Origin: Siphonodentalium dalli
Taxonomy: Eukaryota > Mollusca > Scaphopoda > Gadilida > Siphonodentaliidae
DNA length: 64,000 nucleotides
Direction: 5' to 3'
Assembly (NCBI GenBank): GCA_032622095.1
Contig: CP136063.1
Location: 217,637,982 to 217,701,981, forward strand
Shown here: one piece after another, positions 1-64,000 of the stretch
How positions within the stretch are numbered: position 1 is the stretch's first letter
How the letters are laid out: every line of letters starts with the position of its first letter
Position numbers and translations under genes: made by a program
Notes under the pieces: generated by a model
The model's input: only the letters and a program-made list of their open reading frames with translations
Databases searched by the model: none
Told to the model about the DNA's origin: nothing

Positions 1-365
1 GAGAAAACACGTGGTCGCGTGTTTATATTTCAAAGCACACAGACGATGAAAATTCAATCAAGAATGATTTAACCACCGGTTATTACAAGTCGTAAATAAA
101 TTTGTATTATGTGTATTTTGGCCCGTATATTAAAACACTTATGGGGTGGAATTATGTGCTAATTAAGCCTGATTTATATTGTTGTTTTAAACAGTTTATT
201 TGTATTTCCACACATGACTCGTTTGTTCGTCGTTCTCTGCCATGATTGCCGCGGAAGTTGTGACAACCGAAACTACGGGTTTTCCGAAATTGCTACGGTT
301 GTCATTTCCGGTTTTTCCCAACAACCGAAACCGAACTGATTCCACGGTTAACCGCCCATCTCTAG
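1..365. mobile_element. End of a hAT-like DNA transposon (other end outside window)
   Basis: Read on the minus strand, this stretch begins at about 365 with TAGAGATGGGCGGTTAACCG. That is the TAGAG/TAGGG-type terminus common in hAT elements and close to the terminus of the complete hAT-like element at 6203-7409. Several short CCGAAAC-type repeats lie between 265 and 335. The partner terminus was not found and may lie before the window, so neither the full length nor an 8-bp target duplication can be confirmed. No coding potential was recognised. The call rests only on similarity of the terminus. Confidence 0.35.
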
Positions 366-692
366 TAGTTGAGTACATACATGTATAAATTATAACAGTT
401 CCAACATCCTCGCCCGCCTATAGTACTAGTAAGGTCCAAGTTATTAATCAATATATTACAATGTATATCGTCGTCGTTCAAATAATATTTCCACCACCAT
501 TGACCTTCCCTTCTATGGAGCACACTAAAGATGCATGGAGTCAATTGCCCTTACCATCCCATGAAGTCAGTTGAGTGGATTGACGTCGTTGATTAAAATT
601 TTAACGTTACTATCTGTTTTCGCACCAAAATTTACCAACAGTTTCCCAACTTCGTGGTCATGGGGTTTGCAACTCCCCGATTAGCTTCATGA
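366..692. other. Unassigned sequence before the first LINE ORF
   Basis: No gene is recognisable here. Part of it, from about 560, may be decayed endonuclease sequence of the downstream LINE, because that ORF is already inside its endonuclease domain when it opens after a stop at 690-692. Frames upstream of that stop are closed and I could not align them convincingly. Confidence 0.3.
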
Positions 693-3122
693 CCCAATGG
701 AACACTAACAATCATCAGTCAATCCTTTATTCTCGGCGACTTCAATATCCATTTTGATTCGACAACTGACAGTGACGTTAACGCCATAAAAACTTTAATT
801 GATGATTCGGGCATGAAACAACTTGTATCCGTACCTACGCACCGACAAAACCATATTTTGGACTGGGTGATTGTTCGCAAAACTGACCCTCAACCCATAA
901 ACCTGACGGTGCAGGACATCGATTTATCTGACCACTTCTTGGTCACTCTCAAAACAGACATTGTATGTCCCATATCACTTAAACGAACCACTACCTCTCG
1001 AGATTTGAAGTCCATCGACAGTGTTAAATTTTCCGGTGATCTAGTTTCTAGTTTCTACACCCATCCAAGGAAATCCCCTCTTAAGTGGTTCATTAATCTA
1101 CGTGCTTTACTGGATGGTCATGCGCCTTTAGTAACACGCAAAATTCGATGTCGTCCATCTACCCCGTGGTTCAATGATGAAATAAAGAGTGCCAAAGCTG
1201 ATAAGCGGCATGCTGAGAGGAGATGGCGAAAATCCGGTCTAACAGTTGATCGTCAAATCTATGTTGAAAAGAACAACCGTATGAATCAAATGACTAGATC
1301 TGCCCGTTCGGAATATTATAACTCTAAAATCGCGAATGCTAAATCAACAAAAGTCATCTATTCCATAACCAACGAACTAAGTGGTAAGAAAAAAGTACCA
1401 ATTCTTCCTACTAATGTTAAAGAAAGTGAATTACCGGATGCTTTTGGTGAATATTTCCGTGACAAAATTGCAAACCTGCGTTACCAGCTAGATGTATCAA
1501 ATGCTGAAGCAGAGTTCAAACCGTTCGTTGGTGACAGGCTTAGTTCGTTCTGCAAGCTTGCATGTGATGAGGTCAAGGAACTTATTTTATCATCCACTTC
1601 AAAAACATGTGTTTTGGATCCCATTCCAACTTCTTTACTGGTGGAACATATCGATTTTATATTAGAACCACTCACAAAGCTCATAAATTGGTCTTTGTCT
1701 GAAGGTGTTGTTCCTGACTGTTTTAAGGAGGCCGTTGTGATTCCCCTGATTAAAAATAATTCTCTGGATGCCGACTTGCTAAAGAACTATAGGCCCATCT
1801 CAAACCTTCAATTCGTCTCGAAGCTGTTAGAAAAAGCTGTCCTCAAACAACTGAGAAATCATATGGAGAAACATTTGCTTCTGGAAAAATTTCAGTCAGC
1901 GTACAAACCTGGTCACAGTACTGAAACTGCATTGTTGTGTATCACTTCAGACCTTCTTCTTGCCAGTGATGATAACAAGTTTTCACTAGTATCCCTGCTT
2001 GACATGAGCGCAGCTTTCGATACTCTTGATCACGAAATACTGTTGAAGCGATTGGAAATTTCTTTTGGGATATCTGACAGCGCGCTCAAGTGGTTCGGTT
2101 CATATCTCTCTAATCGTGTTCAGAGGATTCAAATTGGCAGTGCGTTTTCAAAAACCTTTCATCTGCAATATGGAGTCCCTCAGGGATCTGTCCTGGGGCC
2201 TGTCTTGTACTTAATCTACACCAAACCACTTGGTGAGATCATCAGGCGACACAGTGTCTCTGCTCACATGTATGCTGATGATACACAGCTTTACATTTCT
2301 GGTGATAACCCATATTTTCTTCTCACTGTAATGGAAAACTGCATCGGTTCTGTGAAATCGTGGATGTTGGCTAATACACTAAAATTAAATAGTGACAAAA
2401 CTGAAGTAATGTGGGTGTCTAAGCCGTCATACATAGAAAAGGTGGGCATAGATGTTATGACTATTGATGGTAACCAAGTTTATTTCTCAGATAAGGCGAA
2501 GAACCTTGGTGTATTTTTGGATAGATCACTCTCTATGACATCACATATTAGCCAGATATGCAAGACAATATACATTGAACTTCGAAAACTGGGTCAAATG
2601 AGGAAATACATAAACACTGACTCAGCTAAAAAACTTGCTTCATCTCTGATTCTCAGTCGACTTGACTATTGCAACTCTCTTTTGGCTGGTATACCATCTA
2701 TCCAAATTACCAGGCTTCAGCGTCTGCAACACACTGCTGCAAGGATAGTTCTGTGTCGTAAAAGATCTGACGACACAGATGAAATGTTGCAAGAACTACA
2801 TTAATGGCTACCTGTGACAGATAGGATTATTTATAAACTTGTTACATATGCATATCAAGCAACCCATGACCCAAAATCTCTTCCAGCATACTTCAGTGAT
2901 ATCCTTGTTCCGTATGTCCCACACCGATCACTTCGTTCAGAGGACAAACTTCTTTTGACACCATCTGGTGCTAATTTGATCACGGTTGGCTACCGATCTT
3001 TCAAAGTAACATGCGCAAATGCATGGAATCCTCTGCCATTGAACATAAAAGAGTCACCATCTCTTGACGACTTTAAAAAGTCATTGAAAACTTACTTGTT
3101 TGCACGGCGTTTCAGAAAGTGA
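693..3122 (+). pseudogene. CR1/L2-type non-LTR retrotransposon ORF2 (endonuclease tail and reverse transcriptase), one inserted stop
   Basis: The product would nick and reverse-transcribe its own RNA into genomic DNA. The frame opens at 693 after a stop and enters the C-terminal part of an endonuclease/exonuclease/phosphatase domain (ILGDFNIHFD near 729, then LSDHFLV). The first ATG, at 813, is internal to this domain. Counting from 813, the reverse transcriptase has YRPISN, FQSAYKPGHSTETAL, motif A DMSAAFDTLDH (D at about residue 397), motif B GVPQGSVLGP (about 454) and motif C YADDTQLY (about 487). A TAA at 2802-2804 splits the conserved LH-WLPV block. It adds exactly three bases, and the same frame continues to the normal CR1/L2-like C-terminus (WNPLPL, LKTYLF) and stop at 3120. 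The 5' part of the endonuclease is missing, so this copy is truncated and probably inactive, though catalytic residues are intact. The clade is inferred from motif style and the 3' tail. Confidence 0.9.
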
Positions 3123-3232
3123 CTTTGATATTGTGTATATTTATATTTCTTGTTTATGTTTATGTCAAGCGCTTAGGGCCCGCTTATTGGGGATAAGCGC
3201 TATACAAATATTATTATTATTATTATTATTAA
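3123..3232 (+). mobile_element. 3' UTR and (ATT)n tail of the CR1/L2-type LINE
   Basis: Just after the LINE stop codon, AAGCGCTTAGGG and GGATAAGCGCTATACAAAT form a short stem-loop around AGCGCTT/AAGCGCT. An (ATT)n run at about 3210-3231 follows. A terminal hairpin with a simple-repeat tail is typical of this LINE group, where the 3' end is recognised by the element's own reverse transcriptase. It marks the 3' boundary of the insertion. Confidence 0.8.
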
Positions 3233-3478
3233 ATACAAGTTCCTTTGGATTTTCTCCCTGTGTCGTAACTCCGCTGCCCTCTGATCGAGGTCTAATCGGA
3301 GCAAGCCAAATTCCTTTCTGTGTTCTTCCTTGACGTAAGTCGGTAGACTGTTCATTGTTCTGGTACCAAGTATTCTTTCGCGGGGGACTCGCCCGTAAAC
3401 CGAGTACCATACAAGGGTAGTACGTGGAGCGCTGTAATTACAGCTGCATATATGACGAAACCTGATGACTGGGGTAAA

Positions 3479-3550
3479 GTCAAGCGCTTAGAGCCACCTG
3501 GGATAAGCGCTATATAAATGATGCGACTTTACTTTACTTTTTACTTTACT
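3479..3550 (+). mobile_element. Second LINE 3' end fragment of the same type
   Basis: CAAGCGCTTAGAGCC followed by GGGATAAGCGCTATATAAAT repeats the hairpin of the LINE tail at 3165-3210. It ends in a different simple repeat built on ACTTT (about 3526-3550). No ORF precedes it, so this is an extremely 5'-truncated related copy. The sequence between 3233 and 3478 is unassigned. Confidence 0.7.
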
Positions 3551-3905
3551 AGTAAATTGAGTGTAAACCGCGGCAGTTTTGAATAAGCCATGTGTAACAC
3601 CGGAATATTATATAACGCTAAATTTCGGTCTAAATATTACATCTGTGACATCTATTACAATTGTTTGAGTTAAAAGTGTGCCTTTAAGACTGTAGTATCA
3701 CTTGGTCTCAATAATTATTCCCCCAAACAATTAAATATTCCGCTTCCGAGATTTGACTACTTTTTGCATTTACCAAATACATGTAGCTGCTGCTGAAATA
3801 AAAAAATAATGTGATTTCATTTCAAATTTATAGAACATTCTAAAATAACTGGATGATAACTATACTACTTGCAAGCTTTTATTTTATTCAATTTAATACT
3901 TGCAG

Positions 3906-4159
3906 CAGTGCTTGCAGAGCAACAATGTATCCAAGCAGAGATTCAGAAGGCAGATCTTCCTGAATTTACATCAGATATTGCCGCCGCATTGGAAGCCAAA
4001 AAGATTGAGTCAGTATGGGGGAAGATGACGACCCAGTTAGCAACATACTGTTACCAAAAGTGGCCACAAATGGATGAAAAGTCCCATTACGCAGTCATTG
4101 GTGAGAAAATGTACAGGAAATGGCCCTGTATTGCACAGGAATCTGGACTCCAACCATGG
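3906..4159 (+). CDS. SAMD3-like protein, exon 1 of the visible 3' portion
   Basis: This is the first visible coding exon of a spliced gene. A polypyrimidine-rich stretch ends in TTGCAG at 3905; an alternative AG at 3917 keeps the same frame. The donor TGG|GTTAGT follows 4159. It encodes 84 full codons, including QKWPQMDEKSHYAVIGEKMY and RKWPCIAQES. That resembles the tract of SAMD3-like proteins of fish and invertebrates in which a YP..L....Y..L...L...YPCI pattern precedes a tryptophan and a basic region. The frame runs upstream to 3869 only through a TTG codon, so the hydrophobic lead there is intronic translation and not a signal peptide. Earlier exons must lie before the window, beyond the LINE at 693-3230. 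The molecular function of the family is not well established. Confidence 0.75.
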
Positions 4160-5023
4160 GTTAGTTTCTATAAATTGTCCCCCGAACAAGCCTTGAAATA
4201 ATTCTCAATTTCAGAATTACAGCCTGTCACCATGACAGGTGCCAAGAAGTTTCAGCCTGTCATTGGAGTTTGTGAGCCTGTCATGAAAAACATCGATCGG
4301 CACCAAACAGCCAATCAGGCTGAATCAGTTTATGAAAATGTTAAAAATGGTGCCCTGCACTCTAGTTTTGATTGTTTACAGACTTCAATGATGGTATTGT
4401 AAATTTAATATATTATTAGGCTATATTTGGCGATAGAAGCATATTTTGTAGGGGTTTCCTAGACTCAATTGTAATATTTTAGTCCCCTGTAACTGTCTTA
4501 ACTAATAATCTGGGGGTCGGTGAACAAACTATGCAACTTTAATCAGCAGTGAGTGTTCGTCCGTCTGTGTATCAAACTTTTCGTTTCTGTATGATAACTT
4601 TAGTTTCTATTATTAACACATCATAACCAAATTTGGGTTCGGATTTGTTTCCGGTTGATAACTTTAGTACAGTTTAGAGGATTAAGACCAAATTTGGTAT
4701 GTGACTTTCTGCCAGTAAAACACAGGTCAACTTTGAAATAAATTAAAGCACCAGGGCATAAAATGTAGCACTTCACTGACAAGTTACCTGCGTTATTGCC
4801 ATTTTTTGACTTAGAAAACCCCAAATTTATGGTGTCCGGATGATAACTTCAATTTGGATGATTTGATCATGATAATAAAAATTGATAATTTGTCCCAAAA
4901 ACGTAAAGCGGCGATTGACGCTAAACTGGCTTTCAAATAACTCTAGCCAGATCATTTGCTCTTTTTTACAACTTTTGTACCCAAATTTTGCCTCCTTCAT
5001 TATACATCCTTCATTAATTTCAG

Positions 5024-5371
5024 TCCTTCCTGGTCAAACAAATATCCCAGAAGATTCGTCACAAGCGACTGGCTGAGAAGCAAAAAGGAGAGAAGAACTC
5101 AGTTGGATGCAGCTCTCCCCCACCGCCAAAGAAGGGGCGATTATTCAGGACACATGTACAGCAAGTGCTTGCTAATTCTGATGATACAGAAGCACATTTG
5201 GAGGCCCTCACCCTCGAGTTTAAAAAACAGAGGAAGAACCAAAAACCAGACCACATAAAGATGCTGCTCGAGTCCACACAAAACTACAGGCAAGATCTGC
5301 TCAAGTGCGATGATAATGGTTCCTTGAATAAAGTTTTGGACAAATTCCCCTGTCTGAGGGACGGGGTTTAT
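5024..5371 (+). CDS. SAMD3-like protein, exon 2
   Basis: The acceptor is TTAATTTCAG|TCC and the donor TAT|GTGAGT. The exon is 348 bp, exactly 116 codons, phase 0 at both ends. Joined to exon 1 it continues W|SFLVKQISQKIRHKR, a basic segment followed by a serine/proline-rich stretch and PPKKGR, then an acidic-to-basic helix-like tract (THVQQVLANSDDTEAHLEAL) and KKQRKNQKPDHIKML. This order (basic helix, proline-rich linker, then an L.LE.KK...N...I...M pattern) is what I know of the SAMD3-like family. The length is conserved in frame with no stop, and codon choice looks coding. The short ORFs in the other frames here are shadows. Confidence 0.85.
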
Positions 5372-5546
5372 GTGAGTAAATTTTAAGATGAGATATTGTT
5401 TTAATTGTACCCTCAAGCCCAAGGCTACATGTAAAGTATAGTTCATAAAACTAGTTTAAAACTTCCAAATTATAACATACCAATCGTATGGCAAGGTATT
5501 TTTTATTATTTTGTCCATTATAATATTGAGAGCAGGCCTCAAGCTA

Positions 5547-5663
5547 CAGCCCTCTCAATTTTATGGCTTCGGCAATCCGCTACAGCAACCATTGATGTGG
5601 GGCCACTTTGCTTCAGCAAATGGCTTCGGCATTGCTGATTGCCGTAGCCAATTAAGAGGGCTG
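5547..5663. mobile_element. Short TA-type MITE, family shared with 45254-45381
   Basis: This lies in intron 2. The ends CAGCCCTCTCAATT and AATTAAGAGGGCTG are inverted. The interior has GGCTTCGGCAATCCGCTAC and its near-complement GCTGATTGCCGTAGCC. The copy at 45254-45381 has the same ends and interior. TA flanks the left end; the right flank has mutated to AA. It sits inside a wider inverted pair, AGGCCTCAAGCTA near 5535 and TAGCTTGAGGCCT near 5815, so two elements may be nested. Confidence 0.6.
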
Positions 5664-5867
5664 AAGCTAGAGGTTGAAAATAGGGCGAAGTCACTTCTCC
5701 CTCGTGAGATTTCAGGGCGACTTTAGACCCAAGTAGAGCGACTTGCCTGAGTTTGTAATAATTAGGCCATATTAGGACGGCTTCCACGGTCCCAGGGCGA
5801 GAACGTCGCCTTCTAGCTTGAGGCCTGATTGAGAGGGTGAATTTAGTGACGCTACCCTGCACTACCC

Positions 5868-6033
5868 ATTGTTGAATGGACTCGCCCACTGAATATATTT
5901 GTTGGGATGTTCAGATAATAAGTTCAACAATTGGCCTGAGGCTGTATGTTGAACTTATTATCTGAACATCCCTACAAATTAATGGGAATCTACTAACTAC
6001 CCGCCAATGAGTATTCAGTCAAGTAAGGGTTAA
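5868..6033. mobile_element. piggyBac-like TTAA MITE with central hairpin, copy 1 (left end eroded)
   Basis: The centre is an inverted pair of GGGATGTTCAGATAATAAGT and its complement (about 5904-5971). The right end is ATTCAGTCAAGTAAGGGTTAA. The copy at 16606-16893 has the same centre, the same right end and TTAA at both ends. The left TTAA is lost here. It sits in intron 2 of the SAMD3-like gene. TTAA targets are typical of piggyBac-type transposases, and family assignment rests on that alone. Confidence 0.6.
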
Positions 6034-6202
6034 ATTATGTTTTTGCAAGTGTGTGACATACACAATAAATGAAGACATAAGGCTGAGTGAAATTGCTAGT
6101 GAATTGTTAATATAATTGTATTCAGAAGTAATATCTGGTAGCATTTCCCCGGCTAATTGCTTGTAATTGACATATTCATAAGATATACATGTACATGTGT
6201 AG

Positions 6203-7409
6203 TAGAGCCCGGCGAAGCTTCGAGATTCGATTCGATGTCAGTCGGCCGATTCGGCACAAAACGAATCTCAACTACACCTGACTGCGTGTGGTAACTGTGT
6301 GTGGTTTTTGCGTTGTCATCGTGAAAATGCGACATAAAAATGTAAATAGAGTTATTCCTCTTGTATAAGAAATCAAGTATTCGGTCCGTTTCATTATTTT
6401 GTTTAGCGTTCCGAAAATTTAACACAGATCTACTGTTTGCAACTCTGCCATATAAACTATGAAACTGTGTTGTCGAAATTGACTGGCATCGAGTATATAG
6501 ACAGAACTGTTATGCTTCCAAAGGTCCAAAACTGATTGGTGAAACATTCTGTTTTCATATACATGTAATGCGTTCATTTTTGTGTAGTTTTGTTGTGCTC
6601 AATGAGGGACATTGGCACAGTATTGTTGCAACATTAAATTCTGAATTTTTAAATTGAAACATTGTGTCAATTTAATTTGCGCCAATGGACCGTCCAATCA
6701 TATCCGGTGTGTTTCAATTGGGCCTATATTTCCTAAGATGTATACCCGCTCCCGATCGTTTATAAATTAGAATGAACGTACATGCCACAGTTTTGTGTTT
6801 ATCCATTGCCAGTTTTACAATTTCTTACCATACACAATAGTACACATCCGCTCCTAGTTCTGTAGTTTGCAGTGTTTGAGAATGGTCACCGTCACTCAGT
6901 GATTAGTTATATTCGATGATATGGGTACGCTATTAGCTAAGTACGAAAATTATACTCATACACGTGGTCGTAACAGCTTAACTATTGAATGTAGTATAGA
7001 ATCTGTGTTCTTGGTCATTCATAAAGACGCGAACTGGGTCATCACAAGAGTCAACCACAATCAACCTGCTCGAATACCCGAGAACGGACCATGTGACGAT
7101 TGTTGAGTCAACCAATTAGGCCAACTCGACTTGACACCGTGACACGCGATCCGTTATCGGGTATTCCAATCACCGAGCGCGAGTTGTACCGCTCGCGAAG
7201 ACCCGGTGACACCGATTCGAATATAATCTTAGCTGTTATTGATGCCTCCACCAAACGAGTCACTAGCCTTAATATAAAATCAATGTTTAACGATCATAAT
7301 TGTGTCATTTTACATCGAAATCGGGCATATCATGATTCGATTCGGTGTCATATCATTTGGGCCGATTCGAGATTCGATTCGAACGAAAATGGCCGATTCA
7401 CCAGCCCTA
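6203..7409. mobile_element. 1.2-kb non-autonomous hAT-like transposon
   Basis: The termini TAGAGCCCGGCGAA and TTCACCAGCCCTA are imperfectly inverted. They are flanked by the perfect 8-bp duplication ATGTGTAG (6195-6202 and 7410-7417). An 8-bp duplication and TAGRGC-type ends are hallmarks of hAT. Subterminal GATTCGATTCG motifs occur near both ends (about 6221-6236 and 7335-7382). No transposase domain was seen; the ORFs inside are short and unconvincing. It lies in intron 2 of the SAMD3-like gene (5372-7475), so that intron shrinks to about 0.9 kb without it. Confidence 0.85.
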
Positions 7410-7475
7410 ATGTGTAGCTCACACAGAGCTTTTGGAGATTTATCATTTCTTAAAAGTTAAAATATATTCTTTCAG

Positions 7476-7586
7476 ATCTGCTATGCCTTTGCTGTACAAT
7501 TTCGGAGTGACAGACTTGTAGCGATGTCATCAAATTTGAAAAAATTCCGGATAGCTGTCCAGGATATCGCCAACATGGATCCCCAG
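7476..7586 (+). CDS. SAMD3-like protein, exon 3
   Basis: This small exon is 111 bp (37 codons), phase 0 at both ends, with acceptor ATTCTTTCAG|ATC and donor CAG|GTTGAT. It is too short to appear as an independent ORF. The translation includes ICYAFAVQFRSDRLVAMSSN, which resembles the family's QI..EF.R......F....L..F pattern after the RRL/..FP.L block of the previous exon. The splice signals, phase and family match together support it. Confidence 0.8.
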
Positions 7587-7722
7587 GTTGATATTAAATT
7601 GTTCACATGATACCACTTTGCAATTGGCCCATTTAAATATAAATGTTGATGGTTCTTTTAACCACAAAAGTGTCCAGTCGCAAGTATCTCATCAGTATTA
7701 TGATGTTGTACTCAAACTGCCG

Positions 7723-8155
7723 TAGCCCGCGATTCCTCCGGCTCTAACAGCTTGGGATATCCACATAGTTTAGCTGCACAATGATATAACTCCAGCTGAG
7801 AACGATGGAGCCAATATGACTTTAATTGGCTTTAAATATAGACAAAAATATATTTGTTTACATTTGATTTAATGTTGTCAATATACCGTGAAATGCCATG
7901 TAAACAAATGTTCGGTTCCTAACTTTTAAGTCTTTCTTGTCATGTAAACCTCTAATTTACTTCTAATGCGGATGCGTTATATATCACTGCATTCAGGAGA
8001 CACCATCCGATTTTCATACAAAAAGTACCGAAACATGTGCCCAGCTCGCTGGGCGGAAATGCCACTATAGACGACTAACGGAAGGGATCACCGGCTCTAA
8101 CAGCAGATCTCATCCCAATATCCCAAGCTGTTAGAGCCGGGGGAATCGCAGGCTA
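7723..8155. mobile_element. 433-bp inverted-repeat element in intron 3
   Basis: The ends TAGCCCGCGATTCC and GGAATCGCAGGCTA are inverted, and complementarity continues about 38 bases inward through GGCTCTAACAGCTTGGGATA. A third partial copy, GGCTCTAACAGC, sits at about 8093. I could not define a target duplication. It has no coding capacity. It is a MITE-like unit of unknown superfamily. Confidence 0.7.
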
Positions 8156-8266
8156 ACTGTACCGTTGCTATAATTTGTCATTATTAGTGGGCAAACTCCA
8201 AGTGTATATACCAATTAAAGTTGCACAGTTTGTTGAATTGAATTCTGCACTGTATACATACAGATA

Positions 8267-8449
8267 CAGTGATGCCCGCAATAATTGACCTCTTAACCAC
8301 TACGGAATTATGGGAATTTTTTCAGGATTTAGTCAGAAATGGTAAAGCTCTCGTCAATGAATGGCAACAAGCCATATTTCCGACTAGATCCTGAAACATT
8401 TCCCATAATTATTTCGTGGTTAACAGGTCAATTATTGCGGGCATCACTG
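8267..8449. mobile_element. 183-bp TA-flanked MITE (Tc1/mariner-like)
   Basis: CAGTGATGCCCGCAATAATT at the left is matched by AATTATTGCGGGCATCACTG at the right, and the inversion extends about 50 bp. TA flanks both ends (8265-8266, 8450-8451). A diverged shorter relative is at 45820-45910 and a possible half copy ends near 16571. TA duplication with CAGTGATG-type ends suggests Tc1/mariner mobilisation. It is in intron 3. Confidence 0.8.
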
Positions 8450-8674
8450 TAGAGATACTTTGAACATTCAGAAAACATGTGCTTTCATTTGATGATTCTA
8501 ACAATTTCAGCAGGTCCTGAGCTGATATCTGTGCATTGTTTTGAAGTAAACTTTACATTCACGTTGCCTATAGCATTAGGGTTTCATTTTAAAGCCCGTA
8601 TCACGGTATGTCCCTTTAAATGTGACAATCTTGGTTGACTTTGTTCTCAAATTGAATACACACCTTTTTTTCAG

Positions 8675-8785
8675 GACTCGGATTTAAACTTATCTGATGT
8701 ATTGAAGTATGTGGAACGTGAGGTCCAATACGATCGTGGGCAAAAAGTGTCAAAGTCCATGTCATCGATTGTCGAGATGAAAGAG
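8675..8785 (+). CDS. SAMD3-like protein, exon 4
   Basis: The exon is 111 bp (37 codons), phase 0, with acceptor TTTTTTTCAG|GAC and donor GAG|GTAAAC. It encodes a charged helical stretch that includes DLNLSDVLKYVEREVQYDRG. In the family this region carries the L..LL......... spacer between the central helical part and the C-terminal domain. It has the same length as exon 3, but I see no internal similarity that would make one a duplicate of the other. The acceptor polypyrimidine tract is strong. Confidence 0.8.
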
Positions 8786-8938
8786 GTAAACAAATCATCA
8801 ATATTTCCCTGATTGGTCATTTTGCTAAATATGACATCCATAATTCATAGGTAATTGTAGTTAAAACATGTTAAAACATGTACTCAAAATGTACGATTAG
8901 AAGTGGGCGGTCAATGATGGTGATATTGCTATTAATTA

Positions 8939-9671
8939 AGATCAAATAAGTAGTTCGTTTCTCAGACACCGCCGCGTCCCGAAAAAAGGTGCGCCTCAGT
9001 GCTTTTTATTCCGATTCTATCATAAATAAATAAAAAATGAAATCCCTCGTCAAAATGTTTTTTGAAACAAATTTTTTTTTTGAAAAAAACAATTTTCCAA
9101 TTTTTTCCCCTCTATGTTATTGGCATGTAAAACACATCTACATCACTCAATATGCACCAGATATTATGTGTACTTCAAGCAACCATAAGTGTAAAACATA
9201 TGCCCATTATGTGGTTGCAGATGAGGTCCATTCACAGCCCAATCTCAGGAATATATATATGTAGTTTTTAATTCCTCACACACTGGTATCCATGCAGAAA
9301 ATAGTCTTGTGGGAGAAGAAAAATTACTGCATCTTATCTGTTGGAGGACAGACAATATAGAAGACAATCTATTTCAGAAGTGTTTTAGGCTGAATTATTG
9401 AGAATGGGGCTCTATCATTGTATAAGGCAGACTTAGACAGGATGAGATCAATACGTGTATACAACACTAACACTGTGGTACAATGGTAGCAGAGAGAAAT
9501 AAAATAAAAAACTTACCTGCCTCACGTATACAATTCTTATCGATAACAAATTAAAAATAAAAACCTGCCTCCCTCACGGTTAAATTTTGCCATAAATAAT
9601 AAAAATAAATATCTGCCTCCCTCCTCATTTTGAAAAAAAAGTGTCTGAGAAACGAACTACTTATTTGATCT
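8939..9671. mobile_element. 733-bp inverted-repeat element in intron 4
   Basis: The sequence 8939-8969, which includes AGTAGTTCGTTTCTCAGACAC-type sequence, is the exact reverse complement of 9641-9671 over 31 bases. Internal subterminal tracts alternate A-rich runs with CTGCCTCCCTCA (about 9515-9625). No clear target duplication is visible. The 75-codon ORF inside has no recognisable domain. It is probably a non-autonomous DNA transposon. Confidence 0.7.
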
Positions 9672-9779
9672 GGCCTAAGTTTCGGTAATTTCCGGAAACT
9701 GATATTAATAAACTTAATTTATGTTTTTATAAGCGGCGATTATTTTTAGTCGAGTTTTATTAAAAAAAACGAGACTTAT

Positions 9780-10200
9780 GGTTTGGCGAGAGACGGTTGG
9801 CGGACGGGCGGGGCGCCATAATCACCTATAACTCTGAAGTTTATTGACGGATCTTAAAACATTTTGTTGTGTGAGTTTATATCTATGACCGCTCCTTGCA
9901 TACATAAAATCCGTTCGGTCTGATTATAGGGGGCGGAGCTATGGCCGCTAATTAAATCATTTTTGCGAATTTTGAGCTCGTTAGCGCGATAACTCAAACA
10001 AATATTAACCGATTTGTTCGAAACTTGCTGTATGACATTTTCACAAGAATATCTTCATCGAGTTCGAAAACCGAGCCGGTCCGATTATAAGGGGCAGAGC
10101 TATGACCGCTAATTATTTCATTTTTGCGAATTTTGAGCTCGTTAGCGCGATAACTCAAACAAATATTAACCAAACTTGCTGTATGCCACCTAAAACTCGA
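9780..10200. repeat. Two direct copies of a ~165-bp repeat
   Basis: The block GGGCGGAGCTATGGCCGCTA ... TTTTGCGAATTTTGAGCTCG ... GATAACTCAAACAAATATTA near 9930-10010 recurs almost unchanged at about 10090-10170. They are separated by about 165 bp and each is preceded by CCG.TC.GATTATA. This is a diverged tandem duplication in intron 4. The GATAACTC phrase also recurs in the repeats at 4620-4860 and 16270-16510, so these may be pieces of one dispersed repeat family. Confidence 0.65.
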
Positions 10201-10367
10201 CCCAGCATCTCTGATGCTACCGCTTGTTTTAAATTATTTAAATGTGTTTAACATGTGTATTTCTAATAAAGGAATCCGGGGACAAAATATATAGTGCCAT
10301 TAGTAAAGATCCAAATAGTGAGTGAGAGCCCTAGATTCACTCTCAAGGTCCCCCAGACCCCCTCCTA

Positions 10368-10752
10368 ATGGGACGGGGACACCCCCTTCCATACCTACAT
10401 CACATTATGACCCTGGACACCAATAGGATGGCTCTGGACACCCTTATGATGATTATGGACACCCACCTGGTGGCCCTGGACATAACAGTATGGTCCTGGA
10501 CACCCACAGGACACCCATCATGTGGCTTGGTACACCCACAGTATATGACCCTGGACACCAATTGGATGGTCATGGACACCCATCTGATGGCCTTGGACAC
10601 ACACGGGACACCCATAGTGTGGCTTGGAACACCCACAGTATGGACCTGGACACACATAGGATGGCCCTCGACACCCATATGATGACCCAGGGCACCCCCA
10701 GTATGGCCCTGGAGACCAATAGGATGGCCCTGGACACCACACAAGACACATT
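10368..10752. repeat. Degenerate minisatellite (GGACAC-rich)
   Basis: Irregular units of roughly 20-30 bp are built on CCTGGACACCAATAGGATGG and GGACACCCAC. Unit lengths are often multiples of three, which opens overlapping reading frames on both strands. The translations are low-complexity and contradict each other, so none is annotated as a gene. It lies in intron 4 of the SAMD3-like gene. Confidence 0.8.
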
Positions 10753-11598
10753 AGATGGATTACTGAAACGTTTCTGGCACATTAATCAATATTACCATGG
10801 GAAATTATAACTTGATTTAAATTTCCGTTGAAAAAATAGCAATTTTCAAATAAATAATATGTTATGTGGGCCATTTTGGATTGTGGCCAACTAAATTGGG
10901 TCATTATTACATATATAAGGTTTGGTATACTACATGACTGTTTAATAGCAATATATGCCACTATTAAGTATCATTATGACCATATAACTGAATATCTCAA
11001 AATTTAAGCGAAATGGGGGAAGTTGGGGTTGGTGGCCATTTTGTTTCTTCCTTGACCTAGATATTTCACAGTCACAGCAGATGGATGACTAAACAGTTGC
11101 GTGATTATTAATCCATATTTTCATGGGAAATTCTAGCTTTAGGTAAAAAAAAACCTGTAATTTTTAAGTAAAAATCTAAAATAGTGGCCATTTTGTGGTG
11201 GCCGTTTTGGATTCAGGTTCACTCAATTAAGTCACAATTATGCGGAAAACTATCAGGAAGACGATCGAAGTTGTTTTGTAACGATTGGTTGAATAATTTT
11301 GCCACAAAGGCCAAAAACGTAGACTTGGGGTACAATTGGGAGAAATGGCGGCCATCTTGGATTACAAAAAATGCTCAAAGCTGATTTTCGATATGTTCTT
11401 CCAGAGACTTTCTCGCTTATTTTGATACCAAATTCGCTTCTATACATTTTTCTTCCAGGTAGGCCCACTATTTTGGGTTCAACGACTAGTCTATAACATG
11501 AGTTACCAGGCTACTGAGTTCTGATGAGATAAATTAAATTTACTATTGACACAATAATTTTAACTTTTTTGTTAGCATATTCCTAAATTATTTTACAG

Positions 11599-11958
11599 GG
11601 CATTGCGGATGAAGATATTGAAAGTAGTCTTGAAAGCAACTTACTGGATCCTCCAAGGCTTGTAGCATTCCACAAGGGAGATGTGGTGAAAGGCATGTTC
11701 ATCCTGGCGGACGGGAATATTATAAAAGCCTTCGGGAGCTCGGTGCATTCTGGTATTAATCAACTGTTGAGTTCATACTATATTTTCGATCTGAACTACC
11801 CGCGGTGTTTCGCCATGGTTTTGGCAGCCCTCCAGATTTTTGTGATGGGGGAACCATACTCACACAAAAAGAAAGGGGGTGATGTATCCAAAAAGTTCTT
11901 GTTTTTTATTAAAAAACTTCGGCCGATATTTGATAACGTTCAGCTTCCGGAAGATTGA
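11599..11958 (+). CDS. SAMD3-like protein, terminal exon
   Basis: The acceptor is ATTATTTTACAG|GGC. The frame runs 119 codons to TGA at 11956-11958. The ATG at 11692 is internal. Features include PPRLVAFHKGDVVKGMFILA, then LLSSYYIFDLNYPRCFAMVL, AALQIFVMGEPY and a lysine-rich tail. The Y.F.L.YP......L...QIF.MG pattern is the C-terminal signature I associate with SAMD3-like proteins in fish and invertebrates, including the usual end-of-protein position. The five visible exons sum to 393 codons with all four internal introns in phase 0. The expected N-terminal SAM domain is outside the window, so the name is by C-terminal resemblance only. I did not identify a convincing polyadenylation site. 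Confidence 0.85.
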   Translation, partial: GIADEDIESSLESNLLDPPRLVAFHKGDVVKGMFILADGNIIKAFGSSVHSGINQLLSSYYIFDLNYPRCFAMVLAALQIFVMGEPYSHKKKGGDVSKKFLFFIKKLRPIFDNVQLPED

Positions 11959-12000
11959 TAAAAAGAGAATGTTATAGAAAGCCAAAAGTGACATGCTTGT

Positions 12001-12427
12001 ATGAACAACCAATCAAATGTGCGTAACATGATAATATCATGTACTGTCACAGAATGCAAATTTTACAGAAATGCTCAAGGGCTTTGTGTATTTAAAGGGG
12101 CATTTCATACTTTCAAGCGAGACTATGAGTGGCTGTGGATTAACCCATTGTTCATATGTAGGGATTTTTTAGAATATGAACAGGTGGCAGATTCCTATTC
12201 ACTCATTTATATGGATGTTGAAACTGATGTTGAGATAATAATTTCAACAATGTTGCTTGAACTTAAACTTATTATCTGAAAATTCTACCGCTTGTATATA
12301 AGTTTGTTTAAAGAATTTATATTAATTAAAGTTCGCATGCATGTTAAACTTACTTAACTTAACGCATGTTAAACTTAATTTGCCATTGTTAATGTCATGA
12401 TTCTATTTTAAACTCATTTTTGCAAGT
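12001..12427. other. Region downstream of the SAMD3-like gene; possible 3' UTR and decayed hairpin repeat
   Basis: No gene is supported. GAGATAATAATTTCAAC near 12233 and GAACTTAAACTTATTATCTG near 12258 look like a decayed relative of the hairpin centre of the TTAA MITE family (5868-6033, 16606-16893). The rest is AT-rich and may include the 3' UTR. Confidence 0.35.
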
Positions 12428-12919
12428 TTGGCAAATTCCATTTGGGCAAATATATTGTAGACATAAACACGCAGTGACAGTTGGCAATAATTTTTGTAAA
12501 TTGTCACAAGAATTTTGTAAAAAGTGAGATTATGTAGAAGTTAGAACATTGTGAAAATTAACAGATTTCCTTATGTTATGTGTGTAATTGGCCAGACAAT
12601 TATTCTGAACACAGTGGTATCCACTGAACTGGGACAGATTAATCTGAACTATTAATACCCCACATCAGCCATATGATGGAGGTCAGGATGGGATTAAAGC
12701 TTTTTCAACTCAATTCACTGAAGGTTAGATGTGAATTCCTTATGGGTGGCTACAGTTATCTCCAAAACTAAAACACTAACACAATATAGCAGAACCTATT
12801 CATTTTTACAATGTTCTACATAATCTTACTTTTTACAAAATTCTTGGACAAAAATATAGCTATAAACTGTCACTGCGTGTTTATGTCTACAATATATTTG
12901 ACCAAATGGAATTTGCCAA
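12428..12919. mobile_element. 492-bp element with ~130-bp terminal inverted repeats
   Basis: The left end GGCAAATTCCATTTGGGCAA through ATATTGTAGACATAAACACG and CAGTGACAGTT is matched in reverse complement at 12868-12919. The inner part pairs TTTTGTAAAAAGTGAGATTA with sequence near 12800-12845, so the arms are about 120-130 bp. No coding potential is visible, and the exact ends and target duplication are uncertain. Confidence 0.7.
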
Positions 12920-13973
12920 AAGTTCTTCAAATGTGAGTTCTTGTCAAAATAATGTTTTAAATTGTCCCTCAAAAGCATAATTTTTAAATTTTATTAATAT
13001 AATAAAATAATATGTGGTAAAGCAGTTATGCCCATTCTAATTCTCTTCGATAAAATCTGGGTCATTTCCAGGTAGCTTAAGTAACTTTTCAAGCTGTCAG
13101 TCTGAAGCTGGCCCATGCAGTCCGAGTAGGGAAAGTCGAGTAAAAAAAACCAATTGTCATCTTTTCCGATTGTCAAAAAAATATTTAGGCCTAGTTCTCT
13201 TCTGCAGCATACTGTTTTACTTTTTCAATAAACTTCATATATTATCCAGATACGACACTATACAATTGGTAACTTAAAATTTGTGAGAATAGTGCCGATG
13301 AAAAACGTCAACGACGTCATCATTGCACGTCAATCATTTGTGTGAAACTGAAAATGAAACTACGATAGACTTAGGCCAGCCTGTGTTGAATGGGGTTTTC
13401 TGATCGTCACCGATTGTGACCGATCACCAATCCCAGCCAAATTGAGAGGATCAGAAATTTGAAATAATTAAATTTTAACCGCGCTTGGGGCCGATACTAC
13501 GTGAAAACTTAGCTCAGTTAAACTAAAACAGGTTCATTTTACGATTGTTTGGCTCCGTTTAATGTTTTATGCATTTTCATCAGCGCTACTGATATGAATT
13601 ATGTGTCAATTTTAGTGGACGGCGACTTCGACGACCAAAATAAAAATTATGATTTTTAGTTTTCGAACGCTGCTGGCATCTCTGGAACCTGGGGTACGGT
13701 GTTGAACCAAACTTTTTCGAAAACTATAGATATTAGGACACAGAATGGTGCATTTGGTTACAGATTTAGGAAAGAGAAAACCGTTTTGTGGGGGCAAAAT
13801 TAGATGTACCTATCTTTTTCTACTTTGGAAGTCCTATACCTTCTCAATATTTTAATAATTTTTTGTTTTAATTTTTTTGATACCCATGCAGTAACCCATG
13901 TGTTTGCAGTCAGGCAATTTTGATCGATGGCTTAATTTCTTTGAACATTCCATTAGAGCCAACAATATATTTA
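12920..13973. other. Intergenic sequence with nothing recognised
   Basis: AT-rich, with only short unconvincing ORFs. I see no repeat family, RNA gene or exon here. Confidence 0.4.
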
Positions 13974-14485
13974 AGCCCAATTCACACTACTGCCATGCGT
14001 GTGTCGCGTCCGATGCGACAGTTATAGATTAGTGATAATAGCATAGCGACATTCGCAACCGTCGCATTGACAATAGATATTTTGACGCAACGCAACTGTT
14101 GCATACCTTATATGGAAAACATGTGTAGCGTCAGGCATTGGCAATGTTCGTCAAGTCATTAGCGCGTGTTATCTCCCTTTCCATCGAAATCATTTGTCAA
14201 CAGATACTTAACCTAAGAAGCGTCGGAGAAATGATTTTGCGGGTTCCACTGCATCTAATGTTTCACAATTATCCTATTGGGGTACCGATATGAAAGAGAT
14301 TTATCTGTGCAGAGCTCAGCACTAAACTAAATACAAGTAAAATGTATAATTGTTTTGTTACCGGCTGTCCAGTCCGGAAATCTCTGATTTGTCGATATTC
14401 GGACTCTGTGCGACCGTCGTTGCAGTGTGAATGTGTATGTTCGTGTCGGACGCAACGCACACATCGCAGCAGTCTGAATGGGCCT
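13974..14485. mobile_element. 512-bp PIF/Harbinger-like MITE
   Basis: The ends AGCCCAATTCACACTACTGC and GCAGCAGTCTGAATGGGCCT are imperfectly inverted, and the similarity runs inward through GCGTGTGTCGCGTCCG. They are flanked by TTA on both sides (13971-13973, 14486-14488). A 3-bp TTA/TAA duplication with GGCCCATTCACAC-like ends is typical of PIF/Harbinger-derived MITEs. Both ends are rich in CGACGCAAC-like motifs. It has no transposase. Confidence 0.75.
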
Positions 14486-14610
14486 TTATCCTTCTATGGA
14501 CACTATGTGTGGCATTTTATTTAATAAATTTAGGATGTGTTGCATTTATTAGATAAATAATGAACGCATGTATGATTATTCTGTAAAACGGAATACACTA
14601 AGTCTTATGC

Positions 14611-15424
14611 ATGTATGATATCAGGTGCGACATCAGCCCTCGGTCACCTCACATCAGCCTTCGGTCTCAGGCTGATATATATAAGGTTACCTCGGGCAGA
14701 TCCATCACTTACACACACAACCAAATTGCGGAAATTCCAGCAAACTTTGTCGTTTCGCACCCAAATTTGAAAACTGTCAACATTAACATGGGAGATCTTC
14801 ATATACCATTTACTCCGACCAATGTCAGAATGTGCCCAGCAGTCTATTTCACGGAAATCATATCCAGATTAACAATTTGAACATTCACAACCACTTGAAA
14901 AATGAATTTGAAAACATGACATGAACTGACATTGAATTCGGCGGGTGAATGACATTGTTCGGTGTGAGTAAAGATAAAGTTCCAATTACAATCAATTGAC
15001 TACGAAACATGTTGTTGAAAATTATATTAAATTAATTGTTATTTCGTATTAATTGTCATCGTACATGTATGTACATGCACATTACCAAGCACAAATATGA
15101 ATATGAGATATGATAATGAAGTTATCTTTTCTGAATGGGACGGCGACAAAGTGGTTAATAAAGATGGCCTGATTAATGTATACATGCAAATTGTTGAAGT
15201 GTTATATGAAAAGTGACTCAATTCCATATATAGCACCAGAATCCATTGAATTAAACCGCCGAAACATCACAAAAAATGGGCAAATTGTTGAATTTCCGAA
15301 CTTTGAATACTACATTCCTTTAGAGCAGTCTCTGCACAATTTATTAGAGCTACCTGAGGTATGGCATTATGTACAACATCCCCATTTAATAACTTGGATT
15401 ACGAACCCGCCGATAACAAATTAG
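14611..15424 (+). pseudogene. Possible decayed coding remnant of unknown family
   Basis: Two short stretches read like protein in different plus frames. One is 14611-14880. The other starts at 15098 (MNMRYDNEVIFSEWDGDKVV), stops near 15210 and continues in another frame to 15421 with NFEYYIPLEQSLHNLLELPE. The YYIPL..SL..LL..P.V pattern resembles a segment found in some uncharacterised transposon-associated proteins of invertebrates, but I cannot name a family. Frame change and internal stops indicate a pseudogene or chance. Confidence 0.25.
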
Positions 15425-15429
15425 GAGAA

Positions 15430-16250
15430 ATTGAATAAAAATAAAAATTGGAGAGAATTTAAAAAAACAAACAAATTAGAAATTTTTTGTGTGAACATAA
15501 ATATGAAGTTATACCATATCTAAAACATCTGTATCAGTATGATTCAGTAATTTTATGGTACTTTTTGAACAAATACTAACACCCAGCTTTTCATGAGTAA
15601 CAATATTCACATTGACATTTTCAGGAATTATCTGGCAATAAAAGAGTTTAATATTAAAGCAGTGGTTTAAATAAACATGGGCACAATCTAATCTAAATAT
15701 TAAGCATGTAGCCTTGTACACTCATATTAAAATAGTAGGAAATGTTCATCTATTGGGTGTAACAGTTAATCACTCTGAACATACCATGGAGTGAGAGGTG
15801 CATATGTCATTCTATGCCAACAATTAATGTACATGGCATGCATAATTTTAAATCCATTTTTCATGAGGTTGTGAGATAATAGAGATTTTCAAGGTAGTCT
15901 CAATGCATGTTTCCTTGTATGAAGTGTTTGATTGATATAAAAGTTAAGCCATATACTATTAAACAATCAGGAGACTAGTATAAGTATGACTACATGAAAT
16001 TCGGTCATTCAGTAATTATCCATCCGCGGGTGACATACACCGGATAAAAGTGGTCTAATTGTGTTTTTCCTCTCCATCTTCAGATTTTCATCCTCGATAT
16101 TCGTAATTCAAGTTATCAAATTGTTCTGACCTAAGAGTGCACTGCAGTTGATTCTGAATACTGATGATCTGGAGATTACAAATCCACTTGGGTCTCACAC
16201 AAAGAAACAAAAATATCATTATTGTCCCCCGAAAAATATCGGAGGACTAT
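15430..16250. other. Intergenic, nothing recognised
   Basis: AT-rich sequence with short ORFs lacking any recognisable motif. No inverted repeats or splice-bounded coding segments were noticed. Confidence 0.35.
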
Positions 16251-16255
16251 TATAA

Positions 16256-16520
16256 TCAGCATGTCCGTCCCGATGTGTTGTCCGCATGATAACTCGAGTT
16301 CCTCCGACCCAATTGAGATGAAACTTGGTATGTATGTGTAGTGACCAAGAATAAAGGCCGAGTTCGACTCGGGGCTCGGTCCGATGATTTATGACAGAGT
16401 TATTGCCCTTTTTCACCCATTTTCGAATTCGAAAATCCAACTTTTCATGTTGTCCGCATGATAACTCAAGTTCTTTCCATCCGATTGAGATGAAACTTGG
16501 TATCTATGAGTAGTGAGTCA
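16256..16520. repeat. Two direct copies of a GATAACTC repeat
   Basis: TGTCCGCATGATAACTCGAG ... CAATTGAGATGAAACTTGGT at about 16277-16330 recurs at about 16451-16503 as TGTCCGCATGATAACTCAAG ... GATTGAGATGAAACTTGGTA. Both are followed by a GTAGTGA phrase. Related GATAACTT phrases occur at about 4582-4850. A dispersed tandem-type repeat is the best description; the ORF across it is not a gene. Confidence 0.65.
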
Positions 16521-16605
16521 AATGGCTCAACACACAGAGTGGTATCACACAATTATTTCGGGCATTGCTGTATTATTTTATTTTGTGTAAACCGCCATTG
16601 TCACT

Positions 16606-16893
16606 TTAACCCATTGTTGACTGAATGGACTCTCCCACTCAATGAGAAGCATATTTAATGGAATATTCCATTGTTATTTTATAGGGGTGTAATTTTAATA
16701 TAATCAGACGATGGACAGAAAAATCACCCTTGAGATTTTTCAAAGGATTCCCATTTGTAGGGATGTTCAGATAATAAGTTCAACAAACAGCCTCAGGCTG
16801 TTTGTTGAACTTATTATCTGAACATCCCTACAAATGAATTAAAGGGAATCTACTAACTACCCGTCAATGAGTATTCAGTCATGAAAGGGTTAA
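16606..16893. mobile_element. piggyBac-like TTAA MITE with perfect central hairpin, copy 2
   Basis: The ends TTAACCCATTGTTGACTGAA and ATTCAGTCATGAAAGGGTTA(A) are inverted, with TTAA at 16606-16609 and 16890-16893. In the middle, at about 16757-16838, is a perfect palindrome of about 82 bp whose left half starts ATTTGTAGGGATGTTCAGAT and whose centre is GCCTCAGGC. Copies at 5868-6033 and, decayed, near 52790-52905 share it. It is non-coding. Confidence 0.75.
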
Positions 16894-17044
16894 TGCTTAT
16901 ATAAAACTTATGTTGATTGTTGTTGCGACAAACCAAATAAATGATGTCAATTCTATATTTCTATCTATGTTTTTATGTGAATATGTTATTTGTTATTTGT
17001 TATTTATGAATATTAAAAGGTATAAAAATCCAATGTGTGATATG

Positions 17045-17200
17045 TGGTCCCAGATAACATTGGCGTTGTCCAACTTAACATTGGTGCATTGTCCAACTTA
17101 ACATTGGTGTGGTGTGATTTTATGTGGTCCCAGATAACATTGGCGTTGTCCAACTTAACATTGGTGCGTTGTCCAACTTAACATTGGTGTTGTGTGATTT
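17045..17200. repeat. Two ~81-bp tandem units (CCAACTTAACATTGG)
   Basis: ATGTGGTCCCAGATAACATT through GTGTGATTTT is present twice in tandem. Within each unit TTGTCCAACTTAACATTGGT occurs twice, so this is a duplication of an internal duplication. No gene is present. Confidence 0.8.
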
Positions 17201-17570
17201 TAACACATGTGTTCAAAAAATTTGATTTGAACGCGTAAATGTGTGCAATATCTGTTACATGTGTTCGTAACATGTGTATGCGTTCAAATATTCTGAACAC
17301 TTGTGTTAACAATCTGAACACCAGTGTTAGCTTAGCTTTAACGCGATTATGTGTGCAAAATTAAACACTGGTGTTCATTGTTTTAACACATGTGTTCACA
17401 ATATGAACACTAGTGTTAATTTAAGTATAACACATTTACGTGTGAATTGATTTAACGTTAGTGTTAACTTCTTTAACACTGGAGTACTGACTTTGAACAG
17501 ATTGACGCGTTTATTATCTGTTACAATTTTTGTGTTAAGATTTTTAACACATAGGTTTACAGTGTATAGT
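17200..17570. repeat. Cluster of AACACNNGTGTT palindromes
   Basis: Short palindromes recur with changing central bases: AACACATGTGTT (17202 and 17385), GAACACTTGTGTTAAC (17297), GAACACCAGTGTTAG (17319), AACACTGGTGTTC (17365) and GAACACTAGTGTTAA (17404). Single half sites lie between them. The dyads are spaced about 20-45 bp. Whether they are binding sites or a degenerate repeat array cannot be told from sequence. Confidence 0.6.
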
Positions 17571-18240
17571 TTGAAAAATGTGCTTTTGATCGCAAACGTG
17601 ACGTGTTTTTAGCACGAAAATAGGAGGTTTAAACTCGATTTACGAGAGAACTAGACACGGTACTGAAACGAAATTAGTACGAAAATGTAGCGAAACATAC
17701 CCATCATCGAGGCAGGTTGGCACCCGGGCTGGGATTTTGACACAATTGGAGGGAAAGTCGAAAATATACGTACCGTAGTCAAGCTGAGGCGAGCGACTTT
17801 TATTTATGTTCGATTACCGCGATACATCGTTCACTTCCGTTCCTAAACAGTGAACTCAGTGCTATGTTTCTGGCATGGAATCGCGGTGACGTTGATTCAG
17901 GGTAGGGCTCCACGGGGAGGGGCTGCCAAGTGCACATCCACCCATTGAACCAGATGATATTTCGAGTCCGGGAAACTATACATTTGCACCCATTGGGTTG
18001 AAATTCTTCAATGATTACTCAAGATTTCGAACTGTTAGAAATCTCCAATCCAACAACTCCAACCGATCGAAACTTCTCAACTGATTGCCATTTAACTCTA
18101 TAAGTCCAACTATACTGGGATCATCATGAACTTTAGCACCTTGGAAAGAAGATTATAGTGAATAATTTTGGTGAGAATCGCCCCTGTCACAACGTGTCTG
18201 TGGAAACCGATAATCCTTCAAATCGACATTCATGCACTTC
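17571..18240. other. Intergenic, nothing recognised
   Basis: More GC-balanced than its neighbours, but no ORF of note, repeat or exon was identified. Confidence 0.35.
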
Positions 18241-18242
18241 GC

Positions 18243-18480
18243 CTATTCTCAGGGACGTAACTCTAAAAACAGTTATTATTAATGACTAATACATGTACTG
18301 ACCTTACTATAAAGCTACTCTTGTTAAGAGGATAAATATAACGCATATAAGAGAGAACATATTGACATTACACAAACATGTCACGAAGAGCCGTAGAAGA
18401 CAGATGCGTTTAGTATGTGTAAACTCTATAATCCTGTGTTGATACTCATCCCTTGCTATCAACACCAGCTATTGTTGGAA
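18243..18480 (+). repeat. Dispersed repeat R3, partial copy
   Basis: CTCAGGGACGTAACTCTAAA at about 18247, then CACTCTTGTTAAG-like and ACATGTCACGAAGAG sequence, then CATCCCTTGCTATCAACACC. The same order of blocks occurs at 51770-52145 and 54487-55400. It is in the same orientation in all three places. It has no coding potential and an unknown class. Confidence 0.7.
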
Positions 18481-18590
18481 ACAGAATGATATATAGCGAA
18501 ATGAAGAATTTTACTTGACAGGCTTCTGGGAAGCGTTATTTGAATAGTATAAATATTTGACACCGAACTTTCGGTTTATAATTTATGTTA

Positions 18591-19168
18591 AAGGTGTACT
18601 GCACGCCATTTTCATTAAATTTCCGGTGACAACAACGATCTAATATCGATAATATATAGAAACATAAATAATTTGAGTCGAAGATGTATTCTGTAAACGC
18701 TCAGGTTAATAGGCTATCTTAACATTTAAAAATTAATAATTTGATATAAATTGAATTTATGACTGGAGCCATAAAATGGCGTCAATTAAATTACGAATTA
18801 CCGTAATCAAAAACAGTAATTGAGGGATACTGGATTTTTAAACGGATCGCACACACGATCGCTTAAAATATTATGATGATATGGGGAGAACACTCAAGCC
18901 ACTCACTGACTAACGACGATACAATAACTTAAATGATTATATGGGACTAGTATGCATATAATATAACTTTTATTTGATTCATTTTGTTGAAAACTTTACA
19001 AAAATTACTCGACAACGACAATTTGTATTTTTGCATTCCGGTAAATTTGTCATCCGTAACATGACTTCGTACTCAAAAGACTTTCAAATAATGGAAAAAT
19101 TGTTACCTTATTCTCCGACTCGGAGACTATAGAAACCAACAACAACATTTGGCGTACAGCACCCCTTT
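18591..19168. mobile_element. ~578-bp inverted-repeat element, copy 1 of two
   Basis: The ends AAGGTGTACTGCACG and GGCGTACAGCACCCCTTT are inverted and sit in a TTTAAA-type context. The interior (CCGGTGACAACAACGATCTA, TTTGAGTCGAAGATG, GGAGCCATAAAATGG) aligns throughout with the copy at 53736-54382. Both lie in plus orientation. It has no transposase and its superfamily is undetermined. Confidence 0.75.
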
Positions 19169-19363
19169 AAAGCTGCTTAATCCAATTTCATGGTCCCCCT
19201 ATCATCCAGTTACAATAAAAAAAAAACCCACTCAAAACATGTCATCACAGATGTAAACAAACACACTTCCACGTGTAACCGGAATGCTTTTAAAATATGT
19301 TTATTTGCATGGCTAAAACAGATTTGTAAATAAGTATAAATATGAAAGTATACGTACCTCAAC

Positions 19364-20448
19364 CAGAGACGTGGCGATAGGGTTTTTTTGGGGGGGGGGG
19401 GGGGGGGGGTGTCTCACCCCCAACTTTGGTAAAAATTTTCAACAGTTGGAAATTTCATACCTGCCAAAACATTAGTTGGAAATTTCACACCAACAATAGG
19501 TTGAAAATGTTCTTGTAGTCTGATTTACAAACAATTTATTTGGGGGAATTAATTGTTTTTGGACCAATATTTGTATATTTTCCTATTTTGGTCAAAATTT
19601 TTGACTGAAATGGTCATCAGCTGGAAATTTCCTACCTTAGGGGAGGGTGACAGGTTGAAAATTTCCAACACTTGGCCAGTCAAAACCTGATAGTTAATTT
19701 AAGTAAACAATAGTGTCATACGTTTGGTCAACATTGTCACTGGAATTGTCGTCAGTTGGAAATTTTCCAACCTAAGTGTTTGAAATTTCCAACTCTAGGA
19801 AGGCTTGAGGCTAGTTTATATGCTAGGATTTTGTGATGTTCTTGTTCAGATTTCAAAATTTTCGCACACCGGGTCGAACCATGGTCGGCCCGGTGTGTCA
19901 TTGTACCTCCCCCGTGGCCAACACAAAACTGCTAATTAGTTTAACAAAACAATATTTTACTACATTTGGTCAAACATGTGGACTGAAATGGTCATCAGTT
20001 GGAGAATGAAGGGGACTATGAGGTTTGAAAATTCCAACACTATAGGAAAGCTTCAGTTGAGGCCATTCTAGATGCTAGGATTTGCGATTTTCTTGTCAAG
20101 TTTTCAAAATTTGCTCTCAACTATATACATATGGTCATTCCGGTGTGTCCTGGTCTCTTGCCCGTAGCCGTGTGCAATTATTTGTCTGGAGTTAGACCAC
20201 TAGATGTCAGGATTTATGCAATTTTTCATGTTAAAATATCTGAATGTTGTGAAACCAGGAATATAGAACCCTGGTTTACAAATATATAGGATATTAGGAG
20301 ATGCAAGGGGGTGGTGCAAATGGAACTATGCAAAACTTGTGTTTGGTCTGATTGTGATTCAAGGGTGGGGGGGGGGGGGAGGGGTGGGTGCAGTTGGAAT
20401 TTCCCAAGGTGGACACCCCCTAACGGAAACCCTCTAGTCACGTCCCTG
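19364..20448. mobile_element. 1.09-kb hAT-like element with internal tandem duplication
   Basis: The ends CAGAGACGTGGCGATAGGGT and its partner ending TCACGTCCCTG are inverted. The perfect 8-bp duplication ACCTCAAC flanks them (19356-19363 and 20449-20456). The interior repeats the phrase TTGGAAATTTCCAAC in many variants and two ~330-bp blocks (about 19620-19920 and 19975-20190) that share GATGCTAGGATTT and CCGGTGTGTC. Poly-G tracts occur at 19390-19411 and 20366-20378. No transposase is present. Confidence 0.85.
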
Positions 20449-20599
20449 ACCTCAACTATAACAAGTTAACTTTTCGTCGAGGCGATAGATTTTCTGAAAA
20501 CAAGATGGTGGACAAGCACCTAATATTGATTTCATATTGGGTCACTGACCTAATATGGGTTCATATACCGTCACTATTTATCAACGCTGATTGGCTAAT

Positions 20600-20910
20600 C
20601 ACAAGAGCTGACATAATGCATATATATATTCTGAAGTTAATTTGCGATAGCACTGATCGGAAATAATTTTCTGTGAATTTAAAGACATAGTACCATTTAC
20701 AGCGACGATTAATTAAAGGGATATGCTGGATTTTGTCCACGGGGCGCTTTGTGGTCGGATATGGTGTCATGTGAGGCTCAGCGAGATCAATATTATAGGC
20801 GCGACCTACGGCCTCGTCTCACATGACACCATATCCGACCACTATAAGCGTCCCGTATAACATAATATTCGGAAGTTAATTTACGATATCACTGATCGCC
20901 ATGCAGAATT
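20600..20910. mobile_element. Inverted-repeat element around a GTGGTCGGATATGG hairpin
   Basis: TGTGGTCGGATATGGTGTCA at about 20750 is inverted at about 20820-20845 (TGACACCATATCCGACCAC). The left and right outer parts also share, in direct order, GAAGTTAATTTGCGATAGCA (20632) and GAAGTTAATTTACGATATCA (20872). The boundaries are not resolved. Confidence 0.5.
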
Positions 20911-20929
20911 ACAGCGAACTGTGATATTA

Positions 20930-21600
20930 CGTGCCTTTCAAACTTCCGCGACGGCGTCCGCGCATGTCCATATATTTCAGGAAGAAGATTATTTGAATTT
21001 TTGCTTGCTGCCAAATATTCGATGTGTTGAAAAATAATAGAATTAAATAATCGAAATTTGATAAGTATGAGCTTTGATGGATTGGTTCTTTGGGGCGTTA
21101 AATCGGATTATGTATCTTTAAGTTATAGGTACTCAATCCGATTAAGCGGTCCTAAATTATTATTTATTTGGCTTCGGGGGTAAACAATATTTTATTCGAG
21201 TCGAGGAACACACACATCAAAGCTAGGAGTGATAAAATATCGATGTTTGAAATCTATTATTTTAATTTTAAATGGCCCAGTAAACTATCGACGAGAAGAA
21301 CTTATCTGACCAGATAGCGGATGAAGATCGATAACTCTAAAATCCATTGGCTTTTTTGTGTCAGATATTTGACAACCGGCACAATTTCGTTATAACAAAA
21401 CGTTAATAAATAACAGGTTTTGGGCAATTTTATACTATAGTTGACTGTGGTTAGCATTATTTTTGGGCACAATTAATCGATTCTGATAACTGAAGCGGCA
21501 ATTAAAAAAATGTTGTTGTTGTTGGAATCTGATGATATGGGGACCGTCGAATCGGATTGAGTATCTTTAAAGGCAGACTGTACCATACATCCAGACATTT
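20930..21600. repeat. AATCGGATT repeat region, otherwise unassigned
   Basis: AAATCGGATTATGTATCTTT (21101), ACTCAATCCGATT (21131, inverted) and GAATCGGATTGAGTATCTTT (21549) suggest one or two decayed inverted-repeat elements spanning roughly 21085-21575. No gene was seen. Confidence 0.4.
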
Positions 21601-21639
21601 GTGGGGGTCATGTCCTACTATATTGAACAGAAACTAATG

Positions 21640-23856
21640 ACTGAATTTGAGTCTATTTGATGCTAGGAATAAATATAAACATGCACTGCGACTTAGAAAA
21701 CGAAAATACGATGTTGATTTTAATGCAAAATTAAGAAAAATTTAATCTGATAACCCCAGGGAATATTGGAAATTGCTCAACCAAAATAAAAATTGTAAAT
21801 TAACTGAAACAACCCCATCTTTAACAGAGTTCTATGAATATTTCAAAGAAAAGAATGTATGCACCTCCGACACCGGGGACGATTCGAAACATCTTCACTC
21901 GACGTTGATTTTACTTTAACGGAAATTGAGGATGTGGTTAGGAATCTGAAACTTGGAATCACCGGGAGTTGATAATATACGATGTGAATATATAAAAGCT
22001 ACTTTCGAACAGATGAAACCACTGTACTTTCGACTATTCGATCTGATTTTGGGAACTGGCTTCATACCTGACGAATGGGGAATAGGCGTTAACCACCCAA
22101 TTTTTAAATCCAAAGATCCTAAAAATCCTGACAACTACAGACCCATTACACTAATTAGCTGTGTGGCGAATTATTTACAGCAATCCTAAGTAATCGTATA
22201 TATACATTCATACAAATAAACGAATTATTATCAGAAAACCAAGCTGGGTTCAGAAAAGATTACTCAACAGTACATCATATTTTCTCATTACATAGCCTAA
22301 TTGAAATGACAAAAATGAGTTTATATTGTGCTTTTATCGACCTGTCTAAAGCCTTTGATAGCGTCTGGAGAGTCGGACTATGGAGAAAACTTTTAGAAAT
22401 AGGAATTAAAGGACGTGACCTCCACCTAATAATGAACATGTATAATGGAATAAAATCGTGTGTATCTCTTGAGGGTAGGTGCTCTCATTCCTTCTCATGT
22501 GAAATGGGTGTAATGCAAGGAGTGAACCTATCACCAATAGTCCAATACTGTTCTCGATCTACCTCAATGACCTTGAAACATATTTACATGACATGCATCA
22601 GAAGGGTATTGCGTTAGCTGACATAAATGAAACCACATTTCATGAACATATCAAAATAATGTGCCTGTTGTATGCCGACGACACCGTCCTACTGGCTGAT
22701 AGCCCAAAGGAATTGCAAAATGTGTTAAATGCATATGCCGCTTACTGTGATAAATGGAAGCTGACAATTAATAACAGCAAAAGCAATATTGTGATATTCG
22801 GTCACGATAGAAATTCCAAAATCAAGTTCACAATTAATGATCAACCAATTGAAGTAAAAAAAAGAATATAGATATCTAGGTGTGATCTTTTCCAATAATG
22901 GTTCTTTTGTAGCCGAAAAGAAAAGGAGATGTGATGAAGCCAAACATGTTATGTTTTCTATTATTTCCAAAGCTAGAAAATGGAAGCTCCATTTGACGTG
23001 TATTATCGAACTCTATGAAAAAACTGTTATACCAATATTGACATACGGCTGTGAAGTGTGGGGAGTGGCTAACAATGAAATAATTAAGCCCACTGAATTA
23101 TGGTTCCTCAAATTTGTATTAAAACTGAAAAAATCAACACCGACGACGATGATTTATGGAGAAACAGGCTTACTACCGATAGCGAGTAAAATTAAAAGTA
23201 GAATATTAAACTATTGGTCACGACTGGTGAGCGGAAATCAAACTAAAATATATTATATCTTGTATGCCACTATACACAGCATGATGAACCGACACAAAAC
23301 TGGTCTCGGTTGGATCCGCTATATACAAACTACACTCAATTATGTCGGATTGTCGCATATCTGGTTGTCCCATAATATTATTAGGGAAAACTGGTTTCGT
23401 CAGACAATCAAAGTGAAGCTAAGAGATGAATATATACAGGAATGGCAAACCATAATTAATTCCTCTGACAAATACCAATTCTATAGAATGATCAAAAACG
23501 AATTTGAAGAAGAAAATTACCTTCTAAAGCTCCCAACAAACGGAGCATTATCGTTGTTGCGATTCCGCACGCGAAATCATCGATTGGCAATTGAAACGTC
23601 AAGTTGGAAAAACTTTCCCATCAGTAACACGTGCACGTTATGTGGAAAGTCTATTGGAAGCGAGTACCACACACTACTGACATGTGAGAGTCTCAACGAT
23701 ACCAGGGTTAAATTTATTCCGCGATACTATTATACACACCCAAATGACGATAAACTCATCTCACTTATGAAAAACAATAAATCTCAGGTGCTGCACAATG
23801 TCTATAGTTTCATAAAATTGATAAATGAAAAAATAATGACCAGCAGTATAGTATAG
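21640..23856 (+). pseudogene. Second non-LTR retrotransposon, reverse transcriptase remnant with frameshifts
   Basis: The order of motifs is that of a LINE ORF2: linker DNPREYWKLLN (about 21750, after an in-frame stop), PGVDNIRCEYIK (21961), NYRPITLISCV (22130), ENQAGFRKDYST (22237), motif A CAFIDLSKAFDSVWR (22328), motif B region GVMQGVNLSP (22507), motif C LYADDTVLLAD (22667), KYLGVIFSNNGSF (22870) and PILTYGCEVWG (23032). The C-terminal part ends with a CTLCGKSIGSEYHTLLTC zinc-knuckle-like motif near 23630. The reading frame changes at about 22190, 22580 and 22870, so no intact protein can be made. No endonuclease is visible, so it is 5'-truncated. The style differs from the LINEs at 693 and 61327. 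The clade is not assigned. Confidence 0.9.
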
Positions 23857-24070
23857 ATGTATATCGACATTCCTTTATTTGATTAGTCACCAAATGAGAC
23901 CCATACACACCCCATGCAACCCCACAAATATACTGTGTGCCCAATGTGGGAAATTAACCATCGGACGGTCCGCGTGAGTTTACAGAGATGTACCCGCACC
24001 ATCGGTGCAAACCTGCAGGTAGTGGTGAACTCGCACCGCATAAATCGGTGTAAGTAAGGCAGGTAGAATG

Positions 24071-24470
24071 TTAACCCTTTACCCAACAAACCGGCCAAAA
24101 CCGGCCAAATAAAGCTTCAACAGCCTAAAATATCTTCGGTCTGTCTCAATAGAACCATACAAATATGGATATCATTGGAACCGGCTCCTTGACCACATTG
24201 TGATAGTTACAGTTAGCCCTGTGCCAATGCATTCTCTTATATATGCGAGTCGACCATAGGTCGCCTCGCATATATAAGAGAATGCATTGGCCTACAAAAA
24301 ATCTTTTTTTTAACACTTTTTACCATTTTTTCTTACATTCTTTAACAATTTTATAATTTTTAATGTGTTAAGCCAATGCATTCTCTTATATATGCGAGGC
24401 GACCTATGGTCGACTCGCATATATAAGAGAATGCATTGGCACAGGGTCGTTCTGTTGGGTAAAGGGTTAA
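24071..24470. mobile_element. 400-bp piggyBac-like TTAA MITE, copy 1
   Basis: TTAACCCTTTACCCAACA at the left is the exact complement of TGTTGGGTAAAGGGTTAA at the right, with TTAA at 24071-24074 and 24467-24470. Inside are two 67-bp palindromes (24224-24290, 24373-24439), both starting CCAATGCATTCTCTTATATA. The second is the reverse complement of the first, including the asymmetric CGACCATAGGTCG core, so the whole interior can fold in alternative ways. An identical-length copy is at 60927-61326 and a modified one at 51016-51603. Confidence 0.85.
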
Positions 24471-24582
24471 AGTGGCATAGTTGATGTGATTCCTGTTTGA
24501 AGATTTTATGAGACAATATACACTTGAACTTGAACCGAAGACTATGATTTAATTTTACATAATACCATGTCGTGTCACTTTA

Positions 24583-25078
24583 AAGGCACGTGCGGCCTTA
24601 ATTGTCGAAAATATTCATATTTGTTCCAAACACCGTAAACAGAAAAACATTAAAACGCATACAGTTCCGTTCATATATACAATGACCATCGCGCAAACAG
24701 CATGTTATCATAAAGATTTACTATATTTTACCTAAGCAAGAGCCTGATTGTGTTACAGAAGACAACACAATGCTGCTGGCTAATCACACACAAATGGCAT
24801 AAACGCTCTTTATTCGTTCCATATCAGGAATTCACACACAAAGAACGCTCTTTATGTTTACCATCATAATATAAACAAACACCAGAAAAGTAACTTTTTA
24901 GGCTGTTGTTTACATAACAATGGTCAAACATATGACCATAACATACTGTTTATGCGATATTTCTTATTTGTATACGGACAAAGTCTATCTACATTTTGAT
25001 GTTCTTTCTGTTTGTGGCGGTTTTTGACAGGTGGATATATTTTCACAGGATACCCACCGCCAAGGCCGCACGTGCCTT
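24583..25078 (+). mobile_element. 496-bp TA-flanked MITE, copy 1
   Basis: The ends AAGGCACGTGCGGCCTT and AAGGCCGCACGTGCCTT are inverted. TA flanks both sides (24581-24582, 25079-25080). The copy at 54652-55147 is the same length to the base and in opposite orientation. Internal direct repeats GAACGCTCTTTAT/AAACGCTCTTTAT occur around 24800-24860. It has no transposase. The TA duplication suggests the Tc1/mariner group. Confidence 0.85.
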
Positions 25079-25080
25079 TA

Positions 25081-25755
25081 ACCATTACCTCGATTGTTTA
25101 CGGCTACATTGAAAAAAATGGTTCATGTATACATGTGCATTTAATATTGTGATCTCTCCGGGAACCAAGCTTATAATACAGTAACCATAAAGACATGATT
25201 ATAAAATACAATATCCAGAGACAGTATATATATACAACAGTCCATGGTGATAAGAGTAACCAAAAATAAAGTCGTATACGTTATTGGTTTAAAGATTTAT
25301 ACTTTTAAAATTAACTCACTCACAAATAACCAAGCGTGTCCATCGGCTGTCAGCACAGACTGCAATCGACGATGACCGAAAACAGAATGACCCGGCCCCG
25401 AGAGATCACACATCGACCGAAATAACCCCGTGAAAATTCGACTAAATCGTGCGTTTATATAGCTGTCTGAATCATCGATGCGATGAGAGCGATATATTGC
25501 TTGCATATGCCCCCGCCCAGCCTGGTGTGATTGTGTGTCTCGGTGAGTGGTGTCATCCCGATAGGCTGCATAATATAGTTATCCGTTATCAAATCACGTA
25601 AACCTTTGATGACTGGATGTTCGCTCGGCGAGACCATTCAGTTGTGAAAGGATGATTGACCAGTTAAAGTGACACAATAGACCCGTTCGCCTTATTTGTA
25701 TCACAAAGTACCCGATCGACATATAATCACATACTTATGAATTATATATATATAT
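25081..25755. other. Intergenic, nothing recognised
   Basis: Short ORFs only. No repeat family, RNA gene or splice-bounded coding block was noticed before the TA-rich run at about 25741-25756. Confidence 0.35.
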
Positions 25756-27980
25756 ACTAGAAGGTGACCCGACTTCGTCCGGGCTTTGACCTTGAATTGT
25801 CCATTTTGAAGGTCAAGGTCAAGAGGGGTCACGATTTGACCAGTCCAAAACACTGCCCGGACAAAAGTACACGACAAACGTGCCCGTCGAAATCCATCCG
25901 GTTTTAATTGATAATTTTGAAGGTCAAGGTCATGTCGGGGTCACGATTTGACCCGTCCAAAACACTCAGTGGACAAAAGTAACCCTATGTATAAAATTTC
26001 GTCGAAATACCATCAAAATTGGCGATTTGACCTTGAATTGACCCGATTTCAGAATCAAGGTCACGTCGCACAGGCAAATGAATATGCTTATGAGACTCCC
26101 CATACGAAAGTACCCCCACATACCAAGTTTCATCGAAATCCCGTGATATTCGGACGTTTGACCTTGAAATGACCCGATTCAAGGTCAATGTCACGTCGCA
26201 CGGGCAAATTAATAGGCCTATACCACTCCCCGGCCGAAGGTACCCCCACATACCAAGTTTCATCGAAATCCCGTGATATTCGGGCGTTTGCCATTGAAAT
26301 GACCCTATTTCAAGGTCAGGGTCACGTTGCACGGACAAATAAATAGGCCCATGCCACCCCCGGCCGAAAATACCCCCACATACCAAGTTTCATCGAAATC
26401 GGCTCTGCCGTTTTCGAGTTCATCGCGAACACACAGACAGACACACACACACAGACAGATCTTCCAAAAAATATATAATAGACTAGAAGGTGACCCGACT
26501 TCGTCCGGGCTTTGACCTTGAATTGTCGATTTTAAAGGTCAAGGTCAAATGGGGTCACGATTTGATCAGTCCAAAATACTGCACGGACAAAAGTACCCGA
26601 CAAACGTGCCCGTCGAAATCCATCCGGTTTTACCCGATTTGACCTTGAATTGATCATTTAGAAGGTCAATGTGAGGTCGGGATCACGATTTGACCCGTCC
26701 AAAACACTCAATGGACAAAAGTAACCCCATGTATCAAATTTCGTCGAAATCCAATCAAAATTGGCGATTTGACCTGGAATTGACCCGATTTCAAGGTCAA
26801 TGTCACGTCGCACGGGCAAATTAATGAGCCTATTTCACTCCCCGGCCGAAAATACCCCCACATACCAAGTTTCATCGAAATCCCGTGATATTCGGGCGTT
26901 TGACCTTGAAATGACCCTATTTCAAGGTCAAGGTCACGTCGCACAGGCAAATTAATAGGCTCATGTCACCCCTCGGCCGAAAATACCACCACATACCAAG
27001 TTTCATCTAAATCCCGAGATATTCGGGCGTTTGACCTTGAAATTACCCGATTTCAAGGTCAAGGTCACGTCGCACGGGCAAATTAATAGGCCTATGCCAG
27101 TTCCCGGTCGAAAATACCCCCACATACCAAGTTTCATCGAAATCGGTTCGGCCGTTTTCGAGTCCATCGCGAACACACAGACAGACACACACACACACAC
27201 ACACCGATCTTCCAAAATATATAATAGACAAGAAGGTGACCCGACTTCGTCCGGGCTTTGACCTTGAATTGACCATTTTGAAGGTCAAGGTCAGTTGGGG
27301 TAACGATTTGACCCGTCCAAAACACTGCCCGGACAAAAGTACCCGACAAAAGTACCCGTCGAAATCCATCCTGTTTTACCCGATTTGACATTGAATTGAT
27401 CATTTTGAAGTTCAATGTCAGGTTGGGGTAACGATTTGACACGTCTAAAACACTCAGTGGACAAAAGTTACCCAATGTATCAAATTTCGTGAAAATCCCA
27501 TCAAAATTCGCGATTTGACCTTGAATTGACCAGATTTCAAGGTCAAGGTCACGTCGCACGGGCAAATTAATAGGCCTATGCCACTCCCCGTCCGAAAGTA
27601 CCCCACATACCAAGTTTCACCGAAATCCCGTGATATTCGGGCGTTTGACCTTGAAATGACCCGATTTCAAGGTCAAGGTCACGTCGCACGGGCAAATTAA
27701 TAGGTTTTTGCTACTCCCCGGCAGAAGGTATCCCCACATACCAAGTTTCATCGAAATCCCGTGATATTCGGGCGTTTGACCTTGAAATAACCCGATTTCA
27801 AGGTCAATGTCACGTCGCACGGACCAATTAATATGCCTATGCCACCCCCCGGCCGAAAATACCCCCACATACCAAGTTTCATCGAAATCGGCTGGGCCGT
27901 TTTCGAGTTCATCGCGAACACACAGACAGACACACACACACACACACAGACAGCTAGATCTTCCAAAATATATAATAGAT
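25756..27980. mobile_element. Three tandem copies of a ~740-bp composite repeat with 130-bp core repeats and CA microsatellite (pearl/Helentron-like design)
   Basis: Three units start at 25756, 26482 and about 27228 with AGAAGGTGACCCGACTTCGT. They end with ACACACAGACAGACACACAC and then TCTTCCAAAATATATAATAG. Inside each, a core of about 130 bp recurs. It is marked by TTGACCTTGAAATGACCCGA, AAGGTCACGTCGCACGGGCA and CACATACCAAGTTTCATCGA, with steps of 130-131 bp measured at 26160 to 26290 and 27647 to 27778. A unique start, tandem cores, a microsatellite and a short AT-rich end is the plan described for oyster pearl elements, which have been linked to Helentrons. That link is an analogy here. The many ORFs across it translate repeats and are not genes. 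Confidence 0.75.
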
Positions 27981-28988
27981 ACAGCTGATAGATATATAAA
28001 CTACACAACAATATATATTGTATTTTTTTTGAAGATCTAAATTATAGAACTAAGCACTAACAATAAGTTTTGTGGAATCTCGTCTAATGGGCCAATTCAA
28101 ACATCCAAGTGTTGTCAACATGTTCGATATGAGCTTCTCCTCTGAATCATACGTGTACATTCCTATATATATATATAACAGAGTTCTGTGTCAAAACTTA
28201 TCCATGCATTAATTATACTAAAGAAGAAATGTGATGATATTGTCTCAGACATGTGCACGTCAAACATATATGACCATATATACACGACGGGTATTATGTA
28301 TATATATTTCATTACATGTATCACTTTATTATTTTCTCTCAAATACTGTATTTGTATATGGTTTAATGAGAATAAACATATTTGAATTTGAATTTGAGTC
28401 AGTGATGATTGCAATATACATGCACCATTGTACTCTATGATGCTGATAGACGTCAAACAACATTGTCATCATTAATCTAAGAATTAATTTTATCACATAA
28501 TTAGCCCCTAAATCCGGAATAATATTTTTTTAAAGTAAGACACACGTGTGTTATCGACACGCGCAACGAAGCGACGTAAGGGCTTAACGCAATTATGTCG
28601 ATGTCAATGCTAGAACTTTTATTATTATGTTTATTAGAATATATGTATAATATTCTATTTGTGTTGGTTTATTTAGAGTTGACTGCGAGGTAAACATGCA
28701 TGAGTGTTGTTGGACAATTTTATCAGCACGAAAAGACACTTTAGAATGGAGCTATACATTTTTTTCTTGAAGGCGTCTTTACGTCTTCTTTGGTTGTGAT
28801 AAGGTAATCAATATATTTTTTTAACCCAGCCATTTCGAGATCGTTTATCCTTGCTAAAATGTGATTATGTGATAAAATGGATCTCAAATTTGTCGCAATT
28901 CAATATACGAAATTGATTAATCGATTTGAGCCTAGAATTTAGTGCACTCGGTTGATAAATTTCGTATATAATTGTGACTCATTAGAGA
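27981..28988. other. Intergenic flank of the giant palindrome
   Basis: AT-rich with short ORFs. A weak hairpin pairs CAATATACGAAATTGATTAA (about 28901) with TTGATAAATTTCGTATATAA (about 28951). Otherwise nothing was recognised. Confidence 0.35.
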
Positions 28989-28994
28989 TCCTCT
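28989..28994. repeat. Left target-site duplication TCCTCT
   Basis: TCCTCT lies immediately outside the left end of the giant inverted repeat and is repeated in direct orientation at 43330-43335, immediately outside the right end. Confidence 0.75.
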
Positions 28995-29053
28995 AGTAGT
29001 ATTAAGAGAAGGCATTATCTCTGTAATATATAAGTGAGGGGGACAAGGAAAGT

Positions 29054-29430
29054 GTTCAACGTTACATTATCGACTAATTGCCTTAGGGTGTGGTCGTCGA
29101 GAATCCCCACCCCCACGGGATTTCATAAATACTACTTATCGAATGTTCAACGTTACATTATCGACTAATTGCCTTAGGGTAGTCGTCGTCTGTTAATCCC
29201 CACCCCCACGGGATTTCATAAATAAATACTACTTATCGAATGTTAAACGATACAATACCGACTAATATATATAGGTGTAGTCGTCGTCTGATAATCCCCA
29301 CCCCCACGGGATTTCGTAAATAGTATTTAACGAATGTAAACGTTACAATAACGACTAATTTATATAAGTGTATCAAAAATGAGCTGTTTTACAAGGCAGA
29401 TCTTATAGTCATACTGAATAGTAACTATTT
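29054..29430 (+). repeat. Subterminal tandem array, left arm (91-97-bp units)
   Basis: Units begin GTTCAACGTTACATTATCGA at 29054, 29145, 29242 (GTTAAACG) and 29336 (GTAAACG). Each contains TCCCCACCCCCACGGGATTT and ends AAATACTACTTATCGAAT or a variant. The phrase AATACTACT inside the units is the same nonamer that forms the extreme end of the element. The mirror array lies at about 42960-43276. This could be a set of binding sites for the mobilising enzyme. Confidence 0.75.
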
Positions 29431-32151
29431 TAAAAGCACATCCAAGCTACAATACGACCTATTTTATGTTAGGTAATGATGTATGTTTATTTCAGATGGT
29501 ATAGTAAAGCAAACTATTTCTAGGCAGATGATATAGTCAGGCTAACTAGTAACTATTTGAAGGATTATTACGCACGATTGAATACATGTATTGATATGTA
29601 GGTTAGTTATGATAGGTTAGTAAAATAATAGTCCTAGATGAGATCAATTATTCGCTAGTGAATAACCTCGTGCATGTAAAAACCACAAGGCTAAAACACA
29701 TGGAATATTTGTTAGTGTCGGAACTTTTTCTTCTTTATTGTAGATTTGTAGGTAACACTATTCGATCTCATAAAACTCGATATTACAGAGTCTCGTAGAA
29801 AACGAAATGTGGAACCCAACACTTTAGTTCCTTTAATGAATATAAATGGTACATGAATAAATCTTAGTATACAAACAGATATCAAAAAAACATAATCAAA
29901 TCAATCTTTTTTAAGATATGGACAGTCTGGTCTCCCCGTCGAAATATCTTCTGGCAAAAAAAAAATGTATCAATATTTAAAGTCAGACTAACTATTTCTA
30001 GGTTGGTGTTTAAATACCTCTTCTAGGCTATACTCAAACAAACAATTTCTAGGTTATTCAAACATTTCCAAAAATATACTGAGTAAATCTACAAATATTA
30101 ATTGGAATATAAAGAACAGAGTTAGCTCCCCTGTGAATTGTAACAGTATTAAAATTAATCATTATTTAAAGTCAAACTATTTATTTATAAGTTGGTCATA
30201 AAATTACTACTTCTAGGCTATGGGTTATACTCAGGCAAACTATTTTTAGGTTAATCAAAAATCAGAGTTGTAAACTAAATCTACAAATATTAATTGGAAT
30301 ATAAAGAACAGAGTTAGCTCCCCTGTGCATTTGAATAATCTGTTTTATTAAGTTCAATATAGATGTTAAACGATTGATATATGTTAATGAATGATACAGT
30401 GATATATTCGTTAGCGAATAAACCTATGCATGTAAAACCACAGGTCTAAACACATTGAACTTTTTAGGAACGTTCTTCTGTAGATTAGTAGGCAACACAT
30501 TTCAAAAACACCATTTCATAGTGATAGAAATAGAAATGTATAACCATTATCGGTTCCTTTAATGATTATGAATGACGGGAGTATTTTCGGTTTATATGAA
30601 GACAACGTATTTCAGTTCCAACACAAATTCAATATTTCAAAAATATAAAAAAATATCTCCCTTTTAATGAAATATTAAATGTAAAAGCACGATAAAGCAA
30701 TTAAAACACAATTTAATTTACTTTTTCGTCAACAAAATTGAAGTTATATGTTATAATGCTTCAAAATCAATCAAAATATGAAAATCAAATATCTCAATTG
30801 AAAGCCAAATTTAAAAAAAAACAATTTCAATGTTAACGGAAACAATTTAACAACAAAAAAATCTTGATCTGTTTTGCTAGCAAGTATCAAAAGTCCTTTT
30901 TCATTCCCACAATAATCGTAAAACACAATAAATGTTTTGTCTTTAATAAAAAAAAATATAAAAATATTATAATCATAGTCAAAAAAATTCAAGCACAAAC
31001 TTTATATGTAAAAAAAAATATGAAAATTAAATAAAACTTTAATCCATTTATTTGCAAAACAAATTTTTGAAACATTGTTGACTGTTAACGCAAACAACTG
31101 ATATTCCAAATCTTTTTAAACATCAAAAGTCGCACAACCAAAGTTAAATAAATGTTTTGTTTTAACATAACAAGACTTACTTGCCTACTAAAGAACAGAT
31201 CCATCGAAGTACAATTCTCTCTCAATTTTTACCTATGCGAATGTATCTGTTTATATAAGGAAAAAACATTCTATCTTTAGTCCCAAGCAAATGATGTCAT
31301 TCGAGGAATCTTTCTTTAAGTCGAATAATCTACCAACATATATCACAAAACATGATGAGGTCTTCGTCGAGAATTCATGTCCGACTCTGTTTAACATAAC
31401 AAGACTTACTTACTCATCAAAGAACAGATAATCCATCGAAGTATAATACTGTCTCAATTTTACCTATCCGAATGTATCTGTTTATATAAAAAAAACATTC
31501 ATTCTATCTTTACTCTCAACAAAATGATGTCATACGACCCAAGTCGAATAATCTAATATCATTCGTCGAGAATTCATGTCGAGCTCTAGTTATATACAGT
31601 AACACATTAATTTACTCAATCTATCTATAGTCACAAAAAGTGAAGTCGAGCTATCTTGTTAAATGTCCTCGTATGCCTATCATAATGTACCCCCCATTTT
31701 ATCCGACGACATGAATAATATAATTCATGTCGACATATATCTGTACAAGGCGACTAATTTATTCAACTAGGCTACCTAGCTTGGATCATATTTCAAAGAA
31801 CGCATTCGTTAACGACCCGTCCTTACAAAACCAGTAATTTAAAATACACCTGTCAAGTCGCTTATTTGAAGATCAACTTACCTTACGGTAAACATTCCAA
31901 ACATTCCAATTATAATATATAAGCGAGTTAAATGCCCTATAAAGTCACGGATTTAAAACGCTTGGTGAGTTTAGTTAAATTATGATTTCAGTTAACTTTT
32001 AATTAATTCATATCTTATTCAACCTATGTTCTGTGTAATTTAAAACGATAAATTACACTCAAGTTTGTATATTTATCGGAGCAAAACATATTGAGGAAGT
32101 TTGAAGCAGTTGTCTTAAAGTGACACTAAGATTTATTTTCTTATTTGCACA

Positions 32152-33135
32152 CAGTATACTTTGTTTAAACCAGATGTCTTAAAATGGCACTAAGATTTAT
32201 TTTATTATTTTATATATCTCACACTATTTATAAACAACATGTCTTAAAAGGGCACTAAGATTTCATTTTATAATTTCAATACCAAAAGTGTTTCAATATC
32301 ACAGCAAAAAAAAAAATTGGAATAATTTTACCTCAGAATTGTTAATAAATAAGTCTTCTTCACATCTTAATTCTTAAAAGGGCGCTAATAATTTAACTCA
32401 AATATGGTTGAAAATGTATCGTTAAAGAGCGTTTATTATCTGCTTGTATGCAACTCTTTCAATCCCTCGTAATATTTGGATACAGTATACTTTGTTCAAA
32501 CCAGATGTCTTAAACTGGCAATAAGTTTTATTTTATTATTTTATATATCTCACACTATTTATAAACAAGATGTCTTAAAGGGGCACTAAGATTTCATTTT
32601 ATAATTTCAATAGCAAAAGTGTTTGAACATCACAGCCAAAAAAATTGTAATAATTTTACCTCAGAATTGTTAATAGATAAGTCTTCTTCGCATCTTAATT
32701 CTTAAAAGGGCGCTAATAATTTAACTTAAATATGGTTGAAAATTTATCGTTAAAGAGCGTTTATTATCTGTTTGTATGCAACTCTTTCAATCGCTCATAA
32801 TATTCGGATACAGTATACTTTGTTCATCCCAGATGTCTTAAAATAACACTAAGATTTATTTTATTATTTTATGTATCTCACACTATTTATAAACCAGTTG
32901 TCTTAAAAGGGCACTAAGATTTCATTTTATAATTTGAATACCAAAAGTGTTTGAATATCACAGAACAAAAATTGTAATAATTTTACCCCAAAATTGTTAA
33001 TAAATAGGTCTTATTCATATCATAATTCTTAAAAGGGCGCTAATAATTTAACTTAAATATGGTTGATAATTTATCGTTAAAGAGCGTTTATTATCTATTT
33101 GTATACAACTCTTTCACTCCCTCGTAATAGATAGG
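32152..33135 (+). repeat. Three-unit ~330-bp tandem array, left arm
   Basis: CAGTATACTTTGTT starts units at 32152, 32483 and 32811. Each unit carries GTCTTAAAAGGGCACTAAGA, CTTAAAAGGGCGCTAATAAT and TCGTTAAAGAGCGTTTATTA. The right arm has four copies of the junction motif (near 39170, 39498, 39824, 40156). It is non-coding. Confidence 0.8.
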
Positions 33136-34431
33136 TACCGTTCATATCAAACATATTAGAAGAGACATTAATAATATCCCCCACCTCAAAAGATACTAAT
33201 TATATAATCAATAAAGAGCATATATTTGTTCAGGCATTAATATTGTTGGATAAAAAACGCTGATCGCATAAATGAAAGGTTCAATAATCGTATTCAATGT
33301 GTACCCTAATTAGTTCTATATATAGACATATATCAAATTCATAATCAAATTATTATGTTTTAATTATCAAAACGGATACTATTACACTATTCCACACAAA
33401 CTTTTAGATAGTATATTACACTATCCAAATTAACATTGTTTCAATTTAGAGTCTATTTAAACATGCAAACTAAAAACAATATTCATAGTTTTACAAGTTT
33501 TTTGTATGTAAAATCTTGTTTGTCTACACGTTGTGGCTAAGCATATCATAACAGTATATTTACATTTATTTGGCAAATGCGCTTTAATTTCTACAAATTA
33601 ACATTCCAATTCAACAATTGTTTCATTTTTGAAAAAAAAAAAATACTGTAACAGTTTTGTTTACATACCATAAATATAACACTTACCTGGTTATGGCAAA
33701 TAATTCTCCCTTAATCATAATGGCAACACGGTTTGGAAAAACAAATGCTGGTGAATCCGTACGCAATTTAGCATCAGATGTAAATATGCTCGGACAGAAA
33801 CAGTTCCCGGTCGTTCGTTATTAAACTTACAATTGATGCAGGGTGTCAGGCGTTAAGTTTCAACAAGCAGTCAATGGCCATTATATATCTGATTAATGTA
33901 CCTATTTATACAAAATAACGCCTGTGTTGGCATCTGCACACACGCATAAAATTCATTAGTAGGCGCCCTATTGAGAGTTGATAATTTAGAATAATTATTT
34001 ATAACGCATTTATGTACAGATTTATACGATGAAAGCAAATATAAAATGCGTATGTGCACACGACCATTATGTACTTTCAATGCTATGCCTATCAATAGTA
34101 TGCAATTATCTCGCAAAATCAATCAAACAATAATATTAAGCTAATTCTGTTAGCTGCACCATTACATCTGAAATTGCTCGATATCGTTAGACTAGGTTAA
34201 TGTATGTTTTATATGCATGTTCCCGTTCATTATCTGCACATTTTTTAAATCGGCACGGAAATCTACCTACTAACTTATTTGAACGCACAATATAATTTGG
34301 ATAGTTAAATCATACATCTTATCACTGGAATAATATGCTCTAAATCTTTTGGCAGGGCTATTTCAATATAAAACATATGTATTCAAAGTTTCTAATATAT
34401 AAATTATACCACAAATTATCATACAAAAAAT

Positions 34432-35215
34432 ATGTTTTCAAGATGGCATCCAATATGGCTATTCAGAAATGTGAGCTTCAAAATATATCCTGATAAAATG
34501 TACACATTTGCTGTGATCATATATCATACAAATGGTTGTATTAGCGTTTTTAGCGTAATTCCTATGCTATCTCCATTACAAAAAAATTGGTTGCCAAAAA
34601 TGGCCATCGTTTACTTTAAGATACAGGGCTTAAAAATGTATTGCATTTTTACAAAGGCTCATATGCATCATTTAGGTTTTTATTTTGTATAGTATATTCC
34701 AAATTATCATACAATTTGTCATCACAAAAAACAATATATGTTTTCAAGATGGCGTCCAATATGTCTATTCTGAAATGTCAGCTTCAAAATATATCTTGAT
34801 AAAATGTACACATTTGCTATGATCATATATTGTTCAACTGGATGTATTAGCGTTTATACCATAATACCTATGCTATCTCCATTACAAAAATGGCTGCCAA
34901 AATGACATCGTTTACTTCAAGATACAGGGTTTAAAACTGTATTGCATTTTTACAAAGGCTCATATATATCATTTAGGTTTGTATAGTATATGCCAAATTA
35001 TCATTCAATTTGTCATCACAAAAAACAATATATGTTTTCAAGATGGCGTCCAATATAGCTATTCAGAAATGTCAGCTTCAAAATATATCTTGATACAATG
35101 TACACATTTGCTGTGATCATATATTGTTCAACTTAATGTATTAGCGTTTATAGCACAATACCTATGATATCCCTACTATAAAATGGCTTCCAAAATGGCC
35201 ACCATTACTCTAAAA
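34432..35215 (+). repeat. Three-unit ~300-bp array with CAAGATGGCGTCCAATAT, left arm
   Basis: TTTTCAAGATGGCRTCCAAT recurs at about 34435, 34742 and 35038, followed each time by GCTTCAAAATATATC, TGTACACATTTGCT and AAATGGC-type sequence. The mirror array is at about 36770-37560. The CAAGATGGC core resembles the consensus of YY1-type zinc-finger sites, but similar phrases are also common in invertebrate repeats. Confidence 0.75.
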
Positions 35216-35788
35216 TACAAAGCTTAAAATTACATGCTTAATTTAGAAAGTTGATTTTTATGAGTTATACTACTTATTTCTTCAAAGAGTTGATATTGTC
35301 TTATTCTTATCACAGTTTTAAAAACAATCTACAAAAAATGTTCATTGTGTATCATATAATGAGTTCTTGGTAGGCTATCGGATTGTACAACATATACGTA
35401 TTTATATTTGTTTGTAATATCCGATGGAGTATTTCGCAAATAAAGTTGTCAAATGCTATAATATAATATAAACTCTCAATATTAAAGTATTAAACAAACG
35501 AAAAAATAGTCACAGAGCCGTCCTATGGGGTAGAATCCCTCTATTACATATCTCATACACAATATGATTTTGTTTTAAACCGAGTTGTGTGGAACATAGA
35601 CATATTAATCAACCGTTCTAGAACAAATTACTTAAACAATCTTTTCTTAAAAGCTGTTTAAAAAATTGTCTACCTAATTCTCAATTATTTTTTGCTTGGT
35701 TCGTAGTTTTATCATATGGAGCGTAGGTTCGAAACGAAATTAGTAAGAACGTTTTTTTTCTTTTTTGGTAATGGGAATGTCTCAGGGG

Positions 35789-36199
35789 TTGAAAATCAAC
35801 CCCCCTTATATATATCAATTAACTATGTTGGCAGTAATCAGATTTATTTTTGTGTATAGTGGTCATCAACTGACTACATTTCAGTTGTTTATAATGTATA
35901 TAATATCTTGTTTTGTTCATACATTTCGAGAAGAAAGACAAAATATCACTCGGTTTTATTTTGTAAAATACCGAACATTTCTCTGAAGCTGTGTATTTTG
36001 AAGTAAATGTTGGCCATTTTATAATGGCGTCACCGTTGCTAATACCTTATCAACGCGAAGACAGCTAAGCGCATAATTATGTGATCATATTAACTAAGGA
36101 ATACAATTTATCAGATATATTTTGAAGCTCACAGTTCTCAATTACCATATTGGACGCCATCTTGAAAACATAGCATTAAGTGATTTATAGCAGAATTTA
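35789..36199. repeat. Central spacer of the giant palindrome
   Basis: The 411 bp between the arms are not self-complementary. They contain a decayed half unit of the neighbouring ~300-bp array in right-arm orientation (TATATTTTGAAGCTCACAG near 36117, CCATATTGGACGCCATCTTG near 36146). So the symmetry centre lies inside or beside that array. A 73-codon ORF enters from the left arm and has no recognisable motif. Confidence 0.7.
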
Positions 36200-39100
36200 C
36201 CCCTGAGACATTCCCATTACCAAAAAAGAAAAAAAACGTTCTTACTAATTTCGTTTCGAACCTACGCTCCATATGATAAAACTACGAACCTAGCAAAAAA
36301 TAATTGAGAATTAGGTAGACAATTTTTTAAACAGCTTTTAAGAAAAGATTGTTTAAGTAATTTGTTCTAGAACGGTTGATTAAAATGTCTATGTTCCACA
36401 CAACTCGGTTTAAAACAAAATCATATTGTGTATGAGATATGTAATAGAGGGATTCTACCCCATAGGACGGCTCTGTGACTATTTTTTCGTTTGTTTAATA
36501 CTTTAATATTGAGAGTTTATATTATATTATAGCATTTGACAACTTTATTTGCGAAATACTCCATCGGATATTACAAACAAATATAAATACGTATATGTTG
36601 TACAATCCGATAGCCTACCAAGAACTCATTATATGATACACAATGAACATTTTTTGTAGATTGTTTTTAAAACTGTGATAAGAATAAGACAATATCAACT
36701 CTTTGAAGAAATAAGTAGTATAACTCATAAAAATCAACTTTCTAAATTAAGCATGTAATTTTAAGCTTTGTATTTTAGAGTAATGGTGGCCATTTTGGAA
36801 GCCATTTTATAGTAGGGATATCATAGGTATTATGCTATAAACGCTAATATATTAAGTTGAACAATATATGATCACAGCAAATGTGTACATTGTATCAAGA
36901 TATATTTTGAAGCTGACATTTCTGAATAGCTATATTGGACGCCATCTTGAAAACATATATTGTTTTTTGTGATGACAAATTGAATGATAATTTGGCATAT
37001 ACTATACAAACCTAAATGATATATATGAGCCTTTGTAAAAATGCAATACAGTTTTAAACCCTGTATCTTGAAGTAAACGATGTCATTTTGGCAGCCATTT
37101 TTGTAATGGAGATAGCATAGGTATTATGGTATAAACGCTAATACATCCAGTTGAACAATATATGATCATAGCAAATGTGTACATTTTATCAAGATATATT
37201 TTGAAGCTGACATTTCAGAATAGACATATTGGACGCCATCTTGAAAACATATATTGTTTTTTGTGATGACAAATTGTATGATAATTTGGAATATACTATA
37301 CAAAATAAAAACCTAAATGATGCATATGAGCCTTTGTAAAAATGCAATACATTTTTAAGCCCTGTATCTTAAAGTAAACGATGGCCATTTTTGGCAACCA
37401 ATTTTTTTGTAATGGAGATAGCATAGGAATTACGCTAAAAACGCTAATACAACCATTTGTATGATATATGATCACAGCAAATGTGTACATTTTATCAGGA
37501 TATATTTTGAAGCTCACATTTCTGAATAGCCATATTGGATGCCATCTTGAAAACATATTTTTTGTATGATAATTTGTGGTATAATTTATATATTAGAAAC
37601 TTTGAATACATATGTTTTATATTGAAATAGCCCTGCCAAAAGATTTAGAGCATATTATTCCAGTGATAAGATGTATGATTTAACTATCCAAATTATATTG
37701 TGCGTTCAAATAAGTTAGTAGGTAGATTTCCGTGCCGATTTAAAAAATGTGCAGATAATGAACGGGAACATGCATATAAAACATACATTAACCTAGTCTA
37801 ACGATATCGAGCAATTTCAGATGTAATGGTGCAGCTAACAGAATTAGCTTAATATTATTGTTTGATTGATTTTGCGAGATAATTGCATACTATTGATAGG
37901 CATAGCATTGAAAGTACATAATGGTCGTGTGCACATACGCATTTTATATTTGCTTTCATCGTATAAATCTGTACATAAATGCGTTATAAATAATTATTCT
38001 AAATTATCAACTCTCAATAGGGCGCCTACTAATGAGTTTTATGCGTGTGTGCAGATGCCAACACAGGCGTTATTTTGTATAAATAGGTACATTAATCAGA
38101 TATATAATGGCCATTGACTGCTTGTTGAAACTTAACGCCTGACACCCTGCATCAATTGTAAGTTTAATAACGAACGACCGGGAACTGTTTCTGTCCGAGC
38201 ATATTTACATCTGATGCTAAATTGCGTACGGATTCACCAGCATTTGTTTTTCCAAACCGTGTTGCCATTATGATTAAGGGAGAATTATTTGCCATAACCA
38301 GGTAAGTGTTATATTTATGGTATGTAAACAAAACTGTTACAGTATTTTTTTTTTTTCAAAAATGAAACAATTGTTGAATTGGAATGTTAATTTGTAGAAA
38401 TTAAAGCGCATTTGCCAAATAAATGTAAATATACTGTTATGATATGCTTAGCCACAACGTGTAGACAAATAAGATTTTACATACAAAAAACTTGTAAAAC
38501 TATGAATATTGTTTTTAGTTTGCATGTTTAAATAGACTCTAAATTGAAACAATGTTAATTTGGATAGTGTAATATACTATCTAAAAGTTTGTGTGGAATA
38601 GTGTAATAGTATCCGTTTTGATAATTAAAACATAATAATTTGATTATGAATTTGATATATGTCTATATATAGAACTAATTAGGGTACACATTGAATACGA
38701 TTATTGAACCTTTCATTTATGCGATCAGCGTTTTTTATCCAACAATATTAATGCCTGAACAAATATATGCTCTTTATTGATTATATAATTAGTATCTTTT
38801 GAGGTGGGGGATATTATTAATGTCTCTTCTAATATGTTTGATATGAACGGTACCTATCTATTACGAGGGAGTGAAAGAGTTGTATACAAACAGATAATAA
38901 ACGCTCTTTAACGATAAATTATCAACCATATTTAAGTTAAATTATTAGCGCCCTTTTAAGAATTATGATATGAATAAGACCTATTTATTAACAATTTTGG
39001 GGTAAAATTATTACAATTTTTGTTCTGTGATATTCAAACACTTTTGGTATTCAAATTATAAAATGAAATCTTAGTGCCCTTTTAAGACAACTGGTTTATA

Positions 39101-42100
39101 AATAGTGTGAGATATATAAAATAATAAAATAAATCTTAGTGTTATTTTAAGACATCTGGGATGAACAAAGTATACTGTATCCGAATATTATGAGCGATTG
39201 AAAGAGTTGCATACAAACAGATAATAAACGCTCTTTAACGATAAATTTTCAACCATATTTAAGTTAAATTATTAGCGCCCTTTTAAGAATTAAGATGCGA
39301 AGAAGACTTATTTATTAACAATTCTGAGGTAAAATTATTACAATTTTTTTGGCTGTGATGTTCAAACACTTTGGCTATTGAAATTATAAAATGAAATCTT
39401 AGTGCCCCTTTAAGACATCTTGTTTATAAATAGTGTGAGATATATAAAATAATAAAATAAAACTTATTGCCATTTTAAGACATCTGGTTTGAACAAAGTA
39501 TACTGTATCCAAATATTACGAGGGATTGAAAGAGTTGCATACAAGCAGATAATAAACGCTCTTTAACGATAAATTTTCAACCATATTTGAGTTAAATTAT
39601 TAGCGCCCTTTTAAGAATTATGATATGAATAAGACCTATTTATTAACAATTTTGGGGTAAAATTATTACAATTTTTGTTCTGTGATATTCAAACACTTTT
39701 GGTATTCAAATTATAAAATGAAATCTTAGTGCCCTTTTAAGACAACTGGTTTATAAATAGTGTGAGATATATAAAATAATAAAATAAATCTTAGTGTTAT
39801 TTTAAGACATCTGGGATGAACAAAGTATACTGTATCCGAATATTATGAGCGATTGAAAGAGTTGCATACAAACAGATAATAAACGCTCTTTAACGATAAA
39901 TTTTCAACCATATTTGAGTTAAATTATTAGCGCCCTTTTAAGAATTAAGATGTGAAGAAGACTTATTTATTAACAATTCTGAGGTAAAATTATTCCAATT
40001 TTTTTTTTTGCTGTGATATTGAAACACTTTTGGTATTGAAATTAAAAAAAGGAAATCTTAGTGCCCTTTTAAGACATCTTGTTTATAAATAGTGTGAGAT
40101 ATATAAAATAATAAAATAAATCTTAGTGCCATGTTAAGACATCTGGTTTAAACAAAGTATACTGTGTGCAAATAAGAAAATAAATCTTAGTGTCACTTTA
40201 AGACAACTGCTTCAAACTTCCTCAATATGTTTTGCTCCGATAAATATACAAACTTGAGTGTAATTTATCGTTTTAAATTACACAGAACATAGGTTGAATA
40301 AGATATGAATTAATTAAAAGTTAACTGAAATCATAATTTAACTAAACTCACCAAGCGTTTTAAATCCGTGACTTTATAGGGCATTTAACTCGCTTATATA
40401 TTATAATTGGAATGTTTGGAATGTTTACCGTAAGGTAAGTTGATCTTCAAATAAGCGACTTGACAGGTGTATTTTAAATTACTGGTTTTGTAAGGACGGG
40501 TCGTTAACGAATGCGTTCTTTGAAATATGATCCAAGCTAGGTAGCCTAGTTGAATAAATTAGTCGCCTTGTACAGATATATGTCGACATGAATTATATTA
40601 TTCATGTCGTCGGATAAAATGGGGGGGGGGGGGGGTACATTATGATAGGCATACGAGGACATTTAACAAGATAGCTCGACTTCACTTTTTGTGACTATAG
40701 ATAGATTGAGTAAATTAATGTGTTACTGTATATAACTAGAGCTCGACATGAATTCTCGACGAATGATATTAGATTATTCGACTTGGGTCGTATGACATCA
40801 TTTTGTTGAGAGTAAAGATAGAATGAATGTTTTTTTATATAAACAGATACATTCGGATAGGTAAAATTGAGACAGTATTATACTTCGATGGATTATCTGT
40901 TCTTTGATGAGTAAGTAAGTCTTGTTATGTTAAACAGAGTCGGACATGAATTCTCGACGAAGACCTCATCATGTTTTGTGATATATGTTGGTAGATTATT
41001 CGACTTAAAGAAAGATTCCTCGAATGACATCATTTGCTTGGGACTAAAGATAGAATGTTTTTTCCCTATATAAACAGATACATTCGCATAGGTAAAATTT
41101 GAGAGAGAATTGTACTTCGATTGATCTGTTCTTTAGTAGGCAAGTAAGTCTTGTTATGTTAAAACAAAACATTTATTTAACTTTGGTTGTGCGACTTTTG
41201 ATGTTTAAAAAGATTTGGAATATCAGTTGTTTGCGTTAACAGTCAACAATGTTTCAAAAATTTGTTTTGCAAATAAATGGATTAAAGTTTTATTTAATTT
41301 TCATATTTTTTTTTACATATAAAGTTTGTGCTTGAATTTTTTTGACTATGATTATAATATTTTTATATTTTTTTTTATTAAAGACAAAACATTTATTGTG
41401 TTTTACGATTATTGTGGGAATGAAAAAGGACTTTTGATACTTGCTAGCAAAACAGATCAAGATTTTTTTGTTGTTAAATTGTTTCCGTTAACATTGAAAT
41501 TGTTTTTTTTTAAATTTGGCTTTCAATTGAGATATTTGATTTTCATATTTTGATTGATTTTGAAGCATTATAACATATAACTTCAATTTTGTTGACGAAA
41601 AAGTAAATTAAATTGTGTTTTAATTGCTTTATCGTGCTTTTACATTTAATATTTCATTAAAAGGGAGATATTTTTTTATATTTTTGAAATATTGAATTTG
41701 TGTTGGAACTGAAATACGTTGTCTTCATATAAACCGAAAATACTCCCGTCATTCATAATCATTAAAGGAACCGATAATGGTTATACATTTCTATTTCTAT
41801 CACTATGAAATGGTGTTTTTGAAATGTGTTGCCTACTAATCTACAGAAGAACGTTCCTAAAAAGTTCAATGTGTTTAGACCTGTGGTTTTACATGCATAG
41901 GTTTATTCGCTAACGAATATATCACTGTATCATTCATTAACATATATCAATCGTTTAACATCTATATTGAACTTAATAAAACAGATTATTCAAATGCACA
42001 GGGGAGCTAACTCTGTTCTTTATATTCCAATTAATATTTGTAGATTTAGTTTACAACTCTGATTTTTGATTAACCTAAAAATAGTTTGCCTGAGTATAAC

Positions 42101-43329
42101 CCATAGCCTAGAAGTAGTAATTTTATGACCAACTTATAAATAAATAGTTTGACTTTAAATAATGATTAATTTTAATACTGTTACAATTCACAGGGGAGCT
42201 AACTCTGTTCTTTATATTCCAATTAATATTTGTAGATTTACTCAGTATATTTTTGGAAATGTTTGAATAACCTAGAAATTGTTTGTTTGAGTATAGCCTA
42301 GAAGAGGTATTTAAACACCAACCTAGAAATAGTTAGTCTGACTTTAAATATTGATACATTTTTTTTTTGCCAGAAGATATTTCGACGGGGAGACCAGACT
42401 GTCCATATCTTAAAAAAGATTGATTTGATTATGTTTTTTTGATATCTGTTTGTATACTAAGATTTATTCATGTACCATTTATATTCATTAAAGGAACTAA
42501 AGTGTTGGGTTCCACATTTCGTTTTCTACGAGACTCTGTAATATCGAGTTTTATGAGATCGAATAGTGTTACCTACAAATCTACAATAAAGAAGAAAAAG
42601 TTCCGACACTAACAAATATTCCATGTGTTTTAGCCTTGTGGTTTTTACATGCACGAGGTTATTCACTAGCGAATAATTGATCTCATCTAGGACTATTATT
42701 TTACTAACCTATCATAACTAACCTACATATCAATACATGTATTCAATCGTGCGTAATAATCCTTCAAATAGTTACTAGTTAGCCTGACTATATCATCTGC
42801 CTAGAAATAGTTTGCTTTACTATACCATCTGAAATAAACATACATCATTACCTAACATAAAATAGGTCGTATTGTAGCTTGGATGTGCTTTTAAAATAGT
42901 TACTATTCAGTATGACTATAAGATCTGCCTTGTAAAACAGCTCATTTTTGATACACTTATATAAATTAGTCGTTATTGTAACGTTTACATTCGTTAAATA
43001 CTATTTACGAAATCCCGTGGGGGTGGGGATTATCAGACGACGACTACACCTATATATATTAGTCGGTATTGTATCGTTTAACATTCGATAAGTAGTATTT
43101 ATTTATGAAATCCCGTGGGGGTGGGGATTAACAGACGACGACTACCCTAAGGCAATTAGTCGATAATGTAACGTTGAACATTCGATAAGTAGTATTTATG
43201 AAATCCCGTGGGGGTGGGGATTCTCGACGACCACACCCTAAGGCAATTAGTCGATAATGTAACGTTGAACACTTTCCTTGTCCCCCTCACTTATATATTA
43301 CAGAGATAATGCCTTCTCTTAATACTACT
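36200..43329 (-). repeat. Right arm of the giant palindrome
   Basis: This is the reverse complement of 28995-35788 with few differences. It contains one extra ~330-bp tandem unit (arm 7,130 bp against 6,794). It also has a poly-G run at 40621-40636, where the left arm has seven C at about 31690, and scattered single-base and homopolymer changes. All small ORFs of the left arm reappear mirrored (for example 41326-41553 against 30771-30998). Confidence 0.85.
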
Positions 43330-43335
43330 TCCTCT
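43330..43335. repeat. Right target-site duplication TCCTCT
   Basis: Direct repeat of 28989-28994 directly abutting the right end of the palindrome. Confidence 0.75.
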
Positions 43336-45199
43336 ATCTATGAAACGTTCGACATATTAAAGTAATGTGTAAATATAAATGTATCAATATAAATATAAAT
43401 GTGAAATCTAAAATGTTTTTAAAAAAAAAATCGGAAAAAAAAGAGAAAAATTGATAACTCCCATCTATAATATATCGTGGTAACCCCGAAGATTCACATT
43501 AAACATTTAATGACAATCGGATCCGCTTTGTTCGTTTATGCGACGAATGAAAGAACGAAGACAGTGGGGGCACAAAAGTTTTTGGCAAGGTCAGTTTAGG
43601 ACTGAGATTGTGCATTGAACGAAAAGACAGGAATAAAAAGAGCCTTCGGATCCAGAGAAGTTCGTTATTGAAACTCTAGTTCGAGCGATATCACTGTCCG
43701 GTTTACATCGATGGAAACTTTAGATCTTGACATGAATCTCTACTCTGGGCTCTGGGCAGGATCTATTTCGATTTCTTGGATAGACTCTCATGCAATAACT
43801 GACAATATATATGTTTACACATTGATTTTTTCTACATATACATGCCACATGAGTTCACTTGGAGTCAACTTATTGTATTATAAATGTCTTATTTTCAGGT
43901 AGCTGTGTACCACACATTGTGGTTCCATTATATATAATTATAATGTAATATTCATGTTTGTCATTTATGTCAATCTTCATTTATGGAGGAAATAAAGATG
44001 TAATAATAAAACCTGGGAACTTTGTGAAGTTTTGACAGGAAACCTCATAAAGGGGGTCAGGAAAAAAATTCCGGACACCAGGCGCAAATTCCCCCCCCCC
44101 CCCCCCCCCCCGCCGTCTGGGTACCCACCCCCCTAATTTTATTTTATTTCCGATTCCGAGATAGGGACCCCCTCCAAACTGGTTCATTTTACTCAGTTTT
44201 CCTGACCTTATCCGATTAATGTTCCGTTTCATGATTATAGAAGCATTCCTACTTTTTCATTACCAACAAGACTGTAAAGTTTCAAAACAATTGTCCAATA
44301 AATGTGCGCTATAGGAATCAGGTAACCAGGGCTTACCTGACGCCAAGCATACACTTTAGGCGTCAGGGAACAGCTAGTGACCTCGACCTTTCGCCAATGA
44401 CCCTTGACCTATCCAACGTGGTAAACAAACTTCACCATTTTAAATTTTTACGAGCAAGTTGTTGCAATTGTTAACGAATTATAGCCCAAACTGTCAAGTT
44501 TATTGAATAATACTATAGAGTAAGTACGGTCAATTATATATGGATATGACTTACGTATGTTAAAACACATTTTCAGCTAGAATTATTTAGATTGCACTTA
44601 TCAAACATTATGGGCCAACCAATTTCGGAAGATTTCTGTGCACCCAGCAACCCCGGTGGCCAAGTTCAACGGTTGAAAATGTGTTTGTGGCTACAAAAGG
44701 ACATACATGTCCATCTCTGATTGTGACGAATGTTTGGTTACTTGAGTGGTATATGCTATTCACTCAAATCATCTGAAATTTATTTTATTTACCATTTTTG
44801 TTGCAATTTATATTATTTTACCCCCCCCCCATATCTTCATAAAGTTCATTAAATCAATCTTAATATGGAGTTCCTAATGATTATTTTAGTAACACTATGT
44901 AGGTGAAAAAATTCTCTTTTCTGCGGTATGTGGAACGTATTTAAGAACTCAAAATTACTATTTTAAATTATTTTTTAAAGATTAAATTTTTCTGCTAATT
45001 GTTGATCACTGAACAACTGAAGACATGTCCAGTCTCATTCAATGGATCCTAAATAATGATTACTATCACTAATTGTGTTAACTGGTCAGAATGTTAATTT
45101 ATTTTTAATTAATTCAATATATATTATTTTATTTTATTATCTATATATTAAATTATATTGACATTTTTTTAATTATTTAAACACAAATATATTTGTCAC
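43336..45199. other. Intergenic region with poly-C tract
   Basis: No gene was recognised. There is a poly-C run of about 20 bases at 44091-44110, a second C run near 44821, and a small hairpin CTGACGCC...GGCGTCAG near 44338-44368. A short ORF at 43711-43902 lacks recognisable motifs. Confidence 0.4.
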
Positions 45200-45253
45200 A
45201 AAAAAAAAAGAGTGTATGTTTCCGATTATGGAGCGAAAAAATTATGGTAGGTA

Positions 45254-45381
45254 CAGCCTTCATAATTGACTACGGCAATCAGCATTCAATGCCGAAGCAA
45301 TTTGCTGAAGCAAACTAGGCCATGGCATACTGTTGCCATAGCGGATTGCCGAAGCCAAACAATCTGAATTAAAGAGGGCTG
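45254..45381. mobile_element. 128-bp TA MITE in copy A
   Basis: The ends CAGCCTTCATAATTG and TAAAGAGGGCTG are inverted, with TA on both sides (45252-45253, 45382-45383). Copy B reads GGTAGGTAGTAGGTAGG across the site, with no insertion. It is the same family as 5547-5663. Confidence 0.8.
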
Positions 45382-45819
45382 TAGGTAGGTAGGGTTTTTT
45401 TTTTTAATTTTATTTTGATATTTTTTATCCAGCGGCAGAAATATTGAATCACCTCGACTGAAGCGACATAAAATGCCAACTTGCGTTGTGGGAAAAGTAT
45501 TGCGTGATATATACAGTGGAAATATACATTATGATTGATGAAAGATCAAACTTACCGGTACTTCATGCTTAAGTATGTTTTTTATTTAATATTCACATAC
45601 CACATTTTCCTAAAGTTGGCTATAAACTTGGTACGAAATTGATGTCACTAACTTTTTATAATTTTACCCATGACACGACTATAATACTGTACTTGTATTG
45701 TGACGACTACATCCCATTGTCTGGAGGTAGCCAGTACACCCAACCTAGCATGAATGGTTTTTGGAAACAGTAGCTGTACCCCTAACATATGTGGTGGTAC
45801 CTCTATACATGTATATATA

Positions 45820-45910
45820 CAGTAATGCGGCTAATGCCTAAGTACTAAATCCTGAAAAGTTACCCATAACTCTGCTGTAGTTAAAGAGTCAATTACTTAG
45901 GGCATTACTG
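45820..45910. mobile_element. 91-bp TA MITE in copy A, relative of 8267-8449
   Basis: CAGTAATGCGGCTAATGCC and GGGCATTACTG are inverted and flanked by TA (45818-45819, 45911-45912). Copy B has only a TA microsatellite followed by CAGATACAC at this point. Confidence 0.75.
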
Positions 45911-46408
45911 TACAGATACACACCACCATGTATGTTGATAGTGTTCCTATCTGTACTCTCGGGCTCCAAATAAAAGTGCAGGGGGATTCCATTGAAAGTT
46001 AATAACAGTGCAGACCCAAATAATACCACAGGGGAATTTAAACTGAGCAAAACATCAACTATAGTTAAACAATTATTTGTATAGTACATGTCATGTAGGC
46101 CAAGCAATCATACATGGGACTCAACAAAATATGTGTCATGTGGTGTTTATTCAATATTTAAATGTTCACATCTATGCAATATGCTTGAATATGTACATGC
46201 AGAAAGTTATAAGCTTATCAATTTGGTATCAGAATCATATACAAATCTTGAGTTTATGCTGATTTCAATTTGCATAGCCTCAAAATTAATTAACTTGCAG
46301 ACCCAAATAACCACTATGCAGGGGCAGATTTCCTCATAAAATAACAAATATGCATGCATGTTTATTTGGAACCCAAGAGTATGTTCCATAAGTCCCAAAC
46401 AAGGCATA

Positions 46409-46781
46409 CTCTTGAGTGCCTAATAAACATGCATGTACGATTATTAAAATCGAGGTAAAATTCCCACCTGTACGATCATTATTTGGTCCTGTATGTTTAT
46501 TAAATTAACCAAAAGAAATAATTCACCAATCTTAAATTGTGTTATTCATAGATAAATGAACTCTGATTGTTGAAAGTGATCAGCACACTGTAGATTCACA
46601 GACCTGGCTATCCATGAAACTATTTATGTCCCATGGCATCAGTAAACCAGTCAGATGGGATGTATGGTACTAATATTTCCAGTCTGTATGTTTATTCCGT
46701 CCTGTACTATTATTCAGTTGTACTAACATTTTCCAACCTGTACTATTATTTCACCCTGTACTTTTATTAGGCACTCAAGAG
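46409..46781. mobile_element. 373-bp TA MITE in copy A
   Basis: CTCTTGAGTGCCTAATAAAC and TTATTAGGCACTCAAGAG are inverted and flanked by TA (46407-46408, 46782-46783). Copy B shows the uninterrupted site AAGGCATACAGGTAAAGC near 48207. The interior repeats CCTGTACTATTATT-like phrases. It has no coding capacity. Confidence 0.9.
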
Positions 46782-47190
46782 TACAGGTAAAGCAGCCAGG
46801 CATGAGATCCACTCTCATAAAATTAAAATTGCAAAATTCATGCCCATCAATCCACAACCCATCATACACTTTTCACAGGGATATGTTATTAGAAGCCATG
46901 TGTTTTGTACACTAATAAATTAATAATCATCAATATTTATGAGCTTTAGTCGTAAAAACAGTAAAAAAAAATTAGAAAACTTTTTCTCCAAATAGCAATA
47001 AACACTTTTAGGGTCGGCGGGTTATTTTTAGGGTCGGTCGATGTACGGAAACAAAGCATCTTTATTTTCTGGCCTCACTCAACATTATTTCTTTCATTTC
47101 GACCATATTTCTTTAAATTTTAATATGTTAACTTTATAATGTTTAATAATAAAGGTTGTGTTGGACATGCTGCCTCATTACATTAGGCCA

Positions 47191-47667
47191 AAAAAAAAAA
47201 GATTGTATGTTTCCGACAACGGAGTGAAAAAATTAAGGTAGGTAGTAGGTAGGGAATTTTTATTTTTTATTTTTTTTTGATATTTTTTATCCAGCTGCAG
47301 AAATATTGAATTACCTCGACCAAAGTGACATAAAATGCCAACTTGTGTTGTGGGGAAAGTATTACTTGATAAATACAGTGCAAATATACATTAAGATTGA
47401 TGAAAGATCAAACTTACTTCATGCTTAAGTATGTTATTTATTATTCACATACCACATTTTCATAAATATGGCTATAAACCTGGTACGAAATTGATGTCAC
47501 TAACTTTTATTAGAATTTTACCCATAATACTGCCATTATACCATACTTGTATTGTGATGACTACATCTTGTATGGAGGTAGCCAGTACACACAACCTAGC
47601 ATGCCTGGTTTTTGGAAACAGTAGCTGTATCCCTACTTAAACATACATGTATGTGGTGATAACCTCT

Positions 47668-47712
<45 letters not shown>

Positions 47713-48412
47713 TACACTCACACCATGTCTGTTGATAGTGTTCATACCGGTATTCTCGGGCTCCAAATAAAAGTGCAGGTCCAAATAATAGAGCAGGGGG
47801 AAATTACATTGAAACTGAAAGTTAATAACAGTACAGACCCAAATAATAGCACAGGGGAAACTCTTGAGCAAAACATCAACTATAGTTAAAAATGTTATAT
47901 GTAGGTCAAGCATAGGAATCAACATAGTATGTGTCATGTAGTGTTTTATTCAATCTTTAAATGTTCACATGTATGCCATAATGTAATTGAATATGTACAT
48001 GGATAACATTATAAGCTCATCAATTTGGTATCAGAATCATATAGAAAACTTGAGTTTGTGCTGATTTAAATTTTCATAGCCTCAAAATTAATAAACTTGC
48101 AGACTGTAATAATCACTGTGCAGGGGGTGGAATTTCCCAAGAAAATAATAAATGTGCATGCATGTTTATTTGGAATCCATGAGTATGTTCCATAAGTCCA
48201 AAACAAGGCATACAGGTAAAGCAGGCATGAGATCCACTGTCATGAAATTAAAATTGCATAATTCATGCCCATCAATCCAAAACCCATCTCACACCTGAGG
48301 CTTTTGAGACAACAGTCATTTCATGGTCACTTTTCACAGGCATATGTTAGAAAACATGTGTTTTGCACACTAATGATCATCAATATTTATGAGCATTAGT
48401 AGTAAAAACAGT
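47191..48412 (+). repeat. Segmental duplication copy B (empty sites)
   Basis: Direct repeat of 45200-46962 without the three MITEs. It has its own TA microsatellite expansion at about 47677-47708. The 228 bp between the copies include AGGGTCGGCGGGTTATTTTT and AGGGTCGGTCG. Confidence 0.85.
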
Positions 48413-49821
48413 TTTAACATTATTAACATTGGATTACCCCGTATATGTCTGCCCGAGTCATCAATTATCTAGTCATTCAGACAGACATTTGTTTACTACA
48501 GTTCCTTATGCCAAATTTCTAATTTGTTTATAAATAGAACCTGGTGTGAAATTGTCTACAATGGAGGTTACGAGCAGTTTACCTCATCAAAATACAAACC
48601 ATTACTAGAACCATGCATATATGGCATCATTTCTGACAGTAGCTCGTAGACGAGTATGATTCGTCACACCGTAGCATTTCAACCAGGCTCTGCTCATAAT
48701 TAATTTTGACCAAATGTATATTTGTTTTGAATATTTAATAATTTGTGCAATAAGAGCAAATAAGTCTCAATAGAAATATTCATTTTTTCAAGACTGTGAT
48801 GACAATAATCAAATTGATCATCTGGACGATACAGACACCGTGAAATAACATCAACCGAAAGAACCAACCAAGAACATCAACATAATTAGCATAATACCTT
48901 CCAACGGCGCACATACAACCCAACTAATAGAGCTATAAATATGACTTGTACGTTAAATACCGTACCGAATCAACACAGATATATATCTATTGGCCTATCA
49001 TATATGTAAAGATAAGATAAAGATAAGTTAATTGACAATCAAGTCACCTTCACAGGTAGAGTAATTTAGATAAAACAGACAAACAACAAGTAAACAAATA
49101 TTGAAATAGATGGACAGAACAGAACATATGAGAAAGTATTGATTGAAGTTGATTGGTGAAATAAAGTGATAAAAACTTGCTTGATCTTCATGTCCAACAG
49201 TCATCAGATATAGAATAAGACATTAATGGCCCTACATATGTAGATTTTGTGATCCGTCAGTTAGTGAGTCAGTTTATAATGTATTGCCCAATATCGTGCA
49301 TCTGTCAATTGACTCAATTCGGTCGATTGCGGAGCGCGCAGACTCTCTTTTCTTGTGCTTTTACTCAATGATGTTAAATTTTATGATTTAGCCTTGTGTC
49401 ATATCGTTTTCAAGTAGATTTAATCTTGAGTTTTAATTTAGATCCATTGTTTTCAAAAAACGTGCTGTCAACCCGGAAGTCGGTGTTCGTGTTGGTTAAT
49501 GTCATCCTAAGAAAGCGCGGGTCGATGTCGAGGGGGCGGAGCTTAATCTTAAATTAAGATGGCCGCAGCTGTTATCAGACGTCTATTGGAACAAGACGGC
49601 TGTCAATCAAGACTAGGAATCAGGGAGCTAAAAATGTTCCAGAGTTGGGGAGCGAGTGCACCGTGGAATGCTTGAGGTGAAGGTAACTGACGAATGACCT
49701 TCAACTGTTACACGAGGCACGTTATTAAAGGATGAAATCTTGCTTATTTGATTTGTGGATCGTATCTAAAAAATTTAAACTGGTGAATTATTGGGGGATT
49801 GGATCTATGTGAGCGGGAAAT
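48413..49821. other. Region downstream of the minus-strand exon; nothing else recognised
   Basis: It may include the 3' UTR of the minus-strand gene whose stop is at 49822. GATAA repeats occur at about 49010-49025. No other exon, RNA or repeat was identified. Confidence 0.35.
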
Positions 49822-50036
49822 TTATTTAACTAGCTGCTGTAGTTTTTCCAGATAAAATTTGGCTGTTGGATAGCCCTGTCGTACACCTGGGGATTTATTT
49901 TTAAAAGAAAACACATGACCTATGATTTTTCTTGCATTTTCGCCATCAACTGTTGTCAATCTTGCTGGGTAAACATCACCGGAGTGGCCTGCAGGCTTAA
50001 ATTCAGTGAATTTGGCTGAAACGTTAACAGTGTCAT
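49822..50036 (-). CDS. Probable last exon of an unidentified minus-strand gene
   Basis: On the minus strand, AACTAATTGGTTTCCCATAG is a good splice acceptor with a branch-point-like ACTAAT. It is followed by about 71 codons to TAA at 49822-49824. The translation is varied and protein-like, including VSAKFTEFKPAGHSGDVYPA, RLTTVDGENARKIIGHVFSF and QGYPTAKFYLEKLQQLVK. The open frame continues upstream to an ATG at 50163, but that part reads through an AATCCAAGATGGCTGC-type repeat and looks intronic. I do not recognise the protein family. Earlier exons should lie above 50500, and none was found before the window ends. Confidence 0.5.
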
Positions 50037-50079
50037 CTATGGGAAACCAATTAGTTAAGTGATTCCTGTAGGGTGCTGA

Positions 50080-50500
50080 TGGATTGACATTTGAAATCCA
50101 AGATGGCTGCTGGTGGCCATGTTTGTTTAAAAAAATTTTTGGGGAAACAATGGAGGCTCCCATCTAGAGGTCAGCTCGAAGATCCATGTGAAGTTTGGTG
50201 ACGATTGGATGAGAAATGTGACCTGTAATGTTTGCTAAAGGATTTGGTCATCCGAAGAGTAAAATCCAAGATAGATGCTGGCAGCCATGTTCGGTTAAAA
50301 TGGTAGGCACCCATCGAGAGGTCACACCGAAGATCCATATGAAGTTTTGTGATGATCGGACGAGGCATAAGCTCTGTAGGGTGAGCTAAATGATTTAGTG
50401 ATGAAAGGGTAAAATCCAAGATGGGTGCCAGCGGCCATATTTTTCATAAAAAATCATTCAAATTTGACGGCTCCCACCTAGAGGTGATGCAGCGCGGCAA
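50080..50500. repeat. Diverged ~120-bp tandem repeats (AAAATCCAAGATGGCTGC)
   Basis: Three to four units share GAAGATCCATRTGAAGTTT, GGTCACATT-like sequence and AAATCCAAGATGG.TGC near 50094, 50262 and 50411. They sit just upstream of the minus-strand exon, probably in its intron. ORFs through them are repeat translation. Confidence 0.65.
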
Positions 50501-51015
50501 GACCCAATTACCCAATATAATTGAAATCGGTCAAAGTTGTTGTAACACCTTTGTTTTATTTTATTATGGTATTTTGAATAGTCTATTTTTATTTGAAGAG
50601 TTCAGTGAATAGTTTACATTTATTTGAAGAAACTATTGTTGTGTTATGTTTTCATTTATATCAGGTTGAATACATTATTTTTAATAGAACTATTTAAATC
50701 TGAGCCTTTCCATGTCAAGTGCATGCATTGGTAGATCCTTGATGAAAACATTTAGCAAGCTGGCCTTTTTATTACCCATTGGTGGCATCCCTCATTATTA
50801 ACTGATGGTGATCTCAGACCCCCCTACCACGAGTTAAGTGCATACCTATTACACAATAGAAGCATTCTTAAAAACATTTTGTCCCATTATTTTGAAGAAA
50901 AATGACTCTCGGAAATTTTTTACAGGGCCACCAAAAATGTGTGAGCCGGGCTGCTGAATAACCCCCCAACCCCCACCGCCTAGTGTTCAGAAAACATTGC
51001 AGATACTCTCTGGAT
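50501..51015. other. Intergenic or intronic, nothing recognised
   Basis: No exon with splice signals, repeat family or RNA gene was noticed. Confidence 0.35.
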
Positions 51016-51603
51016 TTAACCCTTTACCCAACAGAACGACCCTGTGCCAATGCATTTAAGAAATGGATGTTGATTTGCTTGCGTTCCATAGAGTATGGAT
51101 GCAAGTTGGTCTGACATTTTATATGATATGAAAATGTCTGACCAACTTGCATCCATACTCTATGGAACGCAACAAAATCAACATTCATTACTTATATGTA
51201 CACTCAACCGAGTCAACTGGCAGATTAAAAGAGTTTTAAGCGTCCATTTCCAACGTTATTATCGTGGCTCGGAGCAAGTTGCGTCTACACAAAAATGGAT
51301 GCAAGTTGGGGTCAGCGCGCGACGTCATGTGACGTAATTTCGACCAACCAACGTCCTGCATTCATGTTCCACAATAGGAATGCACGTGTGAGTGTAAATA
51401 TTCTCTTATATATGCGAGGAGACCTATGGTCGACTCGCATATATAAGAGAATGCATTGGCACAGGGCATAACTGTAACCATCACAATGTGGTCAATGAAC
51501 CGGTTCCAATGATATCCATATTTGTATGGTGTTATTGAGACAGACCGAAGATATTTTAGGCTGTTGAAGCTTTATTTGGCCGTTTTGTTGGGTAAAGGGT
51601 TAA
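51016..51603. mobile_element. piggyBac-like TTAA MITE, rearranged 588-bp copy 3
   Basis: Ends match the 400-bp family (TTAACCCTTTACCCAACA and complement; TTAA at 51016-51019 and 51600-51603), but the orientation is opposite to 24071-24470. One of the two 67-bp palindromes and the middle have been replaced by about 340 bp of other sequence (about 51056-51400). That insert starts with its own palindrome around TTCCATAGAGTATGGATGCA, repeated in inverse at about 51080-51180. Confidence 0.8.
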
Positions 51604-51769
51604 GTGAATATGTGGTCGATTTAGCTTTTTCAATTATGGGATTTCTCCTGGGTAATTCAATGTTTATTATGATATAGGCTCACATAGTTCAGAGAAAAGC
51701 ATGCAATTTCGAGTTGGTACCTTCACCTGCAGTGAAGTACATCATTGAGAAAAAGATAACTATATAAGA

Positions 51770-52145
51770 ATTATTCCCCGCGTTATTTTTTTCGACTTCA
51801 GATGGTTCCCCGTCAAAACTTCAAATGGTTCCAAGGTTTTGTACTGGTGGAATATATTATCTCTACGGGCGTTAGCTAGAGTATAGAGATTCAGGGCATA
51901 ATCTATGGAAATTTGGACTAAGTGGAGTAGTCTAGAAAATACACAATGTTGCGCCACCATGCACCCAGCATTAAACCCGGTCGCCGTACATTCTCAGGGA
52001 CGTAACTCTAAAAACAGTTATATATTAATATATACTACTAAATTTGAACTGTGAAGCCACTCTTGTTAAATAACATGACCAGAACAAATAAAAAGAAAGA
52101 ACATGTTGACATTACATAAACATGTCACGAAGAGGCTCATAGAGT
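51770..52145 (+). repeat. Dispersed repeat R3, uninterrupted copy
   Basis: GCGTTATTTTTTTCGACTTC, GTTTTGTACTGGTGGAATAT, CTCTACGGGCGTTAGCT and CTCAGGGACGTAACTCTAAA follow in order and match 54487-55400. At about 51972 it reads AGCATTAAACCCGGTCG, the empty equivalent of the MITE insertion at 54652. Confidence 0.75.
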
Positions 52146-53735
52146 TAAGTTCCCTACGCAATAGCGTGGCGAGGGGACTGGACTGTTTTGCAACTGGCCT
52201 GATGGGAAGGGGGGGGGGGTCAATTATCGCGCACGAAAGATTTGATGCTTCCGACCTTCTGTTGCCGTTAAATCATCAAAGAAAATCCATTTATTAAGTT
52301 TCGCGTTTAGAAGCTTGGGGCGCTCCAACCCCCTACATATCACTTGCAATAATACTTTCGCGTACATTCGTAATTTTTGGTTTAAATATTAACTATGTTC
52401 ACAACGATATTTCCGGGCGTTTACAGATAAGCAAATAAGAAGGGCCTTTTTAAAACCACCTCTTCAAACCCGGTGTTTAAATTCTATATATAGAATGACG
52501 TAACATGCAGCCGAGACGGCTCACATTTGGTTACAATTTCGTGTACATTTGTAATATTTTGTCTAAATGTTCACTAGTAATCACTAATTATAAAAAATTC
52601 ACTTATGAAACGATATTTACTAGCGTTTACAGATAAGAAGGGCCTTTGCGTCACCACTGCCTCCCAATGCGATTTTATATTGGATTCGAAATTAATTGAT
52701 TCTTCCCACCTACCGATATAGAATAATCAAATTGTCAGGGCGGATGAGGAATTCTTCCAAATCTCAGTCCGTTAACTGAATTCTCGCTTGGTGAGTAGTT
52801 ACGTGATTCCCATTGATTCATTTGTAGGAATGTTTCGCTTATATAAGTTCAACAAACAGCCATATATATATATAGGCTTAACTGTTGGACTTGTATTAAG
52901 GGGGAGAAACACGTTTAGCATAAATCCAGCGAAAATGTGAAGATATTTTCAAACAAAGAATTTCTCTGGATCTATCTAAATGTTGAATTTCATATATCAG
53001 CATCTTCATTGTGTATAAAATGAAAGCAATTATTAAGAGACGATAAAAACAATGGATTTTAATACTTTTGAGAGGTTGAACATATTATATTCTTTTTTGT
53101 CTCTTTCGGTACCAAGAACGTCTATAGAATAATTAATAATTTCACACAACACTCCAATCGCCAAATAGCTTATTGTCTTGGCTCTATGAGATGAGGTTTC
53201 ATTATTATCATCATGCTGAGTTATATTTTAAATTGCATAATATAGCATCATACCCTCATATATTACAACGAAGAATAAAGCAATCAAAATTGTTCCAGCC
53301 CAATGAAAACAAATGTTAATATGCAGTGTGGTCCACCCAAAGAAGGGAGATATCAACTGGAATTATGCCACAGTGTTAAGACATATGGTGGCCAGCTTTA
53401 ACCTGGTTATGAACCCATGACACAGAACTCATCTCAGCCCAATATTTCATTGATCAACAGCCTACAGGCATGACATGACCATTCTCAAATATATAAACCT
53501 ATATGTATGGGTAGTTGCCTTTCTAATTAATCATTAATTTCATGAATCAAGATAACTTAAGTTTCCTACCATGATATTCAGATAAGATATCATGGATATA
53601 TGAACTGCACTCTTGAAAAAAATAATCTATTTTACATGACTTCTTTGTAACGAAAAACAGTGAAGTTTTAAATATGTTTCATGCCATAAAAGTAACGTGA
53701 ATGAGGTTATAATATCCAGCGGGTTGATGGTTCTT
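52146..53735. other. Intergenic, mostly unassigned
   Basis: A decayed hairpin relative of the TTAA MITE (CATTTGTAGGAATGTTTCGC, AAGTTCAACAAACAGCC) lies at about 52797-52862. Two loosely similar blocks (TTACAGATAAG.AA.AAGGGC) occur near 52420 and 52630. No gene is supported. Confidence 0.4.
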
Positions 53736-54382
53736 AAAGGGGTACTGTGCCCCAATTTCAATAAATTCCCGGTGACAATAGCGATCTAATATCAATATTA
53801 TATTTTGAAATAACTAATTTGAGTCGACGATGTCTACTGAAAACGTTCCGGTTAACAGGCTATCATAAAAGTAAAATTGAATTATTTAATATAAATTAAT
53901 TTATGGCTGGAGTCATAAAATGGAGAATTATGCCATTACGAGTTACCGTTCTTGAAATCTCATCTGTTGCCTGTCTTTTATCGACGGCCGTTCGCGAACA
54001 TTTTTGTTGCAAACAAAACATGTTACCTGTAAAAGAAAGGCCGCTATAACCGATTCGAAAAAGGGAGAAAGAAACAAGTGTCAAAGCGTCAAGTATTTTT
54101 TATAGGGAGTGAGATTGTTCGATGGAAGAGATTGAAGGCATCAATTGAAGCTGTGAACAATGAACTTCCGGTTCTTCCTGCGACCTGTGTCTTCTCTCCG
54201 GTGAAGGTCAAAAACATGGCGCGTTAGTTTGAAATCGTAATATTTCTGTTTCCAAGATCAATATTTTCTTCGCTAAATTAGGTTTATACGAAACTCATAT
54301 AACACGAACACAATCTAACTTGAAAGTTATTTCAATGGGAGTAAATAAAAAAATCGTCTATCCCTGTGTACAGTACCCCTTT
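53736..54382. mobile_element. ~647-bp inverted-repeat element, copy 2
   Basis: The ends AAAGGGGTACTGTGC and GTACAGTACCCCTTT are inverted. The interior aligns with 18591-19168 (CCGGTGACAATAGCGATCTA, GGAGTCATAAAATGG). It is longer than copy 1 by about 70 bp. No transposase was seen. Confidence 0.75.
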
Positions 54383-54486
54383 AAATATTGTGCCTTAAAA
54401 ACCGCTAGTAGTAAATTTCACAATGAAATTCCTGACAGATTTTAAGAAGATTTATTTTGATATACCAGGAAATAACTAAGAAATAT

Positions 54487-55400
54487 ATTCCCAGCGTTAT
54501 TATTTCGACTTTATAAGGTTTCCCTGTCAAAAAGTTCCCATGTTTTGTACTTGTGGAATATGATCTCTACGGGCGTTAGCTGGAGTACAGATTCGTTGCA
54601 TCAAGTGGAGTGGTGTGAAAATGGACAATGTTGCTCCAACAGCCCGTGTTAAAGGTACGGTTGGCCTTGGCGGTGGGTATCCTGTGAAAATATTTCCACC
54701 CGTCAAAAACCGCCACAAACAGGAAGAACATCAAAATGTAGACAGACTTTGTCCGTATACAAATAAGAAATATCGCATAAACAGTATGTTATTGTCAAAT
54801 GTTTGACCATTGTTATGTAAACAAAAGCATAAAAAGTTACTTTTCTGGTGTTTGTTTATATTATGATGGTAAACATAAAGAGCGTTCTTTGTTGGTGAAT
54901 TCCTGATATGGAACTAATAAAGATCGTTTATGCAATTTGTGTGTGATTAGCCAGTAGCATTGTGCTGTCTTCTGTAACACAATCAGGCTCTTGCTTAGGT
55001 AAAATATAGTAGGTCTTTATGATAACATGCTGTTTACGTGATGGTAATGGTATATATGAACGAAACTATATGCGTTTTAATGTTTTTCTGTTTACGGTGA
55101 TTAGAACAAATATGAATATTTTCGACAACTAAGGCCTCACGTGCCTTTAAACCTCCTCTTCGTCCATTCTCAGGGACGTAACTCTAAAAACAGTTGTATA
55201 TTAATAACTACTACTATATTTTAACTGTGAAGCCACTCTTGTTAAGATGATGACCAGAACAAATAAAAAGAAAGAATATTTCGACATTACATAACAAGCC
55301 GTGAAGAGACGTAGAATACAGATACGTTTGGTTTATGTAAAATTCAGAAATATGGGTGTATAACCATCCCTTGCTATCAACACCTTAATCTTCTGTAAAC
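54487..55400 (+). repeat. Dispersed repeat R3 interrupted by a MITE
   Basis: The 5' part (54487-54649) and 3' part (55150-55400) are collinear with 51770-52145, and the 496-bp MITE sits between them. The 3' part continues to CATCCCTTGCTATCAACACC, as in the 18243 copy. Confidence 0.75.
54652..55147 (-). mobile_element. 496-bp TA-flanked MITE, copy 2 (opposite orientation)
   Basis: The ends are AAGGTACGGTTGGCCTT and AAGGCCTCACGTGCCTT. TA flanks both sides (54650-54651, 55148-55149). It is exactly as long as the copy at 24583-25078. The related repeat at 51770 shows the site without the insertion. Confidence 0.85.
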
Positions 55401-55554
55401 ATTATGATATAGTCTGGAAATGGAGAATATATGTATAAGTTCAAATTACGGACATTTTTGACACCGTTTTGACGGTTTGTTCAAGGAAGGAAAAAAAAAT
55501 TAATGAGTAATTTGACCACATCTCCTCGTAAAGCTACGGGCGGCGTTCAAAAAT

Positions 55555-55755
55555 TAGATCAAAATGTTTCAGAAGGATCGAAAATTATAGGGCCAGAGCA
55601 CAATTTCTAGATGGAAACGAACAACCAGGTAAATATTTTTCAATGAAAGAAAGCACAAATAGCTCCGAAAAAAATATTCAAAAATTACACGACGAACATG
55701 ACACGTATGATACTGACGACACGATTCTCAATCATGCTCGAGATTTTTTATAAAA
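55555..55755 (+). pseudogene. L1/Tx1-like LINE ORF2, 5' fragment before the minisatellite
   Basis: The translation includes RSKCFRRIENYRARAQFLDG, then KYF and a helical stretch ending ARDFYKKLYS, once one extra T in the run at 55743-55748 is allowed for. That order (basic helix with a conserved phenylalanine, then RDFYKKLY) is the region between endonuclease and reverse transcriptase in L1/Tx1-type ORF2. The codons for KLYSPEIRNE run straight into the first minisatellite units, and the ORF resumes at 60850. The endonuclease is missing or unrecognisable upstream. Confidence 0.75.
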
Positions 55756-58700
55756 AGCTGTACTCACCAGAGATAAGGAAAGCTGTACTCACCAGAGATA
55801 AGGAATGAGCTGTACTCACCAGAGATAAGGAATGAGCTGTACTCACCAGAGATAAGCTGTACTCACCAGAGATAAGGAATGAGCTGTACTCACCAGAGAT
55901 AAGGAATGAGCTGTACTCACCAGAGATAAGGAATGAGCTGTACTCACCAGAGATAAGCTGTACTCACCAGAGATAAGGAATGAGCTGTACTCACCAGAGA
56001 TAAGGAATGAGCTGTACTCACCAGAGATAAGGAATGAGCTGTACTCACCAGAGATACTCACCAGAGATAAGGAATGAGCTGTACTCACCAGAGATAAGCT
56101 GTACTCACCAGAGATAAGGAATGAGCTGTACTCACCAGAGATAAGGAATGAGCTGTACTCACCAGAGATAAGGAATGAGCTGTACTCACCAGAGATAAGG
56201 AATGAGCTGTACTCACCAGAGATAAGCTGTACTCACCAGAGATAAGGAATGAGCTGTACTCACCAGAGATAAGGAATGAGCTGTACTCACCAGAGATAAG
56301 GAATGAGCTGTACTCACCAGAGATAAGGAATGAGCTGTACTCACCAGAGATAAGGAATGAGCTGTACTCACCAGAGATAAGCTGTACTCACCAGAGATAA
56401 GGAATGAGCTGTACTCACCAGAGATAAGGAATGGGCTGTACTCACCAGAGATAAGGAATGGGCTGTACTCACCAGAGATAAGCTGTACTCACCAGAGATA
56501 AGGAATGAGCTGTACTCACCAGAGATAAGGAATGAGCTGTACTCACCAGAGATAAGGAATGAGCTGTACTCACCAGAGATAAGGAATGAGCTGTACTCAC
56601 CAGAGATAAGGAATGAGCTGTACTCACCAGAGATAAGCTGTACTCACCAGAGATAAGGAATGAGCTGTACTCACCAGAGATAAGGAATGAGCTGTACTCA
56701 CCAGAGATAAGGAATGAGCTGTACTCACCAGAGATAAGGAATGAGCTGTACTCACCAGAGATAAGGAATGAGCTGTACTCACCAGAGATAAGGAATGAGC
56801 TGTACTCACCAGAGATAAGGAATGAGCTGTACTCACCAGAGATAAGGAATGAGCTGTACTCACCAGAGATAAGGAATGAGCTGTACTCACCAGAGATAAG
56901 GAATGAGCTGTACTCACCAGAGATAAGGAATGAGCTGTACTCACCAGAGATAAGGAATGAGCTGTACTCACCAGAGATAAGGAATGAGCTGTACTCACCA
57001 GAGATAAGGAATGAGCTGTACTCACCAGAGATAAGGAATGAGCTGTACTCACCAGAGATAAGGAATGAGCTGTACTCACCAGAGATAAGGAATGAGCTGT
57101 ACTCACCAGATATAGCTGTACTCACCAGAGATAAGGAATGAGCTGTACTCACCAGAGATAGCTGTACTCACCAGAGATAAGGAATGAGCTGTACTCACCA
57201 GAGATAGCTGTACTCACCAGAGATAAGGAATGAGCTGTACTCACCAGAGAAAGCTGTACTCACCAGAGATAAGGAATGAGCTGTACTCACCAGAGATAAG
57301 GAATGAGCTGTACTCACCAGAGATAAGGAATGAGCTGTACTCACCAGAGATAAGGAATGAGCTGTACTCACCAGAGATAAGGAATGAGCTGTACTCACCA
57401 GAGATAAGGAATGAGCTGTACTCACCAGAGATAAGGGATGAGCTGTACTCACCAGAGATAAGGAATGAGCTGTACTCACCAGAGATAAGGAATGAGCTGT
57501 ACTCACCAGAGATAAGGAATGAGCTGTACTCACCAGAGATAAGGAATGAGCTGTACTCACCAGAGATAAGGAATGAGCTGTACTCACCAGAGATAAGGAA
57601 TGAGCTGTACTCACCAGAGATAAGGAATGAGCTGTACTCACCAGAGATAAGGAATGAGCTGTACTCACCAGAGATAAGGAATGAGCTGTACTCACCAGAG
57701 ATAAGGAATGAGCTGTACTCACCAGAGATAAGGAATGAGCTGTACTCACCAGAGATAAGGAATGAGCTGTACTCACCAGAGATAAGGAATGAGCTGTACT
57801 CACCAGAGATAGCTGTACTCACCAGAGATAAGGAATGAGCTGTACTCACCAGAGATAGCTGTACTCACCAGAGATAAGGAATGAGCTGTACTCACCAGAG
57901 ATAGCTGTACTCACCAGAGATAAGGAATGAGCTGTACTCACCAGAGAAAGCTGTACTCACCAGAGATAAGGAATGAGCTGTACTCACCAGAGATAAGGAA
58001 TGAGCTGTACTCACCAGAGATAAGGAATGAGCTGTACTCACCAGAGATAAGGAATGAGCTGTACTCACCAGAGATAAGGAATGAGCTGTACTCACCAGAG
58101 ATAAGGAATGAGCTGTACTCACCAGAGATAAGGAATGAGCTGTACTCACCAGAGATAAGGAATGAGCTGTACTCACCAGAGATAAGGAATGAGCTGTACT
58201 CACCAGAGATAAGGAATGAGCTGTACTCACCAGAGATAAGGAATGAGCTGTACTCACCAGAGATAAGGAATGAGCTGTACTCACCAGAGATAAGGAATGA
58301 GCTGTACTCACCAGAGATAAGGAATGAGCTGTACTCACCAGAGATAAGGAATGAGCTGTACTCACCAGAGATAAGGAATGAGCTGTACTCACCAGAGATA
58401 AGGAATGAGCTGTACTCACCAGAGATAAGGAATGAGCTGTACTCACCAGAGATAAGGAATGAGCTGTACTCACCAGAGATAAGGAATGAGCTGTACTCAC
58501 CAGAGATAAGGAATGAGCTGTACTCACCAGAGATAAGGAATGAGCTGTACTCACCAGAGATAAGGAATGAGCTGTACTCACCAGAGATAGCTGTACTCAC
58601 CAGAGATAAGGAATGAGCTGTACTCACCAGAGATAGCTGTACTCACCAGAGATAAGGAATGAGCTGTACTCACCAGAGATAGCTGTACTCACCAGAGATA

Positions 58701-60849
58701 AGGAATGAGCTGTACTCACCAGAGAAAGCTGTACTCACCAGAGATAAGGAATGAGCTGTACTCACCAGAGATAAGGAATGAGCTGTACTCACCAGAGATA
58801 AGGAATGAGCTGTACTCACCAGAGATAAGGAATGAGCTGTACTCACCAGAGATAAGGAATGAGCTGTACTCACCAGAGATAAGGAATGAGCTGTACTCAC
58901 CAGAGATAAGGAATGAGCTGTACTCACCAGAGATAAGGAATGAGCTGTACTCACCAGAGATAAGGAATGAGCTGTACTCACCAGAGATAAGGAATGAGCT
59001 GTACTCACCAGAGATAAGGAATGAGCTGTACTCACCAGAGATAAGGAATGAGCTGTACTCACCAGAGATAAGGAATGAGCTGTACTCACCAGAGATAAGG
59101 AATGAGCTGTACTCACCAGAGATAAGGAATGAGCTGTACTCACCAGAGATAAGGAATGAGCTGTACTCACCAGAGATAAGGAATGAGCTGTACTCACCAG
59201 AGATAAGGAATGAGCTGTACTCACCAGAGATAAGGAATGAGCTGTACTCACCAGAGATAAGGAATGAGCTGTACTCACCAGAGATAAGGAATGAGCTGTA
59301 CTCACCAGAGATAAGGAATGAGCTGTACTCACCAGAGATAAGGAATGAGCTGTACTCACCAGAGATAAGGAATGAGCTGTACTCACCAGAGATAAGGAAT
59401 GAGCTGTACTCACCAGAGATAAGGAATGAGCTGTACTCACCAGAGATAGCTGTACTCACCAGAGATAAGGAATGAGCTGTACTCACCAGAGATAGCTGTA
59501 CTCACCAGAGATAAGGAATGAGCTGTACTCACCAGAGATAGCTGTACTCACCAGAGATAAGGAATGAGCTGTACTCACCAGAGAAAGCTGTACTCACCAG
59601 AGATAAGGAATGAGCTGTACTCACCAGAGATAAGGAATGAGCTGTACTCACCAGAGATAAGGAATGAGCTGTACTCACCAGAGATAAGGAATGAGCTGTA
59701 CTCACCAGAGATAAGGAATGAGCTGTACTCACCAGAGATAAGGAATGAGCTGTACTCACCAGAGATAAGGAATGAGCTGTACTCACCAGAGATAAGGAAT
59801 GAGCTGTACTCACCAGAGATAAGGAATGAGCTGTACTCACCAGAGATAAGGAATGAGCTGTACTCACCAGAGATAAGGAATGAGCTGTACTCACCAGAGA
59901 TAAGGAATGAGCTGTACTCACCAGAGATAAGGAATGAGCTGTACTCACCAGAGATAAGGAATGAGCTGTACTCACCAGAGATAAGGAATGAGCTGTACTC
60001 ACCAGAGATAAGGAATGAGCTGTACTCACCAGAGATAAGGAATGAGCTGTACTCACCAGAGATAAGGAATGAGCTGTACTCACCAGAGATAAGGAATGAG
60101 CTGTACTCACCAGAGATAAGGAATGAGCTGTACTCACCAGAGATAAGGAATGAGCTGTACTCACCAGAGATAAGGAATGAGCTGTACTCACCAGAGATAA
60201 GGAATGAGCTGTACTCACCAGAGATAAGGAATGAGCTGTACTCACCAGAGATAAGGAATGAGCTGTACTCACCAGAGATAGCTGTACTCACCAGAGATAA
60301 GGAATGAGCTGTACTCACCAGAGATAGCTGTACTCACCAGAGATAAGGAATGAGCTGTACTCACCAGAGATAGCTGTACTCACCAGAGATAAGGAATGAG
60401 CTGTACTCACCAGAGAAAGCTGTACTCACCAGAGATAAGGAATGAGCTGTACTCACCAGAGATAAGGAATGAGCTGTACTCACCAGAGATAAGGAATGAG
60501 CTGTACTCACCAGAGATAAGGAATGAGCTGTACTCACCAGAGATAAGGAATGAGCTGTACTCACCAGAGATAAGGAATGAGCTGTACTCACCAGAGATAA
60601 GGAATGAGCTGTACTCACCAGAGATAAGGAATGAGCTGTACTCACCAGAGATAAGGAATGAGCTGTACTCACCAGAGATAAGGAATGAGCTGTACTCACC
60701 AGAGATAAGGAATGAGCTGTACTCACCAGAGATAAGGAATGAGCTGTACTCACCAGAGATAAGGAATGAGCTGTACTCACCAGAGATAAGGAATGAGCTG
60801 TACTCACCAGAGATAAGGAATGAGCTGTACTCACCAGAGATAAGGAATG
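55756..60849 (+). repeat. 5.1-kb minisatellite of 27-bp units derived from the LINE ORF
   Basis: The main unit is 27 bp, starts GAGCTGTACTCACCAGAGAT and translates as ELYSPEIRN. There are roughly 185 units. Shortened units of about 18-20 bp lack the GGAATGAG part, and one variant reads GAGAAAGCTG. From 57247 a higher-order pattern is visible: the GAGAAAG variant occurs at 57247, 57944, 58722, 59581 and 60413. Because 27 is a multiple of three, both strands are open for long distances. These ORFs are artefacts, apart from showing that the original LINE frame is retained. There are no unique spacers, so it is not a CRISPR array. Confidence 0.95.
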
Positions 60850-60926
60850 AATTTTTAAACGATGTGCCAGCTGATGTGCCACAAATTTCGAACACGTCAG
60901 CAAATTCGTGTGAGGGACCAGTTACC
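60850..60926 (+). pseudogene. L1/Tx1-like LINE ORF2, fragment between minisatellite and MITE
   Basis: In frame with the minisatellite units, NEFLNDVPADVPQISNTSAN and SCEGPVT run up to the TTAA of the MITE at 60927. Skipping the MITE, the same frame continues with LNGIKSSLKNMQSGKAPDSD at 61323 onward, a standard LINE linker (the GKAPDSDGL motif precedes the reverse transcriptase). Confidence 0.8.
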
Positions 60927-61326
60927 TTAACCCTTTACCCAACAAACCGGCCAAAACCGGCCAAATAAAGCTTCAACAGCCTAAAATATCTTCGGTCTGT
61001 CTCAATAGAACCATACAAATATGGATATCATTGGAACCGGCTCCTTGACCACATTGTGATAGTTACAGATATGCCCTGTGCCAATGCATTCTCTTATATA
61101 TGCGAGTCGACCATAGGTCGCCTCGCATATATAAGAGAATGCATTGGCCTAAAAAAAATCTTTTTTTAACACTTTTTACCATTTTTTCTTACATTCTTTA
61201 ACAATTCTATAATTTTTAATGTCTTAAGCCAATGCATTCTCTTATATATGCGAGGCGACCTATGGTCGACTCGCATATATAAGAGAATGCATTGGCACAG
61301 GGCCCTTCTGTTGGGTAAAGGGTTAA
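60927..61326. mobile_element. 400-bp piggyBac-like TTAA MITE inserted in the LINE ORF, copy 2
   Basis: Same length, ends and paired 67-bp palindromes as 24071-24470, with TTAA at 60927-60930 and 61323-61326. One TTAA plus the flanks restores an unbroken LINE reading frame, so this is a clean insertion with target duplication. Confidence 0.9.
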
Positions 61327-63478
61327 ATGGAATAAAATCGTCTCTAAAAAACATGCAATCTGGTAAAGCCCCTGACTCAGATGGTCTCATGCACAAGAGA
61401 CTTTTATTTGGCATTTTTTGATTACATAGGGCCGAAATTACTCATTTTATATAACAAATTATATTTAACAGGTTCATTATCGCCATCACAGAGAACTGGT
61501 CTCGTTACGTTAATCTGCAAAGATAAAGCTCGTGCGGAAGAACTAGCATATTGGAGACCTTATTTCCCTTTTAAATCTAGACTACAAGATTCTTTAAAAA
61601 ACATTATCTATGCGGATGAAACAGGATTTCGGCGAAGTGATCCACCCGGACCAGACTTGTTCTGTTCCGGTTCGATCAATTGCTGACAATCCACATGTAT
61701 TCCGCAACATTCTAGATTATGTAGACAAAAAGATCTTTCAATATCATTCATACGGTGGCTGATTTGCGACATACTCAATACATATATTATCTCGAGATAT
61801 TATCTCGAGATCTCGAGATAATTATGTCGAGATCTCGAGATAATGTATGTATTGAGTATGTCGAAAATCAGCCACCGTACATTCATTTGTCTAGATCAAA
61901 AGAAATCGTTTGATTAGGGTAGACCACACATATTTATTCCAATGTCTCCAATCTTTCGGTTTTGGTCCAATGTTTTGTACTTTCGTACGATTATTGTATA
62001 ATGATGCAACCAGTTGCGTTTATATTAACGGACACATTCCCCATCATTCCCCGTATCACGCTCAGTCCGCCAAGGGTGCAGTTTATCTCCCCTGCGTATA
62101 TGTCCTATGCCTTGAACCATTCGCCATTAAAGTTCGCGCCTTTCAAATAATTATATGGTTACATGCACCCGGACGCTCCGAACATGTCAAAATTTGCCTC
62201 TACCCCGATGATTCAACAGCCTTTTGTAAAGATGAAGAATCAGTTAAACGTTTTTTATCACTATAGCACAGCGCTTTGGCAGAGCTTCAGGGTCAAAAAT
62301 TAATATCAATAAGACAAAAGGCATACAATTTGGTAAATTCCGTGTATCAGATGATCATGCATTCGGAATTTCATGACCTGACCTGCTGACGGACCCCAAA
62401 AATTACTAGGCATTTATTTCGGAAAGAACATAACCTCAGACGATATTAAATTTATGGACTTCGCGCCGATCGAATGTCCTATCACGGGAAGACAACTGTA
62501 TCAAAAGTTTTCGCTTGTAGCAAACTATCGGACAAATTTTAGAGTTACCTCGCTTTTATCATGACAGATTTCAAAGACAAATGTTTCGTTTCATTTTGGG
62601 ATCTAAAATTGGACTTTTCAAACGCAAAGTTCTCTTTCAAGATTGTGTTGACGGAGGCTTAGTCGTAGTCAACATTGATCTTAAAATGAAAGCCTTTCGT
62701 CTGAATCATATCCGACAAGTTATTTATTCCGCAGAAGTCAAGAAATGGTTATACTTTGCCAGATATTGGCTCGGACTGCAACTAAGACATTATAATCCGA
62801 TTTTATTTTCGAATTCCGCTCCACGTACATTGACCCCGTGCCCATTTTACAAGTCCTGTTTACAACAGTTTACTGTTACGTTCCATAGCTTTTACAAATA
62901 TTGATCACATTAATATGAAAACATGCGATTATTACAATTTACTTATAAATAAAGATAATGTCGTTCCTAAAGTGAAACTGCGCGCGTCTGGGAACTACTT
63001 CGTCACAGTTTTATGGAACCTTTAGGAAGACATGTATCATGGATCATTTCTCACAACACCATATTGAGTCAAAGTTTATTACGCTCTTTAAATATTTCCA
63101 GAACATATAATTGTACATTTTGCCACGAAGCTGAGGCAGTATGTCATCGCTTTTTACATGGCAAATTCTTAAAATTTATCAGAAACGCTCTTTATAAACT
63201 TTTAGTCAGATTAGTTGGCGGACCACTTCGCATAGAAGCCAGATTAATTTTATTCTCGGTGAGTCCAGCTATATATGCTAACAAATTCTTTATCGCTTGC
63301 ACATCTGTGGCCATATCTACATATTTTAGCCACATATAGGCAAGTAATCTGGTCAAACAGAAACAGAGTGTACAGCCATCGAAAACACATATCTAGAACA
63401 GACATGCATCGCATTTTCTTCATGCACGATATCAAATATAGAATAAAGTCAAAGATTCCCTTTATAAATGTTCCATGA
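61327..63478 (+). pseudogene. L1/Tx1-like LINE ORF2, reverse transcriptase and C-terminal remnant
   Basis: Blocks in LINE order: GKAPDSDGL (61360), LSPSQRTGLVTLICKDKARA (about 61471), YWRP (about 61549), a motif A remnant LDQKKSFD (about 61890), YLFQCLQSFGFGPMF (61931), YVLCLEPFAIKVR (62098), motif C as LYPDDSTAFC (62201, alanine to proline in YADD), LFQDCVDGG (62632) and a C-terminal CTFCHEAEAVCHRFLH zinc-knuckle-like motif (63113). It ends near WSNRNRVYSHR and a stop at 63476-63478. Several frameshifts and stops mean it is dead. It is also interrupted at 61751-61879 by a palindromic MITE. Confidence 0.85.
61751..61879. mobile_element. 129-bp palindromic MITE inside the LINE, 6-bp target duplication
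   Basis: TACGGTGGCTGATTT...GACATACTCAATACAT is inverted at the right end (…AATCAGCCACCGTA), with one mismatch near base 16. The centre is a run of TCTCGAGA palindromes. CATTCA occurs on both sides (61745-61750, 61880-61885). The superfamily is unclear. Confidence 0.85.
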
Positions 63479-64000
63479 TCACTGATCATTATTTGCAAAA
63501 TTTGGCGATGAAAACAAATTGGAATATTTATTTTAAAATACTTTATATTAGTATATATTTCAGGTTGCATCGTGCGTGTGTGTTTGGATTGCTGTGTTGT
63601 GATGTCTCAATGTTTTAATGTCGTGATGCTGTCCCGTTATATTGTACGCGTATCCGTTTCGTCTTCCTTTGTAATATGTTTGCACGCGTCTTTCGTCTTC
63701 AACTGTATTGTGTTTTCTTAATACAGATCATGTCGACGATGATGAAACTATGGAGTCTGACAGGCCGGTTGCCACGTTTGTTTCCTAGTGAAACTTGGTC
63801 AGTCATATCCTCTGAAAACTGATGATCATAGAAACTGAGACGACATGAAAATAAAACAATAAAACAAAAATCATATAAGCCAGGGGCACGGGTTGGTCGC
63901 AACTGCTTCGATTTCGATGGAGTCGCGATTGGGCAGGCTCTATCTCGGTGTCGCCTCACTTCCATGCAGTGCCATATTTCTTGGAGACACGTTTACAGGT
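63479..64000. other. Sequence after the LINE, nothing recognised
   Basis: It may begin with the LINE 3' UTR. The minus-strand ORF at 63699-63965 has no recognisable motif or splice context. Confidence 0.35.

Follow-up and report, generated by a model that had tools for sequence, protein, structure and literature searches.

The window, a 64,000-nucleotide stretch of DNA, contains a 14.3-kb gene-less palindrome that we assign, with a probability of roughly 0.7, to a lineage of non-autonomous palindromic Polinton satellites. Members of this lineage would be mobilised in trans, re-copied via a fold-back state and integrated with identical arms.

Blastn analysis of the window revealed an inverted duplication at positions 28995–43329 (14,335 bp), whose extent is given by the inverted self-match and by an empty site. 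It consists of a left arm (28995–35789, forward strand), a right arm (36199–43329, reverse strand) and a centre of 409 bp (35790–36198, no strand assigned), which was compared with the centres of other copies. The first-pass annotation had described near-identical arms around a 411-bp spacer; the arms hold, while the spacer gives way to the 409-bp centre. Blastn paired the arms in two segments that overlap inside a tandem array, one of 4146 bp with 98.0% identity and the other of 3648 bp with 99.0%. Aligned arms are identical at 99.7% of aligned bases, with 19 differing sites and four indels, the largest being a single tandem unit of 327 bp (three copies on the left, four on the right). An inverted match as long as these arms is far beyond chance expectation. 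Three forward-strand tandem repeats recur in mirror image: a subterminal one at 29053–29372 (93-bp unit, 3.4 copies; mirror 42963–43266), one at 32142–33129 (328-bp unit, 3 copies; mirror 38859–40165, 4 copies) and one at 34430–35197 (294-bp unit, 2.6 copies; mirror 36759–37558).

The element has exact ends, AGTAGTATTAAGAG, and an exact TCCTCT at both outer borders (28989–28994 and 43330–43335, both forward strand), so that blastn and end comparison confirmed the palindrome, its ends and its flanking TCCTCT as first described. The annotation had also proposed looking for an empty site, and a near-identical one was located on another contig: it carries a single TCCTCT, matches at 1252 of 1275 positions and is ungapped at the junction. 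The window element is therefore an insertion. Other copies, likewise sought at its suggestion, were found as well. Arm sequence occurs at no fewer than 26 loci (40 of 281 first-look candidates scored), and the central hairpin is present in 18 copies genome-wide, with its loop in both orientations (10:8). Exact 6-bp duplications flank all 18 elements, palindromes and Polintons together, for which both ends were read (E12 and S4 scored by eye from the sequence letters). Inverted duplications are a known class of artefact, yet a chimera of assembly or library origin has a negligible probability here, given that numerous loci share the structure while differing in their flanks and showing exact target duplications, that an empty site exists, and that the centres are altered differently and the loops oriented both ways.

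The termini, AGTAGT...ACTACT, correspond to the (AGT)2//(ACT)2 end motif reported for Mavericks in parts of PMC8097293, which also describe 6-bp duplications, terminal inverted repeats and a narrow size range, all of them points of likeness to our element. Gene-bearing Polintons of the same genome have the same ends and a similar length (10 palindromes and 7 Polintons compared), and carry PolB and integrase; a domain search gave PolB at 2.2e-43 in E8 and rve at 2.3e-16 in E2. Their capsid and protease frames gave no match in a Pfam search. PolB is broken across several frames in E2, a frame break is present in E8, and no intact helper was found among the Polintons examined.

Kinship with these Polintons is closest at the outer ends. 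The outer 857 bp (28995–29851, forward strand) match the terminal repeat of E2 and E3 at 95%, and are mirrored at 42473–43329 (reverse strand) according to the inverted self-match and the Polinton comparison; the outermost 373 bp reach 99.7% with the terminal repeat of E2. In two further pairs of a palindrome and a Polinton, the left end of E9 with S6 and E17 with S5, 282 bp of the outer repeat are identical. Exchange of outer ends between palindromes and Polintons is likely. Just inside the repeat lies a 44-bp block (29890–29933, reverse strand; right-arm copy at 42391–42434, forward strand) that is found at only one Polinton end, the B end. It includes a 33-bp gene stub (29901–29933), in which the B-end CCHC ORF is represented by its ten final codons and its stop. 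The block is present, whole or in part, in 12 of 12 palindrome-type elements and at 6 of 6 Polinton B ends, while each of nine Polinton A ends matches it at merely 22–23 of 44 bases. By sequence, both ends of the palindrome can be shown to stem from this one particular Polinton end, the one with the CCHC ORF.

From ~940 bp inward, the sole match of the arm interior to the Polintons read is a 49-bp segment (33646–33694, forward strand), 86% identical to the Polinton stretch directly after PolB and running opposite to the B-end match; when the Polinton frames of E2 and E8 were compared with the arms by tblastn, all matches fell in the terminal repeat. This near-absence of interior likeness is what one would expect if the element represented a novel giant foldback class with no relation to Polintons and alike at its ends by coincidence. 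Such a coincidence is scarcely credible in view of the 857 bp of shared terminal repeat, with up to 100% identity over 282 bp, and of the gene stub from one Polinton end in the arms. The first-pass annotation had offered both possibilities. A new foldback class proved needless, since the Polinton terminal repeat and the gene stub explain the element, and the non-autonomous Polinton derivative was borne out by the 6-bp duplications, the (AGT)2 ends, the 99.7% identity over 373 bp and the stub in both arms.

FB-type foldback transposons make a 9-bp target duplication and have foldback ends of their own; they are ruled out by the 6-bp duplication and the Polinton ends. MITEs are short, usually <600 bp according to passages of PMC3573991, and are excluded by the length of 14,335 bp. 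An 18-base end motif matched 10 IMG/VR contigs by chance, the match extending over just 18–19 bases in each.

In keeping with the first-pass annotation, which saw no coding gene to explain its conservation, the element is gene-less: it contains no ORF of ≥150 aa, stop-to-stop frames listed for the left arm and centre reach 98 aa at most, and Rfam at gathering thresholds gave no match. PolB and retroviral-type integrase genes are absent from it, and it is thus not a full gene-bearing Polinton/Maverick. Vertebrate Mavericks, as summarised in parts of PMC8097293, have terminal repeats averaging 402 bp in elements of about 17 kb; the window element, in contrast to Polinton/Maverick elements, is inverted repeat nearly throughout.

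Comparison of the copies, which differ from each other by up to 7.4%, revealed a common ancestral centre, a 12-bp stem with a 12-nt loop, that is present in 6 of the 10 centres read, the others having derived deletions. The window centre lacks this structure; its bases 33–409 are inner-arm sequence that is two-sided in E5, E10 and E11, and one side has therefore been lost in the window element. The common centre shows that the palindrome arose once and then multiplied. The stem-loop was lost in E6 as well, and because the window element and E6 multiplied and homogenised after losing it, the loop is dispensable. Near-identical arms in each copy would also result if each palindrome had formed separately and recently, from a Polinton deletion derivative with a single arm that folded back on itself. 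We regard this as very unlikely: the same centre, down to the 12-nt loop, occurs at 18 places. Moreover, four of 12 seemingly unpaired arm loci (L062–L065) were considered as possible one-arm progenitors and rejected as such, all four being broken copies: two (L062 and L063) are truncated, one (L064) is a palindrome that has degraded, and L065 is rearranged.

In the interior, the two arms of one element are mutual closest relatives in 7 of 7 elements (UFBoot 91–100), and arm likeness within an element exceeds that between copies in all seven. Homogenisation of the arms took place in each lineage. Long near-identical palindromes are substrates for gene conversion, and chromosomal conversion of a Polinton-derived palindrome, as in sex-chromosome palindromes, would also yield arms more alike than copies. 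We nevertheless consider it unlikely as the source of arm identity. Of 147 inter-arm differences, 117 occur in a single element and lie scattered along the arms, and no difference recurs in a second element across 21 element pairs; in the two closest pairs, 18 and 29 changes have become fixed in both arms. Large changes confined to one arm have survived: 327 bp in the window element, 757 bp in E6, 210 bp in E11 and a 3.8-kb insertion in E9. Inter-arm substitutions reach 1.7% in an older, broken palindrome, a higher level than in the interior of any of the seven intact ones. Furthermore, the terminal repeats of Polintons, too short and too distant for a chromosomal hairpin, are about equally alike, with inter-end differences (6/800, 9/797, 3/703 and 4/798) of similar size to those between palindrome arms. 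The outer 980 bp of E9 do not pair between left and right, and homogenisation is therefore incomplete there. Copying of one arm from the other seems to have happened roughly once for each insertion. Such re-copying, at insertion or immediately ahead of it, explains arm identity better than the continuing gene conversion suggested by the first-pass annotation; its other suggestion, recent formation, conflicts with one shared centre in copies differing by as much as they do.

For the satellite lineage, we propose that a Polinton end with the CCHC ORF, together with ~6 kb of non-coding DNA, was joined to its own inverted copy via the 12-nt loop. Based on the shared ends and duplications, we infer that Polinton proteins have since mobilised the palindrome in trans: its (AGT)2 ends would be used in protein-primed replication, and insertion with the 6-bp duplication would be the work of the Polinton integrase. 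Outside the chromosome, in a fold-back (hairpin) state, one arm would act as the template for copying or repairing the other, and the palindrome would then integrate with two identical arms that diverge afterwards. An extrachromosomal form was not observed. A fuller version, tentative and at somewhat less than even odds, is a heritable satellite that exists by turns as a hairpin monomer of 7 kb and a palindromic dimer of 14 kb, in which protein-primed synthesis rounds the loop and rewrites one arm each cycle, and whose length stays near the Polinton's 14.4 kb since the Polinton particle must be filled; it would be a long-lived gene-less germ-line parasite of an integrated virus. Trans-supplied proteins, protein priming, the hairpin intermediate and a particle-set length limit are putative throughout.

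If the 7-kb arms are indeed rewritten at each insertion, they form a chromosomal record of a replication pathway whose fold-back intermediate is testable. The Polinton replication pathway has so far been inferred from Polinton genes. Satellite length may report the packaging limit of Polinton particles, which the abstract of PMC8097293 describes as unobserved. The copies further indicate that near-spacerless 14-kb palindromes are heritable and able to multiply in a 2.2-Gb genome, and that integrated virus-like elements can carry gene-less satellites along.

A gene-less palindromic Polinton-type element is not described in the titles and abstract openings listed for open-licence papers on Polintons/Mavericks, foldback elements and long palindromes, nor does 'palindrom' or 'non-autonomous' occur in the main text of PMC8097293. 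Some protein-primed linear DNAs give inverted dimers, namely yeast linear killer plasmids (hairpin and inverted-dimer derivatives) and palindromic defective adenovirus genomes; unlike the window element, these are extrachromosomal and non-integrated. By analogy, the palindrome is best read as working like a snap-back defective genome, in that it is a self-complementary copy of one helper end, both arms carrying the B-end block. AAV snapback genomes, as portrayed in parts of PMC8235507, are likewise self-complementary derivatives of one helper-genome end, either symmetric or with a central loop, and become dimers via second-strand synthesis. They differ in being parvoviral, with hairpin ends, single-stranded in particles and of no heritable chromosomal lineage. 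Galileo 2-TIR elements, according to sections of PMC3573991, resemble the palindrome in having gene-less copies that are nearly all terminal repeat, 98–100% identity between the two repeats of a given copy, and terminal repeats that contain tandem repeats and exchange sequence, but belong to the P superfamily, have repeats of at most ~1.25 kb and 7-bp border sequences, and are not protein-primed.

The window palindrome (28995-43329) is real and not ordinary. The inverted, near-identical arms, exact ends and flanking repeats described in the first-pass annotation were confirmed: 28995-35789 pairs in inverted orientation with 36199-43329 around a 409-bp centre, TCCTCT stands at both borders, and alignment of the arms shows 19 differing sites (99.7% identity) and four indels, of which one 327-bp tandem unit is the largest. 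In keeping with its statement that no coding gene explains the conservation, no ORF of at least 150 aa lies inside the palindrome; Rfam at gathering thresholds returned 0 matches there. We find the element well explained by a palindromic, non-autonomous lineage of Polintons.

The genome containing the window comprises 2.23 Gb in 9 contigs. On the left, the flanking sequence 28600-28994 is one member of a repeat family, whose best other copy (99% identical, contig C9) was fetched for comparison. The joined window flanks matched this copy at 1252 of 1275 positions in an alignment that continued across the junction without a gap; the suggested empty site with a single TCCTCT is thus present on C9. 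Of three flank paralogues fetched, a second one (80% identical) likewise crosses the junction and has TCCTCT once; its match stops 6 bp past the junction. The window palindrome therefore arrived by insertion. The left flank of E2, a Polinton-type element (L009:2-343), is an open frame that by eye resembles the end of a LINE reverse transcriptase and is likely a second source of empty sites.

The first 306 bp of the palindrome, used as a probe, gave at least 43 matches genome-wide, mostly inverted pairs 12.6-17.3 kb apart; the best 40 of 156 candidates were scored. Classing 23 elements by the sequence inward of the terminal repeat yielded 12 palindrome-type (window, E4, E5, E6, E9, E10, E11, E13, E16, E17, S3 and S4) and 11 Polinton-type elements (E2, E3, E7, E8, E12, E14, E15, S1, S2, S5 and S6); the proposed search for the same ends recovered both palindromes and Polinton-type relatives. 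Palindromy was directly observed in 10 elements, seven by alignment of both arms and E13, E16 and E17 at their centres. S4 carries palindrome-type sequence at either end; the right end of S3, sought in one 1.7-kb piece, was not found. Every element with both ends read (18/18; 11 palindrome-type, 7 Polinton-type) has an exact 6-bp duplication, read by script in E13-E17 and by eye from the printed sequence in S4 and E12 (CGCGTT, present twice). A probe from the arm interior gave 281 candidates, of which the best 40 were scored (89-100% identical); these mark at least 26 loci, and at 14 of them the scored hits include both arms. Of the 12 loci left unpaired, four were retrieved; all four are broken copies.

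Polinton gene content was read in E2 and E8 only, as separate halves. Both have frames for PolB, ATPase and integrase between terminal repeats of ~0.8-0.9 kb, together with frames that we take to encode capsid proteins and a cysteine protease. Pfam supported PolB (2.2e-43) and integrase (2.3e-16), in answer to the proposed search for a coding element with the same ends; the ATPase match fell under the cut-off, and no Pfam match was obtained for the frames taken as capsid and protease. PolB of E2 is spread over several frames, while E8 has a frame break in PolB and a split putative capsid gene.

The Polinton terminal repeat matches the window arm over 857 bp, beyond which the match runs on, to arm position 939, only for the B end, the side of the CCHC ORF. 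Its last 44 bp are identical to E2 and include the 3' end of that ORF, with its final ten codons and the stop codon. This block occurs, whole or altered, in 12/12 palindrome-type elements (first 24 bp kept in E4; a 9-bp deletion in E5 and E16; one inserted base in E9, E10, E13, E17 and S4, the gap in E13 and S4 being read by eye) and at 6/6 Polinton B ends read (43-44/44 bases); it is absent from 9/9 A ends, the opposite Polinton ends (22-23/44 bases). Judged by this shared sequence, both palindrome ends evidently come from one Polinton end, the B end. The earlier proposal of a non-autonomous Polinton derivative consisting almost wholly of inverted repeat is borne out by the shared repeat, the B-end block and the 6-bp duplications. 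Inward of position 939 the arm shows no relationship to the Polintons read, apart from weak matches (67-69%) between a repeat-like stretch at arm 1387-1581 and the Polinton terminal repeat, and a 49-bp segment resembling, in inverted orientation, a stretch after PolB (window 33646-33694; fetched loci L009 6765-6826 and L022 844-889). The opposite strand of this segment by eye resembles a splice donor and acceptor ~40 nt apart.

The centre of the window palindrome is not a foreign spacer: of 409 bases, 377 come from the inner arm, and because E5, E10 and E11 have them on either side, one side was lost in the window palindrome. The centre that has changed least consists of a 12-bp stem and a 12-nt loop. 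This stem-loop is kept in six of the 10 centres read (E5, E9, E10, E16, E17 and, with one mismatch, E13) and half kept in E4; E11, the window and E6 lack it, the last two sharing one altered centre that is oppositely oriented in them. A genome-wide search allowing up to 2 mismatches located the stem-loop at 18 places (14 exact), 10 one way and 8 the other; the backwards control gave 0. The palindrome family has one origin and many copies.

The arms of palindromes evolve in concert. In trees of the arm interior, left and right arms are sisters in 7/7 elements (UFBoot 91-100), and the outer 980 bp pair them in 6/7 (74-100), the exception being E9. Identity is 98.9-100.0% between arms of one element and 92.6-99.4% between elements, with arms trimmed at the inner end of pairing and E9 represented by its outer 4.9 kb, excluding a nested 3.8-kb insertion in its left arm (L023:2268-6070), another mobile element with 74-bp inverted ends (98.6%). 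Between the closely related window and E6 palindromes, 18 changes are fixed in the two arms of one element and 29 are confined to a single arm; between E4 and E5, likewise close, the figures are 29 and 44. No inter-arm difference is common to two elements in any of 21 pairs, and 117/147 are private; of the remaining 30, 26 lie in E9, where 51/55 differences fall within the first 1000 alignment columns. The arms were therefore identical at or shortly before insertion, bar one E9 end. In L064 (C6:125010400-125020300), a degraded palindrome with inserted reverse-transcriptase-like frames, the arms differ at 50/3001 bases (1.7%), exceeding the interiors of intact copies, as a clock would give.

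In trees of the outer terminal repeat, many of whose nodes are weakly supported, palindromes and Polintons interleave. Over 282 aligned bp there is no difference between the E9 left end and Polinton S6, nor between E17 and Polinton S5; E8-type repeat occurs in E13 and S3, and E2-type in the window. Given this intermingling and identity, either recombination between the two classes or strong constraint would account for the outermost 280 bp. Exchange is favoured by the inner repeat in E13, S3 and the E9 left end, which is 99% identical to Polinton S1 over 527-528 bp. The outer ends of E9 (L023/L024) have two different terminal-repeat types, as if one end had been swapped with a Polinton.

Polintons carry genes for a protein-primed polymerase and for an integrase of retroviral type. 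We infer fold-back replication and packaging of the palindromes: a displaced strand would fold into a hairpin, synthesis round the loop, or repair inside the hairpin, would rewrite one arm from the other, and the dimer would then be integrated into the chromosome. Ten palindromes measure 12.6-14.6 kb and seven Polintons 13.3-14.6 kb, sizes compatible, for these few elements, with a common limit; E9 reaches 17.3 kb with its insertion counted, and S4 14.7 kb by hand from end positions. PMC8097293 describes (AGT)2 ends, 6-bp duplications and constrained size for Polintons/Mavericks, and connects the repeats at their ends with the jumping-back step in protein-primed replication. In form, the nearest documented analogue is the AAV snapback genomes (PMC8235507).

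Elsewhere in the window, a neighbouring retroelement has a 663-aa open frame on the plus strand (813-2804) that includes a reverse transcriptase domain (RVT_1, 1.2e-30). A 131-bp unit forms three tandem arrays of ~2.9 copies each at 26026-27889, and an array of ~196 copies of a 27-bp unit at 55756-60850 has long open frames on both strands, which are due to the repeat itself.
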